From Rikenellaceae bacterium (GTDB lineage Bacteria > Bacteroidota > Bacteroidia > Bacteroidales > Rikenellaceae), in the NCBI GenBank assembly GCA_015059945.1, contig SUZJ01000001.1:310001-374000 (forward strand): a stretch of 64,000 bases of DNA. Reading direction: 5' to 3'. Positions 1 to 64,000 of this stretch are shown here, in pieces. Under the pieces are notes generated by a model that made no database searches, had not been told where the DNA came from, and saw only the letters and a program-made list of their open reading frames with translations. Position numbers and translations under genes: made by a program. Numbering within the stretch: the first letter of the stretch is position 1; each line of letters begins with the position of its first letter.

Positions 1-2
1 AG

Positions 3-1778
3 GTCGACCGAGTTGAGCCTTTGAGCTGGTGGACCGATATGAAAACCCCTCTGCAACTGATGCTCCACGGCGACAATATTGCCGACAGTGCAGTTAGCGT
101 CGAGGGCCAGGGCCTGAGAATTAAACAGATTATCAAGACCGATAACCCCAACTACCTCTTTGTAGATATGGAGGTGCGTGAGGCCGGCGACTATACCATC
201 ACTCTTGCCAAAGGCCGCAAGAAGGAGAGTTTTGTATACCACATCGACACTCGTCGTGAGGGCTCGGCCCAGAGGGAGAGCTTCTCGTCGAAGGATGTGG
301 TATATCTGATTATGCCCGATAGGTTTGCCAATGGCGACCCCTCCAACGACACCGTTGAGGCGTGTGCCGAGGGGCTGAATCGTGCCGAGCCCTTTGGCCG
401 TCACGGTGGCGATATTCAGGGTGTTATCGACCACCTCGACTATATTGCCGACCTGGGCGCAACCGCCATTTGGTGTACACCTCTGACTCTCGACAACGAG
501 GAGTTTGCTTCGTACCACGGCTATTCGTGCTCGGACTACTACCACATCGACCCCCGCTATGGCTCCAACGACCTCTACAAAGAGATGGTTGCCGAGGCTC
601 ACAAGAGGGGCATCAAGTTTATCTTCGACGTGGTTACAAACCACTGCGGTAGGGCTCACTGGTGGGCAGGCGACTTCCCCTCGAGCGACTGGGTACACAA
701 TGGCGACAAGCCTCTGATTACCAACCACGGCTGGATGATGCAGGCCGACCCCGTAAACCGCTCGGTACGCGACCAGAAGATGATGGAGGAGGGGTGGTTT
801 GACTACTCGATGCCCGATATGAACTTGGAGAATCCTCTGGTGTTCAACTACTTCCGCCAGCTCTACTGCTGGTGGATTGAGTGGGCCGACCTGGATGGTC
901 TGCGCGTAGATACCTTCCCCTATAACGAGAAGTGGGCTATGGCTCGCTGGACCCGCTCGATTTTGGAGGAGTACCCCAATCTGAATATTGTGGGCGAGTG
1001 CTGGAATGCTGTTCCTGCCATCTGCGCCTACTGGGAGGGTGCCTCCAACAACCGCGACGGCTATTCGAGTGGTCTGCCTTCGGTTATGGACTTCCCCTTG
1101 CAGGAGAAGATTGCCCAGGGCCTGAGCCACCAACCCGACGGATGGATGTGGGGTGGTCACGGTGTCTACACCTCGCTGTTGCAGGATTTTCTGTACGGCA
1201 ACCCCAATACGCTTTTGACTTTCCTCGATAACCACGACATCGAGCGCTTTGCCGACACTATCGAGGGCGACCTGAGGAAATACAAGATTGGTATGGCTAT
1301 TATCGCCACCACTCGTGGCGTGCCCCAGCTGTTCTATGGCACCGAGGTTATGATGCGCAGCAGCGACCTGTCTACTGGCCACGGTGGTGCTCGCAAGGAC
1401 TTTGAGGGCGGCTGGCAGGGTGATAAGCTCAATAAGTTTACTGCCGAGGGGCGCACTGCCGACGAGCAGGCAGCCTTTGAGCACACCCGCACTCTGCTGC
1501 GCTACCGCACAGCCGAGGAGGTGTTGCAGAGCGGCAAGCTAACCCAGTTCTACCGCACCGACAACCTCTATGTATTTGCCCGCCACAACGACCAGAAGGT
1601 GGTGCTTACCATTACCAACTTTGCAGCCGACGGCCGCAAGTTGGTATGGAGCGACTATGCCGAGGTTATTGCCGAGGGTAGCGAGGGCCACAGCGTCCTC
1701 TCGGGCGAGAAGTTTGTCGCCCAGGGCGAGCAGACCATCGAGCCCTATGGTTGCCAGGTAATAGAGTTTGTTAAGTAG
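3..1778 (+). CDS. susA: Neopullulanase-type GH13 alpha-amylase, 5' end cut by window edge
   Basis: Hydrolyses alpha-1,4 linkages of starch or pullulan fragments, as SusA does in the Bacteroides sus operon. The reading frame is open to the first bases, so the true start and signal peptide lie outside the window; the in-frame TTG at 21 is not a convincing start. Counting from 21, the four GH13 regions are visible: FDVVTNH near residue 201, GLRVDTF with the nucleophile Asp near 297, the acid/base Glu in VGECW near 324, and FLDNHD near 401-406. The beta-sandwich residues before the barrel resemble the N-domain of neopullulanases. It lies 33 bp upstream of the GH77 gene and ahead of susCDE, which fits an alpha-glucan locus. 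Family certain; exact linkage preference inferred. Confidence 0.9.
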   Translation, partial: VDRVEPLSWWTDMKTPLQLMLHGDNIADSAVSVEGQGLRIKQIIKTDNPNYLFVDMEVREAGDYTITLAKGRKKESFVYHIDTRREGSAQRESFSSKDVVYLIMPDRFANGDPSNDTVEACAEGLNRAEPFGRHGGDIQGVIDHLDYIADLGATAIWCTPLTLDNEEFASYHGYSCSDYYHIDPRYGSNDLYKEMVAEAHKRGIKFIFDVVTNHCGRAHWWAGDFPSSDWVHNGDKPLITNHGWMMQADPVNRSVRDQKMMEEGWFDYSMPDMNLENPLVFNYFRQLYCWWIEWADLDGLRVDTFPYNEKWAMARWTRSILEEYPNLNIVGECWNAVPAICAYWEGASNNRDGYSSGLPSVMDFPLQEKIAQGLSHQPDGWMWGGHGVYTSLLQDFLYGNPNTLLTFLDNHDIERFADTIEGDLRKYKIGMAIIATTRGVPQLFYGTEVMMRSSDLSTGHGGARKDFEGGWQGDKLNKFTAEGRTADEQAAFEHTRTLLRYRTAEEVLQSGKLTQFYRTDNLYVFARHNDQKVVLTITNFAADGRKLVWSDYAEVIAEGSEGHSVLSGEKFVAQGEQTIEPYGCQVIEFVK

Positions 1779-1811
1779 TTCACAATTAACACATATAATA
1801 TATAATAAGAG

Positions 1812-4118
1812 ATGAAAAATATCTATGAGACTTCGCCCTTTGGGACCTTTTTCCCTGCCGAGAAAGAGGCCGTTTGCAGGGCAAAGCACCAGCTCTCGTG
1901 GAGGGTTTATGCACCCGTAGTGCGCCCCTCGCAGAGGGTATACATCGTGGGTAGCTGCGAGGCCCTGGGCCAGTGGAATGTAGACAAGGCTCTGCCCCTC
2001 ACCATTGCTTCGTACCCCTATTGGAGCATCAAATTGGACCTGAAAACCCTCGGTAGCGAGTTTGAGTACAAGTTTATCGTTAAGGATAACGGCTCGGTAC
2101 TGTGGGAAGAGGGCGACAACCGCCGCTACTACGTTTGTGGCGAGATGGAGAGCGAGCACATCGAGGCAGGCTTCCGTGGCGACTTCCAGTGGAGGGGTGC
2201 AGGTGTGGCAATCCCCGTATTCTCGCTCCGTAGCGAGCAGAGCCAGGGTATTGGCGACTTTGTTGATCTGAAGAAGATGGGCGACTGGGCCGTAGCAACC
2301 GGCCAGAAGGTTATCCAGATTTTGCCTATCAACGATACCACTATGACCTTCACTTGGCGCGACTCGTACCCCTACAGTGCAATCTCTATCTTTGCGCTCA
2401 ACCCAATGTACCTGTCTATTGTAGAGATGGGTGCAACGGGCGAGGAGATTGCCCAGCTGAACGCAGGTGAGACCGTAGACTACGACGCAGTGTGCGCTCT
2501 GAAGTGGAACTTTATCCGCAAAGAGTTTGCCCGCAGTGGCCGCCGCACACTCAAAACCAAGGCTTATCAGGCTTTCTTCGAGGCCAACAAAGATTGGCTC
2601 GAGGACTATGCAGCATTCTGCTACTTGAGGGATAAATACCAGACCGCCTACTTTGAGAAGTGGAGCGCAAAGGACAAAAAGTATAGCAAAAAATTGGTTG
2701 CCAAGCTGTGTGACGAGAAGTTTGAGGACTACGGCAAGGTTGCTATCTATATGTGGGTGCAGTACCACCTCGACCGTCAGCTCAAAGAGAGTGTGGCCTA
2801 CTGCCGCTCGCTGGGCGTAGTGCTCAAAGGCGATATTCCAATCGGCATCAGCCGCGACTCGGTTGAGGCTTGGAGCGATGGCCGCCTGTTCAATATGAAC
2901 TGCCAGGCAGGTGCTCCACCAGATGACTTCTCGGCCGACGGCCAGAACTGGGGCTTCCCCACCTACAACTGGGAGGTTATGGCACAGGACGGCTACGCTT
3001 GGTGGAAACGCCGCTTCGAGAAGATGGCCGATTACTTTGACCTCTATCGTATCGACCACATCTTGGGCTTCTTCCGCATTTGGGAGATTCCTATGGACTC
3101 GATTGTGGGCCTGCTGGGTTACTTCAACCCTGCAATGCCTTTCAGCTACGACGAGCTGGCTCAGAGGGGTATGCCTATGAATCACGAGCGCTACCTGCGC
3201 CCACAAATCCACCACAACTATCTGCACGAGTTCTTTGGCGAGGAGGATTGGACCCCCTATCTGGATGCCAAAGAGAACGGCTACTACTCGCTCAAAGAGG
3301 AGTACAACACTCAGCGCAAGATTAACAAAGCCCTCGCAGGCAAGAACGAGAAGGCTATGAGGGCTCTGTATGGTCTGACCGGCGAGGTGCTCTTTATTGA
3401 GGATCCCCGCAAGCCCGGCCACTTCCACCCACGCATCGCTGCCCAGCAGACCAAGAGCTATGAGTGGCTGTCGCAGTGGGAGAAAGACCGCTTCAACGAC
3501 CTCTACAACGACTTCTTCTACCACCGCCACAACGACTTCTGGGGCGCACTGGCTATGGAGAAGCTGCCTGCACTGGTCGATGCAACCAATATGATGTGTT
3601 GCGGCGAGGATTTGGGTATGGTACCTGCCTGCGTAGGCCCCGTGATGAACAATCTGGGTATCCTCTCGTTGGAGGTTCAGCGTATGCCTAAGGACCCCTC
3701 GATTGAGTTTGGCTTTACCAACCTCTACCCCTACAAGTGCGTCTGCACCACTGGCTCGCACGATACCAGCACCATCCGCGGCTGGTGGCACGAGGATAGA
3801 GAGCAGACTCAGGCCTACTACAACCAGATCCTCTGGAAGCAGGGTCAGGCTCCTGCCGATGCCTCGGGCGAGTTGTGCGAGATTATTGTGAACAACCACC
3901 TGGCTTCGCCCGCCATTTGGACCATTCTGCCCCTGCAGGATTGGCTCGCAATGGACGAGAAGGTGCGCAAGGCCGATGTGGATAGCGAGCGTATCAACAT
4001 CCCCGCAATCCCCAACCACTACTGGCGCTACCGTATGCACCTGACTCTGGAAGAGTTGCTCGGCGAGAGCGAGTTGAACGGCAAGATTGCACGAATGATT
4101 AGGGACAACAGGCGATAA
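1812..4118 (+). CDS. malQ: 4-alpha-glucanotransferase (GH77) with N-terminal CBM20
   Basis: Disproportionates malto-oligosaccharides by moving glucan segments between acceptors, turning short products into longer glucans and glucose. Residues about 20-130 form a CBM20-like starch-binding module (YIVGSCEALGQWN), followed by the GH77 barrel. Visible catalytic elements are GDIPIGIS near 340, nucleophile Asp415 in YRIDH, acid/base Glu599 in CCGEDLG and the transition-state Asp651 in GSHDTST. At 768 aa it has one CBM20, whereas plant DPE2-type enzymes carry two. No signal peptide, so cytoplasmic or periplasmic-side processing rather than surface display. It follows the GH13 gene by 33 bp, probably as one transcript. 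Confidence 0.93.
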   Translation: MKNIYETSPFGTFFPAEKEAVCRAKHQLSWRVYAPVVRPSQRVYIVGSCEALGQWNVDKALPLTIASYPYWSIKLDLKTLGSEFEYKFIVKDNGSVLWEEGDNRRYYVCGEMESEHIEAGFRGDFQWRGAGVAIPVFSLRSEQSQGIGDFVDLKKMGDWAVATGQKVIQILPINDTTMTFTWRDSYPYSAISIFALNPMYLSIVEMGATGEEIAQLNAGETVDYDAVCALKWNFIRKEFARSGRRTLKTKAYQAFFEANKDWLEDYAAFCYLRDKYQTAYFEKWSAKDKKYSKKLVAKLCDEKFEDYGKVAIYMWVQYHLDRQLKESVAYCRSLGVVLKGDIPIGISRDSVEAWSDGRLFNMNCQAGAPPDDFSADGQNWGFPTYNWEVMAQDGYAWWKRRFEKMADYFDLYRIDHILGFFRIWEIPMDSIVGLLGYFNPAMPFSYDELAQRGMPMNHERYLRPQIHHNYLHEFFGEEDWTPYLDAKENGYYSLKEEYNTQRKINKALAGKNEKAMRALYGLTGEVLFIEDPRKPGHFHPRIAAQQTKSYEWLSQWEKDRFNDLYNDFFYHRHNDFWGALAMEKLPALVDATNMMCCGEDLGMVPACVGPVMNNLGILSLEVQRMPKDPSIEFGFTNLYPYKCVCTTGSHDTSTIRGWWHEDREQTQAYYNQILWKQGQAPADASGELCEIIVNNHLASPAIWTILPLQDWLAMDEKVRKADVDSERINIPAIPNHYWRYRMHLTLEELLGESELNGKIARMIRDNRR

Positions 4119-4136
4119 AAATGGCGAAAAAGGCCG

Positions 4137-4162
4137 ACTGCCCGTCTGCAAAAACGGGCAGT
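4137..4162 (+). terminator. Hairpin after malQ
   Basis: Nine-bp perfect stem ACTGCCCGT / ACGGGCAGT with an 8-nt loop, 19 bp after the malQ stop. No T-run follows, so it may be a weak terminator or an mRNA-end stabiliser separating enzyme genes from susC. Confidence 0.4.
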
Positions 4163-4197
4163 TCGTCGCCAAAAATGAGCAAATTGTCGCTAAAAAG

Positions 4198-4227
4198 TTC
4201 GCCCTTATATATAAATGTATATTTTTG
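4198..4227 (+). promoter_or_regulatory. Candidate promoter for susCDE
   Basis: Minus-7 box TATTTTTG at 4220-4227 matches the Bacteroidetes TAnnTTTG consensus. A weak TTCG sits 18 bp upstream in the minus-33 region. It would give susC a leader of about 55 nt, so susCDE could be transcribed separately from the enzyme genes. Confidence 0.45.
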
Positions 4228-4291
4228 TTGTATGCCTTAGAGCGTAAAAACGCAAAATTATAGAACTACTAAAAATATCAATTAACCGCTT

Positions 4292-7200
4292 ATGTTTGAA
4301 AAACTACACGATTTCAAGAGAGTGTTTTTGACATTTGCTTTGGTACTGATTGGTGGTGTGGCTATGGCACAGAACCTGTCGGTGTCGGGTGTTGTCAAAG
4401 ATATGAATGGCGAGGCCATTATTGGCGCAACCGTAATGGACGTGGCTACCGGCCGTGGTACTGTTACCGACGTTGATGGTAGCTACACTATCGAGGTCCC
4501 CGCAAAGGCTACTCTGCTGGCCGAGTGCGTGGGTTATGTTGCACAAGAGGTAGCTGTTGCAGGTCGCACAACCGTAAACTTTGTGCTGGGCGAGAGCGCC
4601 GAGCAGATTGAGGAGATTGTGATGGTCGGCTATGGCTCGCAGAAAAAGAAAGAGGTTACTGGTGCTGTGTCGTCGATTAAGTCGGATGACTTCAACGCTG
4701 GTGTTAAAACCAACCCCGTAGGTCTGTTGCAGGGTAAGGTTGCAGGTCTGAACGTAATCAAGACCTCGAGCGACCCCACCAACACCGGTTATAGTATGCA
4801 GATTCGTGGTTTCTCGACCCTCGACAAGGGTGCAGGTACCTCGCCTCTGTTTATCGTTGACGGTGTGCCCGTGAGCAACATCGACAACATCGCTCCCGAC
4901 GAGATTGCCTCGATGGACGTGTTGAAAGATGGTTCGGCAGCCGCTATCTATGGTACTCGTGGTACCAACGGTGTGATTATCATCACTACCAAACGTGGCG
5001 AGAACTTCTCGAAAGAGGCCAAGACCGCAGTTGAGTACTCGGGCTACATTTCGGCTTCGGTGCGCAATGGCGATATGGGCCTGGCAACCGCCGAGGAGTA
5101 TGTAAATCTCGAGGAGCTCTCGGGTGGCAGGGTTAAACCCATCATCTACACCGACGCCGAGGGTAATGTGACCACCACCAACTGGATGGATGAGTTGTGC
5201 CGCCCAGTGGCTATCACCAACAACCACAATGTGGCTATCGTTGGCTCGTCGAAAGATTTCAACTACCGCGCTTCGATTGCCTACAAGGGTGCTCAGGGTA
5301 TTGCTAAGACCAACAACCGCGAGGAGCTGTTGGCTAAGATTGCTGCTAACCAGAAAGCTCTGGATGGCAAGTTGGAGTTGCAGTATGACCTGTCGTATAT
5401 GCAGTATCGCAACGATTTCTTCTGTGGCGACTTCAAACAGGCCGCTATTCTCAACCCCACCTATCCCGTTAAAGACCCCACTACCGATTCGGGCTACTTC
5501 AACCCCGAGAGTACCGGTGTTCGCAACCCCGTTGAGGATATGAATCAGAGGGAGTCGTATGGCGATGGTAACTACTTCCGTGGCTCGGTTAAGGCTTCGT
5601 ATAGCTTCGACACCGTTAAGGGCCTCAAGCTGAACGCCTTTGCCGCTATCGAGGAGGGTGATAACCGCAGCTACTGGTTCAACAAGACTATCAATACCGA
5701 CATCGACGGCTCGGGTAAGGCTGGTCGTGGCTACGATATGAGCCTCAACAACCTCTACGAGATTACCGCCGACTATGTTCGCTCGTGGGATGGCCACAAC
5801 CTGAGCGCTGTGGCCGGCTGGTCGTATCAGCACTTCCTCTACGATGGTCTGAACGCATCGAACAAGGGCTTCCCCACCGAGGGCTCGAAATACTATCAGA
5901 TTGGCAATGGTGATGCCTCGAAGGAGTATCTGAACGCTGGCTCGTACCGCAACTCGAACGCTTTGCAGGCTATCTTTGGTCGTGTAAACTACTCGTTTGA
6001 CGGTAAGTATCTGGTTTCGGCTTCGCTGCGTCGCGAGGGCTCGAGCCGCTTTGGTGCCAACAACAAGTGGGGTTGGTTCCCCGCAATCTCGTTCGGTTGG
6101 CGTATCAGCCAGGAGGACTTTATGATGGGTAACGACTGGATTGACGATATGAAATTGCGTCTGGGTTATGGTGTTACCGGTAACAACCTCGGTAGCGACC
6201 TGCGCTCGGTAGCAATGTTGTCGAATGGTGGTACCTTCTGGTACAACGGCCAGTATGTATATACTTATGGTGTAAACCAGAACGTAAACCCCGACCTGCG
6301 CTGGGAGAAGAAACACGAGTATAACCTCGGTTTGGACTATGCAGTTCAGGACAACAGGTTCTATGGTAGCTTGGATGTTTACTACCGCCACACCACCGAC
6401 CTGTTGTGGGACTACGAGGTGCCCACTCCTCCCTATCAGTACGCTACTCTTCTGGCTAACGCTGGTGAGATGAAGTCGTTTGGTGTTGAGTTGGTGCTGA
6501 ATGCCGACGTGCTGCGCGACAAAGAGCTCAGCTGGACCACCACCCCCACTATCGCCTTCAACCGCAACTATATCACCAAGCTGTCTGACCCCTCGAAGGG
6601 CTTCAACTACAAGCAGACCGAGGCTGGTGGCGTAGGTGAGAACGGTATTATGAACACCAACACCCAGATTCTGATTGAGGGTGAGTCGGTAGGCTCGTTC
6701 TACGGCCACAAATTCCTGACCATCGACGAGAAGGGCGTTTGGTACTTCACCACTCCCAAGAACCCCGAGACTGGCAAGGTTGGTTATGCAACTACCGAGA
6801 GTGCTGTTGAGAGCGGCCGTCAGGTTGTTGGTAACGCACAGCCTCTGTTCACCTTCGGTTGGAACAACACCTTCCGTTACAGGAACTTCGACGCCAGCAT
6901 ATTCTTCCGTGGCGTTGTTGGCAACGACGTGCTGAACTTGACTCGTTGGGCCTACGGTCCCCAGAGCTCGACTTCGATGAACCTCTTTATCGAGGATGCA
7001 GTGGGCGACAATGTGGTTTACACCAACAAGGCTCTCTTTACTGACTACTATCTGGAGGATGGCTCGTACATCAAACTCGACAACCTGACCGTGGGTTACA
7101 CCTACGATCTGCCCGAGAGCTCGAACATCGAGTCGATGCGCCTCTATATGACCGCACAGAATGTTCTGACCATCACCGGTTATAGCGGTCAGGATCCCGA

Positions 7201-7300
7201 GATTGACACCAACTCGGTATGGAGCGGTGGTATCGACTACCCCAGCTTCTATCCCAGGGTGGCAACCTTCCTGATTGGTCTTAACCTGACCTTTAACTAA
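4292..7300 (+). CDS. susC: SusC-like TonB-dependent outer-membrane glycan transporter
   Basis: Imports oligosaccharides across the outer membrane using TonB energy, in complex with its SusD lid. It has a signal peptide (about residues 1-27, ending in AMAQ), then the carboxypeptidase-like domain typical of SusC proteins (about 28-110), then a plug domain with the family signature near FIVDGVPV and ending GVIIITTKRG, then a beta-barrel ending in an aromatic strand (LIGLNLTFN). Length 1002 aa is normal. The SusD gene follows after 38 bp. Location behind GH13 and GH77 genes implies maltodextrin or starch as substrate; that is inferred from context. Confidence 0.95.
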   Translation: MFEKLHDFKRVFLTFALVLIGGVAMAQNLSVSGVVKDMNGEAIIGATVMDVATGRGTVTDVDGSYTIEVPAKATLLAECVGYVAQEVAVAGRTTVNFVLGESAEQIEEIVMVGYGSQKKKEVTGAVSSIKSDDFNAGVKTNPVGLLQGKVAGLNVIKTSSDPTNTGYSMQIRGFSTLDKGAGTSPLFIVDGVPVSNIDNIAPDEIASMDVLKDGSAAAIYGTRGTNGVIIITTKRGENFSKEAKTAVEYSGYISASVRNGDMGLATAEEYVNLEELSGGRVKPIIYTDAEGNVTTTNWMDELCRPVAITNNHNVAIVGSSKDFNYRASIAYKGAQGIAKTNNREELLAKIAANQKALDGKLELQYDLSYMQYRNDFFCGDFKQAAILNPTYPVKDPTTDSGYFNPESTGVRNPVEDMNQRESYGDGNYFRGSVKASYSFDTVKGLKLNAFAAIEEGDNRSYWFNKTINTDIDGSGKAGRGYDMSLNNLYEITADYVRSWDGHNLSAVAGWSYQHFLYDGLNASNKGFPTEGSKYYQIGNGDASKEYLNAGSYRNSNALQAIFGRVNYSFDGKYLVSASLRREGSSRFGANNKWGWFPAISFGWRISQEDFMMGNDWIDDMKLRLGYGVTGNNLGSDLRSVAMLSNGGTFWYNGQYVYTYGVNQNVNPDLRWEKKHEYNLGLDYAVQDNRFYGSLDVYYRHTTDLLWDYEVPTPPYQYATLLANAGEMKSFGVELVLNADVLRDKELSWTTTPTIAFNRNYITKLSDPSKGFNYKQTEAGGVGENGIMNTNTQILIEGESVGSFYGHKFLTIDEKGVWYFTTPKNPETGKVGYATTESAVESGRQVVGNAQPLFTFGWNNTFRYRNFDASIFFRGVVGNDVLNLTRWAYGPQSSTSMNLFIEDAVGDNVVYTNKALFTDYYLEDGSYIKLDNLTVGYTYDLPESSNIESMRLYMTAQNVLTITGYSGQDPEIDTNSVWSGGIDYPSFYPRVATFLIGLNLTFN

Positions 7301-7338
7301 TTAGTGTCCGACAGAATAGAAGAGAGAAGATATAGACT

Positions 7339-9183
7339 ATGAAAAGATTTGTTTTGATAATGAGTGCGGTTGCAGTGATGTTCTCGTCGCTGACCTCGTG
7401 TGACGACCTGCTCGAAGAGCAGAACTACGGCAACCCTACAATCGAGGATATGATGACCAACCCCGAGAACGTAGTTCTGTTGGTAGGTCAAAGCTATGCC
7501 GACTTGAAGTGGATTCACGACCACTGGGGCTACTGGGGTGTTAATACCCTTACCTCTGACGAGGGTCTCTGCCCCATCCGTATGCCTGGCGAGCACTGGA
7601 ACGATGGTGCCTACTGGCGCCGACTCAACGACCACTCGTGGAATCAGGTGGCCGACTCGTTCAAGCTGATTTGGAACAGTACCATCTCGGGTGCAGTGCG
7701 TTGCAACCAGACTATTCAGACCATTACCGATTACAAGGCCTCGATGACCGAGGAGGAGTACTTGCAGTTCTTGGGCGAGTTGGAGGTATTGAGGAGCTAC
7801 TACTACTACCTGCTCTTCGATAGCTTTGGCCGCATCCCCTACACCGAGTCGTATGACGAGAAGAGCCAGACCGAGCCTCTGATGGAGCCCTCAAACGTGT
7901 GGTCGCACTTGGTAGAGGTATTGGAGAGGAACGCCCCCAATATGGTTGTTGTAACCGACAGCAACCGCGCACAGAACTACGGCCGCGTAACTCAGGGTTT
8001 TGCTCACGCTCTGTTGGCAAGGCTCTATCTGAACGCCGAGTCGTTTGGCTGTACCGCAGCTAACGTATTCCCCGAGAGCCACTTTGTTGCTTCGGAGGCC
8101 GACTGGACCGCCGATGAGAAAGAGGGCAAAGTAACTCCCCGTAAGGTTATCCCCGCCAGCTGGCAGGCCGATAGCGACTTCTACAACAACTGCGTTCGCT
8201 GCTGCAACGAGGTTATCAATAGCGGCTCGTACCGCATCGAGAGCGACTTCTTTGCAAACTTCCTCATCAACAACGAGGGTAGCAAAGAGAACATTATGGT
8301 TATCGTTGAGGATGGCCGCTCGGGCTTCGACGAGCGTAGCAACGGCAGTATGTCGAGTAAGCTGCGTATCGTAAACAACACCCTGCACTATGAGCACCAG
8401 TACACTTGGGGTATGCTGCTCGACTGCTGGAACGGCTACTGCGCACGTCCTTCGTTCATCGACCTCTATGACGACGACGATGTTCGTGGTCCCGGCTGGG
8501 AGGGCAATGGTACCAAGAACACCAAGCGTTGGGGTTGGTTTGTAGGTCCCGTTTACACCAAAGATGGCTCGGCCATTGCACAGCACAAGAACGACGAGAA
8601 CCGCGAGGTAATTATCGTTAAGGACATCGCTCTGATGCCTGCCGATACCGTTGTGGCTTCGCCCATCTTGGCTTGCTCGTACAACTCGGGTGCCCGCCAG
8701 CTCAAATACGAGGCTGACAAGGGTAGCAAGTATATGTACAACGAGAACGACTTTGTGCTGATGCGTTATGCCGACGTGCTGTGGATGAAACGCGAGGCTA
8801 TCAACCTACACGGTGCAAAAGATACCAGCGTGGGTAACTACGATGCCGACTTCCAGTTGATGATGAGCCGTGCATTTGTGAATGGCGATGGCAAACCTGC
8901 CGAGAAGGGTGCTGCCGATAGCTACGCAAGCGCTTATGGCGATCCCGCATCGTTTACCGCACAGCAGATTCTCGACGAGCGTGGTAGGGAGTTCAGCTGG
9001 GAGATGGTACGTCGTAGGGACTTGATCCGCCACGGCAAATTCAGCTCGGTTGAGTTCGTGTCGAAAGATGCAACCCAGAAGTATCGCGAGTGGTTCCCCA
9101 TTCCTTACTCGGTTCTGCTCAAAGGTACCAAAGATGAGAATGGCAACGACATCTGGACCCAGAACGACGGCTACGCAATGTAG
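7339..9183 (+). CDS. susD: SusD-like surface glycan-binding lipoprotein
   Basis: Surface lipoprotein that captures glycan and caps the SusC barrel. The signal peptide ends in LTSC with lipobox Cys21, followed by DD, a surface-export-compatible sequence. The body shows the alpha-helical SusD/RagB fold pattern, with the C-terminal stretch DERGREFSWEMVRRRDLIRHG near residues 550-572 that is highly typical of the family. Length 614 aa is within range. It lies 38 bp after susC and 126 bp before the SusE/F-like gene. Confidence 0.95.
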   Translation: MKRFVLIMSAVAVMFSSLTSCDDLLEEQNYGNPTIEDMMTNPENVVLLVGQSYADLKWIHDHWGYWGVNTLTSDEGLCPIRMPGEHWNDGAYWRRLNDHSWNQVADSFKLIWNSTISGAVRCNQTIQTITDYKASMTEEEYLQFLGELEVLRSYYYYLLFDSFGRIPYTESYDEKSQTEPLMEPSNVWSHLVEVLERNAPNMVVVTDSNRAQNYGRVTQGFAHALLARLYLNAESFGCTAANVFPESHFVASEADWTADEKEGKVTPRKVIPASWQADSDFYNNCVRCCNEVINSGSYRIESDFFANFLINNEGSKENIMVIVEDGRSGFDERSNGSMSSKLRIVNNTLHYEHQYTWGMLLDCWNGYCARPSFIDLYDDDDVRGPGWEGNGTKNTKRWGWFVGPVYTKDGSAIAQHKNDENREVIIVKDIALMPADTVVASPILACSYNSGARQLKYEADKGSKYMYNENDFVLMRYADVLWMKREAINLHGAKDTSVGNYDADFQLMMSRAFVNGDGKPAEKGAADSYASAYGDPASFTAQQILDERGREFSWEMVRRRDLIRHGKFSSVEFVSKDATQKYREWFPIPYSVLLKGTKDENGNDIWTQNDGYAM

Positions 9184-9309
9184 TAGTTTGGGCATAGATG
9201 GAAGATATATATAGCCAAAAGAGATAGAGTTAGTTAGGTTTTTTACTGAACACACAAACCAATTACAATACAAAACCTTTTTATTAATTAATCACAAACA
9301 AAAACAACT

Positions 9310-10764
9310 ATGAAAAAATTGCTTTATTTGATGGGTGCTATGGCACTTATGGCAGGTATGGTTGCTTGCGGTCCCGACGACAACAAGGTTCCCGGCTTGG
9401 AGGACATTACCCTTGACGGTTTCTATGTTTACGGCGAGGCAACTGGCTACAACGAGGTTAAATCGGATCTGATGATGTCGCCCGGTTTCAACGAGAACGG
9501 CAAAACCCCTCGTGATGGTATGCACGAGAAATACATCTGGCTCGAGGGTGGCAAACCCTTCCAGCTGGTTTACTACGCTGCAGGTGCTACCGAGAACTAC
9601 GGTGCTGCACTTGAGGAGACTACTGTTGAGTACGCCGACGAGCCTCTGACTCCCTTCTTCCGTGGCGAGTTGGTTGTAGGTAACGACGCTCCTACCTTGC
9701 AGGTTGCAGAGAGCGGTCTGTACCACATCGTTTTGGACCGCAACATTGCTAACGATCTGGAGTACGCTCAGATTATCGTTGTTCCCGCTAAATGGGGTGT
9801 TCGTGGTGCTATGAACGGTTGGGGTTACACCGAGGGCGCTATGACCAAAAACGACGACGGTACTGTTACTTGGACTTGGAAAGATTGCGATATGGCTGCT
9901 GGTGGTCAGTTCAAATTTGCTTACTGCCACGCTTGGAAGATCCGTCTGGACCTGTCGGGTAATGTTAAATCGGAGGTTTCGCTTGGTACCGACTTCGAGG
10001 GTGGTCTGTCGCATATGACTGCTGACAACAACATCTCTGTTGGCGAGAAAGCCGGTCTGTATGACATCACCTTGACCTACAAACTGAGCGATGGCGAGCT
10101 TGGCGAGTCGTTCACTCACACTATGGTTCTGACCAAAGAGAGCGAGCTGCCCAGCAATATGTATATGACTGGTTCGTCGTTTGGTAACTGGACTTGGGGT
10201 GCCGAGGGTATTGTTGAGCTGATTCCCGTTCACAGCGAGGGAGGCCGTTTCTGGGCTATCCGTACTCTCAAAGCAAATGAGGGTATCAAGTTTAGCTCGA
10301 TTAACGTAAAAGACGATTGGAGCAAAGCATTTGGTGGCTTGACTACTAACAGCGATAATATCGTTTTTGACAAAGATGGCAATGCAACTGTTGCTGAGAC
10401 TGGTTTGTACCTCATTACTGTTGATGCTGCAAACAGCAAACTGACCATCGAGCCTGCTAAGGTTTACGGTATGGGTCCTGCATTTGGCAACTGGGATTTC
10501 GGTGCTAACTTGTTTACTGTAAATGCTGATGGTACTGTTTCGACTACCGTTGCAAATGGCACTACCAGCGATGCTGATAATGGTATCCGTATGTGCGTAC
10601 CTGTTGCTGATATGGATGGTGGCAACTGGTGGCACGCAGAGTTCAATGTATTCGATGGTAAGATTGTTTACCGTGGTGGTGGCAACGACCTCGCTCGTGT
10701 TAACGTAGAGGCTGGTCAGACCGTTACTTTGAACTTCAACGACGGTACTGCTTCGATTAAGTAA
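9310..10764 (+). CDS. SusE/SusF-like starch-binding outer-membrane lipoprotein
   Basis: Surface lipoprotein expected to bind starch through repeated carbohydrate-binding modules. Signal peptide with lipobox MVAC (Cys20) followed by GPDD. Several beta-sandwich repeats are visible, each starting with an MYMTGSSFGNW- or VYGMGPAFGNW-like segment (near residues 285 and 382) with an earlier one at WGVRGAMNGWG, as in SusE/SusF. At 484 aa it is close to SusF in size. It is the last gene of the locus and is followed by a strong terminator. It could equally be called SusE or SusF. Confidence 0.85.
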   Translation: MKKLLYLMGAMALMAGMVACGPDDNKVPGLEDITLDGFYVYGEATGYNEVKSDLMMSPGFNENGKTPRDGMHEKYIWLEGGKPFQLVYYAAGATENYGAALEETTVEYADEPLTPFFRGELVVGNDAPTLQVAESGLYHIVLDRNIANDLEYAQIIVVPAKWGVRGAMNGWGYTEGAMTKNDDGTVTWTWKDCDMAAGGQFKFAYCHAWKIRLDLSGNVKSEVSLGTDFEGGLSHMTADNNISVGEKAGLYDITLTYKLSDGELGESFTHTMVLTKESELPSNMYMTGSSFGNWTWGAEGIVELIPVHSEGGRFWAIRTLKANEGIKFSSINVKDDWSKAFGGLTTNSDNIVFDKDGNATVAETGLYLITVDAANSKLTIEPAKVYGMGPAFGNWDFGANLFTVNADGTVSTTVANGTTSDADNGIRMCVPVADMDGGNWWHAEFNVFDGKIVYRGGGNDLARVNVEAGQTVTLNFNDGTASIK

Positions 10765-10800
10765 TCATTCATCAGGTTATATACCATAAAACTTTACTGC

Positions 10801-10843
10801 GAGGGCGACTCTCCTTTGGTGGAGAGCCGCCCTCTTCTTTTTG
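10801..10843 (+). terminator. Terminator of the susCDE operon
   Basis: Fourteen-nt arms GAGGGCGACTCTCC / GGAGAGCCGCCCTC with a TTTGGT loop and one mismatch, followed by TTCTTTTT. Strong intrinsic terminator. Confidence 0.88.
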
Positions 10844-10845
10844 AC

Positions 10846-10923
10846 GTGTGTTTGGCAAATTTGGCGCAATGTGCGTTGCTGGTTATCAATATAAGTTTAA
10901 GTGCGCCAATTTGCCAAACACAC
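10846..10923. repeat. Long intergenic inverted repeat
   Basis: A 23-nt arm at 10846-10868 and a 22-nt arm at 10902-10923 are reverse complements apart from one inserted A; the loop is 33 nt. No gene overlaps it. Purpose unknown: it could be a small transcribed hairpin, a MITE-like remnant or a processing site. Confidence 0.7.
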
Positions 10924-10980
10924 ATCAAGGCTTTCTGCGAAAGCCCAAGTCTGCTTTGCAGACCGATACACTTTTACATT

Positions 10981-11027
10981 CCCCCTAAATCCCCCTTTGA
11001 CAAAGGGGGACTTGTCGCTTCGCTCCG
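10981..11027. repeat. Dispersed intergenic repeat, copy 1
   Basis: Begins CCCCCTAAATCCCCC and contains the hairpin TCCCCCTTTG-A-CAAAGGGGGA, then CTTGTCGCTTCGCTCCG. Closely related copies occur at 18727-18772 and 18925-18960. The rest of 11028-11123 shows nothing recognisable. Confidence 0.7.
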
Positions 11028-11123
11028 TAGGTGGTTCTGTCTAAGCAGAATGGTTTGTTAGTGCGTGTTTTTTGAGGTCCTTAAAGCCCTTAAACTCCTT
11101 AGAGCCCCTATATCAACTCAAAC

Positions 11124-11160
11124 AAAAAACCCCTCTGCCAGGCGGCAGAAGGGCTTTTTG
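11124..11160 (-). terminator. Terminator of the pepP operon
   Basis: On the minus strand, CCCTTCTGCC / GGCAGAGGG with one bulge, followed by a run of six T. It ends transcription 19 bp after pepP. Confidence 0.8.
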
Positions 11161-11178
11161 TTCAATATAGAGGTCTAA

Positions 11179-12579
11179 TTAGTTATTCGCCATAAAGGCC
11201 TCGATCTCCTCGACGGTAACGGGGATGGGGTTCTCTTTGCCAATAACGGTGTTGCCGTTCTCGGTAATCAGCAGGTCGTCCTCGATACGGATGCCACCAA
11301 AGGTGTAGAACTCGGGCAGGCGGTCGTAGTTGATAAAGTCGGTGCATTTGCCCTCGCTCTTCCACTGCTCAATCAGTGCAGGGATGAAGTAGATACCGGG
11401 CTCGTCGCTCATAACGGTACCGGGGCGCAGACGCCAGCGCGAACGCATAATGCAGGTGTCAATCTCGTCGGCACGAGCCACCATAGCCCTGTAATCGGCC
11501 ATACCGCGCTCGCCCATAGCCTCGCAGTCGTGAACGTCCATACCCATACCGTGGCCCAAGCCGTGAGGCATAAAGAGCTGAACGGCACCAGCCTCGACAG
11601 CATCGTCGGCATTGCCCTTCATCAGGCCCATACCAATCAGGCCCTCGGCCAGAGCCTTGAACGAAGCCTTGTGCAGGTCGGTGTACTGGCCGGGTTTAGC
11701 GATGCGGATAACCTCGTCGTGGCTGTGGAGCACGATGTTGTAAATCTCGCGCTGCAGGGGGCTGAATTTGCCGCTTACGGGGTAGGTACGAGTGTGGTCC
11801 GAGCAGTAGTTGTTTACGGTCTCGCCACCGGCATCAACCAACAGCAGTCGGCCATTGGTGCAGATGCCGTCGTGGTTGTGGTTGTGCAGAGTCTCGCCGT
11901 GCTGCGACACAATCGAGTGGAACGACACACCGTCGCCCAGTTGGTGGGTAACACCCTCCATTGCGCCTGCAATCACTCGCTCGGGCACACCCTCTTTGGT
12001 CATACGCATAGCGGTAGTGTGCATGGCGTAGCCAATCTGGTAGGCCCTCTCGAGCTCCTCGATCTCCTCGGCGCTCTTCTCCTCGCGCATAGCAGCCACG
12101 TTGATTGCCAAGTCGGTCGAGTAGTGGTTGTAGTGCTCGTCGGTGCGGATACCGGTCAGGCGGCTCATAAGCAGCACACCCTCGGCGCGGTAGGGTACCA
12201 AGTAGTGAACTTTGCGCCCTTCGCGCAGGGCCTTTTTGATGGTCTGGCGTGCAGCATCGAAGTGGGCGGTGTGCTCAACACCAACGCTCTGGCCCAACTC
12301 GGCCACCGAAGGCTGGGGACCCATCCAGATAATATCGTCTACGGTGTAGTCGTCGCCAAAGAGGTAGTCTTTCTCGTCGTCGAGGTCGATAACACCAACC
12401 AGATTGGCATTCTGAAGGCCAAAGAAGTAGAGGAAGGTGCTGTCTTGACGGAACGAGTAGGCGTTGTCAAAATAGTTGCGTGGGGCCTCGCTGTTGCCGG
12501 GGAGCACAACAATGCCGCCTTTGGGCATACGACGTCGCAGCTCGTTGCGGCGCTGTATGTAGGTCTGTTTTGCAAACAT
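11179..12579 (-). CDS. pepP: Xaa-Pro aminopeptidase (M24B)
   Basis: Cytosolic metallopeptidase releasing an N-terminal residue before proline. The first about 135 residues form the aminopeptidase-P N-terminal domain and the remainder the pita-bread catalytic fold. The dinuclear metal ligands are visible as Asp249 (LVDAGG), Asp261 (SDHTRT), His343 (LGHGMG), Glu393 (SDEPGIY) and Glu433 (GIRIEDD). Length 466 aa is typical. rdgB lies 32 bp upstream on the same strand, so the two are probably co-transcribed with the HAD gene. Confidence 0.93.
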   Translation of the reverse strand: MFAKQTYIQRRNELRRRMPKGGIVVLPGNSEAPRNYFDNAYSFRQDSTFLYFFGLQNANLVGVIDLDDEKDYLFGDDYTVDDIIWMGPQPSVAELGQSVGVEHTAHFDAARQTIKKALREGRKVHYLVPYRAEGVLLMSRLTGIRTDEHYNHYSTDLAINVAAMREEKSAEEIEELERAYQIGYAMHTTAMRMTKEGVPERVIAGAMEGVTHQLGDGVSFHSIVSQHGETLHNHNHDGICTNGRLLLVDAGGETVNNYCSDHTRTYPVSGKFSPLQREIYNIVLHSHDEVIRIAKPGQYTDLHKASFKALAEGLIGMGLMKGNADDAVEAGAVQLFMPHGLGHGMGMDVHDCEAMGERGMADYRAMVARADEIDTCIMRSRWRLRPGTVMSDEPGIYFIPALIEQWKSEGKCTDFINYDRLPEFYTFGGIRIEDDLLITENGNTVIGKENPIPVTVEEIEAFMANN

Positions 12580-12611
12580 AGCTTATGTAGATTTTGGTTA
12601 ATGATTAGTTG

Positions 12612-13181
12612 CTATTGGTTGTGTAGCCACTCGGCCAGCTTGCGCATAGCGCGACCGCGGTGGCTGATTGAGTTTTTCACCTCGGCAGGCAGCTCGGCAA
12701 AGGTCTTGTCGTACCCATCAGGGCGGAACAGGCAGTCGTAGCCAAAGCCCCCCTCGCCCAACTCCTCGGTGGTTATTGCGCCCTCTACGATGCCCTCGAA
12801 GGTGTACTCACAGCCGTCGATGATGAGTGCAACAACGGTGCGGAAACGCGCTGTGCGGTCGGCCTTACCCTCCATTTCGTGCAGCAGCTTGGCTCGGTTG
12901 GCGGCAAAGTCGTGCCCATCGGTGGCGTAACGTGCCGAGTGAACGCCAGGGGCGCCACCCAGAGCATCAACCTCCAATCCTGTGTCGTCGGCAAAGCAGC
13001 TCTGGCCACACTTTTGCCACACATAGCGAGCCTTGGCCAGCGCATTACCCTCGATGGTGGGCTCGTTTTCGGGTATATCTTCGGTTATGCCCGCTTGGCG
13101 CAGGGTTGTGAGCTCAAATTGGTCGCCCAAGATGGCCCTCACCTCGTCGAGCTTGTGGGCATTGTTGGTCGCAAAAATCAT
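12612..13181 (-). CDS. rdgB: XTP/dITP diphosphatase (Ham1 family)
   Basis: Hydrolyses non-canonical purine triphosphates (dITP, XTP) to monophosphates, keeping them out of DNA. The N-terminus IFATNNAHKLDEV is the family signature; FADDTGLEVDALGG (about residues 62-75) and the late SHRGRAM motif are also present. Length 189 aa is normal. It starts 48 bp after the HAD gene stop and precedes pepP by 32 bp on the minus strand. Confidence 0.95.
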   Translation of the reverse strand: MIFATNNAHKLDEVRAILGDQFELTTLRQAGITEDIPENEPTIEGNALAKARYVWQKCGQSCFADDTGLEVDALGGAPGVHSARYATDGHDFAANRAKLLHEMEGKADRTARFRTVVALIIDGCEYTFEGIVEGAITTEELGEGGFGYDCLFRPDGYDKTFAELPAEVKNSISHRGRAMRKLAEWLHNQ

Positions 13182-13229
13182 ATTTTTTGTGTATTTTGGT
13201 TGTGGTTCTATCGTTACTTTTTTGGGGCA

Positions 13230-14069
13230 TTACACCTCTTTGGCCAAGGCGGCCAGTGCCGAGTCGGTGGCAATCTTGTCGAGGATGGTCTTTACGAGTG
13301 TCTCCATACGGCTGCCCTCGGAGTAGTCGGCTGGCGAAATCATCGACACCCTGTTCTGCTCGAGTAGCAACTTGGTCTTTTGGTATCCCTGCTCCGAGTC
13401 GGGGTTGTAGACACCAATCGAGTGGCCTCGGCGGTCGCTAACCAGGCGCATACAGGGTATGTCGGTCGTTCCGTCGCCAACGTAAATCATATGCTCGTAG
13501 GGCACGGGGCGCTCTGAGTCGGGCACATAGGCGTTGACCAAGTGCGAGTCGCTAACGCTGTCTACACCCTTGTTAATCTTGTAGATAAACTGCGTCTTGT
13601 TGGTGTAGTTGATAGCCACGGCGGGCCAGTAGGCGTCGCCATCCTCGTTGTAGAGAAACTCGCAAGCGTAGATTTTCTTGAACTCACCCGCAATGGGTGT
13701 ACCCTCGATAATCTCTTTTAGCCCCGATGAGTTGATGTAGTGCAAAATCTCAATACCGCGCTCTTCGGCATAGTGGTTTATGCGGCCAAACCAGCTCTCT
13801 ACACCCTTGAACAGCTTGATGTTACGGCCTGTGGCCTGGAAAGCCTCGCGCTTGATGGGGGTGTTGGTTTTGCCTGCGTGTTCGAGCATCTTGAGCATAT
13901 AGCTCAGTATGGGGTCGGCATCGAAGTCCTCGGCCAGCACGTTGCTCTCGTGCCAGAACTCTTCGTTGCTCTTGCCTACGGCTGCAATGAAGCCATACTC
14001 CTGCATATTGCCGGGCGAAAGTGTGCCGTCGAAGTCGTAGATTAGGGCTGCTTTTACCTTCTTATCCAT
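13230..14069 (-). CDS. HAD-superfamily phosphatase, phosphoserine phosphatase-like
   Basis: Cytosolic haloacid dehalogenase-fold hydrolase of unknown substrate. Motif I DFDGT lies at residues 12-16 with Asp12 as likely nucleophile; a late YVGDGTTDIPCM segment supplies the metal-binding acidic motif. The ATG at 14069 is preferred: a longer frame exists to 14141, but it would overlap the TACCTTTG promoter box at 14093-14100 and adds non-conserved residues. The 279-aa product is first in a probable HAD-rdgB-pepP operon. A house-cleaning nucleotide or serine-phosphate phosphatase role is only a guess. Confidence 0.85.
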   Translation of the reverse strand: MDKKVKAALIYDFDGTLSPGNMQEYGFIAAVGKSNEEFWHESNVLAEDFDADPILSYMLKMLEHAGKTNTPIKREAFQATGRNIKLFKGVESWFGRINHYAEERGIEILHYINSSGLKEIIEGTPIAGEFKKIYACEFLYNEDGDAYWPAVAINYTNKTQFIYKINKGVDSVSDSHLVNAYVPDSERPVPYEHMIYVGDGTTDIPCMRLVSDRRGHSIGVYNPDSEQGYQKTKLLLEQNRVSMISPADYSEGSRMETLVKTILDKIATDSALAALAKEV

Positions 14070-14092
14070 AGTGGTTTTGATTATTCTTTTGC

Positions 14093-14100
14093 CAAAGGTA
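14093..14100 (-). promoter_or_regulatory. Minus-7 box of the HAD-rdgB-pepP operon
   Basis: Minus strand reads TACCTTTG, a perfect TAnnTTTG match, 24 bp upstream of the chosen HAD start. It overlaps the region that would drive the divergent nitroreductase gene. Confidence 0.6.
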
Positions 14101-14152
14101 CGATATTTGTCCGAAAATACATAAATTTGTAACCAAACCAACCAGATTATTT

Positions 14153-14686
14153 ATGGATTTTTTTGAATTAGTATCCCAGCGCCGCTCTCTGCGCAAGTTT
14201 GCAGACCGCCCCGTAGAGAGCCACATTATCGAGAAGATTTTAGAGGCAGCCCTCACAGCCCCCTCCTCGCGTAGCAGCCGTAGCACCCGCTTTTTGGTTG
14301 TCGAGAACCGCGACATAATTCGCCATATGTCTTATATGCGCGACTATGGCTCGGCATTTATGGCCGAGGCCCCCGTAGCCATTGTGGTTATGGGCGACCG
14401 CAACGCCACCGACCTATGGCTTGACAACTGCGCCATCTCGGCCACCTTTGTCCAGCTGGCTGCCGAGGCTGCGGGATTGGGTAGCTGTTGGGTACACGTC
14501 GAAGGGCGCGAGCATATGAAGGGCCACCCCGAGATGGGCTCGGCCGATAGCTATCTGCGCACCTTCTTGCCAATCCCCCAGGAGTGCGGCATCGAGTGCG
14601 TAATTGCTATGGGTTATTCGCCCTACGAGTCGCCCAAAAAACGTGCAGAGCAAGATAATAGCGGCAAGGTCACTTGGCTGAAATAG
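14153..14686 (+). CDS. Nitroreductase-family FMN oxidoreductase
   Basis: Small FMN-dependent NAD(P)H oxidoreductase; physiological substrate unknown. The N-terminal RRSLRKFADRPV pattern and TAPSSRSSRST flavin-phosphate contact at residues 11-45 are typical, as are the central helix with DNCAISATFVQLAAEAAGLG and the C-terminal AMGYSPYE. 177 aa is a common size for the short clade. Divergent from the HAD gene, and ends at a terminator shared with btuB. Confidence 0.88.
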   Translation: MDFFELVSQRRSLRKFADRPVESHIIEKILEAALTAPSSRSSRSTRFLVVENRDIIRHMSYMRDYGSAFMAEAPVAIVVMGDRNATDLWLDNCAISATFVQLAAEAAGLGSCWVHVEGREHMKGHPEMGSADSYLRTFLPIPQECGIECVIAMGYSPYESPKKRAEQDNSGKVTWLK

Positions 14687-14708
14687 TTGCTCGAGTGGGC
14701 GAAAAATA

Positions 14709-14743
14709 AATAGGGTACGTTGGCTATGTGCCAGCGTACCCTA
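14709..14743. terminator. Bidirectional terminator between nitroreductase and btuB
   Basis: AATAGGGTACG...CGTACCCTATT stem extended by TTGG/CCA, symmetrical on both strands and lying between convergent genes. Confidence 0.75.
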
Positions 14744-14763
14744 TTTGTGTTGATAGTGTGCTA

Positions 14764-16734
14764 CTAATGCCCGAAGAGCACCTCTATGCAGAGCGCATAA
14801 TTTCTCGGTGGCATTGGGTGCGAGAGAACGCTCTGATACTCGGCGTTAAGCAAATTGTCTACCTCCAAACGTACCCTAAAATCCACCTCCCTAAGGGCTA
14901 TTTGTCGCTCCAGCGAGAGGGTGTGCAGGTGGTAGGCCTCGACATAGCCGCCACGCATCGTGCTGCCCGAATAGTTGGTCTGTCGGCGGCCTACATAACG
15001 CCACTGGTGCGTAAGACTCCACTTGTGCCACTCGACCTTTGTGGTGGCCGAGAGTGAGTGGCGCGGAATGTAGGGCAGCTGGTTGCCAAAGTTGGCACTC
15101 TCGGGGGTGGCATCGGTCGAGCTTGTGAGGGTCCACAGGGCACTCTCGCTCACACTCCATCCACCACCAAACTTTGCCGTTGCCCATAGGCGGGCTTCCA
15201 CTCCTCGGCTCTCTACTCGGGCAAGGTTCTCGGGGGTCCAAAAGCCCTTGATTGTGGGGTTCCACAATATCCAGTTGCTCACATCCGAGCGGAAATAGGT
15301 TGCCTTTCCACCAATACTAAACTGCTCATTGTCAATACCAAACTCGGCCCCTAAGTCGTAGGTTATGCCTTGCTCGGGCTGCAGGTTGGGGTTGCCGCCA
15401 GGGACATAGTAGAGGTCGTTGAGCGTAGGGTGGTGGTAGTTGCGGGCCACCGAGCTGCTCACAATCAGCCCAATCTCGGGCCACAGCGACACATCTACAA
15501 ATAGCGCAGGAATCAGCGGCGAGGCAACTCCATCGCGCCACTCTTCGCGCAGATTGGCCGCTACGCCCAACCACTTGGTGGGCTTCCAACGGGCCGAGGT
15601 GGTGGCCGAAAGCTCGTTTCGCGAGGCGGTATAGCCTGTCGGCACAAGAGGTGCAACATCGTGGCTGTCAACGTCATATCTGTTTGCCCCCACATTGGCT
15701 GCCAACATCAGGTTGTTGCCAATGCTCCACTCGGCATCGGCTGTGGCAAATAGGTGGTGTGTGAGGCTTGTGGCATCCACTCCGCGCTGTACCTCGCCTC
15801 CGCCTTTGGAGAATTGATAGACATAATTGAGCCCATTTTGGTTGTACCCAGCACGTGCTCTAAGTCGCAGGCCTCCAAAGTGATGGCTCCACTCGCCAAC
15901 ACTTCGCAGCGACCTCTCATCCTGCCACGCCTTGGTCAGGTCGTCATCTCTATAATCGACCGTCAGCTTGGGCACTCCGCGATGAGAGTCGGTGTACCAC
16001 ACCTTCAGCGACCACAGTCCTGCCCCTGGGCTCTGCCACGAGAGCTCTTCGAGCAGGTGGAGGTCGTTGTAGTCGCAGCTGCGGTTACGCTCTGTGGGGT
16101 GTCCCACCTTGTTGCGGTTGATGTAGGGGAAGTCGTTGGCCGACGACGAGCAGAGCAGTCGCGTGGTGCTGCTCAGGTTGTTGCGCCCGACCGATACGCG
16201 CAGGTATTCATCAAAGGTGCGATAGCTTGCAATGTTCTGAGTGTATTGTACTTGCACTCCCTGGCGGGGCTTGCTGTCGGTAGTCAATACCACCGCACCG
16301 CCAAGTCCGCCACCCGTAACGCCCACCGATGTTGCACCCAAGTAGACCTCGCCCCCGTCGACAAAAAACGAGGGTATCATCGACAGGTCTACCATACCCA
16401 ACATTGGGCTTCCGAGCTCTACACCGTTCCAACTAACGGCCGTATGTGAGGGGGCTGTGCCACGCAACGAGGCGGTAGACAGGGTGGCTCGGCCCGACGA
16501 TTTTACAAAAACGGGGCTGTTTTGGCTCAGGATGTCGCCAATAGAGGTGGCAATGTTGCGGCCGAGGACCTCTTGGCTCAGAGGGCTCTTTTGGGTACCA
16601 ATGTCGCGTAGCGAGCGGAAGCCGCTGACCTCCACTCGCTCGACATTGACGGTCCTTAGAGAGTCGGCATTTTCCGCTCTTAAAACCGTGCAAAAAAGGC
16701 TAACAACTAAACTTATGACAAACAGCCTTTTCAT
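14764..16734 (-). CDS. btuB: BtuB-type TonB-dependent cobalamin receptor
   Basis: Outer-membrane TonB-dependent transporter, here assigned to vitamin B12 because it is downstream of a cobalamin riboswitch and the surface lipoprotein gene btuG. Signal peptide about residues 1-20 (ending LRAEN), a short TonB-box region, a plug domain (IATSIGDILSQNSPVFVKSSG through GGGLGGAVVLTT) and a 22-strand-type barrel ending in RNYALCIEVLFGH. It lacks the N-terminal carboxypeptidase-like domain of SusC proteins. Length 656 aa is usual for BtuB-like receptors. Spacing to btuG is 52 bp and includes a tandem AAACGTACCCT repeat. Confidence 0.88.
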   Translation of the reverse strand: MKRLFVISLVVSLFCTVLRAENADSLRTVNVERVEVSGFRSLRDIGTQKSPLSQEVLGRNIATSIGDILSQNSPVFVKSSGRATLSTASLRGTAPSHTAVSWNGVELGSPMLGMVDLSMIPSFFVDGGEVYLGATSVGVTGGGLGGAVVLTTDSKPRQGVQVQYTQNIASYRTFDEYLRVSVGRNNLSSTTRLLCSSSANDFPYINRNKVGHPTERNRSCDYNDLHLLEELSWQSPGAGLWSLKVWYTDSHRGVPKLTVDYRDDDLTKAWQDERSLRSVGEWSHHFGGLRLRARAGYNQNGLNYVYQFSKGGGEVQRGVDATSLTHHLFATADAEWSIGNNLMLAANVGANRYDVDSHDVAPLVPTGYTASRNELSATTSARWKPTKWLGVAANLREEWRDGVASPLIPALFVDVSLWPEIGLIVSSSVARNYHHPTLNDLYYVPGGNPNLQPEQGITYDLGAEFGIDNEQFSIGGKATYFRSDVSNWILWNPTIKGFWTPENLARVESRGVEARLWATAKFGGGWSVSESALWTLTSSTDATPESANFGNQLPYIPRHSLSATTKVEWHKWSLTHQWRYVGRRQTNYSGSTMRGGYVEAYHLHTLSLERQIALREVDFRVRLEVDNLLNAEYQSVLSHPMPPRNYALCIEVLFGH

Positions 16735-16751
16735 TGTGCTAAATTACTACT

Positions 16752-16778
16752 AAACGTACCCTAAAACGTACCCTAAAA
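16752..16778. repeat. Tandem 13-bp repeat between btuG and btuB
   Basis: Two adjacent copies of AAACGTACCCTAA fill half of the btuG-btuB gap; a third ACGTACCCTAAAA lies at about 14869 inside the btuB 3' end. Possibly a duplication by slippage. Confidence 0.6.
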
Positions 16779-16786
16779 TTACCTCT

Positions 16787-17854
16787 CTATTTGAATACGA
16801 ATTTCGAAGGGCAGATGCCTACCTCAAACTCGTCTAACTTCTCCCCTGTGGCCGAGTAGCGCAGCACCGAGCCGTTGGAAGCGTAGTCCTTGGCGTCGGC
16901 AATGTAGATGTCGCCATTGTAGGGGTCGATGCCCAAACCATACTGGCTCCAACCTTCGAGCACCAGCAGGGGCTCGGTGGGCCATTTCTCGGCATCAACA
17001 TTGACCTTCCAAAGCGCGTCGTTGATGAAGTAGATGTTCTCACCCTTGCCGTCAATCGTCAGGCGTGAGCGGAAGTAGCTGCCCTGAGCAAATTCGTGTA
17101 CTTTTTGCGCTGCCAAAGTCTCGGTGTTGAGTTTCCACAGCGAGGGAGCCTCCATCGTAACTCCCTCAGGCAGAGAGCTCCACTCGTTGCCACCGTCGCA
17201 CACAATCCATAGTGTATTATTCTTGTCGAGTGCGATAGAGTAGGGCTGCACGCCAACCTCGATAGTGGCAATCTGTGTGTCGGTGGTGATGTCTACAACC
17301 GCCACCTTGTAGCCGTTGCTCCACGCTGCCACAAAGAGCTTGTCGCCCACGATGACCATCTGCTCGCCATCGGCCACACCATTTAGCTCCACCTCGCCTG
17401 TGACGGTCATAGTGCGGGGGTCGAAAGTGACCAGTTTGTTGGTATACATTTGCGATATGTAACCCTTTGTGGCCGAGGGTGCTATGGCAACAAAGCGGGG
17501 CGAAAGCAGATTGTCAATCATCTCCTTTACCACACCCGTCGAGGCATCGAGCGAGTAGACTACACCCGAGTTGTTGACCACCACCAAGAGGTCGCCATTG
17601 TGGAGCAACATAGACTGGCCCACATCGCCCAGCATTGCGTCGTTGGCCTGACCGAATACGTCGGCCTTTACGGTCTTGGTGTCGGGCTCGTAGAACCACA
17701 AAGAGGCGGTGCCGCTGCCGTAGCTACCCTCGCAGAGTACAAATACACCCTCATCGTAGGGCACGGGCTGCTCGTCGGGGCCGTCTACGTTGGGGTTACA
17801 ACCGATAAAACAGATTGTGCACAAAGCGCACAGAATACTAAATAACTTTTTCAT
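16787..17854 (-). CDS. btuG: BtuG-like surface cobalamin-binding beta-propeller lipoprotein
   Basis: In gut Bacteroides, BtuG is a surface lipoprotein with a seven-bladed propeller that binds B12 very tightly and hands it to BtuB. This 355-aa protein has a lipobox (CFIGC, Cys19) and YncE/DUF5074-like propeller blades (repeated units such as LLHNGDLLVVVNNSG, VVGDKLFVAAWSNG, DPYNGDIYIADAKDY). It is the first gene after a cobalamin riboswitch and directly precedes btuB, which makes the assignment strong. Ligand binding itself is inferred from family and context. Confidence 0.86.
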   Translation of the reverse strand: MKKLFSILCALCTICFIGCNPNVDGPDEQPVPYDEGVFVLCEGSYGSGTASLWFYEPDTKTVKADVFGQANDAMLGDVGQSMLLHNGDLLVVVNNSGVVYSLDASTGVVKEMIDNLLSPRFVAIAPSATKGYISQMYTNKLVTFDPRTMTVTGEVELNGVADGEQMVIVGDKLFVAAWSNGYKVAVVDITTDTQIATIEVGVQPYSIALDKNNTLWIVCDGGNEWSSLPEGVTMEAPSLWKLNTETLAAQKVHEFAQGSYFRSRLTIDGKGENIYFINDALWKVNVDAEKWPTEPLLVLEGWSQYGLGIDPYNGDIYIADAKDYASNGSVLRYSATGEKLDEFEVGICPSKFVFK

Positions 17855-18039
17855 TTTCTTTGTTGATAGTTAATTAGTTAAACATAAAACAAGTACTCCC
17901 GCTTGCGGTTTTTGCTCTTGCAGGCGGTTGTTTGTTTGTGCTTTTGTGTGCTTGTGCTTGGTGGTGTGCTTTGAAGATGTCGCCACACCATTGTTGGACT
18001 ACACTAAAAACCCTCCCATTCGCCGCAGGAGCAATCCCA

Positions 18040-18250
18040 ATAACGATGTGGCAGGTCTTCTGACTCGCCTCACTTCCGAACTGCCTTCCCAGTGCTGTGC
18101 ACCGCACCAGTGGCTGATAATGAGATGTTTGTGTTGTTCGGAAGCCTTGTAAGACACCTTGTTTGTAGTGTCGAGGCTTACAGCAGCGGGAACTGTTGCC
18201 GACTTTCACGGCATTCCCTGTTAGTCCCTTTTACGGGAACCGCATCGGCA
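18040..18250 (-). ncRNA. Cobalamin (B12) riboswitch
   Basis: Minus-strand RNA contains the conserved adenosylcobalamin aptamer elements in order: GCGGTTCCC/GGGAATGCCGTGAAAGTCGG, CAACAG...CCGCTGCTGTAAG, the GCCACTGG B12-box region and the terminal AGTCAGAAGACCTGCC. A weak hairpin followed by GGTTTTTAG at about 18006-18031 may form part of the expression platform. It sits about 185 nt before btuG and should repress the operon when B12 is plentiful. Confidence 0.93.
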
Positions 18251-18258
18251 CAAAGGTA
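18251..18258 (-). promoter_or_regulatory. Minus-7 box for the riboswitch-btuG-btuB transcript
   Basis: Minus strand TACCTTTG immediately before the first aptamer helix; no clear minus-33 box seen. Confidence 0.6.
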
Positions 18259-18275
18259 TGAAAAAAAGTGGCTGA

Positions 18276-18309
18276 TTGTTCGGTGGGTACGAAAATTTTT
18301 TTACCTTTG
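18276..18309 (+). promoter_or_regulatory. Promoter of tRNA-Leu
   Basis: TTG at about 18276-18280 and a perfect TACCTTTG at 18302-18309, about 21 bp apart, 12 bp before the tRNA. It faces away from the riboswitch promoter. Confidence 0.7.
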
Positions 18310-18321
18310 CGACGTTGTTAT

Positions 18322-18403
18322 GCGGAGATGGCGTAATTGGTAGCCGCGTCAGACTTAGGATCTGGTGTCGAAAGACGTGTGGGTTCGAGTCCCACTCCCC
18401 GCA
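18322..18403 (+). tRNA. tRNA-Leu (anticodon TAG)
   Basis: An 82-nt class II tRNA. The anticodon loop CTTAGGA gives TAG, reading CTA/CTG leucine codons. A variable arm TGTCGAAAGACG and T-arm GTGGG-TTCGAGT-CCCAC are clear. CCA is not encoded. The acceptor stem GCGGAGA / TCCCCGC has one A-C mismatch at pair 5-68. Confidence 0.93.
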
Positions 18404-18410
18404 CACGGAA

Positions 18411-18441
18411 AGGCCTTCACATTAGTGGAGGTCTTTTTTTT
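18411..18441 (+). terminator. Terminator of tRNA-Leu
   Basis: AGGCCTTCAC / GTGGAGGTCT stem followed by eight T, 8 nt after the tRNA. A near copy occurs at 18631-18660. Confidence 0.82.
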
Positions 18442-18473
18442 GTGCGAGGGAGTACTGCTTTGGGGTGTATTGC

Positions 18474-18513
18474 GTTTTGTGTGCGGGGAGTGAGTGTTCG
18501 AGCACCCCTCCAA
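18474..18513. repeat. Degenerate repeat related to the tRNA-Leu tail, copy 1
   Basis: Minus strand holds CACTCCCCGCACA, identical to the 3' end of tRNA-Leu plus three flanking bases, next to a TTCGA-containing stretch and CCCCTCC. Copies at 18697-18729 and 18773-18812. No gene is present between 18442 and 18826. Confidence 0.55.
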
Positions 18514-18630
18514 ACCTCCCCTTTAATCCACCTGCGGTGTTTTTTCCTCCTACTTGCGGGGCATAGTCTGCAAGCAGCCTCTGCGCCCGCTTCGGGCGTC
18601 GGTTCGTAGGGGAGGCTTACTAATTTGTGA

Positions 18631-18660
18631 AAGGCCTTCACTTTTGTGGAGGCTTTTTTT
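18631..18660 (+). terminator. Second copy of the tRNA-Leu terminator
   Basis: AAGGCCTTCACTTTTGTGGAGGCTTTTTTT repeats the 18411 hairpin with a different loop. No gene lies immediately upstream, so it looks like part of a local duplication. Confidence 0.6.
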
Positions 18661-18696
18661 GTTGTGTGGGGTTTAGACGATTGTTGTGGTTGTGGG

Positions 18697-18729
18697 TTTT
18701 GTGTGCGGGGCGTGAGGTGTTACCCACCC
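18697..18729. repeat. Degenerate tRNA-Leu-tail repeat, copy 2
   Basis: Begins TTTTGTGTGCGGGG like copies 1 and 3, then diverges and runs directly into the CCCCCTAAATCCCC repeat. Confidence 0.45.
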
Positions 18730-18772
18730 CCTAAATCCCCCTCCTGTGAGGGGGACTTGTCGCTTCGCTCCG
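18727..18772. repeat. Dispersed intergenic repeat, copy 2
   Basis: Same CCCCCTAAATCCCCC start and GACTTGTCGCTTCGCTCCG end as copy 1 at 10981, with a different hairpin loop. Confidence 0.65.
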
Positions 18773-18812
18773 TTTTCTGTGCGGGGAGTGAGTGTTCGAC
18801 CACCCCTCCAAA
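18773..18812. repeat. Degenerate tRNA-Leu-tail repeat, copy 3
   Basis: Nearly identical to copy 1 (GTGCGGGGAGTGAGTGTTCG followed by ACCACCCCTCCAAA). Confidence 0.5.
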
Positions 18813-18826
18813 ACCATTTATAGAAG

Positions 18827-18867
18827 AAAGAGCAAGCCAAGAGGATAAACCTCTTTACTTGCTCTTT
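18827..18867 (-). terminator. Terminator-like hairpin beside the tRNA-Thr fragment
   Basis: AAAGAGCAAG / CTTGCTCTTT outer stem with an inner AGAGG / CCTCT stem. It stands in the same place relative to the tRNA fragment as the terminators beside both full tRNA-Thr genes. Confidence 0.55.
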
Positions 18868-18892
18868 GAGCCAAAAGCGGGACTCGAACCCG
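18868..18892 (-). pseudogene. 25-bp fragment of tRNA-Thr 3' end
   Basis: Identical to the last 24 nt of tRNA-Thr (19042-19114 and 22168-22240) plus one flanking base, then diverges abruptly after the T-arm. Tyrosine integrases that use tRNA genes leave such a 3'-end copy at the far end of the element, so this is a candidate attachment-site remnant. Confidence 0.7.
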
Positions 18893-18924
18893 AGGGCGCT
18901 CGCGCGCCCCGTTGGGGTTATATT

Positions 18925-18960
18925 TACATTCCTCCTAAATCCCCCTTTGAGAAAGGGGGA
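18925..18960. repeat. Dispersed intergenic repeat, copy 3
   Basis: ACATTCCTCCTAAATCCCCC with hairpin CCCCCTTTGA-G-AAAGGGGG, sharing TTTACATTC with copy 1. Confidence 0.65.
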
Positions 18961-19002
18961 CTTCGAAGGTCGCAGATTCGAGCACCAACCATTATCCGAA
19001 AA

Positions 19003-19036
19003 CAAAAAGAGTAGCCACAAGAGCTACTCTTTTTTG
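19003..19036 (-). terminator. Terminator of tRNA-Thr copy 1
   Basis: AAAAGAGTAGC / GCTACTCTTTT stem, with T-rich sequence on both sides, just after the tRNA 3' end on the minus strand. Confidence 0.75.
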
Positions 19037-19041
19037 TTTTG

Positions 19042-19114
<73 letters not shown>

Positions 19115-19575
19115 ACCGCACACCGATGTTGATTCGGTTTTTCGGCTGTATATCAAACTGTTGCAACTGCAAAGATTATTCTTTTTGACTTGTCTTTTTT
19201 GTGTCGTTTTTTACCTTGGGGTAAACTTTCGGGTAAATATTTTGCCTTGTAGGCGGGTTAATAAATATGGTTGATTGCTCTGCAAAGATACCTCCCTATT
19301 CACAATCTTGTACCGCAAAACAAAGAATTTTATCAACACGCCTACATCTTTTTCATATATCTCCAAACGAGTAAGAATTGATGATATATGCTATCGTAAA
19401 TTGTGTGGTTCTTCATCTTACAATAGAATTAAGCGTAACTCGCAGTAACTCCGTAAATACACCAACAATATATTAAGAAGAATGGGGAGTATATAACTGC
19501 AGTGTAAAATTCATGTTTATTTGATTGATATAGAGTATGAGGGGATATGCAACAAACCATAGTTACACAAATAAG
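19115..19575. other. Gene-free AT-rich left end of the putative element
   Basis: Contains a near-consensus tRNA promoter on the minus strand (TAATCTTTG around 19171), the tandem GGGGTAAAC-type repeats at 19218-19238 and a GTAACTC / GTAACTCC direct repeat near 19435. No credible coding sequence was seen on either strand. Confidence 0.6.
19218..19238. repeat. Tandem 12-bp-period repeat, left end of element
   Basis: GGGGTAAAC at 19218-19226 and CGGGTAAAT at 19230-19238. The same motif with the same 12-bp spacing occurs at 22066-22086 near the other end. Candidate arm-type integrase binding sites. Confidence 0.55.
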
Positions 19576-19608
19576 ATTCCCCATCAGTCTTACAATTTGA
19601 TGGGGAAT
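19576..19608 (-). terminator. Hairpin after the YhcG-like nuclease
   Basis: ATTCCCCATCA / TGATGGGGAAT perfect 11-bp stem 11 bp beyond the nuclease stop; T-rich on the minus strand. Confidence 0.65.
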
Positions 19609-19619
19609 AGGAGTCTTGC

Positions 19620-20810
19620 TTATAGTAGTTTTTTGAGTTCATCTACATCTGGCAAAGCTTTTCTTAATCGCTCAGGCAAGTCGGAAGCAGTTTTGTATGT
19701 TGCAACGCCCATGGGCTTGTCATAATCCCTAACAGCATACTCTACATAAGCTTTATCGGCGCTCTTACACAATACGATACCAATCGAAGGATTCTCATTG
19801 GGCTTTTTGACAAAATCATCAAGAACTCGTAGGTACATATTCAACTGACCAAGATAGGCGGTCTTAAATGGACCAGTTTTTAACTCAATAGCAACCAGCG
19901 AAGACAACTCTCTATTGAAAAACAACAAGTCGATAATATGGGTGTGTCCCAAAGCTTCAACTCTAAATTGATTACCCACAAATGTAAAATCGTGTCCAAA
20001 TGTCATTATAAAGTTTTTGATGTTTTGAACTATTTTATTTTCCACAATGCGTTCATCAATATCTTCTATATCTCTTGCACCAAGTTCTTCCACATTGATA
20101 AAGTCCAAAACATACTCATCCTTAAAAGCCATTATTGCTCTTCTTGCCAATTCAGCATTTGGTATTTTTGCGTTGAAATTATTAGGTAGAGAGGACTGCT
20201 TATGGTAGACATCTTCTTTAATAAGTCGCTTCAAAGCATCAACTTTAAGGTACTCTCTTGCACATAGTTTTATATAGAAATACCTCTCTTCAATAGTCTT
20301 AACCTGCGACAAAATTATAGAATGGTGTGAGAACCCTATTTTGAAAAACTCTTCCGCAGGAAAATTCTTAAAAATAGGCATTTGTAATGTTTGACCATCT
20401 ACAAGTGCTTTGTTTTCTCGGTTATCAGTTGACAAATCATCAGTTCCAACTGACAAACCGCAAATTCGCTCATTATCCGCCACTTGTAATTCATCAGTCG
20501 CAACTGATGAATTACCATCAAGCATCTTCCATTCTTCGTAAAACAACCTCATCAGGCGCAGGTTGGTGGCGGAAAAACCTCGAAGCCCCGGCAGTTCAGA
20601 TTGCAATTTAGTGCTGATAAATTCGATGGCTCCTGTTCCCCAATACCCATTGCGGGAATTATGTGAAAGATAACGCCCTATTCCAAAATACAATGCCAAC
20701 TGTTCCTTGTTTACAAGTTTAACCGCTCGATATTGACTCTCTAAAATGGCTGACTTGATTGTGTCTACAGCTGTGCTATATAAAATGTCAAGAGGTTTAT
20801 TGTTTCCCAT
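19620..20810 (-). CDS. YhcG-family (DUF1016) PDDEXK nuclease
   Basis: Predicted DNA nuclease of unknown target. Residues about 8-180 match the DUF1016 N-terminal helical/winged-helix region (WGTGAIEFISTKLQSELPG, GFSATNLRLMRLFYEEW), and the C-terminal half carries the nuclease core: Asp294 in IIDLLFF and Glu309-x-Lys311 in AIELKTG. The family occurs alone, on mobile elements, and in restriction-modification and other defence loci. Length 396 aa is complete. The linker at residues 100-130 is encoded by a repeated palindromic element (20438-20453 and 20492-20507). Base composition is clearly more AT-rich than the flanking housekeeping genes, consistent with transfer. Confidence 0.88.
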   Translation of the reverse strand: MGNNKPLDILYSTAVDTIKSAILESQYRAVKLVNKEQLALYFGIGRYLSHNSRNGYWGTGAIEFISTKLQSELPGLRGFSATNLRLMRLFYEEWKMLDGNSSVATDELQVADNERICGLSVGTDDLSTDNRENKALVDGQTLQMPIFKNFPAEEFFKIGFSHHSIILSQVKTIEERYFYIKLCAREYLKVDALKRLIKEDVYHKQSSLPNNFNAKIPNAELARRAIMAFKDEYVLDFINVEELGARDIEDIDERIVENKIVQNIKNFIMTFGHDFTFVGNQFRVEALGHTHIIDLLFFNRELSSLVAIELKTGPFKTAYLGQLNMYLRVLDDFVKKPNENPSIGIVLCKSADKAYVEYAVRDYDKPMGVATYKTASDLPERLRKALPDVDELKKLL

Positions 20811-20834
20811 AATTCCAACTATTTCTTATGGATG

Positions 20835-20869
20835 CAAAGTTAACAAATTTTCTATTTAATGGATAGAAA
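20835..20869 (-). promoter_or_regulatory. Nuclease promoter and adjoining palindrome
   Basis: Minus-strand TAACTTTG at 20835-20842 fits the minus-7 consensus, 24 bp before the nuclease start. A TTTCTAT / ATAGAAA palindrome at 20849-20869 lies just upstream, where a repressor could bind. Confidence 0.5.
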
Positions 20870-20883
20870 CTAGATATTTATCG

Positions 20884-20913
20884 TTGATAATCTAAATTTG
20901 TTTCTTATTTTTG
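20884..20913 (+). promoter_or_regulatory. Promoter of the structured RNA / AraC-like gene
   Basis: TTG at 20884-20886, 19 bp, then a perfect TATTTTTG at 20906-20913. It is one of the best promoter matches in the window and points into the hairpin region, not directly at a start codon. Confidence 0.7.
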
Positions 20914-20933
20914 CGACACATATTTACACTCTG

Positions 20934-21100
20934 GACTATCCGTCGACTCAAAAAAGTTCCAATAAATCATAATACAACGGACGATAGTCAAGTAGCGCTA
21001 TGCGCCGACTTGACCGAATCGTTGTATGGGTATTGGAACCACCTTTGAGTCGTTTCAGTCTATGTCGGCGCATTATTTGGAACTATTAACGCTCAAAGAT
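20934..21100 (+). ncRNA. Four-helix extended hairpin with competing pairings
   Basis: Nested perfect helices: CGACTCAAA 20944-20952 with 21044-21052; GTTCCAATA 20956-20964 with 21031-21039; ATACAACG 20972-20979 with 21020-21027; GTCAAGT 20987-20993 with 21008-21014; an apical GCGC-TAT-GCGC. Downstream, GTCGGCGCA 21064-21072 can instead pair with TGCGCCGAC 21001-21009, and TTGGAAC 21077-21083 can replace the partner of GTTCCAA. It lies 200 nt upstream of the AraC-like start, so it may be a regulatory leader, an independent RNA or a mobile-element end. No known RNA family was recognised. Confidence 0.6.
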
Positions 21101-21111
21101 AATGCCCAAGT

Positions 21112-21534
21112 ATGAAGAAACCAACCATCACTCCACGGGATGCCATTCGTGTAATCGAACAGATTGTATGGATTTGCAACAACGCACTCGCTCAGCAATC
21201 ACACAAACTAATTCAAACTCACAGTCAATTTGAATCGTTAGAAGAAGAATTTGTTCACACCAAACTAACATTGACGGAGATGGCAAGGCGGTGTGGTATG
21301 TGTCCCTCGACTTTCAAACGGAAGTTCACCGAACAATACGGCACACCACCCCACAAATGGCAAATCAAACAACACCTCAAACGCTCAACCGAACTTCTGC
21401 TGACAACAGATATGCTTGTCAAGCAGATTGCCTACGAGTGTGGCTTTGCCACCCCCTCACACTTTATTCGTTGCTTCAAAAAAGAGTTTGGTTGCACGCC
21501 AGAAACATATCGCAAACAACTTTATGAGAAATAA
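21112..21534 (+). CDS. Small AraC-type helix-turn-helix protein
   Basis: A 140-aa DNA-binding protein. The last about 100 residues contain both AraC HTH motifs: LTLTEMARRCGMCPSTFKRKF near 52-72 and MLVKQIAYECGFATPSHFIR near 99-118, followed by the family end FGCTPETYRKQ. No effector-binding domain is present; the first about 45 residues are a short helical extension. It is divergent from the nuclease and follows the structured leader, so it may regulate one or both. Target unknown. AT-rich like the rest of this segment. Confidence 0.85.
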   Translation: MKKPTITPRDAIRVIEQIVWICNNALAQQSHKLIQTHSQFESLEEEFVHTKLTLTEMARRCGMCPSTFKRKFTEQYGTPPHKWQIKQHLKRSTELLLTTDMLVKQIAYECGFATPSHFIRCFKKEFGCTPETYRKQLYEK

Positions 21535-21535
21535 A

Positions 21536-21580
21536 AAACACCCTTTGGCTTTCAAGGTCAAAGGTGTTTGTTGTTTTAAT
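21536..21580. terminator. Terminator between AraC-like gene and integrase remnant
   Basis: AACACC-CTTTG / CAAAGGTGTT stem with a GC-poor loop, followed by TTGTTGTTTT on the plus strand and A/T-rich on the other. Works plausibly for both converging genes. Confidence 0.7.
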
Positions 21581-22025
21581 GGGAGCGGTAGATGACGATA
21601 TTTTTGTAGAATCCTTGCGAGAGTGAAGCGAGGCACGATTTGTAGTTTTGTGCCGAACTCAACCTGTTCGCTTTTCTCAAAGATTTGCATAAATCCTCCA
21701 TATACTCCGCAACAGAAATATTCGATACGGGCTTTCGTTTCTTCGTGAGTGCTTCGAGTGTGATGGGCATTTCAAGGACTTCAAGCTGCCGTATTCGCTT
21801 CTCAGTGTCGAGTACCATCTCATCCAGTTTGAGGGCTATTTTCGCACCCTCCTCATACGATGTAAGTGGCTCATTTCGTGAGTAATCCCACGCATTTGGA
21901 GGGATAGATATGCCCGTTGGAATGTAGATTGTTTTGCGGTTGAGAATGAGCCGAATGTTAATTGGGGTAAACATTTTGGAGTTTACCTTGTCCTTACGCA
22001 GAACCTTTACAATGCTGATTGCCAT
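21576..22025 (-). pseudogene. Tyrosine recombinase (integrase) remnant, catalytic domain missing
   Basis: The product begins like Bacteroidetes phage/ICE integrases: an arm-binding domain (SIVKVLRKDKVNSKMFTPINIRL, shown here broken at 20: SIVKVLRKDKVNSKMFTPIN) and the start of the SAM-like core-binding domain (LRKANRLSSAQNYKSCLASL). It stops after about 150 residues, well short of the R-H-R-Y catalytic region; full proteins are about 370-420 aa. An ATG at 22127 extends the frame, but the segment before Met at 22025 is not conserved and encodes the GGGGTAAAC repeats. It lies 43-143 bp from tRNA-Thr copy 2, the usual integrase position. Confidence 0.8.
21964..21972. repeat. Isolated GGGGTAAAC motif inside the integrase remnant
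   Basis: Third right-end occurrence of the same 9-mer as 22066-22086; possible extra integrase-arm site or coincidence. Confidence 0.35.
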
Positions 22026-22065
22026 TGAGTTGAATGGGTTTTGCTCAGACAAAATTTCCCATTTT

Positions 22066-22086
22066 GGGGTAAACATTGGGGTAAAC
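22066..22086. repeat. Tandem 12-bp-period repeat, right end of element
   Basis: GGGGTAAAC at 22066-22074 and 22078-22086, mirroring the tandem pair at 19218-19238. Located about 85 bp from the tRNA-Thr 3' end. Confidence 0.55.
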
Positions 22087-22127
22087 AAATGGCTCAAAAA
22101 TGCCCGTTTTTTGGGGTTTTTCGACAA

Positions 22128-22158
22128 ATAAAAAAGCAGTTGCTTTTTGCAACTGCTT
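22128..22158 (-). terminator. Terminator of tRNA-Thr copy 2
   Basis: AAGCAGTTGC / GCAACTGCTT perfect stem followed by TTTTTATTTG on the minus strand. Confidence 0.78.
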
Positions 22159-22167
22159 GATTTTCAG

Positions 22168-22240
<73 letters not shown>

Positions 22241-22264
22241 ATACCTTTTCTTTATAATGCGAGG

Positions 22265-22272
22265 GCAAAGGT
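22265..22272 (-). promoter_or_regulatory. Minus-7 box of tRNA-Thr copy 2
   Basis: Minus strand TACCTTTG, 25 bp before the tRNA 5' end; a perfect consensus match. Confidence 0.6.
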
Positions 22273-22360
22273 AACATATTTATCTGTTTTGTGAACATTT
22301 ATGGCAAAATTTTTTGTACTTTCGCACTACCATAACAACCACACATCAACTACTGACACT

Positions 22361-23845
22361 ATGATTACCTTTCTCGTTTGTCTGGCCCTGCTCATCGCAG
22401 CCTACTTTACCTACGGCCGTTATCTCGACCGCGTAGCAGGTATTCGCAACACTGCCGAAGTGCCCTCGAAAACCCACTTCGACGGTGTGGACTACATACC
22501 TATGCCACGTTGGAAAACCTTCCTCATTCAGCTGCTCAACATTGCTGGTCTTGGCCCCATCTTCGGAGCCCTGCTGGGTGCTGTCTACGGCCCCGTAGCC
22601 TTCGTGTGGATTACCCTCGGTGGCATATTCTTTGGCGCAATGCACGACTACTTGGGCGGTGTAATCTCGCTCCGCAACGGAGGCCTGTCGTTGCCCGAGA
22701 TTATAGGCAAGTACTTGGGCACCAATACCAAAGCCGTTATGCGCTGGGTGTCGGTGCTGCTGATGATATTGGTGGGTGCGGTATTTATGTCGCAGCCTGC
22801 CGAGTTGATTGCCGAGCGACTGCCCTCCGAGGCGCTCGATGCAGTTGCCTTTGTGTCGCCTGCGGGCCACTCGTTCAGCTGGCTATTGCTCATCATCCTG
22901 GCCTGCATCTTGGTCTACTACGTGGTGGCAACGCTGCTGCCCATCGACAAGATTATAGGCAAAATTTACCCCCTCTTTGGCATGTTGCTGGTATTTATGG
23001 CACTGGGCATCTTGGTTGCAATTTTCACCACCTATGGCTCTGACATTCCCGAGTTTAGTGGCTTCCGCAATATGAAATCCGATGCCCACAACTTCCCCCT
23101 TGTGCCAATGCTCTTTACGACCATTGCGTGCGGAGCCATTAGCGGCTTCCACGCCACCCAATCGCCCTTGATGGCACGCTGTATGCGCAACGAGAACGAG
23201 AGCCGAATGGTGTTCTACGGGGCTATGATTTCCGAGAGTGTGATTGCTCTGATTTGGGCCGCTATCGGTATGTCGTTCTGGGGCGGTGTCGAGGGGCTCA
23301 ACGAGGCTGTGGCCACCTATGGCGGCAAGGCCTCGGTGCTGGTCGACAAGATTGCCACCACCACTCTGGGCGACTTCTTGGCCTACTTTGTGATTTTTGG
23401 CGTGGTGGCTTGTGCCATCACCTCGGGCGATACCGCTTTTCGTAGTGCAAGGCTCATTGTGGCCGATATGATTGGTGTCGAGCAGAAGAGCCTGTCGAAA
23501 CGAATGCTCATCTGCCTACCCGTATTTGCACTGGGCTTGGTGATTATCTTCCTGCTCCCCTTTGGCACCATTTGGAGCTACTTTGCGTGGATGAATCAGG
23601 CCCTGTCGGTATTCACCCTGTGGACCATAACGGTATGGCTGCGCGAGAGGGGCAAGCCCATCTGGATTTCGCTCATCCCTGCGCTGGTAATGACCTATGT
23701 ATGTTCGAGTTATATCTTTGTGTCGCCCCTTATGTGCGGTATGGCCAATAGGACTTTGGCCTACCTGCTGGGTGGAGTGCTCACACTGCTGATATCGCTC
23801 TTTATGATGAAAAAAGTAGTTGGCTATGGCAAAAAATCTGCTTAA
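22361..23845 (+). CDS. cstA: CstA-family carbon starvation / peptide transporter
   Basis: Polytopic inner-membrane protein; E. coli relatives import peptides or pyruvate during carbon limitation. About 13 hydrophobic segments are visible, with the family hallmark stretches LLNIAGLGPIFGALLGAVYG near residue 60 and CGAISGFHATQSPLMAR near 255. The start at 22361 (MITFLVCLALL) is chosen: 20 upstream residues in frame are hydrophilic, non-conserved and overlap a TACTTTCG promoter-like box at 22317. At 494 aa it belongs to the shorter bacteroidal clade. Its last 20 bp overlap the next gene, so the two are translationally coupled. Confidence 0.92.
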   Translation: MITFLVCLALLIAAYFTYGRYLDRVAGIRNTAEVPSKTHFDGVDYIPMPRWKTFLIQLLNIAGLGPIFGALLGAVYGPVAFVWITLGGIFFGAMHDYLGGVISLRNGGLSLPEIIGKYLGTNTKAVMRWVSVLLMILVGAVFMSQPAELIAERLPSEALDAVAFVSPAGHSFSWLLLIILACILVYYVVATLLPIDKIIGKIYPLFGMLLVFMALGILVAIFTTYGSDIPEFSGFRNMKSDAHNFPLVPMLFTTIACGAISGFHATQSPLMARCMRNENESRMVFYGAMISESVIALIWAAIGMSFWGGVEGLNEAVATYGGKASVLVDKIATTTLGDFLAYFVIFGVVACAITSGDTAFRSARLIVADMIGVEQKSLSKRMLICLPVFALGLVIIFLLPFGTIWSYFAWMNQALSVFTLWTITVWLRERGKPIWISLIPALVMTYVCSSYIFVSPLMCGMANRTLAYLLGGVLTLLISLFMMKKVVGYGKKSA

Positions 23846-24530
23846 ACCTACGGCCCACCAGACCTTTCGCATCGACTATGTCGAGTCGATGAAGGGCGAT
23901 GGGGTAGACTTTGGGGCCGAACTTGAACGCTCGCACAAGGCCGAGAGCAAGGGCCGCTATGAAGAGGCGTGCGAGATACGCTTTGCGGCGGTGCAACAAC
24001 TCGTCGATCTGCTGCCCGAGGATGAGCCCGTGGAGCTCGACTGGGAAGATGGTGCAACCCAGCAGGCTATGGAGCTGCTCTACCTCTCGGCGGTCGATTT
24101 CTTCCTTGTGAGCGACTGGGAGATGGCTGCGGCGCAGTTGGAGATGCTGCTCGATGTCGATAGCGAAGACCACCTCGAAGCCACCCGACTGCTGGCCTAT
24201 ACCTATGTGGCTATGGGCGAGTTCGAGTCGTTCGATGAGATTGTGAATGACATAAGCGACAAGAGCCCCGATAGGGCTATACTGCTGCTGTGGAGCGAGT
24301 TTAGGCGTAGTGGCCGCTTGCCCGAGGGCGAGCTGATGCGTATGCGCCGTAACTTTGGCCCCTACTTGAAGGAGTTTACGGCCGAGAGCCACAATGTCAA
24401 TGAGTGGTACTTGGGGCAGATCGGCTCCGAGCGGCCGTCGAAGGAGGCTCTGGCCAGAGAGCTCTGGTTGCAGACCGAGCACTTGTGGGCCCGGAATGAG
24501 GATTTCATCGAGGCCCTGCGCAAGGCTTAA
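23826..24530 (+). CDS. Hypothetical TPR-like cytoplasmic protein
   Basis: A 234-aa acidic, alpha-helical protein without signal peptide or membrane segment. Residues about 75-150 have a tetratricopeptide-like rhythm (AMELLYLSAVDFFLVSDWEM, AAAQLEMLLDVDSEDHLEAT, RLLAYTYVAMGEFESFDEIV). It starts inside the end of cstA (20-bp overlap), implying co-expression and perhaps a linked role, but no function can be given. An in-frame TTG lies 6 bp upstream; the ATG is preferred. Confidence 0.75.
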   Translation: MAKNLLKPTAHQTFRIDYVESMKGDGVDFGAELERSHKAESKGRYEEACEIRFAAVQQLVDLLPEDEPVELDWEDGATQQAMELLYLSAVDFFLVSDWEMAAAQLEMLLDVDSEDHLEATRLLAYTYVAMGEFESFDEIVNDISDKSPDRAILLLWSEFRRSGRLPEGELMRMRRNFGPYLKEFTAESHNVNEWYLGQIGSERPSKEALARELWLQTEHLWARNEDFIEALRKA

Positions 24531-24551
24531 TCATCCACTCTTGTATTCCGG

Positions 24552-24599
24552 ACACAAAACGAGGTGCCCCAATCACATTTGGGGCACCTCGTTTTGTGT
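24552..24599. terminator. Bidirectional terminator between the cstA operon and recO
   Basis: Perfect 21-bp palindromic arms built on ACGAGGTGCCCCAA / TTGGGGCACCTCGT, with flanking A- and T-runs, between convergent genes. Confidence 0.9.
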
Positions 24600-24611
24600 A
24601 TTATCAGTGGG

Positions 24612-25340
24612 CTAAAAAATCTCACCCAGTATGCGTAGCGATTGCACTCGGTGTATGGTGTCGAGGTGGTAGCCAAAGTAGGCCAGTAGCGACTCGATGA
24701 AGTCGGTGCGTTGGCGGCGCGACAGGGCCAGAGTGGCAAGTTGGTCGGCTTCGGTATTCATCAGTCGGTGGAGCAGCAGGGTGTTCTCGGGGTTGATGTA
24801 TAGTCCGCTGCGGGGTGGGGTGGTTGTGAAGGTACCCCCCTCGATGTCGAACACAGCCCCCTCGCACCAGTCGCCCGCGGGGTAGAAGCCCAAAAACCTG
24901 CTCAGCCCCACCAAAAACCACAGGTGGAAGTTGTATACCCCATCCTCTAACGCATCGAGCGCCTCGACCGAGTGCCAAACGTAGTCAAACAGGGGCGATT
25001 GGGGCTCGACCTCCTTGACAATCTTGTAGAGCAACTCCGACATAAAGAGCGCAACCGAGCTCTTGCGCACATCAAAAGGTATGCTTTGCAGGGGCTTGGC
25101 CAATGTGGCCTCTTTGATGCGGTCCATTTGTGTTTTGGAGCTTTCGAGCCCTATGATGTCGAGCAGAAACATAGGCTGAAACAGCGCCCCCTTGCCCCCC
25201 TTGCGAGGCCCCCCTTTGCCCAACCCTTGCACCATATAGTTCTGCCTGCCGAGGGTGTCGGTAAGCAGATAGGCCACCATCGACGACTCGCCATACTTGA
25301 GCGTGTTGAGTACTATTGCGCGTGCTTTGTATTGGTGCAT
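24612..25340 (-). CDS. recO: DNA repair protein RecO
   Basis: Recombination mediator that anneals complementary strands and loads RecA with RecR in the RecFOR pathway. The N-terminal OB fold (YKARAIVLNTLKYGESSMVA, LTDTLGRQNYMVQGLGKGG) and the helical C-terminal domain are both present; 242 aa is normal. It is the third gene of a pcrA-nth-recO run on the minus strand, 21 bp after nth, so all three act in DNA repair. Confidence 0.93.
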   Translation of the reverse strand: MHQYKARAIVLNTLKYGESSMVAYLLTDTLGRQNYMVQGLGKGGPRKGGKGALFQPMFLLDIIGLESSKTQMDRIKEATLAKPLQSIPFDVRKSSVALFMSELLYKIVKEVEPQSPLFDYVWHSVEALDALEDGVYNFHLWFLVGLSRFLGFYPAGDWCEGAVFDIEGGTFTTTPPRSGLYINPENTLLLHRLMNTEADQLATLALSRRQRTDFIESLLAYFGYHLDTIHRVQSLRILGEIF

Positions 25341-25361
25341 AACGGGTTAAAGATGAGGGTT

Positions 25362-26000
25362 TTATTCAAATGTCTTGGCCGACGCACACCACTCCCTTAT
25401 GCCGCACTCGTGGCACTTGGGCTTGCGGGCGGTGCAGACGTAGCGGCCGTGGAGTATGAGCCAGTGGTGGGCTATGGGCAACAGCTCCGAGGCAAAGCCC
25501 TGCTCGAGTTGCTCCTCGGCTTGCAGGGGTGTCTTGGCGTTGCGTGTGAGCCCTATGCGCCTCGACACGCGAAAGACGTGGGTGTCTACGGGCATAACCT
25601 CGCAACCAAAGAGCACCGAGGCCACCACATTGGCAGTCTTGCGGCCCACACCGGGCAGCTGCTCCAACTCGGCAACGGTGTCGGGCATCACGCCCCCAAA
25701 CCTCTCGACCAGCATACGCGCCATTGCAGCCAGGTGCTTGGCCTTGTTGTTGGGGTACGAGATACTCTTGATGTAGGGGTAGATGTCGTCGGCGGTGGCG
25801 GTTGCCATAGCTTCGGCTGTGGGGTAGCGTTCAAAGAGGGCGGGGGTGGTTAGGTTCACTCGCTTGTCGGTGCACTGTGCCGATAGCATTACGGCCACAA
25901 TCAACTCAAAGGGCGAACGGAAGTCGAGTTCGCTCTCTGCCGTGGGCATCGCCTGCTGGAAATAGGCGGTTATAGCCTTGTATCGTTCGGCTCTTCTCAT
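25362..26000 (-). CDS. nth: Endonuclease III
   Basis: Base-excision-repair glycosylase/AP lyase for oxidised pyrimidines. The helix-hairpin-helix LPGVGRKTANVV carries the catalytic Lys, and the catalytic Asp lies in PVDTHVFRVS. The C-terminal 4Fe-4S cluster has exact C-x6-C-x2-C-x5-C spacing (CTARKPKCHECGIREWC). 212 aa is the usual length. Sits between pcrA and recO. Confidence 0.96.
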   Translation of the reverse strand: MRRAERYKAITAYFQQAMPTAESELDFRSPFELIVAVMLSAQCTDKRVNLTTPALFERYPTAEAMATATADDIYPYIKSISYPNNKAKHLAAMARMLVERFGGVMPDTVAELEQLPGVGRKTANVVASVLFGCEVMPVDTHVFRVSRRIGLTRNAKTPLQAEEQLEQGFASELLPIAHHWLILHGRYVCTARKPKCHECGIREWCASAKTFE

Positions 26001-26008
26001 TTTCGGCT

Positions 26009-26082
26009 GGTCTAATGTCTAAATCTTGTAAGAGTTGTAGGAGTTATAAGAGTAATAATTCTCAATTCTCAATTTTCAATTT
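26009..26082. repeat. Low-complexity tandem repeats between nth and pcrA
   Basis: A GTCTAATGTCTA element at 26010-26021 and tandem AATTCTCAATTCTCAATTTT units at about 26056-26082, the latter running into the last codons of pcrA. Confidence 0.5.
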
Positions 26083-28495
26083 GCAGCTTTGCATACTTGG
26101 CCAGCAGTGCCTTTTTGCCTGCTGCGGGGTTGTCGAAGAGTACGGTGATCTTGTGGTCGTTGGCCAACTTCTCTATGGCCACAATGGTGCCCTTGCCAAA
26201 CTTGGCGTGGCTAACCCTCTGGTTCACCATATATATACCCTCTGGCTGCTGGGGCGCTCCGCCCGCTCCCTCGTCGTTGCCACCTGCCATAATCCTGCGC
26301 TCGCCCACGCTCTTCATTGCGCTCAAGTTGGGCTTGTACTGCTGCTGTGCTTGTGGCTGTCGAGGGTATTGGCTCTGCTGTGAGCCATAGGGGGTGGTGC
26401 GGCTCTGGAACTCGCGGCGCTCAACTATGGTGCGGCCACTCTGCTGGTCGAAGCGGCGACGCAAGCGCTCGATTTGTGAACGCCCCTCGTCGCGGTCGTC
26501 ATCCTCCTCTACGGCGTAGCGTATGTCTACATACTTGGGGTCGATGTCGCCAATAAAGCGACTCGGCTTGCAGAACTCAGTGTTGCCCCACTTGTACCTG
26601 CTCTGGGCAAACGATATGGTGGCGCTCTTCTTGGCCCTCGTGAGGGCAACGTAGAAGAGCCTGCGCTCCTCTTCGAGCTGGTCGGGTGAGGTGAGGGCAA
26701 TGACGTTCGGAAAGAGGTTCTCCTCCATTCCCACGATGAATATGTGGTCAAACTCAAGTCCTTTTGACGAGTGAACGGTCATAAGCGTAACCCAATTCTT
26801 GCGGTCGCTATCTTTGCCGTCCATATCGGTCAGCAGCGACACATTCTGCAACCACTCCTCCAAGGTGGGTTCGGTAATCTCCTCGCGCGCCTCGACCTCT
26901 ATCATCTCGTGGCGGAAGTTCTGCATCGAGTTGAGCAACTCCTCTATATTTTGCAGTGCACTCTCGCTCTCGGGCGAGGGGTTGAGCTTGTAGACCGACA
27001 GGATGCCACTGCGGGTAGCCACTTCGAGGCCAAACTCGTAGAGTGTCTTGTCCATCCTCGCGAGCGAAAGGTCCTCAATCAGCTTGCGGAACTCCAACAC
27101 CTTCTTGCCCACGGCCTGCTCCTCCTCGGCTGTGGCTGATTGGAGGGCTTCCCAGATGCTCACACCCTTCTGGGTAGCCACCTGGCGCAGACGACCAATG
27201 GTCACATCACCAATGCCTCGTGTGGGGTAGTTGATGATTCGCAGCAGCGACTCGTCATCCCTGGGGTTGGCAATGGTTTTTAGGTAGGCCATAAGGTCTT
27301 TAACCTCCTTGCGGTCGTAGAACGAGTGGCCACCAAAGATGCGGTAGGGGATATCGCGCTTGCGCAGAGCCTCCTCAATGGCCCTCGACTGGGCATTGGT
27401 GCGGTAGAGCACAGCCATCTTGCCCCAGTCATCGGAGCCCTCCTGACGGTAGGCGGTGCGTATACCATCGGCCACAATCTGGGCCTCCTCGCCATCGGTG
27501 TAGGCTTTCAGGACCTTTATGGGCTCGCCAATGTTGTTCTCCGAAAAGACCTGCTTCTTGATTCGGTGCTGGTTCTTTTCGATTATGCTGTTTGCTGCAT
27601 CTACGATGGTCTGTGTCGAGCGGTAGTTCTGTTCGAGCTTGTAGAGGGCGGCATTCGGAAAATCCTTCTGAAAGCGGAAGATGTTTTCGATGCGGGCGCC
27701 ACGGAACGAGTAGATGCTCTGGGCATCATCACCCACCACGCACAACTTCGATGTCCCCTCGGAGAGCTTGCGGATTATGAGGTACTGGGCGTAGTTGGTA
27801 TCTTGGTACTCATCGACCAAGATGTACCTAAACTTCTCGCGATACTTGGCTACCACCTCGGGATGGTCGCGGAAGAGAATGTTGGTGTTGAGCAGCAGAT
27901 CGTCGAAGTCCATCGAGTTGTTGGCCCTGCAACGCTGGCAATACTTCTGGTAGACCTGATAGAATTGGGGCTGTCGGCGACGCTTGTCCTCCTCCATCAG
28001 TGTACGGTTGGCTTCGTAGGCCTCGGCCGTCACAAGGTTGTTCTTGGCGAGCGAAATGCGCGAGCGTACATCGCGAGGTTTGTAGTTCTCGTCGCTCAGC
28101 TGCATCTCTTTGATGATACTCTTGATAAGGCTTTCGCTCTGGGCGGTGTCGTAGATTGTGAACGACGACTGATAACCAATTTTGTCGGCCTCTTGCGAGA
28201 GGATTTTCAGAAATATGGCGTGGAAGGTGCCCATCCAGATGTAGCGGCTACGCTCGCCCACCATAGCGGTAATACGCTCGCGCATCTCGCGTGCAGCCTT
28301 GTTGGTAAAGGTAAGCGCCATAATCGACCAAGGCTCAACCCCTTGGGCAATCATATAGGCAATGCGACAGGTCAGAACGCGGGTTTTGCCCGAGCCTGCA
28401 CCGGCCACAATGAGCGAGGGCTTTTGGTAGTTCACCACCGCCGCCTCTTGTGCATTATTTAGTCCTTGTAGGATTTTTATCTCTTCTTCTGTCAT
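26069..28495 (-). CDS. pcrA: UvrD/PcrA-type superfamily 1 DNA helicase
   Basis: ATP-dependent 3'-5' helicase in repair and replication-fork maintenance. The Q-motif LNNAQ, Walker A GAGSGKT (residues 32-38), Walker B DEYQDTN near 228 and motif III GDDAQSIYSFRGA are visible, followed by motifs IV-VI (VTLMTVHSSKGLEFDHIF; YVALTRAKK). A linker rich in Q/R/P precedes a C-terminal SHAKFGKGTIVAIE module typical of PcrA/UvrD. The ATG at 28495 is only 8 nt from the promoter minus-7 box, suggesting an almost leaderless mRNA. Confidence 0.94.
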   Translation of the reverse strand: MTEEEIKILQGLNNAQEAAVVNYQKPSLIVAGAGSGKTRVLTCRIAYMIAQGVEPWSIMALTFTNKAAREMRERITAMVGERSRYIWMGTFHAIFLKILSQEADKIGYQSSFTIYDTAQSESLIKSIIKEMQLSDENYKPRDVRSRISLAKNNLVTAEAYEANRTLMEEDKRRRQPQFYQVYQKYCQRCRANNSMDFDDLLLNTNILFRDHPEVVAKYREKFRYILVDEYQDTNYAQYLIIRKLSEGTSKLCVVGDDAQSIYSFRGARIENIFRFQKDFPNAALYKLEQNYRSTQTIVDAANSIIEKNQHRIKKQVFSENNIGEPIKVLKAYTDGEEAQIVADGIRTAYRQEGSDDWGKMAVLYRTNAQSRAIEEALRKRDIPYRIFGGHSFYDRKEVKDLMAYLKTIANPRDDESLLRIINYPTRGIGDVTIGRLRQVATQKGVSIWEALQSATAEEEQAVGKKVLEFRKLIEDLSLARMDKTLYEFGLEVATRSGILSVYKLNPSPESESALQNIEELLNSMQNFRHEMIEVEAREEITEPTLEEWLQNVSLLTDMDGKDSDRKNWVTLMTVHSSKGLEFDHIFIVGMEENLFPNVIALTSPDQLEEERRLFYVALTRAKKSATISFAQSRYKWGNTEFCKPSRFIGDIDPKYVDIRYAVEEDDDRDEGRSQIERLRRRFDQQSGRTIVERREFQSRTTPYGSQQSQYPRQPQAQQQYKPNLSAMKSVGERRIMAGGNDEGAGGAPQQPEGIYMVNQRVSHAKFGKGTIVAIEKLANDHKITVLFDNPAAGKKALLAKYAKLQIEN

Positions 28496-28502
28496 AGTGC
28501 CA

Positions 28503-28510
28503 CAAAGGTA
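28503..28510 (-). promoter_or_regulatory. Minus-7 box of pcrA
   Basis: Minus strand TACCTTTG, ending 7 nt before the pcrA ATG. Transcription would begin at or within a few bases of the start codon. Confidence 0.6.
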
Positions 28511-28557
28511 CTACAACAATGTGAAAAAACTTGGCGGAGTAGACGAAAAGTTATCAA

Positions 28558-28590
28558 CAAAAAAGGCAGACGGTAGTGTCTGCCTTTGTA
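28558..28590. terminator. Terminator after apbE
   Basis: AAAGGCAGAC / GTCTGCCTTT 10-bp stem with a 6-nt loop; A-run on one side gives a T-run for the minus-strand apbE transcript. Confidence 0.8.
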
Positions 28591-28610
28591 ATTCAAATTG
28601 TTGGTGGTTT

Positions 28611-29633
28611 TTAATCCAGATACGGGCGCATCTCGGGGGTGGTGAAGATGCGCATCTTGCCCCCGTCGTCATAGATTAGCAGGGCGGCAATGTGGTTGTC
28701 GAGCGCCACCTGCTTGGCCCTCTCGAGCCCCAGCGATATGAACATCGTGCCGTAAGCGTCGGCCAACGCACAACTTTCGGCGACGACGGTTGCCGAGAGC
28801 AGATTACTGGCGGTATTGCGACCTGTGTGGGGGTCGATGATGTGGGTAAACTTGTTGCCCAACGAGTCGGTGCGGAAGTTGCGGTAGTTGCCGCTGGTGG
28901 CCATTCCTACCCCGCTAACCCTCAGCACTTTGGTTATGTGTTCGCCCGTGAGCGAAAAGTTGCCCTCAAAGGGGGTTTCGATACCCACAGCCCAATCTTT
29001 GCCGTGGGCGTTGGTGCCGTGACAGAATATCTCGCCACCGATATCGACCAAGTAGTCGTCGCACCCCACACTGCTGACCAGCTCGGCCACCATATCGACC
29101 GTAGCACCTTTGGCAATCGAGTTGAGGTCTATCGACACTCGTGGGTCGGCCTTTACGATGCGCAGCCCGTCGAGCGCGAGCTTTTCGTAACCCACAAACT
29201 CCAACAAAGAGTCGATGTTGGGGGTGAAGTTGGGCTGTTTGCCCGCAAAGCCGTAGGCCTCGACCAAGGGGCGGATGGTTATGTCGTAGGCTCCATCGGA
29301 GAGTGCGCTAACTCCCTGTGCCAGAGTTATACAGTGGGCAATATAGGGGTCGGCTTGGTCGGTCTCGCCACGATTGATGCGGCTCAATAAAGAGCTCTGG
29401 TCGAATATGCTCATCGAGCTGTTGGCTGCGGCAAAGAGCGAGTCGAGTCGGGCCTCGAAATTGTCGGGTAGCGAGCCCTTGGCGGTAACCTGATAGAAGG
29501 TGCCCAGGGCTTGACCACGCAGGGTGGTTGTGGGGGCAGGAGTGATGCTCTCGGAGCGGTGGCAATCGACCGCAATGATGCCACACAGCAGCAACGCCAA
29601 GAGCGCGAGGATTATGTAGTTGCGTCTGTTCAT
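28611..29633 (-). CDS. apbE: FAD:protein FMN transferase (ApbE)
   Basis: Attaches FMN to threonine of periplasmic or membrane flavoproteins such as NqrB/NqrC and RnfG. An N-terminal membrane anchor (IILALLALLLCGIIAV) precedes the ApbE domain. Hallmarks are LGTFYQVTAKG, SIFDQSSLLSRINRG, the SIDLNSIAKGATVDMV segment, the YLVDIGGEIFCHG segment and HIIDPHTGRN. Length 340 aa is typical. It appears monocistronic, with its own promoter box at 29684-29691 and terminator. Confidence 0.93.
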   Translation of the reverse strand: MNRRNYIILALLALLLCGIIAVDCHRSESITPAPTTTLRGQALGTFYQVTAKGSLPDNFEARLDSLFAAANSSMSIFDQSSLLSRINRGETDQADPYIAHCITLAQGVSALSDGAYDITIRPLVEAYGFAGKQPNFTPNIDSLLEFVGYEKLALDGLRIVKADPRVSIDLNSIAKGATVDMVAELVSSVGCDDYLVDIGGEIFCHGTNAHGKDWAVGIETPFEGNFSLTGEHITKVLRVSGVGMATSGNYRNFRTDSLGNKFTHIIDPHTGRNTASNLLSATVVAESCALADAYGTMFISLGLERAKQVALDNHIAALLIYDDGGKMRIFTTPEMRPYLD

Positions 29634-29683
29634 ATAGTCAAAATTTTGTCAAAAATGTGCAATTTTCCATTCGGTTGGCCCTA

Positions 29684-29691
29684 CAAAGGTA
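29684..29691 (-). promoter_or_regulatory. Minus-7 box of apbE
   Basis: Minus strand TACCTTTG, 50 bp upstream of the apbE start. Confidence 0.55.
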
Positions 29692-29742
29692 GGAATAAAG
29701 GTCGAAAACGCCCCAAAATGGTCAAAAAATTTGATTCATTGC

Positions 29743-29772
29743 TTGTTAGTCATTAAAAAAGAAGTATCTTTG
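29743..29772 (+). promoter_or_regulatory. Promoter of rpsO
   Basis: TTG at 29743-29745 and TATCTTTG at 29765-29772 with 19 bp between. It gives a leader of about 65 nt. Confidence 0.75.
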
Positions 29773-29843
29773 CGCCACGCTTTGGCGATATCTGATAAGG
29801 CAGATTCGTCGTAAAGTGGAACAATAACAAAATTAAAAACACA

Positions 29844-30116
29844 ATGAGTTATTTGAATTCAGAGAAAAAGCAGGAGCTTTTTGGCCAGTACGGTGCATCG
29901 AAAGTAGATACTGGTTCGCCTGAGAGCCAGGTTGCACTTTTTACCTACCGTATCAACCACCTTACCGAGCACATGAAACAGAACCGCCACGACTACGGCA
30001 CCCAGCGTGCGTTGCTTCGTCTGGTAGGTAAACGTCGTCAGTTGCTCGACTACCTCAAACGAGTAGATATTGAGCGTTACAGAGCTATCATCAAAGCTCT
30101 CGGTATCCGCAAATAA
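29844..30116 (+). CDS. rpsO: 30S ribosomal protein S15
   Basis: Primary 16S rRNA-binding protein of the small subunit platform. The S15 signature is complete (DTGSPESQVALFTYRINHLTEHM; HDYGTQRALLRLVGKRRQLLDYL, shown in parts as SPESQVALFTYRI and GKRRQLLDYLK), and 90 aa is the exact usual length. As in many bacteria it is followed by pnp, here with a hairpin in the 119-bp gap. Confidence 0.98.
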   Translation: MSYLNSEKKQELFGQYGASKVDTGSPESQVALFTYRINHLTEHMKQNRHDYGTQRALLRLVGKRRQLLDYLKRVDIERYRAIIKALGIRK

Positions 30117-30142
30117 TCTGCGCTCGCACGAGAAATGCAACA

Positions 30143-30186
30143 GCAAAGGCAATGTCCCACACAAAATGGTACTTGCCTTTGCTTTG
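30143..30186 (+). terminator. Hairpin in the rpsO-pnp gap
   Basis: GCAAAGGCAA / TTGCCTTTGC perfect 10-bp stem with a 20-nt loop, followed by TTTGTGTTT. In E. coli this gap holds an RNase III site and attenuator; the same role here is inferred. Confidence 0.65.
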
Positions 30187-30235
30187 TGTTTAGAAACTAA
30201 TTTTTTGGATGCAAAATAAACAAGACGAAAAAAAG

Positions 30236-32458
30236 ATGTTGTACAACGAAGTAAAGAAGGTAATTAAGCTCGATGCCGAGCGCGAAATTACCATTTCGAC
30301 TGGCAAGTATGCCAAACAGGCCGACGGTTCGGTTATCGTTCAGCAGGGCGACACTATGTTGCTCGCAACCGTTGTTGCCGCAAAAGATGCAAAAGATGAT
30401 TGCGACTTTATGCCCCTTTCGGTAGAGTACCGCGAGAAGTATGCCGCAGCAGGTCGCTACCCCGGTGGCTTCCTCAAACGTGAGGCAAGGCCCACCGACA
30501 ACGAGATTCTCGTATCGAGGCTCATTGACCGCGCACTGCGCCCCCTCTTCCCCTCGAACTACCACGCTGAGGTGTTCGTAAATGTAACCCTCATCTCGGC
30601 TGCAAAAGATATTCAGCCCGATGCACTGGCTGGTTTGGCCGCTTCGGCCGCCCTGGCAGTGTCGGACATCCCCTTCGAGTGCCCCATTTCGGAGGTACGC
30701 GTAGCACGTATCAACGGCGAGCTCGTTATCAACCCCACCTTTGAGCAGAACAAAGATGCCGACATCGACCTGATGGTAGGTGCAACCTACGACAACATTC
30801 TGATGGTTGAGGGTGAGATGAAAGAGGTTAGCGAGGCCGATATGTTGGAGGCTATCAAGTTTGCTCACGAGGCTATCAAACCCCACTGCTTGGCACAGCT
30901 CGAGCTGGCAAAAGAGCTGGGCAAAGATGTTAAGAGGGAGTACTGCCACGAGGTTAATGACGAGGAGTTGAAGGCCAAAGTGATTGCAGAGACCTACGAC
31001 AAGGCTTATGCTATTGCAACTGCCGGTAGCGCCAAACACGAGCGCAGCGACGCGTTTGAGGCTCTGGAGGCCGAGTTCTGCGAGCAGTTCACCGAGGAGG
31101 AGTTGGAGGAGAAGAAAGGTATGATCCACCGCTACTTCCACGACGAGGTTATGAAGAAGGCTATGCGCAATATGATTCTCGACGAGGGCAAACGTCTGGA
31201 CGGCCGTAAGACCGATGAGATTCGCCCCATCTGGTGCGAGGTTGGCGTGCTGCCTTGCGCTCACGGCTCGGCAGTCTTTACCCGTGGTGAGACCCAGTCG
31301 ATGACCACCGTAACCCTCGGCACCAAACTCGATGAGAAGATGATTGACGAGGTGCTGACTCAGGGTAGCGAGCAGTTCGTACTGCACTACAACTTCCCCC
31401 CATTCTCGACCGGCGAGGCAAGGCCCGCAAGGAGCCTTTCGCGTAGGGAGATTGGCCACGGCAACCTGGCTTGGAGGGCTCTGAAACCTATGGTTCCCGT
31501 AGGCGAGGAGAATCCATACGCAGTGCGCGTAGTGAGCGACATCTTGGAGTCGAACGGCTCGTCGTCGATGGCTACCGTATGTGCTGGTACTCTGGCTCTG
31601 ATGGATTCGGGTCTGAAGCTGAAGAAACCCGTTTCGGGTATCGCTATGGGCCTTATCTCGGAGGGCGACAGGTATGCAGTTCTGTCGGACATCCTGGGTG
31701 ACGAGGACCACTTGGGCGATATGGACTTCAAGGTTACCGGTACTGCCGACGGTATTACCGCTACCCAGATGGATATCAAGGTAGATGGTCTGTCGTATGA
31801 GGTGCTGGCCAAAGCACTTGAGCAGGCTCGTCAGGGCCGTATGCACATCCTCGGCAAACTGACCGAGTGCATTGCCGAGCCCAGGGAGGACTTCCGTCCC
31901 TTCGTGCCTCGCATCATTCAGATTATCATCCCCCAGGATTGCATTGGTGCAGTTATTGGCAAGGGTGGCGAGACCATTCAGGGTATCCAGAAGAGCACCG
32001 GCACTACCATCACCATCACCGAGGAGGATGGCAAGGGTATCGTAGATATCTTTGGTGTGGACAAAGCCGGTATTGATGCAGCTCTGGCAACCATCAACGG
32101 CATTATTGCTGTTCCCGAGATTGGCGAGGTTTACAATGGCAAGATTCGCACTATCGTAGATTTTGGCGCATTTGTTGAGATTTTGCCCGGCAAGGATGCT
32201 CTGTTGCACATCTCGGAGATTGACTACAAGAGGTTCGAGACTATGGCAGAGACCGGCCTGAAAGAGGGCGATATGATTGAGGTTAAGCTCATCGGCTCGG
32301 ATCCCAAGAGCGGTAAGCTGAAACTCTCGCGCAAGGCACTGCTGCCCAAACCCGAGGGCTATGTTGAGCCCGAGGAGAGGCCCGCACGTCCCCGCGGTGA
32401 TAGGCCTCACGGCGACCGCAAAGGTCTCCGTCGCCCCGACAAAAGGGATAAAAAATAG
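30236..32458 (+). CDS. pnp: Polynucleotide phosphorylase
   Basis: Phosphorolytic 3'-5' exoribonuclease of mRNA decay. Two RNase PH domains (about residues 5-210 and 300-540, the second with the catalytic [16 protein letters not shown] stretch), a KH domain ([15 protein letters not shown]) and an S1 domain ([20 protein letters not shown]) are in order, then a basic Arg/Pro tail. The ATG at 30236 aligns with the usual family start ([10 protein letters not shown]); an upstream in-frame ATG at 30209 would add nine residues. Confidence 0.96.
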
Positions 32459-32485
32459 CAAAATTGGCTGATTTTTGTATAAAAA

Positions 32486-32518
32486 TTGTGTAGAATACAA
32501 AAATTATTTCTACTTTTG
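32486..32518 (+). promoter_or_regulatory. Promoter of the OmpA/TPR lipoprotein gene
   Basis: TTG at 32486-32488 and TACTTTTG at 32511-32518, 22 bp apart. It predicts an unusually long leader of about 115 nt. Confidence 0.55.
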
Positions 32519-32640
32519 TTTGTTGTGGTGAAGTGCGCTACCAAAATAGAGACTTGCGCTTGGGGTTTAGAGGGGCACGCCGCCCAACGGTAAGAAACGA
32601 AAAAACAACAATAATAACTCTTAAAAACACGATTTGTATT

Positions 32641-34359
32641 ATGAAAAAATTTGCAACTGTAAGTCTTGCACTCTCGTTGATGGCTGCAATGCTCGTTAGC
32701 TGCGGCGAGTGCTATGAGAAGATGCAGAAAAAACAGGACCAGATTCAGGTAACTTGCAATCCTGAGGTTTTGACCCTCAAAGGTCAGGTAGTTTCGACCG
32801 ACATTACCGTGTCGTTCCCCGAGAACTACTTCAACGCAGAGACCATCCTGAAGATCACTCCCGTATTGGTTTACGATGGTGGCGAGTTGGTTGGCACCGC
32901 TAAGTATGTACAGGGCGAGGATGTTGTAGGCAACTACACCGCTATCAGCCGTTTCGAGGGTGGTTCGTACACCCAGCACGTTGAGTTCCCCTTCGTTAAA
33001 GAGGCTGCTATGGGTACCCTGGAGCTCCGTATCGAGGGTAAATGCTACGACGATTGCAAAGAAACTCCCGACTTTGTAGCTATCGCTGCTATTGCTGCTG
33101 CTAAGGGTGTGAGCGCTATCCAGAACCTGGCTAACAACGAGATTAGCACCTGCGGCCAGGGCTGCGGTTGTGGCAAAAACGGCTTGGCTGTTTTGGATCA
33201 CAACTTCCAGAGGGCTTCGACCACCAGCCAGCAGGCAGAGATTCTCTACCAGATCAACAGCTCGACCGTTCGCAAGAACCAGCTGACTCAGGAGCAGATT
33301 AAGCTCTTCAAAGAGTTTGTTGCTAACAACAGCACTGCTGAGCGCACAACCTTGAGCAACGTATATGCTTCGGGTTATGCTTCGCCCGATGGCCCCGAGA
33401 AATTCAACAACAAACTGTCGGAGAAACGTAGCCAGACTGGTGCCAAAGCTATCAAGAAAGAGCTCAAAGGCGTTGAGGGTCTGAACTACGAGATCGCTTC
33501 GTACGGTGAGGACTGGGATGGCTTCAAGACTTTGGTTGAGAACTCGGACATCGAGGACAAAGAGCTCATCTTGAATGTACTGCAGATGTACTCGTCGCCC
33601 GTTGAGCGTGACAAAGAGATCCAGAATATGCGTCAGGTATTCAAAGTGTTGGCCGAGGAGATTTTGCCCCAGTTGCGTCGCACCCGCTTCGCTGTTGAGG
33701 CTACCTACGCTGGTCTGACAGACGAGGAGATTCTGGCTGCTGCAAAGGCTTGTGACAACAACCTGGATATTGAGCACCTGCTCTACGCTGCTACTCTGAC
33801 CAATGACAACGCAGAGAAAGCTGCTATCTATGAGTTTGCTGCTAACACCTACAACGATGCTCGCGCTTACAACAACTTGGCAGTTGCCAAAGTTGCTCTG
33901 GGTGACTACGCTGCTGCAAAGAGCGCATTTGAGAAATCGGCTCAGATGGAGGCCAACGAGGCAGTTGCTACCAACTTGGCAACTTTGGCAGTAGCTCAGG
34001 GTGACTTGGAGGCTGCTAAGAAGTACCTCGCAGGTGTTGAGAGCGAGGCTGCTAAGGCTAACCGTGGTGCAATCGCTCTGGCTGAGGGTAACTATCAGGA
34101 GGCTAAAGCTAACCTGAAGGGTTACAATCTGGCTATCGCTGAGCTCTGCGACAACAACATCGAGGGTGCTAAGGCTGCTATCGCCGAGGTTAAGGGTGCT
34201 GACGCTGATTATGTTCGCGCTATCATCGCTAACCGCGAGGGTGACAGCGCTAAGGCTGTTGCTTACCTGAAGAGCGCAGTTGCTGCTAAACCCGAGCTGA
34301 AAGCCCAGGCTGAGAACGACATCGAGTTCGCTGCTCTGTTGGCTGAGAACGCTCTCTAA
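32641..34359 (+). CDS. Lipoprotein with OmpA-like domain and TPR tail
   Basis: A 572-aa lipoprotein (lipobox LVSC, Cys21). Order of parts: a beta-rich N-terminal domain (about 30-140), a short Cys cluster CGQGCGCG near 170, an OmpA-C-like domain (ASGYASPDGPEKFNNKLSEK near 242-262) that may touch peptidoglycan, then TPR-like helices (AYNNLAVAKVALGDYAAAKS and following). The ATG at 32641 is chosen because it starts the signal peptide; an in-frame start at 32533 would add non-conserved residues. GCT/GGT-rich codons resemble those of susC and nifJ, suggesting high expression. Function unknown, probably cell-envelope structural. Confidence 0.85.
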   Translation: MKKFATVSLALSLMAAMLVSCGECYEKMQKKQDQIQVTCNPEVLTLKGQVVSTDITVSFPENYFNAETILKITPVLVYDGGELVGTAKYVQGEDVVGNYTAISRFEGGSYTQHVEFPFVKEAAMGTLELRIEGKCYDDCKETPDFVAIAAIAAAKGVSAIQNLANNEISTCGQGCGCGKNGLAVLDHNFQRASTTSQQAEILYQINSSTVRKNQLTQEQIKLFKEFVANNSTAERTTLSNVYASGYASPDGPEKFNNKLSEKRSQTGAKAIKKELKGVEGLNYEIASYGEDWDGFKTLVENSDIEDKELILNVLQMYSSPVERDKEIQNMRQVFKVLAEEILPQLRRTRFAVEATYAGLTDEEILAAAKACDNNLDIEHLLYAATLTNDNAEKAAIYEFAANTYNDARAYNNLAVAKVALGDYAAAKSAFEKSAQMEANEAVATNLATLAVAQGDLEAAKKYLAGVESEAAKANRGAIALAEGNYQEAKANLKGYNLAIAELCDNNIEGAKAAIAEVKGADADYVRAIIANREGDSAKAVAYLKSAVAAKPELKAQAENDIEFAALLAENAL

Positions 34360-34401
34360 TCTGTAGGTGGTTAACAACTAACACAGATATAGAACACACT
34401 G

Positions 34402-34440
34402 CAAGAGCCAATCCCGAAAAGGGGTTGGCTCTTGTTTTTT
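34402..34440 (+). terminator. Terminator of the OmpA/TPR lipoprotein gene
   Basis: CAAGAGCCAATCCC / GGGGTTGGCTCTTG stem with GAAAA loop, followed by TTTTTT. Confidence 0.88.
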
Positions 34441-34552
34441 GGGGAGGCTTGAGGATTTTGGGCGTGTAATTTGTGGTGATGTGAGAAAAAGTTTGTATCT
34501 TGCAAATCGTTATCGCAAGTAGAGAATTGTATTATATAATATATATAGGTAT

Positions 34553-35431
34553 ATGGAGTACACAAAATTACTGGCCGAGTATGGCCCGGCAATGAGCGAG
34601 CAGGAGGTGGCACAGGTGGTTGCCGAGTGCCGCGAGAAATCGGTGCGCAATCAGAACGCAGAGGTCTATAAACTCTGTTATAGCACCATAGACCTGACAA
34701 CGCTGACCGAGTGCGATTCGACCGCTTCGGTGAGCAAGTTTGTGAAGAAGGCTGTGGAGTTTGGCGATAAATATCCCCACATCCCCAATGTGGCCTCAAT
34801 TTGCGTCTTTCCCCTGTTTGTAGACGTGGTGGGGCTGGGTGTTGAGGGCACCGATATTGGTGTTACCAGCGTGGCAGGTGGCTTCCCTGCATCGCAGACC
34901 TTTATGGAGGTGAAGATGTTGGAGGTGTCGATGGCTGTCGAGAATGGTGCCGACGAGATTGACGTGGTGATTAACGTGGGCCAGATGTTGGAGGGCGACT
35001 ACGAGCCTATGACCAACGAGATTGCAATGCTGCGCGAAGAGGCTGGCGAGGATACCACCTTTAAGGTGATTATCGAGAGTGGTGCTCTTAAAACCCCCGA
35101 GCTTATCCGCAAGGCTTCGCTGCTGTCGATGATGGCAGGTGCCGACTTTGTTAAGACCTCGACTGGCAAGATTCCTGTTGCTGCAACCCCCGAGGCTGCT
35201 GTGGTTATGTGTACCGCCATTAGGGACTACTACCAGAAGACTGGCCGCAAGGTGGGCTTCAAGGCGGCAGGTGGTATCCGTACTGCCGAGGATGCAGCTC
35301 TGTTCTACACCATCGTAGAGGAGATTTTGGGTAAGGAGTGGTGCACACCTGCGCTGTGGCGTATTGGCGCAAGCTCGCTTGCCAACGGCCTCATCTCGGC
35401 TATCGAGGGCACCGAGGTCAAGTATTTTTAA
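34553..35431 (+). CDS. deoC: Deoxyribose-phosphate aldolase
   Basis: Cleaves 2-deoxyribose-5-phosphate to glyceraldehyde-3-phosphate and acetaldehyde in deoxynucleoside catabolism. The Schiff-base Lys lies in ADFVKTSTGK near residues 201-210; DVVINVGQMLEGDY and the late VGFKAAGGIRTAEDA proton-relay Lys region are also present. 292 aa includes about 50 extra N-terminal residues compared with short E. coli-type proteins, as in other Bacteroidales. Single gene; no other deo gene nearby. Confidence 0.94.
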   Translation: MEYTKLLAEYGPAMSEQEVAQVVAECREKSVRNQNAEVYKLCYSTIDLTTLTECDSTASVSKFVKKAVEFGDKYPHIPNVASICVFPLFVDVVGLGVEGTDIGVTSVAGGFPASQTFMEVKMLEVSMAVENGADEIDVVINVGQMLEGDYEPMTNEIAMLREEAGEDTTFKVIIESGALKTPELIRKASLLSMMAGADFVKTSTGKIPVAATPEAAVVMCTAIRDYYQKTGRKVGFKAAGGIRTAEDAALFYTIVEEILGKEWCTPALWRIGASSLANGLISAIEGTEVKYF

Positions 35432-35479
35432 CGGATAGAGCGTTAAATACAGATAGTAAAGGGTGGACTCCTGTGGGGC

Positions 35480-35607
35480 TACCTTTGTTCGGCGGTGAAT
35501 TTGTTTCGCCGCCGAAATTATTTATATACAATATGTTGTAAGCAGTTTAACCAAATACACACACCGATTACTTCGCCTTTCGCCTGATAGCGAGAGGCGT
35601 TTTTTTG
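35480..35607 (+). ncRNA. Candidate small RNA downstream of deoC
   Basis: A TACCTTTG box at 35480-35487 is followed at once by an 8-bp hairpin (TTCGGCGG 35488-35495 with CCGCCGAA 35509-35516) and, about 60 nt later, by a terminator at 35574-35607. No open reading frame of note lies between. A promoter-hairpin-terminator unit of about 110-120 nt fits a small RNA; lack of a clear minus-33 box lowers confidence. It could instead be the deoC 3' UTR. Confidence 0.4.
35574..35607 (+). terminator. Intrinsic terminator
   Basis: CGCCTTTCGC / GCGAGAGGCG stem with CTGATA loop and seven T. It ends either deoC mRNA or the candidate small RNA. Confidence 0.85.
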
Positions 35608-36012
35608 TATTCTCTCTGAACAAGACCCCGAATGAGTGTTGTCAATTGCGAAACTTTTACTAATTTTGTGATGTCGTGGGTGTTATGCCCTCGTCAACTA
35701 CATATTTGATGAAAGTGTTTTCGCTTTTATCCTTGAAAAGAAATCTGGAAAATTTCACAACTGAAAGGATAACGACGACACTCATTTCTTGTATAGCTAT
35801 GTGGCTAGGCACTTTCTGTGCATACACCCCATACTATTCAAGTGTGGGGTCTTGTATCGTTTATTTTCAGTTGGGCATTCCAGAGCCTCTTTTCAGATAA
35901 ACGGAAGTTGCTCCACACTTTCTTTTTGTTTTTACTTTTCGCCATATTGGAGCTGTATGGTTTTGAGTTGCAACTACTTATTATTAACTCAAAACATAAA
36001 TTTCTATTGCTT
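35608..36012 (+). other. Intergenic leader region, no recognisable gene
   Basis: AT-rich. It contains TAATTTTG at 35661-35668 and TACTTTTCG near 35931, either of which could serve the downstream peptide gene. Short open frames here show no protein-like features. Confidence 0.5.
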
Positions 36013-36141
36013 ATGAAGAAAGAGCAGATGGGCTACCTCGCCCCCGAAATTGAGGTGAATGAAATTGTGGTCGAAATGGGCATTGCCGCATCTCCCAATA
36101 TGGAGAATATCGGCAAAGAAAACCCCGATGCAGAATGGTAG
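36013..36141 (+). CDS. 42-aa peptide of the Bacteroidales PEIEV type
   Basis: MKKEQMGYLAPEIEVNEIVV begins a 42-aa acidic peptide ending in GKENPDAEW. Short peptides with the pattern YxxPEhEVhEhxVExGhAAS are frequent in Bacteroidales genomes and often precede surface-lipoprotein genes; their role is not established. The gene ends 30 bp before the fimbrillin/BspA lipoprotein start, so both are likely on one transcript. The start was chosen at the ATG giving the conserved N-terminus, although the frame is open further upstream. Confidence 0.7.
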   Translation: MKKEQMGYLAPEIEVNEIVVEMGIAASPNMENIGKENPDAEW

Positions 36142-36171
36142 AAACAGATTAAAAAACAACTCCTAAACACA

Positions 36172-37761
36172 ATGAAAAAACTTACAATCTTTGCTGCGCT
36201 TTGCGCGCTTGTGCTGGGTAGCTGTGCCGAGAATAACTTGGATGGCGTAACCCCCGAGAACAACATCACCCTGCCCGACCTCACCGCAGGTTTTGCAGAG
36301 GATGAGACTAAAACCTACGTTCACAACAACACCTATTTGCGTTGGCACGAGGCCGACCTCATTACGGCTTTCTATGGCAACTCGCTCAATCGCCAGTACA
36401 AATTCAAGGGTAAAACTGGCGACAACAGCGGTACTTTCTCGCTTATTCCAAGTGGCGAGCTTGGCACTGGCAACGATTTGGGCGCTATCTATGCAGTTTA
36501 TCCCTACGATGAAAATGCTGGCATCAACGACGAAACAAGGGTAATTTCGCTCACATTGCCCGCAACCCAGACCTATGCCGAGAACTCGTTTGGCAAGGGC
36601 GCAAATACTATGATTGCCGTAACCGAGAACTTGGAGGATACCTTCCTTGGCTTCAAGAATGCTTGCGGTTACCTCAAACTGAAACTCTATGGCGAGGATG
36701 TAACCCTTGCAAGCGTGGAGGTTAAGGGTAACAATGGCGAGAAGATTGCGGGCTCGGCCACTGCCACTATGGAGTTTGGCGGAGTGCCTACGTTGACAAT
36801 GTCGGCCGATGCGACTACCACAGTTACTCTCGATTGTAGCGAGGGTGTGGTGCTTGGCACCTCGGCCGAGACCGCTACCGAGTTGTGGATTGTACTGCCC
36901 GAAACCACTTTCGAGGGCGGTATTACCATCACTGCAACCGATACCGAGGGTAAAGTCTTTGAGAAATCTACCACCAAAACCGTAGCTATTGTTCGCAACG
37001 AGATTCAGCCAATGGCTGCAATTGAGTTTGTAAAACCCTTGCCAATCCCTGCAAACAATGAGATTTTCTACACCAATGGTAGCACAACATCCGCAACCAT
37101 ACCATACAGAACCGATTGCTTTGGTGGTGCTAACATCGTTTCTAACACTTACGACGAAAAGGTAAAATCGTGGGTTCTCAAATTCGACAAAGATTTGACC
37201 TCACTCGGAGATCAAGCTTTTTACGCTTGGACCTCGGCTAACGAGAGGCCTTTAACAGGCATAATACTCCCCAATAGCATCACATCTTTTGGCGATCAGG
37301 TATTCTGCGGTTGTGGCGAATTAGTTAGCGTCAAGTTGCCTGACGGTCTGATGACAATGGGTTCTAGCACATTTCAATCTTGTGGTCAATTGCAGGAGGT
37401 AGTATTACCAAATACCATCACAACAATTCCATATCAAACATTTTATTATTGCGCAGATCTTACAAATTTTGTAATTCCAGAGGGTGTAACTACGATTGGA
37501 AGCGGTGCATTCTATTACTGCGAGAGCATTACAAGTATTGTCATCCCCAAGAATGTTAATTCAATTGACTACAATTCTTTCCACTATTGCGGCTTGAAAA
37601 GTGTATATTGCGAAAGCACCACACCTCCAACTCTTCAAGGCCCCAGACCTTTTAGGTATTGTGATTATTATATGGAAATCTATGTTCCACGAGAATCGGT
37701 TTCGTTGTATCAAGATTCGTGGGAAGAATATTCGAATAAAATCGTGGGCTACGACTTTTAG
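36172..37761 (+). CDS. Fimbrillin-like / BspA leucine-rich-repeat surface lipoprotein
   Basis: A 529-aa lipoprotein (lipobox LGSC, Cys18). Residues about 30-300 resemble the fimbrillin-like beta-sandwich domains of Bacteroidales pilins (YLRWHEADLITAFYGN, YPYDENAG, GYLKLKLYG, IQPMAAIEF). Residues about 340-500 are BspA-type LRR_5 repeats (LPNSITSFGDQVFCGCGELV, LPDGLMTMGSSTFQSCGQL, LPNTITTIPYQTFYYCADL, IPEGVTTIGSGAFYYCESI). BspA repeats mediate adhesion in oral and gut Bacteroidota. The repeat-coding part is visibly more AT-rich than the N-terminal part, suggesting a module acquired separately. Target unknown. Confidence 0.85.
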   Translation: MKKLTIFAALCALVLGSCAENNLDGVTPENNITLPDLTAGFAEDETKTYVHNNTYLRWHEADLITAFYGNSLNRQYKFKGKTGDNSGTFSLIPSGELGTGNDLGAIYAVYPYDENAGINDETRVISLTLPATQTYAENSFGKGANTMIAVTENLEDTFLGFKNACGYLKLKLYGEDVTLASVEVKGNNGEKIAGSATATMEFGGVPTLTMSADATTTVTLDCSEGVVLGTSAETATELWIVLPETTFEGGITITATDTEGKVFEKSTTKTVAIVRNEIQPMAAIEFVKPLPIPANNEIFYTNGSTTSATIPYRTDCFGGANIVSNTYDEKVKSWVLKFDKDLTSLGDQAFYAWTSANERPLTGIILPNSITSFGDQVFCGCGELVSVKLPDGLMTMGSSTFQSCGQLQEVVLPNTITTIPYQTFYYCADLTNFVIPEGVTTIGSGAFYYCESITSIVIPKNVNSIDYNSFHYCGLKSVYCESTTPPTLQGPRPFRYCDYYMEIYVPRESVSLYQDSWEEYSNKIVGYDF

Positions 37762-37785
37762 TAGATAGCTTCGTTTAGCAGAGCA

Positions 37786-37833
37786 GTGGCGTATGTAGTG
37801 AACTATGTAGTTCGCTCATACGCCACTTTGGTT
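37786..37833. terminator. Long hairpin after the BspA-like gene
   Basis: GTGGCGTATG / CATACGCCAC outer arms with a further GAACTA / TAGTTC inner stem, followed by TTTGGTTT. Confidence 0.7.
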
Positions 37834-37916
37834 TATTCACATTGCATCTTGGGAAGATGCCAGCTCTTGCGTGGGTTCACCCTTTCTTTGAGTATGGGGC
37901 TAACCATTGACGGCTA

Positions 37917-38297
37917 CTACCAACGGCAGTTGGCAATGTCGGGGATGAGTTCGATGTTCATAGCTCCGCTGGCGGGGTCAATCTCTACGGTTACTAAGTC
38001 GATGAAGGCCTCGGTGTCGATGGCGTTGGCCTGGATGAAGTGGTTGGCCGCCGATATGAGGTTGCGCACCTTGCGAGGGGTTATGACCTCGGCAGGCGAC
38101 ACCAGTGCCCCCTCGCGGCGAGTCTTAACCTCTACGAAGTGGTAGCACTGGTCGGGGGTGATGGCTATGATGTCGAGCTCGTGGTGGCCACTGCGCCAGT
38201 TGCGCCCCACAATCATATAGCCCCTGGCTCGCAGGTACTCTACGGCCGCCTTCTCGCCCTCGGCACCTATGCGCAGGTGCGACAAACTCTCTTCCAT
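37917..38297 (-). CDS. yraN: YraN / UPF0102 family nuclease-fold protein
   Basis: A 126-aa restriction-endonuclease-fold protein of uncertain role. GAEGEKAAVEYLRARGY, the ELDIIA acidic residues and FVEVKTRR (E-x-K) define the UPF0102 pattern. It follows pepE on the minus strand with an 18-bp gap. The region 37834-37916 holds no gene. Confidence 0.9.
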   Translation of the reverse strand: MEESLSHLRIGAEGEKAAVEYLRARGYMIVGRNWRSGHHELDIIAITPDQCYHFVEVKTRREGALVSPAEVITPRKVRNLISAANHFIQANAIDTEAFIDLVTVEIDPASGAMNIELIPDIANCRW

Positions 38298-38315
38298 ACC
38301 CCCAATGATATAGGC

Positions 38316-39020
38316 TTATTTCAGCAGGAACGACAGGTCGTCGCCGGCGTTAACTTCGTAGGGCTCGATGCCGTTGCGGAAGATACGCATTGGGCGTGGG
38401 CCGACAAGTTCGAGAGTGCCGTCGATGTAGCGCAGCATACACCCCTCGCGCAGACCTACTACCCACATAGTTGGGTTGGCCACGATGTACTCGGCAATGC
38501 GCTGCTCGCGAGTCTCGCCTGCGTGGCCCTCGGGGTTGGCGTCGAGGTAGTGGGGGTTAATCTGGAAGGGGATAGCACCAATGGCGCTGAACGAGGCGGG
38601 CTGAACGATGGGCATATCGTTGGTGGTGCAGAGGGTGGGGCAAGCCACGTTGCTGCCTGCGCTCCAGCCCACATAGGGGGTGCCGCCCTGCACTTTTGTC
38701 AGGATTGCCTCCATAAGGCCCTGCTCGTGCATATTCTTAACAAGGTGGAAGGTGTTGCCACCGCCCACTACTATGGCCTCGGCAGCCTCGATGGCGGCTT
38801 TGGGCGAGTCGGCGTGGTGAACCGAGCGCACCTTGATGCCAATCTCGTCGAATCGTTTTTGCACCTTGGCCTCGTACTCGTCGTACGAGAAGGTTACGCC
38901 TGCATAGGGGACAAAGGCCACCTCTTTAACGCCTTGGAGGTGTTGTGCAATCTGTGCGATAGGGTATTTCAGATACTCTTCGCCTGCGTTGGTCGAGTTG
39001 CTGATAAGCAAAAGTTTCAT
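38316..39020 (-). CDS. pepE: Dipeptidase E (S51)
   Basis: Cytosolic serine peptidase cleaving Asp-X dipeptides. The nucleophile Ser is in VGWSAGSNVA, preceded by the VVGGGNTFHLV loop; PHYLDANPEGHAGETREQR supplies the catalytic His region. 234 aa matches PepE. First gene of a pepE-yraN pair; a TACCTTTA box lies near 39066 on the minus strand. Confidence 0.93.
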   Translation of the reverse strand: MKLLLISNSTNAGEEYLKYPIAQIAQHLQGVKEVAFVPYAGVTFSYDEYEAKVQKRFDEIGIKVRSVHHADSPKAAIEAAEAIVVGGGNTFHLVKNMHEQGLMEAILTKVQGGTPYVGWSAGSNVACPTLCTTNDMPIVQPASFSAIGAIPFQINPHYLDANPEGHAGETREQRIAEYIVANPTMWVVGLREGCMLRYIDGTLELVGPRPMRIFRNGIEPYEVNAGDDLSFLLK

Positions 39021-39351
39021 AAGATAGTCTGTTTTATAAGGTTTTTTGGTATGTTTATCTGCCTATAAAGGTACGAATAATTGGTTGTTAAATTATCAAA
39101 AGGGGCTCACTTTTTGCTAAAAAAGACCAATAAGGGCAATTTTGTGATTGAAAAGTCGTTTTTGGGCATCGGCGAAAATTGTGTGTTGTAGGTTGTAAAT
39201 CAGTGCATTGTGGGTTTTTGGCTCTGTTGCCGATGTAAAAAAAGCGCTTGGGGTGGCTCACTTTCACGAAAAAGTATTATCTTTGTACAGATTTTCGCTT
39301 AGGTGCGAAAAGTGTACAAGCCCATATATGTTAAACTTAAATTTATAAATT
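39021..39351. other. Divergent intergenic region between pepE and acpP
   Basis: Holds a minus-strand TACCTTTA box near 39066 (pepE), a plus-strand TATCTTTG at 39278-39285 (acpP) and a GCATCGGC...GCCGATG inverted repeat at 39166-39235 with a 55-nt loop. No coding sequence seen. Confidence 0.5.
39278..39285 (+). promoter_or_regulatory. Minus-7 box of the acpP-fabF operon
   Basis: TATCTTTG, perfect match to the consensus, 66 bp before acpP; minus-33 box weak. Confidence 0.6.
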
Positions 39352-39588
39352 ATGTCAGAGATTTCATCGAAAGTTGTTGATATTATCAAAGACAGGCTTA
39401 ATGTAGACGCCAAAGACATCACTCCCGAGGCTAGCTTCGCAAATGATCTGGGCGCAGATTCGCTTGACACTGTTGAGCTTATTATGGAGTTTGAGAAAGA
39501 GTTTGATTTGCAGATTCCCGACGAGGATGCAGAGAAAATTTCGACCGTTGGTGATGCTATTAAGTATGTAGAGGAGCACTTGGCTTAA
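39352..39588 (+). CDS. acpP: Acyl carrier protein
   Basis: Carries growing acyl chains in fatty-acid synthesis through a phosphopantetheine arm on the Ser of [10 protein letters not shown] (near residue 39). 78 aa, strongly acidic. It precedes fabF, the condensing enzyme, by 125 bp. Confidence 0.97.
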
Positions 39589-39713
39589 TCTCTCTTAGAG
39601 CAACAACGCAGAAACTATCGGAGGTAAAATGGCCACTTGTGCTCATTTTACCTCTTTTTATTTTTTTAGTAGCTACACTTTCTTTTACACCTAATTATAA
39701 TTAACTGCAAAAA

Positions 39714-40970
39714 ATGGAAAGACGTAGAGTGGTCATCACAGGCTTGGGTACTATTAACCCCCTGGGCCACAACATAAAAGAGTACTTCGAGGCTCTCGAG
39801 GCCGGTACTAATGGCATTGACCTTATAAAGAATTTCGACACCGAGCATTGCAAAACCAAGGTGGGTGCCGAGATTAAAAACTATAATCCCGAGGACTATT
39901 TCGACCGCAAAGAGGTACGCAAACTTGACCTCTTCACCCAGTATGCAATCATTTCGGCCACCGAGGCTGTTGCCGATTCGGGCCTCGAGCAGTTCGAGGC
40001 GCTCGATAAGAGCCGCGTTGGCGTGATTTGGGGTGCAGGTATTGGAGGTATCAACTCGACCTACGAGGAGTTGGCTTCGTACTTCAATAGCGGCAATGCA
40101 AATGCTTCGTTCAGCCCCTTCTTGCTGTTGAAGATTTTGCCCAATATGGCCGCAGGCTTCATATCGCTCAAATATGGCTACCGAGGCCCAGCTTTCAGCA
40201 CCGTGTCGGCTTGCGCATCGAGTACCCACTCGATTATCTCGGCCGTAGACCAGATTCGCCTGGGCAGGGCCGATGTAATGGTTACGGGTGGCTCGGAGGG
40301 CGCTGTGTCGTTTGTGGGCATCTCGGCCTTCAACGCTATGAGGGCTCTGTCTACCCGCAACGACGACCCCAAGACCGCTTCGAGGCCATACGACAAGGAG
40401 CGTGACGGCTTTGTGATGGGCGAGGGCGGTGGCGCAATGGTCATCGAGGAGTATGAGCACGCTATGGCTCGCGGAGCAAAGATTTATGCCGAGATTGTGG
40501 GCTGTGGTGTTAGTGCCGATGCCTACCACGTTACGGCACCCGAACCCGAGGGTGATGGCGCAAAACAAGCTATGACCGAGGCGCTTAGGGATGCCAATCT
40601 GACTCCCGAGGCTATCGACTATATCAATACCCACGGCACTTCGACACCTCTGGGCGATTTGGCCGAGTTGAAGGGTATTCAGAAGGTCTTTGGCGACCAC
40701 GCCTATAAGATGAACATCAGTTCGACCAAGTCGATGACTGGCCACTTATTGGGTGGTGCGGGTGCAGTGGAGCTGCTGGCGTCGGTGCTGGCGGTGACCA
40801 AAGATGTGGTGCCCCCAACCATCAACGTGCAGGAGCTCGATCCACAGATTGACCCTGCACTGAACCTTACGCTTGACAAGGCTCAGCACCGTACTGTGAA
40901 CTATGCAATGAGTAACACCTTTGGCTTTGGCGGCCAAAACTCGACCATCATCATTAAGAAAGCAGAGTAA
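39714..40970 (+). CDS. fabF: 3-oxoacyl-ACP synthase II
   Basis: Condensing enzyme elongating acyl-ACP with malonyl-ACP. The Cys-His-His triad is visible: VSACASSTHSI near residue 165, INTHGTSTPLGD near 305 and SMTGHLLGGAGAVE near 342. 418 aa is the expected length. Followed by rnc after 18 bp, the same acpP-fabF-rnc order as in many bacteria. Confidence 0.97.
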   Translation: MERRRVVITGLGTINPLGHNIKEYFEALEAGTNGIDLIKNFDTEHCKTKVGAEIKNYNPEDYFDRKEVRKLDLFTQYAIISATEAVADSGLEQFEALDKSRVGVIWGAGIGGINSTYEELASYFNSGNANASFSPFLLLKILPNMAAGFISLKYGYRGPAFSTVSACASSTHSIISAVDQIRLGRADVMVTGGSEGAVSFVGISAFNAMRALSTRNDDPKTASRPYDKERDGFVMGEGGGAMVIEEYEHAMARGAKIYAEIVGCGVSADAYHVTAPEPEGDGAKQAMTEALRDANLTPEAIDYINTHGTSTPLGDLAELKGIQKVFGDHAYKMNISSTKSMTGHLLGGAGAVELLASVLAVTKDVVPPTINVQELDPQIDPALNLTLDKAQHRTVNYAMSNTFGFGGQNSTIIIKKAE

Positions 40971-40988
40971 GAAGCAAAGCAAAACCTT

Positions 40989-41771
40989 ATGGGTATCAAA
41001 CGATTAGCACACCGCCTGTGGGGCCGCGACAAGAGGTACTACCGTGCCTTCTACCGCATCTTTGGCCACACACCCGACAATGTCGAACTCTATAAGCTGG
41101 CACTCGTACACCGCTCGGCCTCGGTGAAGGTCGAGGGTGGCGAGAGTATCAACAACGAGAGGCTGGAATTTTTGGGCGATGCGGTGTTGGAGTCGATCGT
41201 TTCGGACTACCTCTTTATCGAGTACCCCCACGAGTCGGAGGGCTTCTTGACCAAGACTCGCTCGAAGATTGTGAGCCGCCAGTCGCTCAACCAGTTGGCC
41301 CAAAGGTTGGGTATCGACGACCTGGTGGTCTACAACCCTACGGGCAACAACGCACAGAAACACCTCTTTGGCGACTGCCTGGAGGCCCTGATAGGTGCCC
41401 TCTATCTCGACAAGGGCTATAATGTGGTAAATCGCGTTATTATCAACGACTTGCTGCCCCACCATATGGATCTCGAAGATGTCCCCTCGACCGAGAGCGA
41501 CTTCAAGAGTAGGCTGATTGAGTGGTGCCAGAAGAGCAAACGCCCCATCGAGTTCCGTACCGAGGCCGACGGCACCGAGGGTACACGCCAGCCCGCATTT
41601 GTTTCGCGAGTGCTGATTGACGGAGTGAAGGTTGGCGGTGGCAAGGGAACAACCAAAAAGGAGGCCGAGCAGCAGGCCGCAAAATCGGCACTCGAACTTA
41701 TGGGCGACGAGATTGGCGACTACATTCTCGACCGCTTTGACCATCTGAGCAAAAATGGCAACCGACAGTAG
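40989..41771 (+). CDS. rnc: Ribonuclease III
   Basis: Cleaves double-stranded RNA in rRNA and mRNA processing. The signature ERLEFLGDAVLESIV (about residues 57-71) with catalytic Glu/Asp, and the C-terminal dsRNA-binding domain (FVSRVLIDGVKVGGGKGTTK, KEAEQQAAKSALE), are complete. 260 aa. Its last 17 bp overlap radC. Confidence 0.96.
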   Translation: MGIKRLAHRLWGRDKRYYRAFYRIFGHTPDNVELYKLALVHRSASVKVEGGESINNERLEFLGDAVLESIVSDYLFIEYPHESEGFLTKTRSKIVSRQSLNQLAQRLGIDDLVVYNPTGNNAQKHLFGDCLEALIGALYLDKGYNVVNRVIINDLLPHHMDLEDVPSTESDFKSRLIEWCQKSKRPIEFRTEADGTEGTRQPAFVSRVLIDGVKVGGGKGTTKKEAEQQAAKSALELMGDEIGDYILDRFDHLSKNGNRQ

Positions 41772-42429
41772 AGATAAAGATGTGCGCCAGAGGGCTTTGG
41801 CTCGCGGTGTGGGGCAGATGACCGACACTGAGCTGCTCAGTCTGGTCATTTCGCCCGCCAAGCGCGGAGCGGAGGCTATGGATGTGGCCGAGAGGGTTGT
41901 GGCCCAGATTGGCACAGGTGGGCTGTTGGAGATGGCCCACAAGAGCCCTGCCGAACTGCGACTGATGGGCGACTTGGGCTTAGAGGGGGCGGCAAAGGTG
42001 GCTGCTGCCTTTGAGCTGGGGCGTAGGGCTGTGGTGGCCGAGGGACAAGAGAGTGTGGTGATTAAAGATGCGGCCGATGTGGTCGGCATCTTCGCCCCAC
42101 TGATGCGCGGGCTCGACCACGAGGAGTTGTGGGTGCTCTACTTGGCCTCGTCAAATAGGGTTATCGAGCGCCGAAGGGTTGCTGTGGGTGGCAGCCGAGC
42201 GCTGGTGGCCGACAGCAAACTGATTGTAAAGAGGGCACTTGAATTGGTGGCCTCGTCTATAATTTTGGTACACAATCACCCCTCGGGGGCGGCCGAGCCG
42301 AGTGCCGAGGACTGCTCGCTGACTGAACGTCTGCGTAGCGCCGCAGAGTTGTTCGACATTGCTCTGCTCGACCACATAATTATTGCCGTTGGCGGCTCGT
42401 ACAGCTTCCGCGCAGGCGGCAAATTGTGA
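41755..42429 (+). CDS. radC: RadC-family JAB-domain protein
   Basis: Protein of uncertain role once linked to DNA repair. The N-terminal helix-hairpin-helix region (MTDTELLSLVISPAKRG; LGLEGAAKVAAAFELG) precedes a JAB/MPN metalloprotease-like domain with the zinc motif HNHPSG plus a later Asp (LLDHIIIAVG). 224 aa is normal. Overlap with rnc (17 bp) suggests translational coupling. Confidence 0.92.
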   Translation: MATDSRDKDVRQRALARGVGQMTDTELLSLVISPAKRGAEAMDVAERVVAQIGTGGLLEMAHKSPAELRLMGDLGLEGAAKVAAAFELGRRAVVAEGQESVVIKDAADVVGIFAPLMRGLDHEELWVLYLASSNRVIERRRVAVGGSRALVADSKLIVKRALELVASSIILVHNHPSGAAEPSAEDCSLTERLRSAAELFDIALLDHIIIAVGGSYSFRAGGKL

Positions 42430-42474
42430 GAGGTGTCAGAAGGGTTAATTTCAGTAGGCTGAGGGTGCCCTAAC

Positions 42475-43032
42475 CTAATCCGTATTGCTATTTTTGATGT
42501 TTTCGGTCTGGTCGACTACGATTATGTCGGTCAGGTCGTAGCCTCGTTGCACAAGGCGCTCATAGATGCCGTCGAGTACCTCTTGGGGCATCTGTGGGGT
42601 GCGCGAGAGAATCCACAGGTAGCCCCCATTGCTGCCCCCAACAACCGAGTATGAGTAGTCGGGCGCAAGCTCCATAATGTTGTACTCGCCAGGGAAGAGG
42701 AAGAAGGTTACCATCAACTGGCCAGGGGTGTCGGTCGTGCGGGCAACCCCCTTGCTTACCTTGTGTTTGCCGCGCTTGTGTCCCTCGTTGCGCACCTCGA
42801 TTTTGCCGTCGGGGTGGGCAGTGTAGGTGGCTTTGACGTTGGTCATATCGCGCTCGAAGGTGTGGGGCTTGCGCACAATCTCGTACCAACTGCCCGTATA
42901 GCGGTCGAGGTCTACGTGACCGACGGTCGAGTTGTCTACCTTGCGTGTGCCTTTGGTGGCCGAGCACATTGTGAGCAGTAGCACCGTAAGAGTGGCGCAG
43001 CTTACTGCCAATAGGATAATCTTTGTGTTCAT
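42475..43032 (-). CDS. blc: Bacterial lipocalin (Blc-like) lipoprotein
   Basis: Outer-membrane lipocalin binding lipids or other hydrophobic molecules. Lipobox LTMC, then the lipocalin first motif YTGSWYEIVRKPHTFER and the GYLWILSRTPQMP strand typical of Blc. The start at 43032 (MNTKIILLAV) gives a proper signal peptide and 185 aa; the frame is open upstream but that part overlaps the divergent promoter. Single gene, convergent with radC. Confidence 0.9.
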   Translation of the reverse strand: MNTKIILLAVSCATLTVLLLTMCSATKGTRKVDNSTVGHVDLDRYTGSWYEIVRKPHTFERDMTNVKATYTAHPDGKIEVRNEGHKRGKHKVSKGVARTTDTPGQLMVTFFLFPGEYNIMELAPDYSYSVVGGSNGGYLWILSRTPQMPQEVLDGIYERLVQRGYDLTDIIVVDQTENIKNSNTD

Positions 43033-43119
43033 AGTTGTTGCTAAAAAAGTGTTAAGGTGGTTATACAAATACACCCCGCAATGCAACAAACAAAATGCCA
43101 AATAGGTTTGGGCACAAAA

Positions 43120-43152
43120 TTTGGCAACCTCGGCAAAAAGAGTTAACTTCGT
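43120..43152 (+). promoter_or_regulatory. Promoter of the radical SAM gene
   Basis: TTTG at 43120-43123 and TAACTTCG at 43145-43152, 21 bp apart, 23 bp before the chosen start. Confidence 0.5.
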
Positions 43153-43175
43153 GCATTGAAAAATTGAGAAATGCT

Positions 43176-43946
43176 ATGACAATCCTTTACGATAACATAA
43201 TCTTTGGCCCCATCCACTCGCGCCGCTTGGGCCTCTCGCTGGGCGTAAACCTGCTGCCCCTCGATTGCAAATTGTGCTCGTTCAACTGCATCTATTGCGA
43301 GTGTGGTTGGACTCTGGGCGGTATGCGCCCACGTTTCCACTCCAAGGGCGATGTGTTGGCAATGCTGGAGCGCAAACTGGGCGAGATGGTTGCCTACGAT
43401 ACTCCACCCGATGTGATTACCTTCGCGGGCAATGGCGAGCCCACGATGCACCCCGACTTTGAGGAGATTGTAGACGGGGTGATAGCCCTGCGCAACAGGC
43501 TCTGCCCCGAGGCAAAGGTGTCGGTCTTGACCAACGCCACAATGCTGGGGCGCGAGAGCGTAAGGCGCGCACTGATGAAGGTCGATAACCCTATACTCAA
43601 ACTCGACTCGGCCTTTGACAAGACCGTTCAGCTGATTGACAAGCCCCTGGGCAACTACTCGGTGGCCGAGGTGGTCGAGCAGATGAAACTCTTTGAGGGT
43701 AACTGCATTGTGCAGACAATGTTCCTGCGCGGCGAGTTCGAGGGGCAGAGGGTAGACAATGCCACCCCCGAGGAGATTGAGGCGTGGCTCAAACTGGTCG
43801 AGCAGATTGGCCCACGCAGCGTTATGGTCTACACTATTGACCGCGACACCCCTGCACCAAACCTCGAGAAGGTGAGCGTAGAGGAGTTGAGGGCCATTGC
43901 CGACAGGGTTAAGGCCCTGGGCATCGAGTGCAGCGTAGCAGGGTAG
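43176..43946 (+). CDS. Radical SAM Fe-S protein (COG0731-like)
   Basis: Generates a 5'-deoxyadenosyl radical; substrate unknown. The cluster motif C-x3-C-x2-C appears as CSFNCIYCEC near residues 28-37 after FGPIHSRRLGLSLGVNLLP, the N-terminus of a widespread Tyw1-related group. GNGEPTMHPDF follows as the SAM-binding GGE-like motif. The start at 43176 (MTILYDNIIF) is preferred; upstream in-frame residues overlap the promoter. 256 aa. Next gene prfB starts 38 bp later. Confidence 0.88.
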   Translation: MTILYDNIIFGPIHSRRLGLSLGVNLLPLDCKLCSFNCIYCECGWTLGGMRPRFHSKGDVLAMLERKLGEMVAYDTPPDVITFAGNGEPTMHPDFEEIVDGVIALRNRLCPEAKVSVLTNATMLGRESVRRALMKVDNPILKLDSAFDKTVQLIDKPLGNYSVAEVVEQMKLFEGNCIVQTMFLRGEFEGQRVDNATPEEIEAWLKLVEQIGPRSVMVYTIDRDTPAPNLEKVSVEELRAIADRVKALGIECSVAG

Positions 43947-43984
43947 AGAGAGTGATTTGACTTAGTATCAAGTAGTTATAAACG

Positions 43985-45097
43985 ATGGTAACGGCCGAGC
44001 AGATAAAAGATTTGGTAGAGCGTAGGGATGCGCTCTGTCGCTATTTGGCTATCGACGACAAGCGCATAGCCTTCGAGGAGGAGCAGCTCAAAACTACCGC
44101 CCCCGACTTTTGGGACAACCCTGCCGAGGCCGAAAAACAGCTCAAAAAGGTCGCCTCGATTAAGGCGTGGCTCGACGGCTACGATGGGCTGTCGCACCTG
44201 GTCGATGACCTGGAGCTGATGCCCGAGTTTGTGCGCGAGGGGGGCGCCACCGAGGAGGAACTCGACCAACTCTTTGCCGCCGCAACCACCGCCACCGAGG
44301 AGCTCGAATTGAAAAATATGCTCCAAGGCGAGGAGGACAAGCTGGGTGCTGTGATGGATATCAATAGCGGTGCAGGCGGCACCGAGAGCCTCGATTGGGC
44401 CTCGATGCTGCTGAGGATGTATACCCGTTGGGGCGAGCGCAATGGCTTCAAGGTGAGGGTGGCCGACTTCCAGCCCGGCGACGAGGTGGGCGTCAAGAGT
44501 GCAACCCTTGTCTTTGAGGGCGACTACGCCTATGGCTACCTCAAAAGCGAGAGCGGTGTGCACCGTATGGTGCGCCTGTCGCCCTTTAATGCCAACAACA
44601 AACGCCAGACAACTTTCGCCTCGGTTTTTGTTTCGCCCGAGGTCGATGATACCATAGAGATTAACATCAACCCTGCCGACTACGAGTGGGATACCTACCG
44701 CAGTAGTGGCGCGGGTGGCCAGAATGTGAATAAGGTCGAGACGGGTGTGCGACTTCGCTACCACGGCAAAGACCCCGATACGGGCGAGCCAGTGGAGTTC
44801 CTGATTGAGAATACCGAAACGCGCAGCCAGCTCGACAACCGCAACAATGCCCTGCGCATTTTGCGCTCGAAACTCTACCAGCGCGAGTTGGACAAACGTA
44901 TGGCCTTGCAGAACGAGTTGGAGAAGAGCAAGAAACGCATAGAGTGGGGCTCGCAAATTCGCTCATATGTCTTTGACGACCGCAGGGTTAAGGACCACCG
45001 CACGGGCCACCAGACCTCGGCTGTTGAGAGTGTTATGGATGGCGACATCGACGCCTTCATCAAGGCCTACCTTATGGAGTTTGGTGGAGCGTCTTAA
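43985..45097 (+). CDS. prfB: Peptide chain release factor 2
   Basis: Terminates translation at UGA and UAA. The RF2-specific SPF tripeptide (VRLSPFNAN) and the catalytic GGQ (SGAGGQNVNK near residue 245) are present. 370 aa. The frame is continuous: at the place where many bacteria have the CTTTGAC +1 frameshift site (after ...CRYL) the sequence is TTGGCTATCGAC, so autoregulatory frameshifting is absent here. Confidence 0.96.
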   Translation: MVTAEQIKDLVERRDALCRYLAIDDKRIAFEEEQLKTTAPDFWDNPAEAEKQLKKVASIKAWLDGYDGLSHLVDDLELMPEFVREGGATEEELDQLFAAATTATEELELKNMLQGEEDKLGAVMDINSGAGGTESLDWASMLLRMYTRWGERNGFKVRVADFQPGDEVGVKSATLVFEGDYAYGYLKSESGVHRMVRLSPFNANNKRQTTFASVFVSPEVDDTIEININPADYEWDTYRSSGAGGQNVNKVETGVRLRYHGKDPDTGEPVEFLIENTETRSQLDNRNNALRILRSKLYQRELDKRMALQNELEKSKKRIEWGSQIRSYVFDDRRVKDHRTGHQTSAVESVMDGDIDAFIKAYLMEFGGAS

Positions 45098-45105
45098 ATC
45101 TTGTT

Positions 45106-45115
45106 GTCTAACGTC
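45106..45115. repeat. Dispersed GTCTAACGTC element, copy A
   Basis: GTCTAACGTC directly after prfB; related elements at 45261-45295, 53574-53588 and 59712-59743. The gap 45098-45295 also contains a CCCCCTCTAA-GTTAGAGGGGG hairpin at about 45140-45160 and no gene. Confidence 0.5.
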
Positions 45116-45260
45116 TTGCATCTAACAGAAGACCTAACTCCCCCTCTAAGTTAGAGGGGGTGCCCGTTAGGGCGGGGGCGTGTGTAATAAAGAACGGTAG
45201 ATGCCAACCGCCCGACTAACGTCAGTCGTGGCAAGACGAATAATTTTGAATGTGACTTAG

Positions 45261-45295
45261 GTCGGTTTGACGTTCGACGTTTGACGTTCGACCTC
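45261..45295. repeat. Tandem TTTGACGTTCGACG element, copy B
   Basis: Two TTTGACGTTCGAC units 13-14 bp apart between GGTCGG and CCTC; a variant of the GTCTAACGTC family. Confidence 0.5.
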
Positions 45296-45342
45296 AAAAC
45301 AAAAGGCCCCGTAACCATTGCGGTTACGGGGCCTTTTGTTTT
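45296..45342. terminator. Bidirectional terminator between prfB and a lipoprotein gene
   Basis: AAAACAAAAGGCCCCGTAACC / GGTTACGGGGCCTTTTGTTT near-perfect 20-bp stem, ATTGC loop, between convergent genes. Confidence 0.92.
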
Positions 45343-45356
45343 GGTTTAGCTATCTC

Positions 45357-47120
45357 TTAGCGGTAGTTGCGCTCGAAGAGAGTCGATTTTGCGGGGCGTA
45401 CAATGCCGTTCGAGGTCTTGTCAACAACCTCATAGCGACCACTGGTGGCGTTCTTAACCTGGTGGCGTGCGCTCTGTTTTGCAGCAGCCTTGGCCGAAAC
45501 CTGAGTGCCCTCATCGGTGGCAGTGCCATCGACGGTAGTGATAGCGCCCTCGTAAGTACCGGTGATGTTGCCGTAGGTCATAGCGCCTGTGCCAACAAAG
45601 GCTACGTCGAGTTTGTAGGTGCCGTCGCCATTGTTCACAACCTCCATCGTACCGCTCTGTACGCATTCGAAGAGCAGGGTGAAGTAGGTCTCGCCAGTCT
45701 TGTCGTCGGTCTCGAAGCCACCCACGATGTAGGTACCATAGATACCGGTGATACCACCTGCATCGTTGGTCTCGTAGTAACCGGGGAAGATCTTGTTGGG
45801 CTGGGTGGGGTCGAGGTTCTCGTCGAGAGGCATCACCTCATAAGTACCCGAAGGAATACCATCGGTAAAGGTGTTGCCATCTTTGGCGAAGAGCTCCATC
45901 ATCATCATCTGCTCGCCCTCGGCGGGATCCTCCATATTGAACTGCAAGTACCACATAGGTTTGGTCATGATGGTACCGGCCTCGTTGGCAGGCAACTCGC
46001 CCCAGTAGAGAGCCTCTACCTTGCTGAACTCGTAGTTGATATCGGTAGCTGTGGTTGGTGGCTCGGGCTCATAGAGGCTTGCGATGTCGTTGTAGTAGAA
46101 CTTGTAGCCATCTTCGATACCAAAGGCAACCATCTCCAAGTTGTAGACGGGGTAGTCGATGTTGCCGATAGTCTCGGTACCTTTGGGGGTAACTTTCAGG
46201 TGGCCATCGGTGAGCAGGTCGCTACCGCCTTTGGTGATGGTTACTTGGTTGGTCTCCTTGTTGAACTCGTAGGCCTCGATAACCATATAGCTGGCCTCCA
46301 AGATGGTGTTGTCCGAGTAGGTGCCCAGCATATCAATGGGGTAGGTACCCTTAACCAGAGCCTCGGGGCCTTGGTTCTCGGCAATCATATAGAACGAGAG
46401 TGCTTTGGCGGGCAGCTTGTTGGTTGAGCCATTCATAAGCAACTCGTAGTAACCCTCGTCGTAGAGAATAACGTCCCACAGAGCGGTCTTGCCATCCTCG
46501 GTAGCGCCCAGGTAGCCAAACTCGGCCATCACAAAGTTGTCTACGCGAACATAGCTGCTATTGGTAGCGCCCAAGCCTACAACATCGGGCTCGCCCTCAA
46601 AGCGGCCCTCATAGGGGGTACCCTGACCGCCCTCGTAGTTAAGACCACGCAGGGTGATGTCGAAGCGGTACTCGCTATCGCTGTTGTGTGTAACCTCTAC
46701 CTCGCCACCATTGACGAACATATAGGCGTTCTGGATGCTCGACTGGGTGAAGTCTACAAAGAAGCTACCGCTGGTCAGGTTCTGCACCTCGCCAGGATAG
46801 AGGTCGCCATTGGCAACCGAGTAGGTACCCTCGGGGATACGGCCGTCGGCATCGAGCTCAACGTCCATCTCCAGAGTCAGGTACGAAACGGCCATCTCCT
46901 CGCCCTCAACCTCGCCGAGGGTCGAGAAGCGCAGAATCAGGTTGGTATAACCATTGTCTTGGTTGTAGTAGTCGCCACGATTGGTAATCATAGCCTGGTC
47001 AATAAGGATACCGTAGAAGGTGTCGGGCTTTTCACCAGGCTTGTCGGTAGGGCCATTGTCGGGCTTGCAACCAATAAGTGCTGTTGCTGCAACGAGCAGC
47101 GCAAAAATTACTTTTTTCAT
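45357..47120 (-). CDS. Lipoprotein with internal beta-rich repeats, function unknown
   Basis: A 587-aa lipoprotein (lipobox LIGC, Cys18) followed by a Pro/Lys/Asp-rich linker. At least three repeat units share a hydrophobic-strand pattern ending in a G-T-Y motif: near residues 30-105 (ILRFSTLG ... RIPEGTYSV), 225-280 (WDVILYDEG ... ALVKGTYPI) and 395-450 (WYLQFNMED ... GIPSGTYEV), with additional partial ones. The start at 47120 is chosen because it begins the signal peptide. A minus-strand TATATTTG box lies at 47163-47170. Not recognised beyond being a Bacteroidales surface-type lipoprotein. Confidence 0.8.
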   Translation of the reverse strand: MKKVIFALLVAATALIGCKPDNGPTDKPGEKPDTFYGILIDQAMITNRGDYYNQDNGYTNLILRFSTLGEVEGEEMAVSYLTLEMDVELDADGRIPEGTYSVANGDLYPGEVQNLTSGSFFVDFTQSSIQNAYMFVNGGEVEVTHNSDSEYRFDITLRGLNYEGGQGTPYEGRFEGEPDVVGLGATNSSYVRVDNFVMAEFGYLGATEDGKTALWDVILYDEGYYELLMNGSTNKLPAKALSFYMIAENQGPEALVKGTYPIDMLGTYSDNTILEASYMVIEAYEFNKETNQVTITKGGSDLLTDGHLKVTPKGTETIGNIDYPVYNLEMVAFGIEDGYKFYYNDIASLYEPEPPTTATDINYEFSKVEALYWGELPANEAGTIMTKPMWYLQFNMEDPAEGEQMMMMELFAKDGNTFTDGIPSGTYEVMPLDENLDPTQPNKIFPGYYETNDAGGITGIYGTYIVGGFETDDKTGETYFTLLFECVQSGTMEVVNNGDGTYKLDVAFVGTGAMTYGNITGTYEGAITTVDGTATDEGTQVSAKAAAKQSARHQVKNATSGRYEVVDKTSNGIVRPAKSTLFERNYR

Positions 47121-47162
47121 TCCTATTGTTTTCGGTTGGTGTATAAATACGTTAATTTGCCA

Positions 47163-47170
47163 CAAATATA
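47163..47170 (-). promoter_or_regulatory. Minus-7 box of the repeat lipoprotein gene
   Basis: Minus strand TATATTTG, 42 bp before the chosen start. Confidence 0.5.
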
Positions 47171-47194
47171 TATATTTTATCCAAAAATCCTACC

Positions 47195-48457
47195 CTAATC
47201 GCCAACAATAGTCACAGTTAGCTCGTTTTTGTCGATATTTCGGGCAGCCACATCGCGCAACATCTTGGGTGTGAGGCTCTCGACCTGGGCCAAGAAATTC
47301 TCGGTATAGCTGTTGTCGGTGCCGTTCTGGATGTTCTCGATACTTACGTCGGCCACACCAAAGGGGCCATCGAAGATGCGCATCACGTCGCCAAAGATTA
47401 TCTTCTTCACCACGCTCAACTCCTTCGGGTGTAGGGGCTTGGTGGTTATGCGCTCAACCTCGGCCATTACCTCGGCTATGGCGCGGTCGGTAGCCTCGCC
47501 TGCCACCTCGGCACTCATCACAAAGTAGCCACTGCGGTCGAGGTTAATCATTGCGGCATAGGCTCCGTAGGTCAGGCCGTTGCGCTCGCGCAAGTTCTGC
47601 ATCAGTCGGCTGCCAAAGTAACCTCCCATAGCGGTGGCCACCACCTGCATAGGTATAAAGTCGGGGTTGCTGCGTGGGAAGAGGGGGACACCCACCTTAA
47701 CCGACGATTGCACAGCCCCCTCGAAGTGCCACTTGGCATACTCCACAGGGTCGGGCGCAGGTATCTCTCTTACAAGTGCAGTGCCACCTCGGCGAAGCCC
47801 CCCAAGTATGGCCAGAACTCGCTTGGTGTCGGCCGACGAAATGTCGCCACAGAGTACCGCAAAACACCCCTCGGCAGTGTAGTGGCTCTCGTAGAACTCC
47901 CTCAATATGGCGGGGGTTAGATGGTCATACTCCTCCGAGGGTGAGGTGATGCCGTAGGGGTGGGTTTGACCAAATATGGCCTGGCCAAAGAGCTCGCGCG
48001 AGAGCTGGTCGGGCTTGCTGCGCTGAACATCGAGCTGCTCTTTGCGCTTGTGGCAGTAGACGCTGATTTCGCGCTCGGGAAAGGTGGGGTGGAGCACCAC
48101 CTGCTCGGCAATATCCATAGTCTCGGGGCTGAACTTGCTCAGCGAGCAGAAGGTTACAACGGCCCAGTCGCGGTCGATGTTGGCATCGTAGTACGAGCCC
48201 ACAAAGTCCAGTCGCTCGGCAATCTCGCGTCCCGAAAGTTGCTCGGTGCCCTCGGTGAGGGTGTTTACCACAGCCGAAGCACTAAACGGTACGCTCTGGT
48301 ACGAAGTGCCCGCGCGGAATACAAAACTTACCCTCACAACCCCCTGATTGGAGTTGTGGAGCACATAGAGTGGGGTGCCGTTGGGTGCTTCAAGACGTGT
48401 GTAGTGGGGCACTTGGGGCTTGGCGGTGGAGTGTATTTGGGGCTTGGGATTAATCAT
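47195..48457 (-). CDS. M16 peptidase, inactive-type partner subunit
   Basis: A 420-aa zinc-peptidase-fold protein without the HxxEH motif: the equivalent helix reads VVNTLTEGTEQLSG. It retains the LRERNGLTYGAYA Arg/Tyr segment (near residue 310) that completes the active site of a partner. Such pairs form heterodimers in other bacteria. The start overlaps the end of the catalytic M16 gene by 8 bp, supporting equal co-expression. Confidence 0.9.
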   Translation of the reverse strand: MINPKPQIHSTAKPQVPHYTRLEAPNGTPLYVLHNSNQGVVRVSFVFRAGTSYQSVPFSASAVVNTLTEGTEQLSGREIAERLDFVGSYYDANIDRDWAVVTFCSLSKFSPETMDIAEQVVLHPTFPEREISVYCHKRKEQLDVQRSKPDQLSRELFGQAIFGQTHPYGITSPSEEYDHLTPAILREFYESHYTAEGCFAVLCGDISSADTKRVLAILGGLRRGGTALVREIPAPDPVEYAKWHFEGAVQSSVKVGVPLFPRSNPDFIPMQVVATAMGGYFGSRLMQNLRERNGLTYGAYAAMINLDRSGYFVMSAEVAGEATDRAIAEVMAEVERITTKPLHPKELSVVKKIIFGDVMRIFDGPFGVADVSIENIQNGTDNSYTENFLAQVESLTPKMLRDVAARNIDKNELTVTIVGD

Positions 48458-49691
48458 TTTTGCGGTGGTATATGAGGGTTGCACTCTTGTTGGGTGTAAG
48501 GTTGCGGGCCACATAGTCGGCCAGCTCGGCAGAGGTAATCGAGCGGTATATCTCAACCTCGCCATTCAGCAGACTCATATCGCCCAACATACGATAGTAG
48601 CCCAAATTCATCGCCTTGTTCATAACATTCAGCTCGCCAAAAGTGATATTGGCCTCGAACTTGTTTTTGACCTTCTGCAACTCGTAGTCGCCAATAGGCT
48701 CGGTGGCCAGACGCTCAATCTCGCCCCACAGAGCGGCCTCGGCCTGCTCGATGGTTACGTCAGACGAGAGCTGGCCCGTAAGTATAAGCATACCTTGGCC
48801 ACACTCGCCAGTGATGTAGGCGTTGGCGGCCGAGAATATCTGCTGCTCCTTGATTAGCCTTTGGTATAGGCGTGCCGACTCGCCTCCTGCAAGCAGATCG
48901 GTGAGCATATCGCACAGATAGTAGCCGTGCTCGCTACGTCGCTCCATCAGGAAGGCTATGGTAATCTGGTCGGCAGGCACAGCCGAGTGTAGCTCAGTAC
49001 GACGTGCCGAGGTGATTGGGGGCTCGGTGGCAATGGTGCGAACGGGAGCTTCGACCAGTGGCAGGTGGCCAAACTGGCGCTCGGCAGCCTCAAATACGCG
49101 CTCGGCATCCAGATCGCCCGACACACTCAAAATGGCGTTGCTGGGCAGGTAGAACTTGTCGTAAAAGGCCCTCACGTCGTCGAGCGAGGCGTGGCGAATG
49201 TGGTCGGGGGTCTGACCTATCACAGGCCAGCGGTAGGGGCTGGTGGTGTAGACCATACTGCGCAGGGTGTGCCACTGCTCGGCGTAGGGGCGGTTGAGGT
49301 AGCGCTGGTTGAATTCCTCGATTACGACCGACTTTTCGGTTTCGAGCCTCGGGCGGCTGATGTTCAGATTGCGCATACGGTCGGCTTCGAGCCACAGGGC
49401 CACCTCAAAATTCTCTTTGGGCATTGTGACGTAGAAGTCGGTGTAGTCGGCCGAGGTGAAGGCGTTGTTCTCGCCACAAATCTGCTGAACGTGAGCGTCG
49501 TAACTGGGTATGTTGCGTGTGCCGCGAAACATCAGGTGCTCGAACAGGTGGGCAAAGCCACTGCGCTCGGGCTCCTCGTCTACCGAGCCTGCAATGTAGA
49601 GCAGATTGACGGCAGCCATCTGGCTACACTGGTCGTGATTGACCAGCACGCGCAGTCCGTTGGCAAGTATGTGCTCTTTGTAGTCAATCAT
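48450..49691 (-). CDS. M16 zinc peptidase, catalytic subunit
   Basis: A 413-aa insulinase-family peptidase. The inverted zinc motif HLFEH is at about residues 48-52 (FAHLFEHLMFRGT), and the third ligand Glu is in the ENNAFTSADYTDFY region about 25 residues later. No signal peptide, so cytoplasmic unless exported otherwise. Paired with the HxxEH-less subunit downstream. Peptide substrate unknown. Confidence 0.93.
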   Translation of the reverse strand: MIDYKEHILANGLRVLVNHDQCSQMAAVNLLYIAGSVDEEPERSGFAHLFEHLMFRGTRNIPSYDAHVQQICGENNAFTSADYTDFYVTMPKENFEVALWLEADRMRNLNISRPRLETEKSVVIEEFNQRYLNRPYAEQWHTLRSMVYTTSPYRWPVIGQTPDHIRHASLDDVRAFYDKFYLPSNAILSVSGDLDAERVFEAAERQFGHLPLVEAPVRTIATEPPITSARRTELHSAVPADQITIAFLMERRSEHGYYLCDMLTDLLAGGESARLYQRLIKEQQIFSAANAYITGECGQGMLILTGQLSSDVTIEQAEAALWGEIERLATEPIGDYELQKVKNKFEANITFGELNVMNKAMNLGYYRMLGDMSLLNGEVEIYRSITSAELADYVARNLTPNKSATLIYHRKND

Positions 49692-49783
49692 AAATGGGCC
49701 AAAAAACTATTCTGGTGAGTGGTAAAAATTGTTAAAACTCCTAAAAAATCGTGCAAATTTAGTGATTTTTGCCGAGGGTTTAT

Positions 49784-49791
49784 TATCTTTG
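49784..49791 (+). promoter_or_regulatory. Minus-7 box of the pyruvate:ferredoxin oxidoreductase gene
   Basis: TATCTTTG, perfect match, giving a leader of about 160 nt. Confidence 0.6.
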
Positions 49792-49799
49792 CACGTCGA

Positions 49800-49835
49800 A
49801 AAATGAGCGGAACCTGGTTTCCGCCATTTTGTGTA
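49800..49835 (+). other. Hairpin in the nifJ leader
   Basis: AAAATGAGCGGAACC pairs with GGTTTCCGCCATTTT apart from two bulges. It lies near the 5' end of the long leader and is not followed by a T-run, so it may stabilise mRNA or act in regulation. Confidence 0.5.
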
Positions 49836-49959
49836 AATGGGGGTAGGGTTTTGTTAAAAAATTAACAACCTTGCAAGGCGTACCGAGGTACGGACTATAC
49901 ACCCAAAGGCTTAGTTAGGAAACAAAATTACACATAATTGAGATAAAAGATAAAGAGTT

Positions 49960-52900
49960 ATGGCACAAAAGAAATTTATCACTTGTGATGGTAACTACGC
50001 AGCTGCTCACATCGCTTATATGTTCAGCGAGGTGGCTGCTATTTACCCTATCACTCCTTCGTCGACAATGGCAGAGCTCGTAGACGAGTGGGCCGCCGGT
50101 GGCCAGAAAAACATCTTTGGTCAGACCGTAAAAGTTGTTGAGATGCAGAGCGAGGCTGGTGCTGCCGGCGCAGTTCACGGCTCGTTGCAGGCAGGTGCTC
50201 TGACCTCGACCTTCACAGCGTCGCAGGGCTTGCTGCTGATGATTCCCAATATGTACAAGATTGCCGGCGAGTTGCTGCCAGGCGTATTCCACGTTTCGGC
50301 TCGCGCATTGGCTGCCCAGTCGTTGTCGATTTTCGGCGACCACCAAGACGTTATGGCCGCACGCCAGACCGGTTTTGCAATGCTGGCTACCAGCTCGGTT
50401 CAGGAGGTTATGGATTTGGCAGGCGTTGCCCACTTGGTATCGCTCAAGTCGCGCATCCCCTTCTTGCACTTCTTCGACGGCTTCCGTACCTCGCACGAGA
50501 TTCAGAAGGTAGAGATGATGCAGATGGAGGATTTGGAGCCTCTGTTCGACCGCCAGGCTTTGGCCGAGTTTAGGGAGAGGGCTCTCAACCCCGAGCACCC
50601 CGTAACTCGCGGTACCGCTCAGAACCCCGACATCTACTTCCAGACTCGCGAGGCAAGCAACAAGTTCTACGATGCAGTGCCCGATATGGTTGCCGAGATG
50701 ATGGAGAAGATTTCGACCATCACCGGCCGTCACTATGCACCTTTCACCTACTACGGTGCACCCGATGCCGAGAATGTTATCGTGGCTATGGGCTCGATTA
50801 CCGAGACTCTGAAAGAGTGTGTTGATTACCTGGCTGCCAAAGGCGAGAAGGTGGGTGTCGTAACCGTTCACCTCTACCGTCCCTTCTCGGTTAAGTACCT
50901 GGGTGCTGTGCTGCCCGAGACTACCAAGCGCATCTGCGTTCTGGACCGTACCAAAGAGCCAGGCGCAAATGGTTGCCCCTTGTACCTCGACGTTGTTGAG
51001 GCATTTGCAAGCTGCAAAGATATTCCTGCCGAGAATAAGCCTATGATTATCGGTGGCCGCTATGGTCTGTCGTCAAAGGATACCACTCCTGCACAGATGC
51101 TGGCCGTTATCGAGAACCTCAAAGCAGAGAACCCTCTGAACCAGTTTGCCGTAGGTATCAACGACGATGTTACCCATCTGTCGTTGCCCGTAGGCGAGGA
51201 GATTTCGATGGCCAAAGAGGGTACCTTCGAGGCTCTGTTCTTCGGTCTGGGTGCCGATGGTACCGTTGGTGCCAACAAAAACTCGATTAAGATTATCGGT
51301 GGTACTACCGACAAATACTGTCAGGCTTACTTCTCGTATGACTCGAAGAAGTCGGGTGGCTACACCTCGTCGCACTTGCGCTTTGGTGATACCCCCATCC
51401 GCTCGCCCTATCTGGTGACCACTCCCGACTTTGTGGCTTGCCACGTTCCCTCGTATGTCGACAAGTACGACGTACTGAAAGGTTTGAAGAAGGGTGGCTC
51501 GTTCCTGCTCAACAGTGTCCACGACGCCGAGCAGACTCTGGCAACCCTGCCTACCCACATGAAAGTTTATCTGGCTAAGAACAATATCCGCTTCTACATC
51601 ATCAACGCTACCAAGATTGCTGCCGAGATTGGTCTGGGCAACCGCACCAATACCATTATGCAGTCGGCATTCTTTAAGATTGCAGGCGTGATTCCCTTCG
51701 AGCAGGCTGTTGAGGAGATGAAGAAGGCTATCTACAAGTCGTATGGCAAGAAGGGCGAGGATATTGTAAATATGAACTACGCTGCTGTTGATAAGGGTGG
51801 CGAGGTTGAGGAGGTACAGATTCCCGCTGAGTGGGCTAACCTGACCATTGAGGAGGTAGAGTGCAAAGAGGCCGAGTGCAACAAGCCCGACTTTGTGAAG
51901 AACATTTGCGAGCCTATCAACGCTCTGAAAGGCGACCTGCTCCCCGTGAGCGCCTTCAATGGCCGCGAGGATGGTACTTGGGATAATGGTACTGCCGCCT
52001 ATGAGAAACGCGGTATCGCAGTGAAGGTGCCCGAGTGGCTGTCGGAGAACTGTATCCAGTGCAACCAGTGCGCCTTTGTCTGCCCCCACGCTGCTATCCG
52101 TCCCTTCCTGCTGACCGAAGAGGAGGCCGCTGCCGCTCCCGAGGGTATGGCTACCCGTCAGGGCTTGGCACAGACCAAAGAGTACAAGTTCCGTATTCAG
52201 CTCTCGCCTCTGGATTGTACCGGTTGCGGCAACTGCGTTGACGCTTGCCCCGCCAAGACCAAAGCTCTGGTTATGAAACCTCTGGAAGAGCAGATGGGCG
52301 AGACCACCAACTGGGAGTACCTGACCGAGAAGGTGGGCTACAAAGAGAACGTAATGGACAAAACCAAAACCATCAAGGGTAACCAGTTTGCTCAGCCTCT
52401 GTTTGAGTTCTCGGGTGCCTGCGCAGGTTGTGGCGAGACCGCATACATCAAGACTATTACCCAGCTGTTTGGCGACCGTATGATGGTAGCCAACGCAACC
52501 GGCTGTACCTCTATCTATTCGGGCTCGGCTCCTTCGACCCCCTACTGCACCAACGCCAAAGGCCACGGTCCCGCTTGGGCTAACTCGCTCTTCGAGGACA
52601 ATGCCGAGTTTGGTTTGGGTATGAAGGTCGCTATCGAGAAACGTCGCGACACCCTGGCTGCAACTATGGCCGACGCTATTGCTAACTGCCCCGACTGCTC
52701 GGCAGAGCTGAAAGCTACTATGCAGGAGTGGATTGATGGCCGCCACATCAGCGCTACCAGTGCCGAGGTTGCTGCAAGGCTGCTGCCTATGGCCGAGGCT
52801 TGCGGTTGCAAGACCTGCAAGGAGATTGTAGAGCAGAAAGACCTGCTGGTTAAGAAGTCGCAGTGGATTATCGGTGGTGATGGCTGGGGCTACGATATTG

Positions 52901-53508
52901 GCTTTGGTGGTGTAGACCACGTTTTGGCTTCGGGCGAGGATGTCAATATCCTTATCGTAGATACCGAGGTTTACTCCAACACCGGTGGCCAGTCGTCGAA
53001 GTCTACTCCCGTGGGCGCTGTTGCCAAATTTGCTTCGGCAGGTAAGCGCATCCGCAAGAAAGATATTGGTGCAATTGCAATGACCTATGGCTATGTTTAC
53101 GTTGCCCAGGTTTCGATTGCCAACCCCAACCAGTTGCTCACCGTGCTGCGCGAGGCCGAGGCCTACAATGGTCCTTCGCTGATTATCGCCTACGCACCTT
53201 GTATCAACCACGGTATCAAGGGCGGTATGACCCGCACTCCTTCGGTTGGTAAAGAGGCTATCGAGTGTGGCTACTGGCACCTGTGGCACTTCAACCCCGA
53301 GCTGGCCGAGAAGGGCGAGAACCCCTTCAAGCTCGACTCGAAGGAGCCCGATTGGAGCAAGTTCCAGGCATTCTTGGCTGCCGAGGTACGTTACTCGTCG
53401 CTCAAGAAGATGTTCCCCGCTGAGGCTGATGAGCTCTTTGCTGCTGCCGAGGAGAACGCCAAGTGGCGCTACAACGGCTATGTTCGCCTGTCGAAACAGG
53501 AGTACTAA
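49960..53508 (+). CDS. nifJ: Pyruvate:ferredoxin (flavodoxin) oxidoreductase
   Basis: Oxidises pyruvate to acetyl-CoA and CO2 with reduced ferredoxin, central to anaerobic fermentation. Single-chain form of 1182 aa with domains in the usual order: N-terminal domain I (YPITPSSTMAE), domain II, gamma domain, two 4Fe-4S ferredoxin motifs (CIQCNQCAFVCPHA; CTGCGNCVDACPAKT), and the C-terminal TPP domain with CAGCGETAY and NATGCTSIYSGSAPSTPY. Strong expression is suggested by codon use and the isolated promoter with structured leader. Confidence 0.97.
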   Translation: MAQKKFITCDGNYAAAHIAYMFSEVAAIYPITPSSTMAELVDEWAAGGQKNIFGQTVKVVEMQSEAGAAGAVHGSLQAGALTSTFTASQGLLLMIPNMYKIAGELLPGVFHVSARALAAQSLSIFGDHQDVMAARQTGFAMLATSSVQEVMDLAGVAHLVSLKSRIPFLHFFDGFRTSHEIQKVEMMQMEDLEPLFDRQALAEFRERALNPEHPVTRGTAQNPDIYFQTREASNKFYDAVPDMVAEMMEKISTITGRHYAPFTYYGAPDAENVIVAMGSITETLKECVDYLAAKGEKVGVVTVHLYRPFSVKYLGAVLPETTKRICVLDRTKEPGANGCPLYLDVVEAFASCKDIPAENKPMIIGGRYGLSSKDTTPAQMLAVIENLKAENPLNQFAVGINDDVTHLSLPVGEEISMAKEGTFEALFFGLGADGTVGANKNSIKIIGGTTDKYCQAYFSYDSKKSGGYTSSHLRFGDTPIRSPYLVTTPDFVACHVPSYVDKYDVLKGLKKGGSFLLNSVHDAEQTLATLPTHMKVYLAKNNIRFYIINATKIAAEIGLGNRTNTIMQSAFFKIAGVIPFEQAVEEMKKAIYKSYGKKGEDIVNMNYAAVDKGGEVEEVQIPAEWANLTIEEVECKEAECNKPDFVKNICEPINALKGDLLPVSAFNGREDGTWDNGTAAYEKRGIAVKVPEWLSENCIQCNQCAFVCPHAAIRPFLLTEEEAAAAPEGMATRQGLAQTKEYKFRIQLSPLDCTGCGNCVDACPAKTKALVMKPLEEQMGETTNWEYLTEKVGYKENVMDKTKTIKGNQFAQPLFEFSGACAGCGETAYIKTITQLFGDRMMVANATGCTSIYSGSAPSTPYCTNAKGHGPAWANSLFEDNAEFGLGMKVAIEKRRDTLAATMADAIANCPDCSAELKATMQEWIDGRHISATSAEVAARLLPMAEACGCKTCKEIVEQKDLLVKKSQWIIGGDGWGYDIGFGGVDHVLASGEDVNILIVDTEVYSNTGGQSSKSTPVGAVAKFASAGKRIRKKDIGAIAMTYGYVYVAQVSIANPNQLLTVLREAEAYNGPSLIIAYAPCINHGIKGGMTRTPSVGKEAIECGYWHLWHFNPELAEKGENPFKLDSKEPDWSKFQAFLAAEVRYSSLKKMFPAEADELFAAAEENAKWRYNGYVRLSKQEY

Positions 53509-53520
53509 TAGAGCCGCAAT

Positions 53521-53572
53521 ATAAGAAAGCAGAGAGTTGGGACTTTTCAATCCCAACTCTCTGCTTTCTTAT
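53521..53572. terminator. Terminator after nifJ
   Basis: Perfect 22-bp arms (ATAAGAAAGCAGAGAGTTGG plus GA) around an 8-nt loop. One of the longest perfect stems in the window. Confidence 0.92.
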
Positions 53573-53573
53573 T

Positions 53574-53588
53574 GTCTAACGTCTAACG
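53574..53588. repeat. Dispersed GTCTAACGTC element, copy C
   Basis: GTCTAACGTCTAACG, sandwiched between two large terminators. Confidence 0.5.
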
Positions 53589-53593
53589 CAAAA

Positions 53594-53634
53594 AGAGGGA
53601 GCCACTTTCGCAAAAGTGGCTCCCTCTCTTGTTT
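53594..53634. terminator. Terminator after the S9 peptidase gene
   Basis: AGAGGGAGCCACTTT / AAAGTGGCTCCCTCT perfect 15-bp stem, CGCA loop; A-run and TTGTTT flanks. Serves the minus-strand peptidase, perhaps both directions. Confidence 0.9.
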
Positions 53635-53639
53635 GGCTA

Positions 53640-55622
53640 TTAGAGGTAATCCTCAAAGTAGAGCGTTACCTTGTCCATCAGGTGAACGCGGTCCTTGCCC
53701 AAGACGTTGTGCTCGTGGCGAGGATAGGGGAAGTAGTCGACCTGAATGTTGTTGACCACGCACTCGCGGATGAAGCTGAGGCTGTGCTGCCACAGCACTA
53801 CGGGGTCGAGGGCGCCCTGGCAAATGAGCAGCTTGCCCTTGAGGTTCTTGGCCTGATTGATGAGCGAGGTTTTGGCAAAACCCTCGGCATTGGTCGCCTC
53901 GGTCTCCATATAGCGCTCGCCATACATAACCTCATACCACTTCCAGTCGATTACGGGGCCACCGGCAACTGCCACCTTGAACACGTCGGGGTAGTTGGTA
54001 ATAAGCGAGATAGTCATAAAGCCACCGTAGCTCCAACCGTGAACGCCAATCCTGTCGGCATCAACCCAAGGGTGCGATTTGAGCCACTCGATACCCTTCA
54101 TCTGGTCTTCCATCTCGGCCTGACCGCACTGGCGGTGGATAGCCTTCTCGTACTCGGCACCGTGATACTGGGTGCCTCGGTTGTCCATCACAAAGACCAC
54201 ATAGCCGCGCTGGGCCATATACATCTCCCAACGGCGCAGGTTGGCGCAGAAGGTGTTGTTGACCATCTGGCTGTGGGGGCCGCCATAGACGTAGAGAATG
54301 GTGGGGTATTTCTTTGCGGGGTCAAAGTCGATGGGGTAGATAAGGCGGTAGTGGTTGTCGTACTTGCCGTCGGCACTCTTTATCGAGCCCAGCTCGATGG
54401 GGGTGTAGTTGTACTCGGCGGTGGGGTCGGGGGCCTCAAAGAGGGTGCGACTAACCTTGCCGTCGGTCGAGGAGAGCTTGACTACGCGAGGCACTTTCAG
54501 GGCCGAGTAGTTGTCGAAGAACCACTTGCCGTCTGGCGAGAGCGAGCAGTTGTGCCAACCCTCGTCGTGGGTCAGGCGCAAGGTCTTGCCGCTCTTGATG
54601 TCTACTTTGCAGAGGTGCTGCTCTACGGGCGAGAACTCGAAGCTGTTGTAGTAGACCGACTTGGCATCCTGGCCGAGGTAGAATATGTCGGCATCGACAT
54701 CGACCAGACGACGACAGCTCCACTGGCCGCTCTTGGCGTTGCGCTCGTAGAGGTAGAGGTTCCAGTAGCCATCGCGCACGTTGGTCGAGTAGAGGAAACG
54801 GTCGGGGTTGCCACCGAGGAAATAGAGCGGATAGTAGGGCTCAACCCAACGGGGGTCGCTGTCGGTGCAGATGCACTCAACAAACTCGCCTGTGGTGGCG
54901 CAGTAGGAGTTCAGACGCACCTCCTTCTGGGCGCGGTTGAGTACCTGTATATATATAAGCTTGCCATCGGGGCTCCAAGTGATGTTGGTCAGGTAGCGCT
55001 CATCATCGAAGTCGGTAACCTTGCACCATACGGTCTGAGCGGTGAGGGTGTTGTATATGCCGAGCGAAACGTGCTCCGATGCGAGTCCGTTCTGGGGGTA
55101 CTTGATGTTTACGAGCGAGCCCGTGCGGGTGGTGATGTCGAGCAGGGGGAAGTCGGCCACGCGGCTAACATCCTTCTGGTAGAAGGCAACGCTCAGCCCG
55201 TCGGGCGAGGGGAATATGCCCCCACTGATGCCAAACTCGTTGCGGCTCACCTCGCTACCGCTAATTATGTCGGGATTGCTCTCGGTGGTTATGGCCACCT
55301 TGTTGCCTGCGAGCTCGTAGTAGAGGTTGTTGCCCTCGGTGAAGTAGCGGGGCTTGTCGGTGGTGGGCTGCTGTGTGGGTACCACTGTGGCCTCTTTGCC
55401 ATTTTTGGGGTAGTGCCAAGTGATGTTGTCGCGCGAGGTGCCCTCGGCATAGAGGGTTTTGCCCTTGGCGTCGGTGCCCCAAGCGGTGTAGTACCACTGT
55501 GGCGAGAGCTGTCGGCTGAGGATTGCATCTTCCATAGAGAGTAGTTTACGCTCTTGCGCCCCTACGTTTGCGAGCGAGGCCAGAGCCATCAAAAAAACAA
55601 AAAAGTACCTTTTCATATTCAT
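53640..55622 (-). CDS. Dipeptidyl-peptidase IV-like S9 serine peptidase
   Basis: Secreted or periplasmic peptidase removing X-Pro dipeptides, useful for peptide use in an asaccharolytic/proteolytic lifestyle. Signal peptide ends near LANVGAQ. A beta-propeller fills residues about 50-400, followed by the alpha/beta-hydrolase domain with Ser in GVHGWSYGGFM, Asp in QGALDPVVLW and His in YPRHEHNVLG. 660 aa, slightly shorter than DPP IV proteins of about 720 aa. Start at 55622 or the next ATG at 55616. Exact P1 specificity is inferred. Confidence 0.88.
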   Translation of the reverse strand: MNMKRYFFVFLMALASLANVGAQERKLLSMEDAILSRQLSPQWYYTAWGTDAKGKTLYAEGTSRDNITWHYPKNGKEATVVPTQQPTTDKPRYFTEGNNLYYELAGNKVAITTESNPDIISGSEVSRNEFGISGGIFPSPDGLSVAFYQKDVSRVADFPLLDITTRTGSLVNIKYPQNGLASEHVSLGIYNTLTAQTVWCKVTDFDDERYLTNITWSPDGKLIYIQVLNRAQKEVRLNSYCATTGEFVECICTDSDPRWVEPYYPLYFLGGNPDRFLYSTNVRDGYWNLYLYERNAKSGQWSCRRLVDVDADIFYLGQDAKSVYYNSFEFSPVEQHLCKVDIKSGKTLRLTHDEGWHNCSLSPDGKWFFDNYSALKVPRVVKLSSTDGKVSRTLFEAPDPTAEYNYTPIELGSIKSADGKYDNHYRLIYPIDFDPAKKYPTILYVYGGPHSQMVNNTFCANLRRWEMYMAQRGYVVFVMDNRGTQYHGAEYEKAIHRQCGQAEMEDQMKGIEWLKSHPWVDADRIGVHGWSYGGFMTISLITNYPDVFKVAVAGGPVIDWKWYEVMYGERYMETEATNAEGFAKTSLINQAKNLKGKLLICQGALDPVVLWQHSLSFIRECVVNNIQVDYFPYPRHEHNVLGKDRVHLMDKVTLYFEDYL

Positions 55623-55643
55623 TGGTGGGTTATGTTCGTGGTG

Positions 55644-55674
55644 TAAAGGTACAAAATTTGTCTGTTTAATCAAA
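55644..55674 (-). promoter_or_regulatory. Promoter of the S9 peptidase gene
   Basis: Minus strand TTTG (55671-55674), 19 bp, TACCTTTA (55644-55651). It overlaps the divergent apt promoter. Confidence 0.6.
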
Positions 55675-55688
55675 ATGTACTATCTTTG
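55657..55688 (+). promoter_or_regulatory. Promoter of the phosphoribosyltransferase gene
   Basis: TTTG at 55657-55660, 20 bp, TATCTTTG at 55681-55688; a consensus promoter 23 bp before the start codon, overlapping the peptidase promoter on the other strand. Confidence 0.7.
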
Positions 55689-55711
55689 GGTGTTTTTGAA
55701 TATAATGCTTA

Positions 55712-56308
55712 ATGGCTATGAATAATAACAAAACAACGCTCGAAGAGGCAAAAAAACTTATCCAATTCTACCCCGACTGGCCCAAAGAGGGTGTAAACTT
55801 TGTAGACCTGCTGCCACTGCTCAGCGACGCCGACACCTTTGGCGTAATCATCGAGGAGTTGGGCAACCACTTGACCACCCCCAATGTGGCTGCACCCGAG
55901 GCTCGCGGCTTTCTGTTTGCTGCGCCCCTGCTGGTTACCGACTCCAAGGCCCACAATCTTATCACCTTCCGCAAGAGTGGCAAACTGCCCGCCAACGAGG
56001 GCGACCTGCAAAAGGTATCTATCGTGAAGGAGTATGGCGAGGATAGCCTCTACTTCCGCAAGAGCGACTTGCAGAATGCGCAGATTACCAACGGTGTGGT
56101 AGAAATCTCTATCCTCGACGACATTCTTGCCACCGGTGGTACTGCACTCAAAATGGCCGAGCACTTGGAGGCTCTGACTGTCAGCAAAAATGGTGTGGAG
56201 TATCCCGTCAAGGTCAAGGAGTTCATCTTCTTGGCCGACTTGGGCTTCCTCGGTGGTCGTGCGCTGCTCGAAAAAGTAGCCCCCGTCTACTCGCTCATCA
56301 CCTTCTAA
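55712..56308 (+). CDS. Adenine phosphoribosyltransferase-like protein
   Basis: Type I phosphoribosyltransferase, probably making AMP from adenine and PRPP. The PRPP motif ILDDILATGGTAL (near residues 134-146) and the apt-like APEARGFLFAAPL and FRKSGKLP loops are present. 198 aa is longer than typical Apt (about 172), with an insertion around residues 150-170. An ATG six bases downstream is an alternative start. Symbol withheld because the divergence leaves the base specificity open. Confidence 0.8.
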   Translation: MAMNNNKTTLEEAKKLIQFYPDWPKEGVNFVDLLPLLSDADTFGVIIEELGNHLTTPNVAAPEARGFLFAAPLLVTDSKAHNLITFRKSGKLPANEGDLQKVSIVKEYGEDSLYFRKSDLQNAQITNGVVEISILDDILATGGTALKMAEHLEALTVSKNGVEYPVKVKEFIFLADLGFLGGRALLEKVAPVYSLITF

Positions 56309-56340
56309 AAGAGCGGTGGCCCCCAAACACGATGTTTAAC

Positions 56341-56384
56341 AGCCTCGGCAACTATTCTCCACGAAGAGTTGCCAAGGCTAAAAA
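56341..56384 (+). terminator. Hairpin between the phosphoribosyltransferase gene and nagB
   Basis: AGCCTCGGCAACT / AGTTGCCAAGGCT 13-nt arms with one mismatch. Followed by A-rich, not T-rich, sequence, so termination on the plus strand is uncertain; it could be a leader structure of nagB. Confidence 0.5.
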
Positions 56385-56397
56385 GGTATAAATTATT

Positions 56398-57192
56398 ATG
56401 AGAGTAATTATCGAACAAAACCAAGAGCGTGGCTCTATCTGGGCTGCCAACTACATTGCCGAGGCAATCAACCGCAAGGCAGCCGTTACCGACACCCCCT
56501 TTGTGTTGGGCCTTCCCACTGGCTCTACCCCCCTGGGTACCTACCAAGAGCTTATCCGCCTGAACAAGGAGGGTAAGGTGAGCTTTAAGAATGTAATCAC
56601 CTTCAATATGGACGAGTATGTGGGGCTGCCCGAAGATCACCCACAGAGCTACCACACCTTTATGTGGGAGAACTTCTTTTCGCACATCGACATCAACCCC
56701 TCGAATGTAAACATCCTCAATGGCAACGCCCCCGACCTGGCAAAAGAGTGCTCGGACTATGAGAAGAAGATTGCAGGCGCGGGTGGTATTGACCTCTTCT
56801 TGGGTGGCGTGGGCGAAGATGGCCACATTGCCTTCAACGAGCCCTTCTCGTCGATGAGCTCGCGCACCCGCATCAAAACCCTCACCGAGGATACCATTCT
56901 GGTCAACTCGCGCTTCTTTGGTGGCGACTGCTCGTTGGTGCCCAAGTTGGCTCTGACCGTTGGCGTGGCTACTATTCTTTCGGCCAACGAGGTTATCATC
57001 TTGGCCTTTGGCCCCAAGAAGGCCCGCGCGGTACAGCAGGGCATCGAGGGCGCCTACTCGCATAGCTGGACAATCACAGGCTTGCAGACTCACCCCCACG
57101 GCATACTGGTTTGCGACGAGCCTGCTACGGGCGAGTTGAAGGTCAATACCTACAAATACTTCAAGGATATCGAAAAAGATAACCTGCTCTAA
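56398..57192 (+). CDS. nagB: Glucosamine-6-phosphate deaminase
   Basis: Converts glucosamine-6-phosphate to fructose-6-phosphate and ammonia in amino-sugar catabolism. Catalytic residues are in FNMDEYVGL (Asp near 72) and [15 protein letters not shown] (Asp, His, Glu near 141-148). 264 aa is the short, standard form. Followed by a strong terminator. Confidence 0.96.
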
Positions 57193-57200
57193 GAAAACAA

Positions 57201-57240
57201 GAAGAGAGTTCCCCCCGAAAAAGGAACTCTCTTTTGTTTT
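57201..57240. terminator. Terminator between nagB and thiD
   Basis: AAGAGAGTTCC / GGAACTCTCTT 11-bp stem with a T-rich tail; between convergent genes. Confidence 0.87.
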
Positions 57241-57261
57241 TGTACCTATCGGACAACCCGA

Positions 57262-58065
57262 CTACTTCCACCTGAAAAAGTGGTCCACCGGCCCGTGCCC
57301 GTGCCCAATCTCATAACGAGCGCCCGACACAATAGCACCATTTATATACTCTTTGGCCAGACGGGCTGCGGTGGTAAGGTCGTGGCCACTGGCAAGCATT
57401 GCTGCCAGAGCGCTCGACAGCGTGCAACCTGTGCCGTGGGTGTTGGGGGTGGCGACGCGCTGCGAGGGTAGCTCGGTGAGGGTATCATCCTCGGCATTGT
57501 AGAATATATCCACCAGCCTATCCTCGGTCAGGTGGCCAGCTTTGAGTAGCACCGATACCTTGCCGCCGCACGAGAGGGTGCGAGCCACCTCGGGCAACTG
57601 GGCGTTGTGTGTAATTGTGGTGCCGGCCAAAATCTCTGCCTCGGGGATGTTGGGGGTTATAACCCTTGCTCGGGGAATGAGTGTTGTGCGCAGCGTTTCG
57701 ATGGCGCTCTCCTCGATAAGCCTATGGCCCGAGGTCGATACCATTACGGGGTCGAGCACCACGTTGGGGGCATTGTGGCGGTCGAGCGCGCGGCGAACAA
57801 CCTCTACCACTTGGGCCGAGTGGAGCATACCAATCTTTACGGCATCGGTGCCAATGTCGGCAAGTACGGCATCAATCTGCCCCTCCAATATGTCGAGGGG
57901 CACGGGGTGAACGGCCTCTACTCCGAGGGTGTTCTGAACGGTTATGGCTGTGATGGCAGAGGTGGCAAAGCATCCCAAGGCCGAGATAGCCTTGATGTCG
58001 GCTTGGATGCCTGCACCGCCACCCGAATCGCTACCTGCAATGGTTAGTACTCTGTTGTATTTCAT
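57262..58065 (-). CDS. thiD: Hydroxymethylpyrimidine (phosphate) kinase
   Basis: Phosphorylates HMP and HMP-P to HMP-PP for thiamin synthesis. Ribokinase-like fold: AGSDSGGGAGIQADIK at the N-terminus, and NTHGTGCTLSSALAA near residue 210 with the catalytic base region. 267 aa. Last gene of the TPP-controlled thiM-thiE-tenA-thiL-thiD operon, 4 bp after thiL. Confidence 0.96.
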   Translation of the reverse strand: MKYNRVLTIAGSDSGGGAGIQADIKAISALGCFATSAITAITVQNTLGVEAVHPVPLDILEGQIDAVLADIGTDAVKIGMLHSAQVVEVVRRALDRHNAPNVVLDPVMVSTSGHRLIEESAIETLRTTLIPRARVITPNIPEAEILAGTTITHNAQLPEVARTLSCGGKVSVLLKAGHLTEDRLVDIFYNAEDDTLTELPSQRVATPNTHGTGCTLSSALAAMLASGHDLTTAARLAKEYINGAIVSGARYEIGHGHGPVDHFFRWK

Positions 58066-58069
58066 AGCG

Positions 58070-59032
58070 TTAGAAGTGTGTAAATCCTTTTTGTGAAAAT
58101 TCTACTTTGCGCCCCTCGCTGAGCCACTCGATGGAGGTGCCCTCGGTTATTCGGCCAATGGGGTATAGGGGGCAGTCGATGTGTTGGGCCAAGTCGGGGG
58201 TGCCAACAACGAGCAACTCGTAATCCTCGCCTGCCGAGGCGGCCAGAGAGGTGGCGCTCCACCCCTGCTGTGCGCATAGGGTTTGCAACTCGGTCGAGAG
58301 GGGCAGCTTGTCCAGCTCTATCTGGGCACCCACGCCCGAGGCTTTGCAGATGTGGCCCAGGTCGGATGCTATGCCGTCGGAGATGTCCATCATTGCGTGG
58401 GCTCGGCCCGAGAGGCCCAACTGCTGTCCCTCGGCAATGCGTGGAGTGGGGCGGTAGTGGCTCTGGATAAGGCGCTCCACTTCGACAGTGCGCTCGATAC
58501 CCTCCAAAATAGCCCGTAGGCCTGCACCTGAGTTGCCCAAAGGTCCTGTGACGTAGATTGTGTCGCCCACACGGGCCCCGCTACGCAGCAGTGCTGTGCC
58601 ACGCTTGCAACGCCCCACGATGGCTACGTTGATGGCAATATCTCTGACCGACGAGGTGGTGTCGCCACCCAGCAAGGCCACGCCATAGCGCTCGCTGATG
58701 GTGCGATAGCCCTCAATAAAGCGCTCGGCCCACTCGCCCTGCGCATCTTTGGGCAGCGCGATGGAGAGGAATGTGGCCACAGGCTCGCCCCCCATTGCGG
58801 CAATGTCGCTGATGTTTACGGCAGCCGACTTGTAGCCCACATCCTCGGGGGTGGCATCGTGGCGCAGAAAGTGCACCCCCTCGATGACCATATCGGTCGA
58901 GATGAGCCAGTCGTGGTCGCCCTCGGTGGGCAGTATGGCGCAGTCGTCGCCTATGCCCACAAAGCCCTCGGCCAGAGGGGTGGCAAAGGCGGTGCGTATG
59001 CGGTCTATAAAGTCAAATTCTCCCTTGCTCAT
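58070..59032 (-). CDS. thiL: Thiamine-monophosphate kinase
   Basis: Makes thiamine diphosphate from the monophosphate, the last step of the pathway. GIGDDCAILP, the STDMVIEGVHFLR segment and MGGEPVATFLSIALP are AIR-synthase-fold signatures of ThiL; MMDISDGIASDL lies near residue 215. 320 aa. Between tenA and thiD, nearly abutting thiD (4 bp). Confidence 0.95.
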   Translation of the reverse strand: MSKGEFDFIDRIRTAFATPLAEGFVGIGDDCAILPTEGDHDWLISTDMVIEGVHFLRHDATPEDVGYKSAAVNISDIAAMGGEPVATFLSIALPKDAQGEWAERFIEGYRTISERYGVALLGGDTTSSVRDIAINVAIVGRCKRGTALLRSGARVGDTIYVTGPLGNSGAGLRAILEGIERTVEVERLIQSHYRPTPRIAEGQQLGLSGRAHAMMDISDGIASDLGHICKASGVGAQIELDKLPLSTELQTLCAQQGWSATSLAASAGEDYELLVVGTPDLAQHIDCPLYPIGRITEGTSIEWLSEGRKVEFSQKGFTHF

Positions 59033-59059
59033 AATCTTTTAGGAGTGTGTGTAATATGG

Positions 59060-59701
59060 TTATTTACCGTTGTAGCCCCAATCCCAGAAGGCCCACTCAT
59101 ACTCGGCAGCAATCAAGTAGGCCTCGGTCATCTGTGCGCGCAGCTCGGGCGAGGCTTTGGCGGCATAGTCGTCGCACATCTGCAACACCTGACGGGTACC
59201 CTCGGTGAAATCCTCGGCGGCGTAGGTGGCTACCCAATCGGTATAGGGGTTTTGGGCGGTGTTGCGGGTGCGGTAGATGTGGAGTCCCACCTCGTTGTAA
59301 ATCCACATACAGGGCAACATTGCTGCCAGGGCCAGCTCGATACAGCCCGAGTTGATGTGGTGGCGTGTGTGGGCCATATAGCCGCTCGTTACGGGCGAGG
59401 GCTCAACGGCTGTGTCGATGCCAAAGCGCTCGATGAGCATATCGTGCATAGCCTTCTCGGCCTCCATACCCCCTTTGGCGTAGGCGGCGAACATATCGCG
59501 CATAGGGCCTTGGGGCAGCATATCGGCCAACATAAGCATCTCTTCGCCATAGTTTTTGATGTATATCTCATCTTGTGCAATGTAGCGCACAAACTTGTCG
59601 AGGGCAAGGGTGCCTTCGGCCAGTTCGGTGATGAATGGGTGGGCGGTGATGCGCTCATAGATGGGGAGAGACTTGGCCCACACCTCTTGTGTCCAACTCA
59701 T
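59060..59701 (-). CDS. tenA: Thiaminase II / aminopyrimidine aminohydrolase (TenA)
   Basis: Salvages degraded thiamin by hydrolysing aminomethylpyrimidine to HMP. The active-site Cys lies in AAMLPCMWIYNEVG (near residue 132), and the late EYEWAFWDWGY carries the catalytic Glu of TenA_C-containing proteins. 213 aa. A repeat cluster (59712-59743) separates it from thiE. Confidence 0.93.
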   Translation of the reverse strand: MSWTQEVWAKSLPIYERITAHPFITELAEGTLALDKFVRYIAQDEIYIKNYGEEMLMLADMLPQGPMRDMFAAYAKGGMEAEKAMHDMLIERFGIDTAVEPSPVTSGYMAHTRHHINSGCIELALAAMLPCMWIYNEVGLHIYRTRNTAQNPYTDWVATYAAEDFTEGTRQVLQMCDDYAAKASPELRAQMTEAYLIAAEYEWAFWDWGYNGK

Positions 59702-59711
59702 AGTTTTTTTT

Positions 59712-59743
59712 GGTCTAACGTCGAACGTCTAAGGTCTAACGTC
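59712..59743. repeat. Dispersed GTCTAACGTC element, copy D
   Basis: GGTCTAACGTCGAACGTCTA then AGGTCTAACGTC: three imperfect units inside the tenA-thiE gap of the thi operon. Confidence 0.55.
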
Positions 59744-59744
59744 A

Positions 59745-60386
59745 TTAAAGATTATTGTTTATTATTTCGAGCAATTCGCGGGCTGCTTCTCGTGGCGAGG
59801 GGGCCGAGCAGATGGCCGACACTACGGCTACACCATTGCACCCTGTGGCCACGACGTCGGCAACCGTCTGGGCATTCATTCCGCCAATCGCTACGGTGGG
59901 GTGGGTGCTCATCTCTACGGCCCTGCGAAGCCCCTCAAGGCCAAAGGGCTCTTTGGTGTCGGTCTTGGTGGGGGTGCCATAGACAGGCGAGATGCCAATG
60001 TAGTCTACGTCGAGCAGGTTGGCAGCCTCAATGTCGGCCAGCGACTCGACCGAAAGTCCGATAATCTTGTCGGGGCCAAGCAGTCGGCGAGCATCCTCGT
60101 AGGGCATATCGCTCTGGCCAATGTGCACTCCGTCGGCATCGGCAGCAAGGGCTACGTCTATGCGGTCGTTGATGACGAGGGGCACCCCGAGTGGGGCAAG
60201 GGCAGCCTTGAGCTGACGAGCAAGGGCCACAAAGTCGGCTGTCGAGGCCTCCTTCTCGCGCAGTTGCACCATTGTTGCTCCGCCCGCAACGGCCTCGGTG
60301 ACAATCTCCTGCAAAGGGCGACCGAGCGACAGGTCGCGGTCGGTAACCAAGTAGAGGCGCAGTTGTTCGCAGATGGTTTTGTTCAT
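59745..60386 (-). CDS. thiE: Thiamine-phosphate synthase
   Basis: Couples HMP-PP and thiazole phosphate to thiamine monophosphate. TIM-barrel markers: LYLVTDRDLS, VQLREKEA, VINDRIDVALAADADGVHIG (20 residues) and the IGGMNAQT phosphate loop. 213 aa. Second gene of the operon, 21 bp after thiM. Confidence 0.95.
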   Translation of the reverse strand: MNKTICEQLRLYLVTDRDLSLGRPLQEIVTEAVAGGATMVQLREKEASTADFVALARQLKAALAPLGVPLVINDRIDVALAADADGVHIGQSDMPYEDARRLLGPDKIIGLSVESLADIEAANLLDVDYIGISPVYGTPTKTDTKEPFGLEGLRRAVEMSTHPTVAIGGMNAQTVADVVATGCNGVAVVSAICSAPSPREAARELLEIINNNL

Positions 60387-60407
60387 ATTGTTGTAGGTAT
60401 GGGTTGT

Positions 60408-61205
60408 TTACTCTTGTGAAAGCATCTGGGCAGCCTCGGTGGGCGAGAAGTTGTAGAGCTCGTCGAGGAAATTGACCTGCATCGAGCCGTTGCCCTTCGA
60501 GTAGGCGGCAGCCCTCTGGCCTGCAATGCCCATAACGGCCATAGCGTGGCACGAAGCCTCAAAAGCGTCGGCATTGACTGCTGCAAAGGCTCCCACCATC
60601 GAACTGGCCGTACAACCCATAGCGGTCACGCTGGTCATTATGGGGTTGCCGTTGGTGATGGTCTCAACCCTCTGGCCGTCGGTTATGTAGTCGGTGGGGC
60701 CGCTGATTACGACCACTGCACCGCTGCTCTGGGCCAACGACTTGGCGGCTCCGAGGGCGTCGTGGCTCGAGGCGCTCGAATCGACACCTTTGCTCTTGAC
60801 CGAGGCGTCCACAAGGGCCATAATCTCGCTGCCGTTGCCGCGAATGATGGTGGGCTTGCACTCCTCGATGATGCGCAGGGCGGTGGCGGTGCGCTGGGGC
60901 GTTGCTCCTGCCCCTACGGGGTCGAGCACTACGGGGGTGCCACGCAGCGAGGCAGCCTTGCCTGCGGCCAACATACCCTCAATCCACTGAGTGTCGAGGG
61001 TGCCGATGTTTATTACCAGAGCCCCTGCAATGGCGGTCATATCGGCCATTTCGTCGGTCCAGTGGGCCATAACGGGCGAGGCGCCAATGGCCAACAATGC
61101 GTTGGCCGAGTTGTTCATTGCAACATAGTTGGTGATGTTGTGCACCAGTGGCGAGCGGCGGCGTACAGCCTCCACGTCGGCGATAAATCTCTCACGGTTA
61201 ATCAT
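60408..61205 (-). CDS. thiM: Hydroxyethylthiazole kinase
   Basis: Phosphorylates salvaged hydroxyethylthiazole. Ribokinase-like: PLVHNITNYVAMNNSANALL, ASPVMAH, DPVGAGATPQRT, and the catalytic Cys loop VTAMGCTASSMVGAF. 265 aa. First gene of the operon, behind a TPP riboswitch; with tenA it indicates salvage of both thiamin halves. Confidence 0.95.
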   Translation of the reverse strand: MINRERFIADVEAVRRRSPLVHNITNYVAMNNSANALLAIGASPVMAHWTDEMADMTAIAGALVINIGTLDTQWIEGMLAAGKAASLRGTPVVLDPVGAGATPQRTATALRIIEECKPTIIRGNGSEIMALVDASVKSKGVDSSASSHDALGAAKSLAQSSGAVVVISGPTDYITDGQRVETITNGNPIMTSVTAMGCTASSMVGAFAAVNADAFEASCHAMAVMGIAGQRAAAYSKGNGSMQVNFLDELYNFSPTEAAQMLSQE

Positions 61206-61220
61206 AATAATATAGGTATA

Positions 61221-61262
61221 AAATAAAACGTACCCTGCATTGGCTTTGCAGGGTACGTTTTT
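61221..61262 (-). terminator. Conditional terminator of the thi operon leader
   Basis: AAAACGTACCCTGCA / TGCAGGGTACGTTTT perfect 15-bp stem followed by ATTTTAT on the minus strand, between the TPP aptamer and thiM. Expected to stop transcription when TPP is bound. Confidence 0.78.
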
Positions 61263-61387
61263 GTCAGGTTCATTTAGAGTGTGTAGCCTTGTTTGGCGTT
61301 AGTAGAAGCAAATTTTTCTTTATGTTTTGTTTTTGCTTTGTGGTTTGTCACTTCTACTGCTTCTTCCACTTGTATGTCTTGATCTAC

Positions 61388-61511
61388 CGTTTCCCTGCGC
61401 TGTCATTATACATATCAGGTTCGGAGGGTATCTTCTCAGCCAACCACTGTGTGCGCAAAAGGTCAAATCGGTACTTGCCCAAATCTGCCGCTCCCGAGGT
61501 TGGCACCCCTA
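61388..61511 (-). ncRNA. TPP riboswitch
   Basis: Minus-strand RNA has the THI-box elements in order: AGGGGTGCC, GGCTGAGA, ATACCC, CGAACCTGAT, TAATG.CAGCG and CAGGGAAACGG. The P3 arm (CCAACC...GGTTGG) is longer than usual, about 55 nt between its two strands. It lies 180 nt upstream of thiM with the terminator in between, so control by premature termination is likely. Confidence 0.92.
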
Positions 61512-61520
61512 ACAGCACTC

Positions 61521-61552
61521 CAAAGGTAGGCAATAAATCTGCAAACGCCAAA
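61521..61552 (-). promoter_or_regulatory. Promoter of the TPP riboswitch-thi operon
   Basis: Minus strand TTTG (61549-61552), 20 bp, TACCTTTG (61521-61528); perfect spacing and sequence. Confidence 0.78.
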
Positions 61553-61630
61553 CTCTTTGACGCTTTTTTTGTTGGTGGAACAATGAGGGGCCGAGGGGTA
61601 CAGCAACCTCGCGGAGGCAAAATGATGGGT

Positions 61631-61670
61631 GAAATTTGCACATTATTTATATATATGTGCAAATTTTTCC
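61631..61670. repeat. Inverted repeat upstream of the HExxH lipoprotein gene
   Basis: AAATTTGCACAT / ATGTGCAAATTT perfect 12-bp arms with an AT-only loop, between the divergent thi and lipoprotein promoters. Could be an operator, a cruciform or a terminator fossil. Confidence 0.5.
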
Positions 61671-61677
61671 GAAATCA

Positions 61678-61709
61678 TTTGCTTTTACTCCCGCGTTTTG
61701 TTAATTTTG
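61678..61709 (+). promoter_or_regulatory. Promoter of the HExxH lipoprotein gene
   Basis: TTTG at 61678-61681, 20 bp, TAATTTTG at 61702-61709; 43 bp before the start codon. Confidence 0.68.
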
Positions 61710-61752
61710 GGGTGACATTTTATTTATTAACCTTCTTTACATCGTAACCACA

Positions 61753-63402
61753 ATGAAAAAGAGAAGTTTTTTGGCGATTATTATCGCCATGTTCGCCATT
61801 TGGTCGTGTAGCAATACCGGATGGCAAGAAAATGAATTAAATGTTGAACCACAACCACAGACGACCTCGATGATTGAGGGAGTGAAAGTACCGAATCCCT
61901 ATTCGGTCGAGGCTATGAAGGCCGCCTGCGAAGTCCTCTACCCCACTACTCGCTCTGGCGAGAGTGTTGCTGATGAGATTATTGTTGCAACCCACATTTA
62001 TGTAAGATTCCTACCCGCAGACAAGGAGCAGATGGATTTTCTGCTCGAAACGGGTTGGGAACTCTTCAATTATCCTCTTGATGTCGAATTCGAGGAAGAT
62101 CCTTCGGAGTATCACGATCCCTCGTTGTCTGACGAGCAAATCACATGGCAGTACACAGTTCTTCCTATTGACACAACTCTGCCGACCGATATTACCTACG
62201 AGATTTTGGAGGAGTGCTATATTCCCGATGATGACGAAACCGAAGTGGAAACCACCGCAGGAACAATTGTAGATATTGCGGCCATAGAAGGTGTGTCAGT
62301 TAATTATGCCGAAACTGGTGTAATGGATCCCTCGGCATCGACAATGGCGCTTACAAGACGTACCTATACTGGTACCATCACAGTTGATGGATATCCAGTA
62401 GAGGGCATTAAAGTAAGGATTGTAGGTCGATTGTTATCTAAAACCGCCACAACTCATGCCGATGGTACCTACTCGGTAACAGGTAGATTGGGTACCTCTC
62501 CCAAAACCGAAATCTGTTTTGTCAATAGTGCCAATCATATTTCGTATGGATATAACCTTGCCTTGATTATGCCAACCAAAGTAAATATTGGTACAGCTCG
62601 AAGTATAAACTTCACAGAAACAAACAATCTGAAAGGTTGGATATTGAGCCATATGAATCGTGCCACTTGTATGTACTACGACAGATGCGCCGAATTGGGA
62701 CTTACTCAACCTCCATTCGGTATGAGAATGTGGGCAATTAAATATTTTGAGGGAGCAAGTTGTCCCATGTTTGCTCATAGAACAAGTTACTACATCAATA
62801 GCTTACAACGATATGTCACTGGCTGTTTCGATAATAGGACAATTGCAAATGCAACGGAACGACTTCTTAAAAATCTGTTATATAAGTTTGGACCAGACAT
62901 TTGTTTATGTGATGTTGAAAGTGAGCCTTGTGCTTCGGATATATATGAATATGTATTTCATGAACTATCCCATGCTACGCATTTTAGCTATATGTATAAC
63001 AATGCTCAGTGGTGGGCCAATGTGATTGATTACGAATTAGATTGTATATTGGCAAGTGATTTTGAAGACCCTTATGGAACATTGAACACACCCAATAATG
63101 GACATAGTGGCGTGGCAGAAATGTGGGCTCACGCTGTTGGAAATATTTTTTTGAAAGAATTATTTGAACAAATTGACATTCGAGCAACTTCCACTCCGTA
63201 TCCTCCACGAGAAGATGGTTCATACTGGTTTAAGCCAGAAATAATATGGGGTTTGTATTTAAATGGTGTTCCTTTGTCAACCCTATTAGGTGGTCTTAAA
63301 AAAGAAGCGACGTCAATACAAATGTACAAACAATTGCTACTATCTTGCTATCCTCAATACACTTATTACATAAATCAAACATTTTCTCAATATGGTTTCT
63401 AA
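61753..63402 (+). CDS. Putative zinc metallopeptidase lipoprotein (HExxH)
   Basis: A 549-aa lipoprotein (lipobox IWSC, Cys19) of no family I recognise. Residues about 70-200 form an acidic, propeptide-like region; about 205-245 look like a carboxypeptidase-regulatory-type fold (YTGTITVDGYPVEGIKVRIV, HADGTYSVTG); the C-terminal half carries HELSH at residues 403-407 (VFHELSHATHF) and a candidate third zinc ligand Glu456 in GVAEMWAHAVG, 49 residues later. That arrangement fits a gluzincin-type protease. The C-terminal half uses more AT-rich codons than the first half. The next gene overlaps its end by 11 bp. Confidence 0.75.
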   Translation: MKKRSFLAIIIAMFAIWSCSNTGWQENELNVEPQPQTTSMIEGVKVPNPYSVEAMKAACEVLYPTTRSGESVADEIIVATHIYVRFLPADKEQMDFLLETGWELFNYPLDVEFEEDPSEYHDPSLSDEQITWQYTVLPIDTTLPTDITYEILEECYIPDDDETEVETTAGTIVDIAAIEGVSVNYAETGVMDPSASTMALTRRTYTGTITVDGYPVEGIKVRIVGRLLSKTATTHADGTYSVTGRLGTSPKTEICFVNSANHISYGYNLALIMPTKVNIGTARSINFTETNNLKGWILSHMNRATCMYYDRCAELGLTQPPFGMRMWAIKYFEGASCPMFAHRTSYYINSLQRYVTGCFDNRTIANATERLLKNLLYKFGPDICLCDVESEPCASDIYEYVFHELSHATHFSYMYNNAQWWANVIDYELDCILASDFEDPYGTLNTPNNGHSGVAEMWAHAVGNIFLKELFEQIDIRATSTPYPPREDGSYWFKPEIIWGLYLNGVPLSTLLGGLKKEATSIQMYKQLLLSCYPQYTYYINQTFSQYGF

Positions 63403-64000
63403 GTTTACTAAGTACGTTTTTGCCATTGCAGCATCGCTGTCGCTCTGCTCGTGCGGAGATGTTATCGAATCGATATTTATGGATATGTGGCCCTATATTG
63501 CCGGGGGTACTGTAAGACCACACGACACCTATCTGGCTACTTGGGAAATAGACAACCAAACCTCGCGCCCAATGGAAGCAGTGTTGGAGTACAGATACTA
63601 TATGCAAGGTAAGTGGAACGACTCTGGCTCGTATACATACGATTTACCAGTCGGCAAGGCTGCCCCAATCAACTACACGTCGAGCTATGCCGATGAAGAG
63701 GAGTACAACACCAAGCAGAACACCAAGTCCAGCGATGGCGATGGCAGTCGAGTTTTGTTGTACGACAAAGAGAGTCGCGAGTTGATATATGTGATGGACT
63801 ATGATTTCTTGACAACCCCGGGCTTGTGGGTTGCCAGGTGGCAAGATGATCCTGTCCCTGGCGACTATTTGTACCAGCGAGGACTTTTCCAAGACGACCC
63901 CGAATTGGCCAATGATGACAAGTTTACCTTCATCTACTGGACTTTTACTCTCACCGATGAACACTTGGCCGAGTATGCAGCACAAAAGGGTGCTGCGGAG
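63392..64000 (+). CDS. Lipoprotein of unknown function, 3' end beyond the window
   Basis: An open frame from ATG 63392 runs 203 codons to the last base without a stop. It begins with a signal peptide and a double lipobox-like LCSC (MVSKFTKYVFAIAASLSLCS then C), followed by beta-rich sequence with an acidic, low-complexity stretch (DEEEYNTKQNTKSSDGDGS). No family recognised. It overlaps the HExxH lipoprotein gene by 11 bp, so the two are translationally coupled and may work as a pair, for example protease and partner or inhibitor; that is conjecture. Confidence 0.75.
   Translation, partial: MVSKFTKYVFAIAASLSLCSCGDVIESIFMDMWPYIAGGTVRPHDTYLATWEIDNQTSRPMEAVLEYRYYMQGKWNDSGSYTYDLPVGKAAPINYTSSYADEEEYNTKQNTKSSDGDGSRVLLYDKESRELIYVMDYDFLTTPGLWVARWQDDPVPGDYLYQRGLFQDDPELANDDKFTFIYWTFTLTDEHLAEYAAQKGAAE

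Follow-up and report, generated by a model that had tools for sequence, protein, structure and literature searches.

A multi-copy RNA with two exclusive, conserved structures, usually located before small genes in Rikenellaceae

Introduction

The window analysed here, a stretch of 64,000 nucleotides from a Rikenellaceae bacterium contig, contains a long hairpin directly upstream of a gene for an AraC-type regulator. The question raised by this locus is whether the competing folds of the leader form a genetic switch, or whether the hairpin is a free RNA, a partner of the nuclease encoded next door or a structure of the DNA itself. We found, and hold with great confidence, that the RNA represents a two-state family with exclusive, conserved structures. 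Two conflicting folds, together with the usual location of the RNA before small genes, make a genetic switch its probable role. This multi-copy, probable switch RNA is absent from Rfam and so far seen in one gut-type family of Bacteroidales, and it provides a handle on the control that such bacteria, and the small islands in them, may exert over regulator genes.

Results

The RNA of the window is a nested stem with rival helices

The RNA of the window (copy C1) folds between 20930 and 21062 into a single long stem of nested helices P1, P2, P3 and P4. The helices of 9, 9, 8, 7 and 4 bp described in the initial annotation are all present at their places, and the minimum free energy of the leader (20884-21111) is -66 kcal/mol compared with -44.7 kcal/mol in dinucleotide shuffles (z -5.2, 0 of 200 shuffles being as low). 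The elements of this fold and of its rivals are the following:

20944-20952/21044-21052, plus strand: helix P1, 9 bp
20956-20964/21031-21039, plus strand: helix P2, 9 bp
20972-20979/21020-21027, plus strand: helix P3, 8 bp
20987-20993/21008-21014, plus strand: hairpin P4, 7 bp, whose 3′ strand (21000-21014) is common to the rival helix
GCGC/GCGC: apical helix of 4 bp at the tip of the P1-P4 stem
20944..20979, plus strand: 5′ arms of P1, P2 and P3, seen by folding and by co-variation with the 3′ arms
21020..21052, plus strand: 3′ arms of P3, P2 and P1, seen by folding and co-variation
20934..20944, plus strand: segment a, 5′ partner in the early helix a/a′
20980..20989, plus strand: segment a′, the 3′ side of a/a′, reaching into the beginning of P4
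21064..21073, plus strand: segment "anti", pairing 10/10 with 21000-21009, excluding P4 and H2, and kept in copy 2
21067..21107, plus strand: hairpin H2, ending 4 nt before the AraC start codon and taking GCGCAT of "anti"

Three downstream segments had been proposed as alternatives to the main fold, and all are complementary in the window copy to the parts assigned to them, namely 21064-21073 to 21000-21009 (10/10), 21077-21083 to part of P2 and 21092-21097 to part of P1. The duplex of anti with the 3′ strand of P4 (P4-3′) reaches -21.0 kcal/mol in this copy compared with -13.8 kcal/mol for P4. We also observed an early rival helix, 20934-20944 with 20980-20989, that was missing from the initial list. 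In prefix folding, a/a′ forms in the RNA ending at 20992 (-10.6 kcal/mol) and coexists with P4 at 21014, P3-P4 replaces a/a′ at 21030, and P1-P4 is reached at 21052.

The RNA lies behind a putative promoter in a small island

In a strict form, the promoter consensus of Bacteroidota reads TTTG-N18-22-TAnnTTTG. We take 20906-20913, together with the TTG at 20884-20886, to be a promoter of this type, from which the transcript would start at about 20918-20920. The window contains four sites of this strict form, none of them the one described here. The consensus promoter of the initial annotation is weak as a sigma-70 promoter (9/12, with 4 such sites found in 1 kb and 2.2 expected) but fits the Bacteroidota type, with TATTTTTG and a TTG 19 nt upstream. 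Among the 27 copies segmented below, 20 have an exact TAnnTTTG at most 110 nt upstream of segment a, compared with 9% at random places of the same loci (487/5400, 125-nt windows). The surroundings of the RNA are composed of:

20884..20913, plus strand: putative Bacteroidota-type promoter, TTG at 20884-20886 and TAnnTTTG at 20906-20913 with 19 nt between
21112..21534, plus strand: AraC-type HTH gene, 140 aa (HTH_18, E 2.2e-24), directly downstream of the RNA
19620..20810, minus strand: YhcG/DUF1016 PDDEXK nuclease (YhcG_C, E 2.4e-48; PADLOC PDC-S02), a divergent neighbour about 108 bp away
21576..22127, minus strand: N-terminal remnant of an Arm-DNA-bind_5 tyrosine integrase (domain match)
19041..22240, no strand: small integrative island with the RNA unit, about 3.1 kb, between two copies of tRNA-Thr(cgt)

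The island is flanked by a direct repeat of 93 nt (19023-19115 and 22149-22241, 91% identical), and GGGGTAAAC repeats near both of its ends look like integrase arm sites. The doubled tRNA-Thr(cgt) gene occupies 19041-19114 and 22167-22240, a third fragment of 28 nt from its 3′ end lies at 18865-18892, and integration in tandem may be favoured at this hot spot. Between tRNA-Leu and the island, at 18408-18946, we also observed several direct repeats that are imperfect (families D2, D6 and D7). Elsewhere on the minus strand, the window contains a Cobalamin riboswitch (18033-18259) and a TPP riboswitch (61375-61520).

A second copy in the same genome keeps one of the alternatives

A second copy (C2), located about 204 kb from the window copy, has the -7 element, the RNA and an AraC gene. 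The RNA cores are identical at 148 of 150 columns (20911-21060), the AraC proteins are 73% identical, and the homology of the two copies starts at about 20903 and includes the -7 element. C2 also folds strongly (z -5.5). The alternative 21064-21073 is kept in C2, but the downstream TTGGAAC and CTCAAA are lost, so that conservation in this sister copy is limited to one of the three proposed alternatives.

The C2 island (7.3 kb, L122 7008-14365, G000:C7) lies beside tRNA-Pro. Its genes include GIY-YIG, AlbA_2/HATPase_c_4 and an integrase with all three domains; the island is bounded by an exact repeat of 52 bp, and AAGTCAACC-type repeats are located close to its two ends. The integrase, the tRNA and the neighbour genes all differ between the two islands, and blastn of 3.2 kb round each copy aligns the RNA and the AraC gene only, short pieces aside. 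It is possible that the near-identical cores were maintained by gene conversion, and the wider co-variation test described below is independent of the C1/C2 pair. Within the AraC gene, codons 10-36 (21139-21219) show zero synonymous changes between the copies, unlike the remaining gene, and this invariance may reflect either recombination or a constraint at the RNA level within the coding region.

Copies in related genomes precede different small genes

We searched 268 genomes of the host's bacterial family with the AraC protein, with the ELRDYMY protein introduced below and with two covariance models, R1 built from the two own-genome copies and R2 representing the apical part, the models being run on this family alone. 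A total of 37 RNA copies was read in 21 of these genomes, 32 of them directly before a small gene, counting the degraded genes. The gene downstream is of the AraC type in 4 copies, encodes a protein of about 100 aa from a family that we named ELRDYMY after its motif in 23 and a membrane protein in 3, and is degraded in 2, while 5 copies have no direct gene (L162, L247, L248, L254 and L256). The initial annotation had proposed a search for homologues upstream of AraC/YhcG genes; most copies precede ELRDYMY instead, and YhcG occurs at the window copy only among the loci tested.

The AraC search identified two more AraC genes with a similar leader in G446, the protein being 53% identical over residues 36-136, and in G507, G513, G452 and G494 R1 matched leaders that precede the gene for an unrelated small protein. 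ELRDYMY proteins show the sequence pattern "GELYLF...ATRSELRDYMYNLG" (L163-L192 and others) and, for the three members tried, have no Pfam match and no convincing match in PHROG or NCBIfam. They are found in 42 of the 268 genomes; G631, with 9 matches, has the most, and seven RNA copies were read in it. By our reading, the RNA was located before 22 of 37 inspected ELRDYMY genes (17/30 and 5/7, ten of the 17 being also R1 matches), which gives this undescribed family a regulatory context.

R2 lists 33 places in 17 of the 268 genomes, and the ten R2 loci newly read comprise one ELRDYMY gene (L237), three membrane protein genes (L251, L244 and L234, in G439 and G611), two ELRDYMY genes judged by eye to be degraded (L245 and L255) and four loci without a gene directly behind (L247, L248, L254 and L256). 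The membrane protein is about 130 aa long with an N-terminal membrane-like segment; in L234 the frame is open with the first ATG out of frame. Its C-terminus resembles by eye an HTH of the LuxR type, with no convincing Pfam match for the two proteins tried. Represented by one member each, the three kinds of downstream protein show no mutual similarity in blastp. The conserved letters of the RNA, as judged by eye, are mainly those of the apical hairpin, a, a′ and anti. An empty-site comparison for the copy G446a yielded relatives whose identity over the stretch used as query was 80% or less.

Four of the copies (L171, L172, L173 and L175) were recognised by eye and are outside both models at the thresholds used, and the total of 37 excludes the R2 place G631:C24:71542 and G013 (L159), a partial weak R1 match. 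The hairpin L145:11027-11173 was likewise left uncounted although it has an R1 E-value of 1e-7 and a fold z of -7.1, R1 also scoring the reverse strands of true copies; this long nested hairpin (L145 10990-11262, G446:C5) precedes a secreted-looking ORF of 113 aa and is a candidate relative.

Further searches covered other collections of genomes, phages, plasmids and viral contigs. An exact 22-mer had zero matches in the genome contig collection, and blastn with the hairpin DNA found the own genome only among 60 genomes, again the own genome only at a meaningful E-value among 23 genomes of the genus (other matches, at E up to 10, being short and weak), and none in phages or plasmids. A gapped RNA motif, which fits only some true copies exactly, had none in viral contigs. 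Two viral pattern hits (L041 and L193) have nothing in common with the RNA beyond the pattern and look like chance; in L041 an ORF of a viral contig contains 23 nt identical to the RNA (7117-7139), apparently by coincidence. The AraC protein has matches of less than 60% identity in plasmids (1669 records) and phages (84 records), none in viral contigs, and at E 1e-24 only the own genome among 393 genomes of the order. In genome contigs it has 349 relatives, of which the best 80 are generic HTH proteins by identity, and the stretch upstream of five short ORFs among those best 80 of 349 shows no strong fold. ELRDYMY proteins were found neither in phages, plasmids, viral contigs and solved structures nor in the 393 genomes of the order, which include few of the host's family so that this empty answer is uninformative.

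Two exclusive pairings co-vary on the same strand

We examined co-variation by partner-shuffling, in which RNAduplex energies of each copy's segment with its own partner are compared with those obtained with the partner segment of other copies over 20000 permutations. The main set comprises 21 copies, that is, the 27 segmented copies minus six near-duplicates (C2, G446b, G507, G551, G631b and G597b). G446b has the most decayed outer helices of all copies, and its removal favours the result slightly; the related G446a and G446d were both kept. Windows were placed by script on the nested fold, inside regions bounded by eye. In every segmented copy the order of segments is a, 5′ arms, a′, P4, 3′ arms and anti, and P4-3′ is complementary to two segments, the 5′ strand of P4 and anti.

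We found that all four pairings are stronger within copies than between them. For the nested arms the matched energy is -18.0 kcal/mol compared with -8.0 permuted (z -13.2, 0/20000), for the strands of P4 -17.3 compared with -13.6 (z -5.6, 0/20000), for P4-3′ with anti -24.2 compared with -17.7 (z -8.1, 0/20000) and for a with a′ -13.6 compared with -11.5 (z -3.8, 0/20000, on repeat 4/20000). The copies surpassing their own cross mean number 21 of 21 for the arms, 20 for P4-3′ with anti, 17 for P4 and 17 for a/a′. Six control pairs gave z from 0.4 to -2.2, the pair at -2.2 sharing an edge with P4.

The result was similar for 16 thinned copies found by a model or by AraC, without the four by-eye copies and G446d (z -10.6, -4.5, -6.5 and -3.0 for arms, P4, P4-3′ with anti and a with a′; controls 0.1 to -1.2). 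Nine further copies with fixed windows gave z of -5.3, -3.9 and -3.9 for arms, P4 and P4-3′ with anti, and the six thinned from those nine gave -3.8, -3.6 and -3.4 (controls 1.9 to -1.9). The pairing of a with a′ is non-significant in the further copies (z -1.5 in the nine and -1.4 in the six), both segments being near-invariant there.

The compensatory changes that the initial annotation had set as a test of its fold are thus found in homologues, and the competing folds that it saw ahead of a regulator gene are supported in the sense that P4 and the P4-3′/anti helix both co-evolve on one strand. Because this strand keeps two exclusive partners while its letters change, we conclude that the RNA is a two-state RNA.

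A switch acting during transcription is proposed

Leader-type control of the downstream gene by the two-state RNA is, on balance, the probable function. From prefix folding we predict that during transcription a and a′ pair first, followed by hairpin P4, and that the emerging 3′ arms would then re-pair with the 5′ arms into P1-P3, ousting a/a′. Anti would subsequently either strip the 3′ strand of P4 from the 5′ strand, or spare P4 and fold into H2 before the start codon. The anti/P4-3′ helix with its U-run would act as a terminator and release a free RNA of about 150-190 nt, and the nested fold would let the polymerase read through into the small gene. The outcome of this race would decide between a stop at the T-run and reading of the gene; where the T-run is weak, it would decide if the start codon is left free.

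A run of at least four T's within 12 nt strictly after anti is present in 20 of 27 copies, compared with 4.8% in shuffled flanks. Since a U-run follows anti in most copies, pairing of anti with P4 would terminate transcription, which suggests a termination switch. C1 and C2 have three T's only after anti and no U-run, and with this weak U-run H2 over the AraC start would be the likelier gate in the window copy. Thermodynamics favour the nested fold in all 27 of the 27 copies, with a margin of 2.4 to 23 kcal/mol. In the nested ensemble calculated for the window copy by a method without pseudoknots, the probability of the rival helix is 0; the second state accordingly depends on kinetics or on the binding of a factor. 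The sequences show the structure and its conservation, the co-evolution of the exclusive partners and the location of the RNA before genes; transcription, termination, the ON state and the signal biasing the race are what we infer, and the strand-exchange model gives predictions base by base.

Alternative explanations for the conserved pairings

Rather than controlling the gene behind it, the RNA may act in trans as a free small RNA that has a promoter and a terminator of its own, the genes behind being exchangeable passengers or protein partners. This is consistent with the five copies that lack a direct gene, with the T-run in 20 of 27 copies and with the three downstream protein kinds without blastp similarity. 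However, 32 of 37 copies lie directly before a small or degraded gene, H2 is located just ahead of the start codon in many copies, and no conserved single-stranded seed is evident by eye. Furthermore, a larger gene follows at some distance in two of the copies without a direct gene, L247 and L256; its start codon lies 258 and 321 nt, respectively, from the match of the model, and the RNA could be its leader. Taken together, we regard a trans-acting RNA as rather unlikely.

Control may also be exerted on translation only, with H2 and anti masking or freeing the start codon and the T-run being merely the U-rich arm of H2. H2 does end 4 nt before the AUG of the window copy, C1 and C2 are without a U-run, and the H2 arms co-vary somewhat (matched -10.2 compared with cross -7.8 over 22 copies, 5 of the 22 ranking 9th or worse of 21). 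However, H2 is absent or weak in several copies, and copies without a gene directly behind retain anti and a T-rich tract, which makes translation-only control an unlikely explanation.

Next we considered whether the conserved pairings belong to the DNA, for example to a folded site for a recombinase or to the end of a mobile element, as in the proposal of a hairpin recognised by a transposase. Both own-genome copies are located inside integrase islands, and several copies occur per genome (seven read in G631) in varied contexts. However, G-U pairs become A-C mismatches on the complementary strand, and we found that the apical pairings favour the transcribed strand: it is stronger in 22 and weaker in 4 of 27 copies for P4-3′ with anti, and stronger in 23 and weaker in 4 for P4. 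The bias is small for a with a′ (16 compared with 11) and none is seen for the nested arms (14 compared with 13). The -7 element and the T-run are of fixed orientation, and one strand has two partners. Among the other loci tested (most with about 1.5 kb on each side) an integrase match was found at L254 alone. The DNA reading of the initial annotation is very improbable. A folded site of the integron attC type is a single DNA strand used by an integron integrase; the own-genome integrases are Arm-DNA-bind_5 types at tRNA genes.

Finally, the suggestion that the RNA is a partner or substrate of the YhcG nuclease, a candidate defence protein encoded divergently about 108 bp away, is extremely improbable, with neighbours that differ at the inspected copies, GIY-YIG and AlbA_2 genes instead at copy 2 and zero YhcG matches in the other loci tested.

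Discussion

Beyond leader-type control, the RNA could be the conserved, spreading core of a modular system, a two-state RNA travelling among genomic sites and islands, functional even where no gene follows, with different small proteins (AraC-type HTH, ELRDYMY and membrane protein) as its exchangeable outputs; we offer this wider view as a speculation in which our confidence is low.

In agreement with the initial annotation, which knew no matching family, Rfam 15 has no family on the RNA when the window is searched at gathering score. At E up to 5, the region 20850-21600 gave four matches, all below gathering, and at E up to 1 six of the loci (L155-157, L160, L162 and L144) gave tRNAs and two sub-threshold plastid matches on tRNAs only. 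In the part of the literature available to us, no report was recognised as this RNA family. Structured RNA motifs of Bacteroidetes, including Bacteroidales-1 and Bacteroides-1, were found comparatively according to PMC2864571, and our RNA shares with them the host phylum and the comparative discovery, but differs in having no gathering match in Rfam 15. Bacteroides-2 and GUCCY-hairpin are listed without Rfam accession in the table of PMC2864571 and hence fall outside the Rfam comparison.

Among known RNA systems linked to proteins, type III toxin-antitoxin loci, which combine a tandem-repeat RNA antitoxin with a ToxN-like nuclease, were considered: the repeats of 20800-21600 include no tandem array, and the downstream proteins are HTH proteins or have no Pfam match. 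The msr-msd RNA of retrons is a structured RNA that precedes a gene in mobile islands and has a linked reverse transcriptase. The RNA described here is likewise structured and located before a gene in mobile islands, but consists of a single nested stem with rival helices, and a Pfam scan that covered five ORFs of the copy-2 island and three next to copy 1 detected no reverse transcriptase. The mRNAs of the hok type are metastable, form successive rival helices in transcription and encode small toxin-like peptides. For our RNA, too, rival helices are predicted to follow one another as transcription proceeds, and the start region may be masked, whereas the products here are AraC-type HTH and undescribed proteins instead of small toxin-like peptides.

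Riboswitches and transcription attenuators provide the remaining comparison. Our RNA differs from them in that it has no known aptamer and its downstream genes are of unrelated kinds, some copies being without a gene, and no conserved leader peptide was noticed. With both it shares exclusive helices, in most copies placed between a putative promoter and a gene and with a U-run after one of them, and by analogy the RNA may work like an attenuator or an orphan riboswitch.
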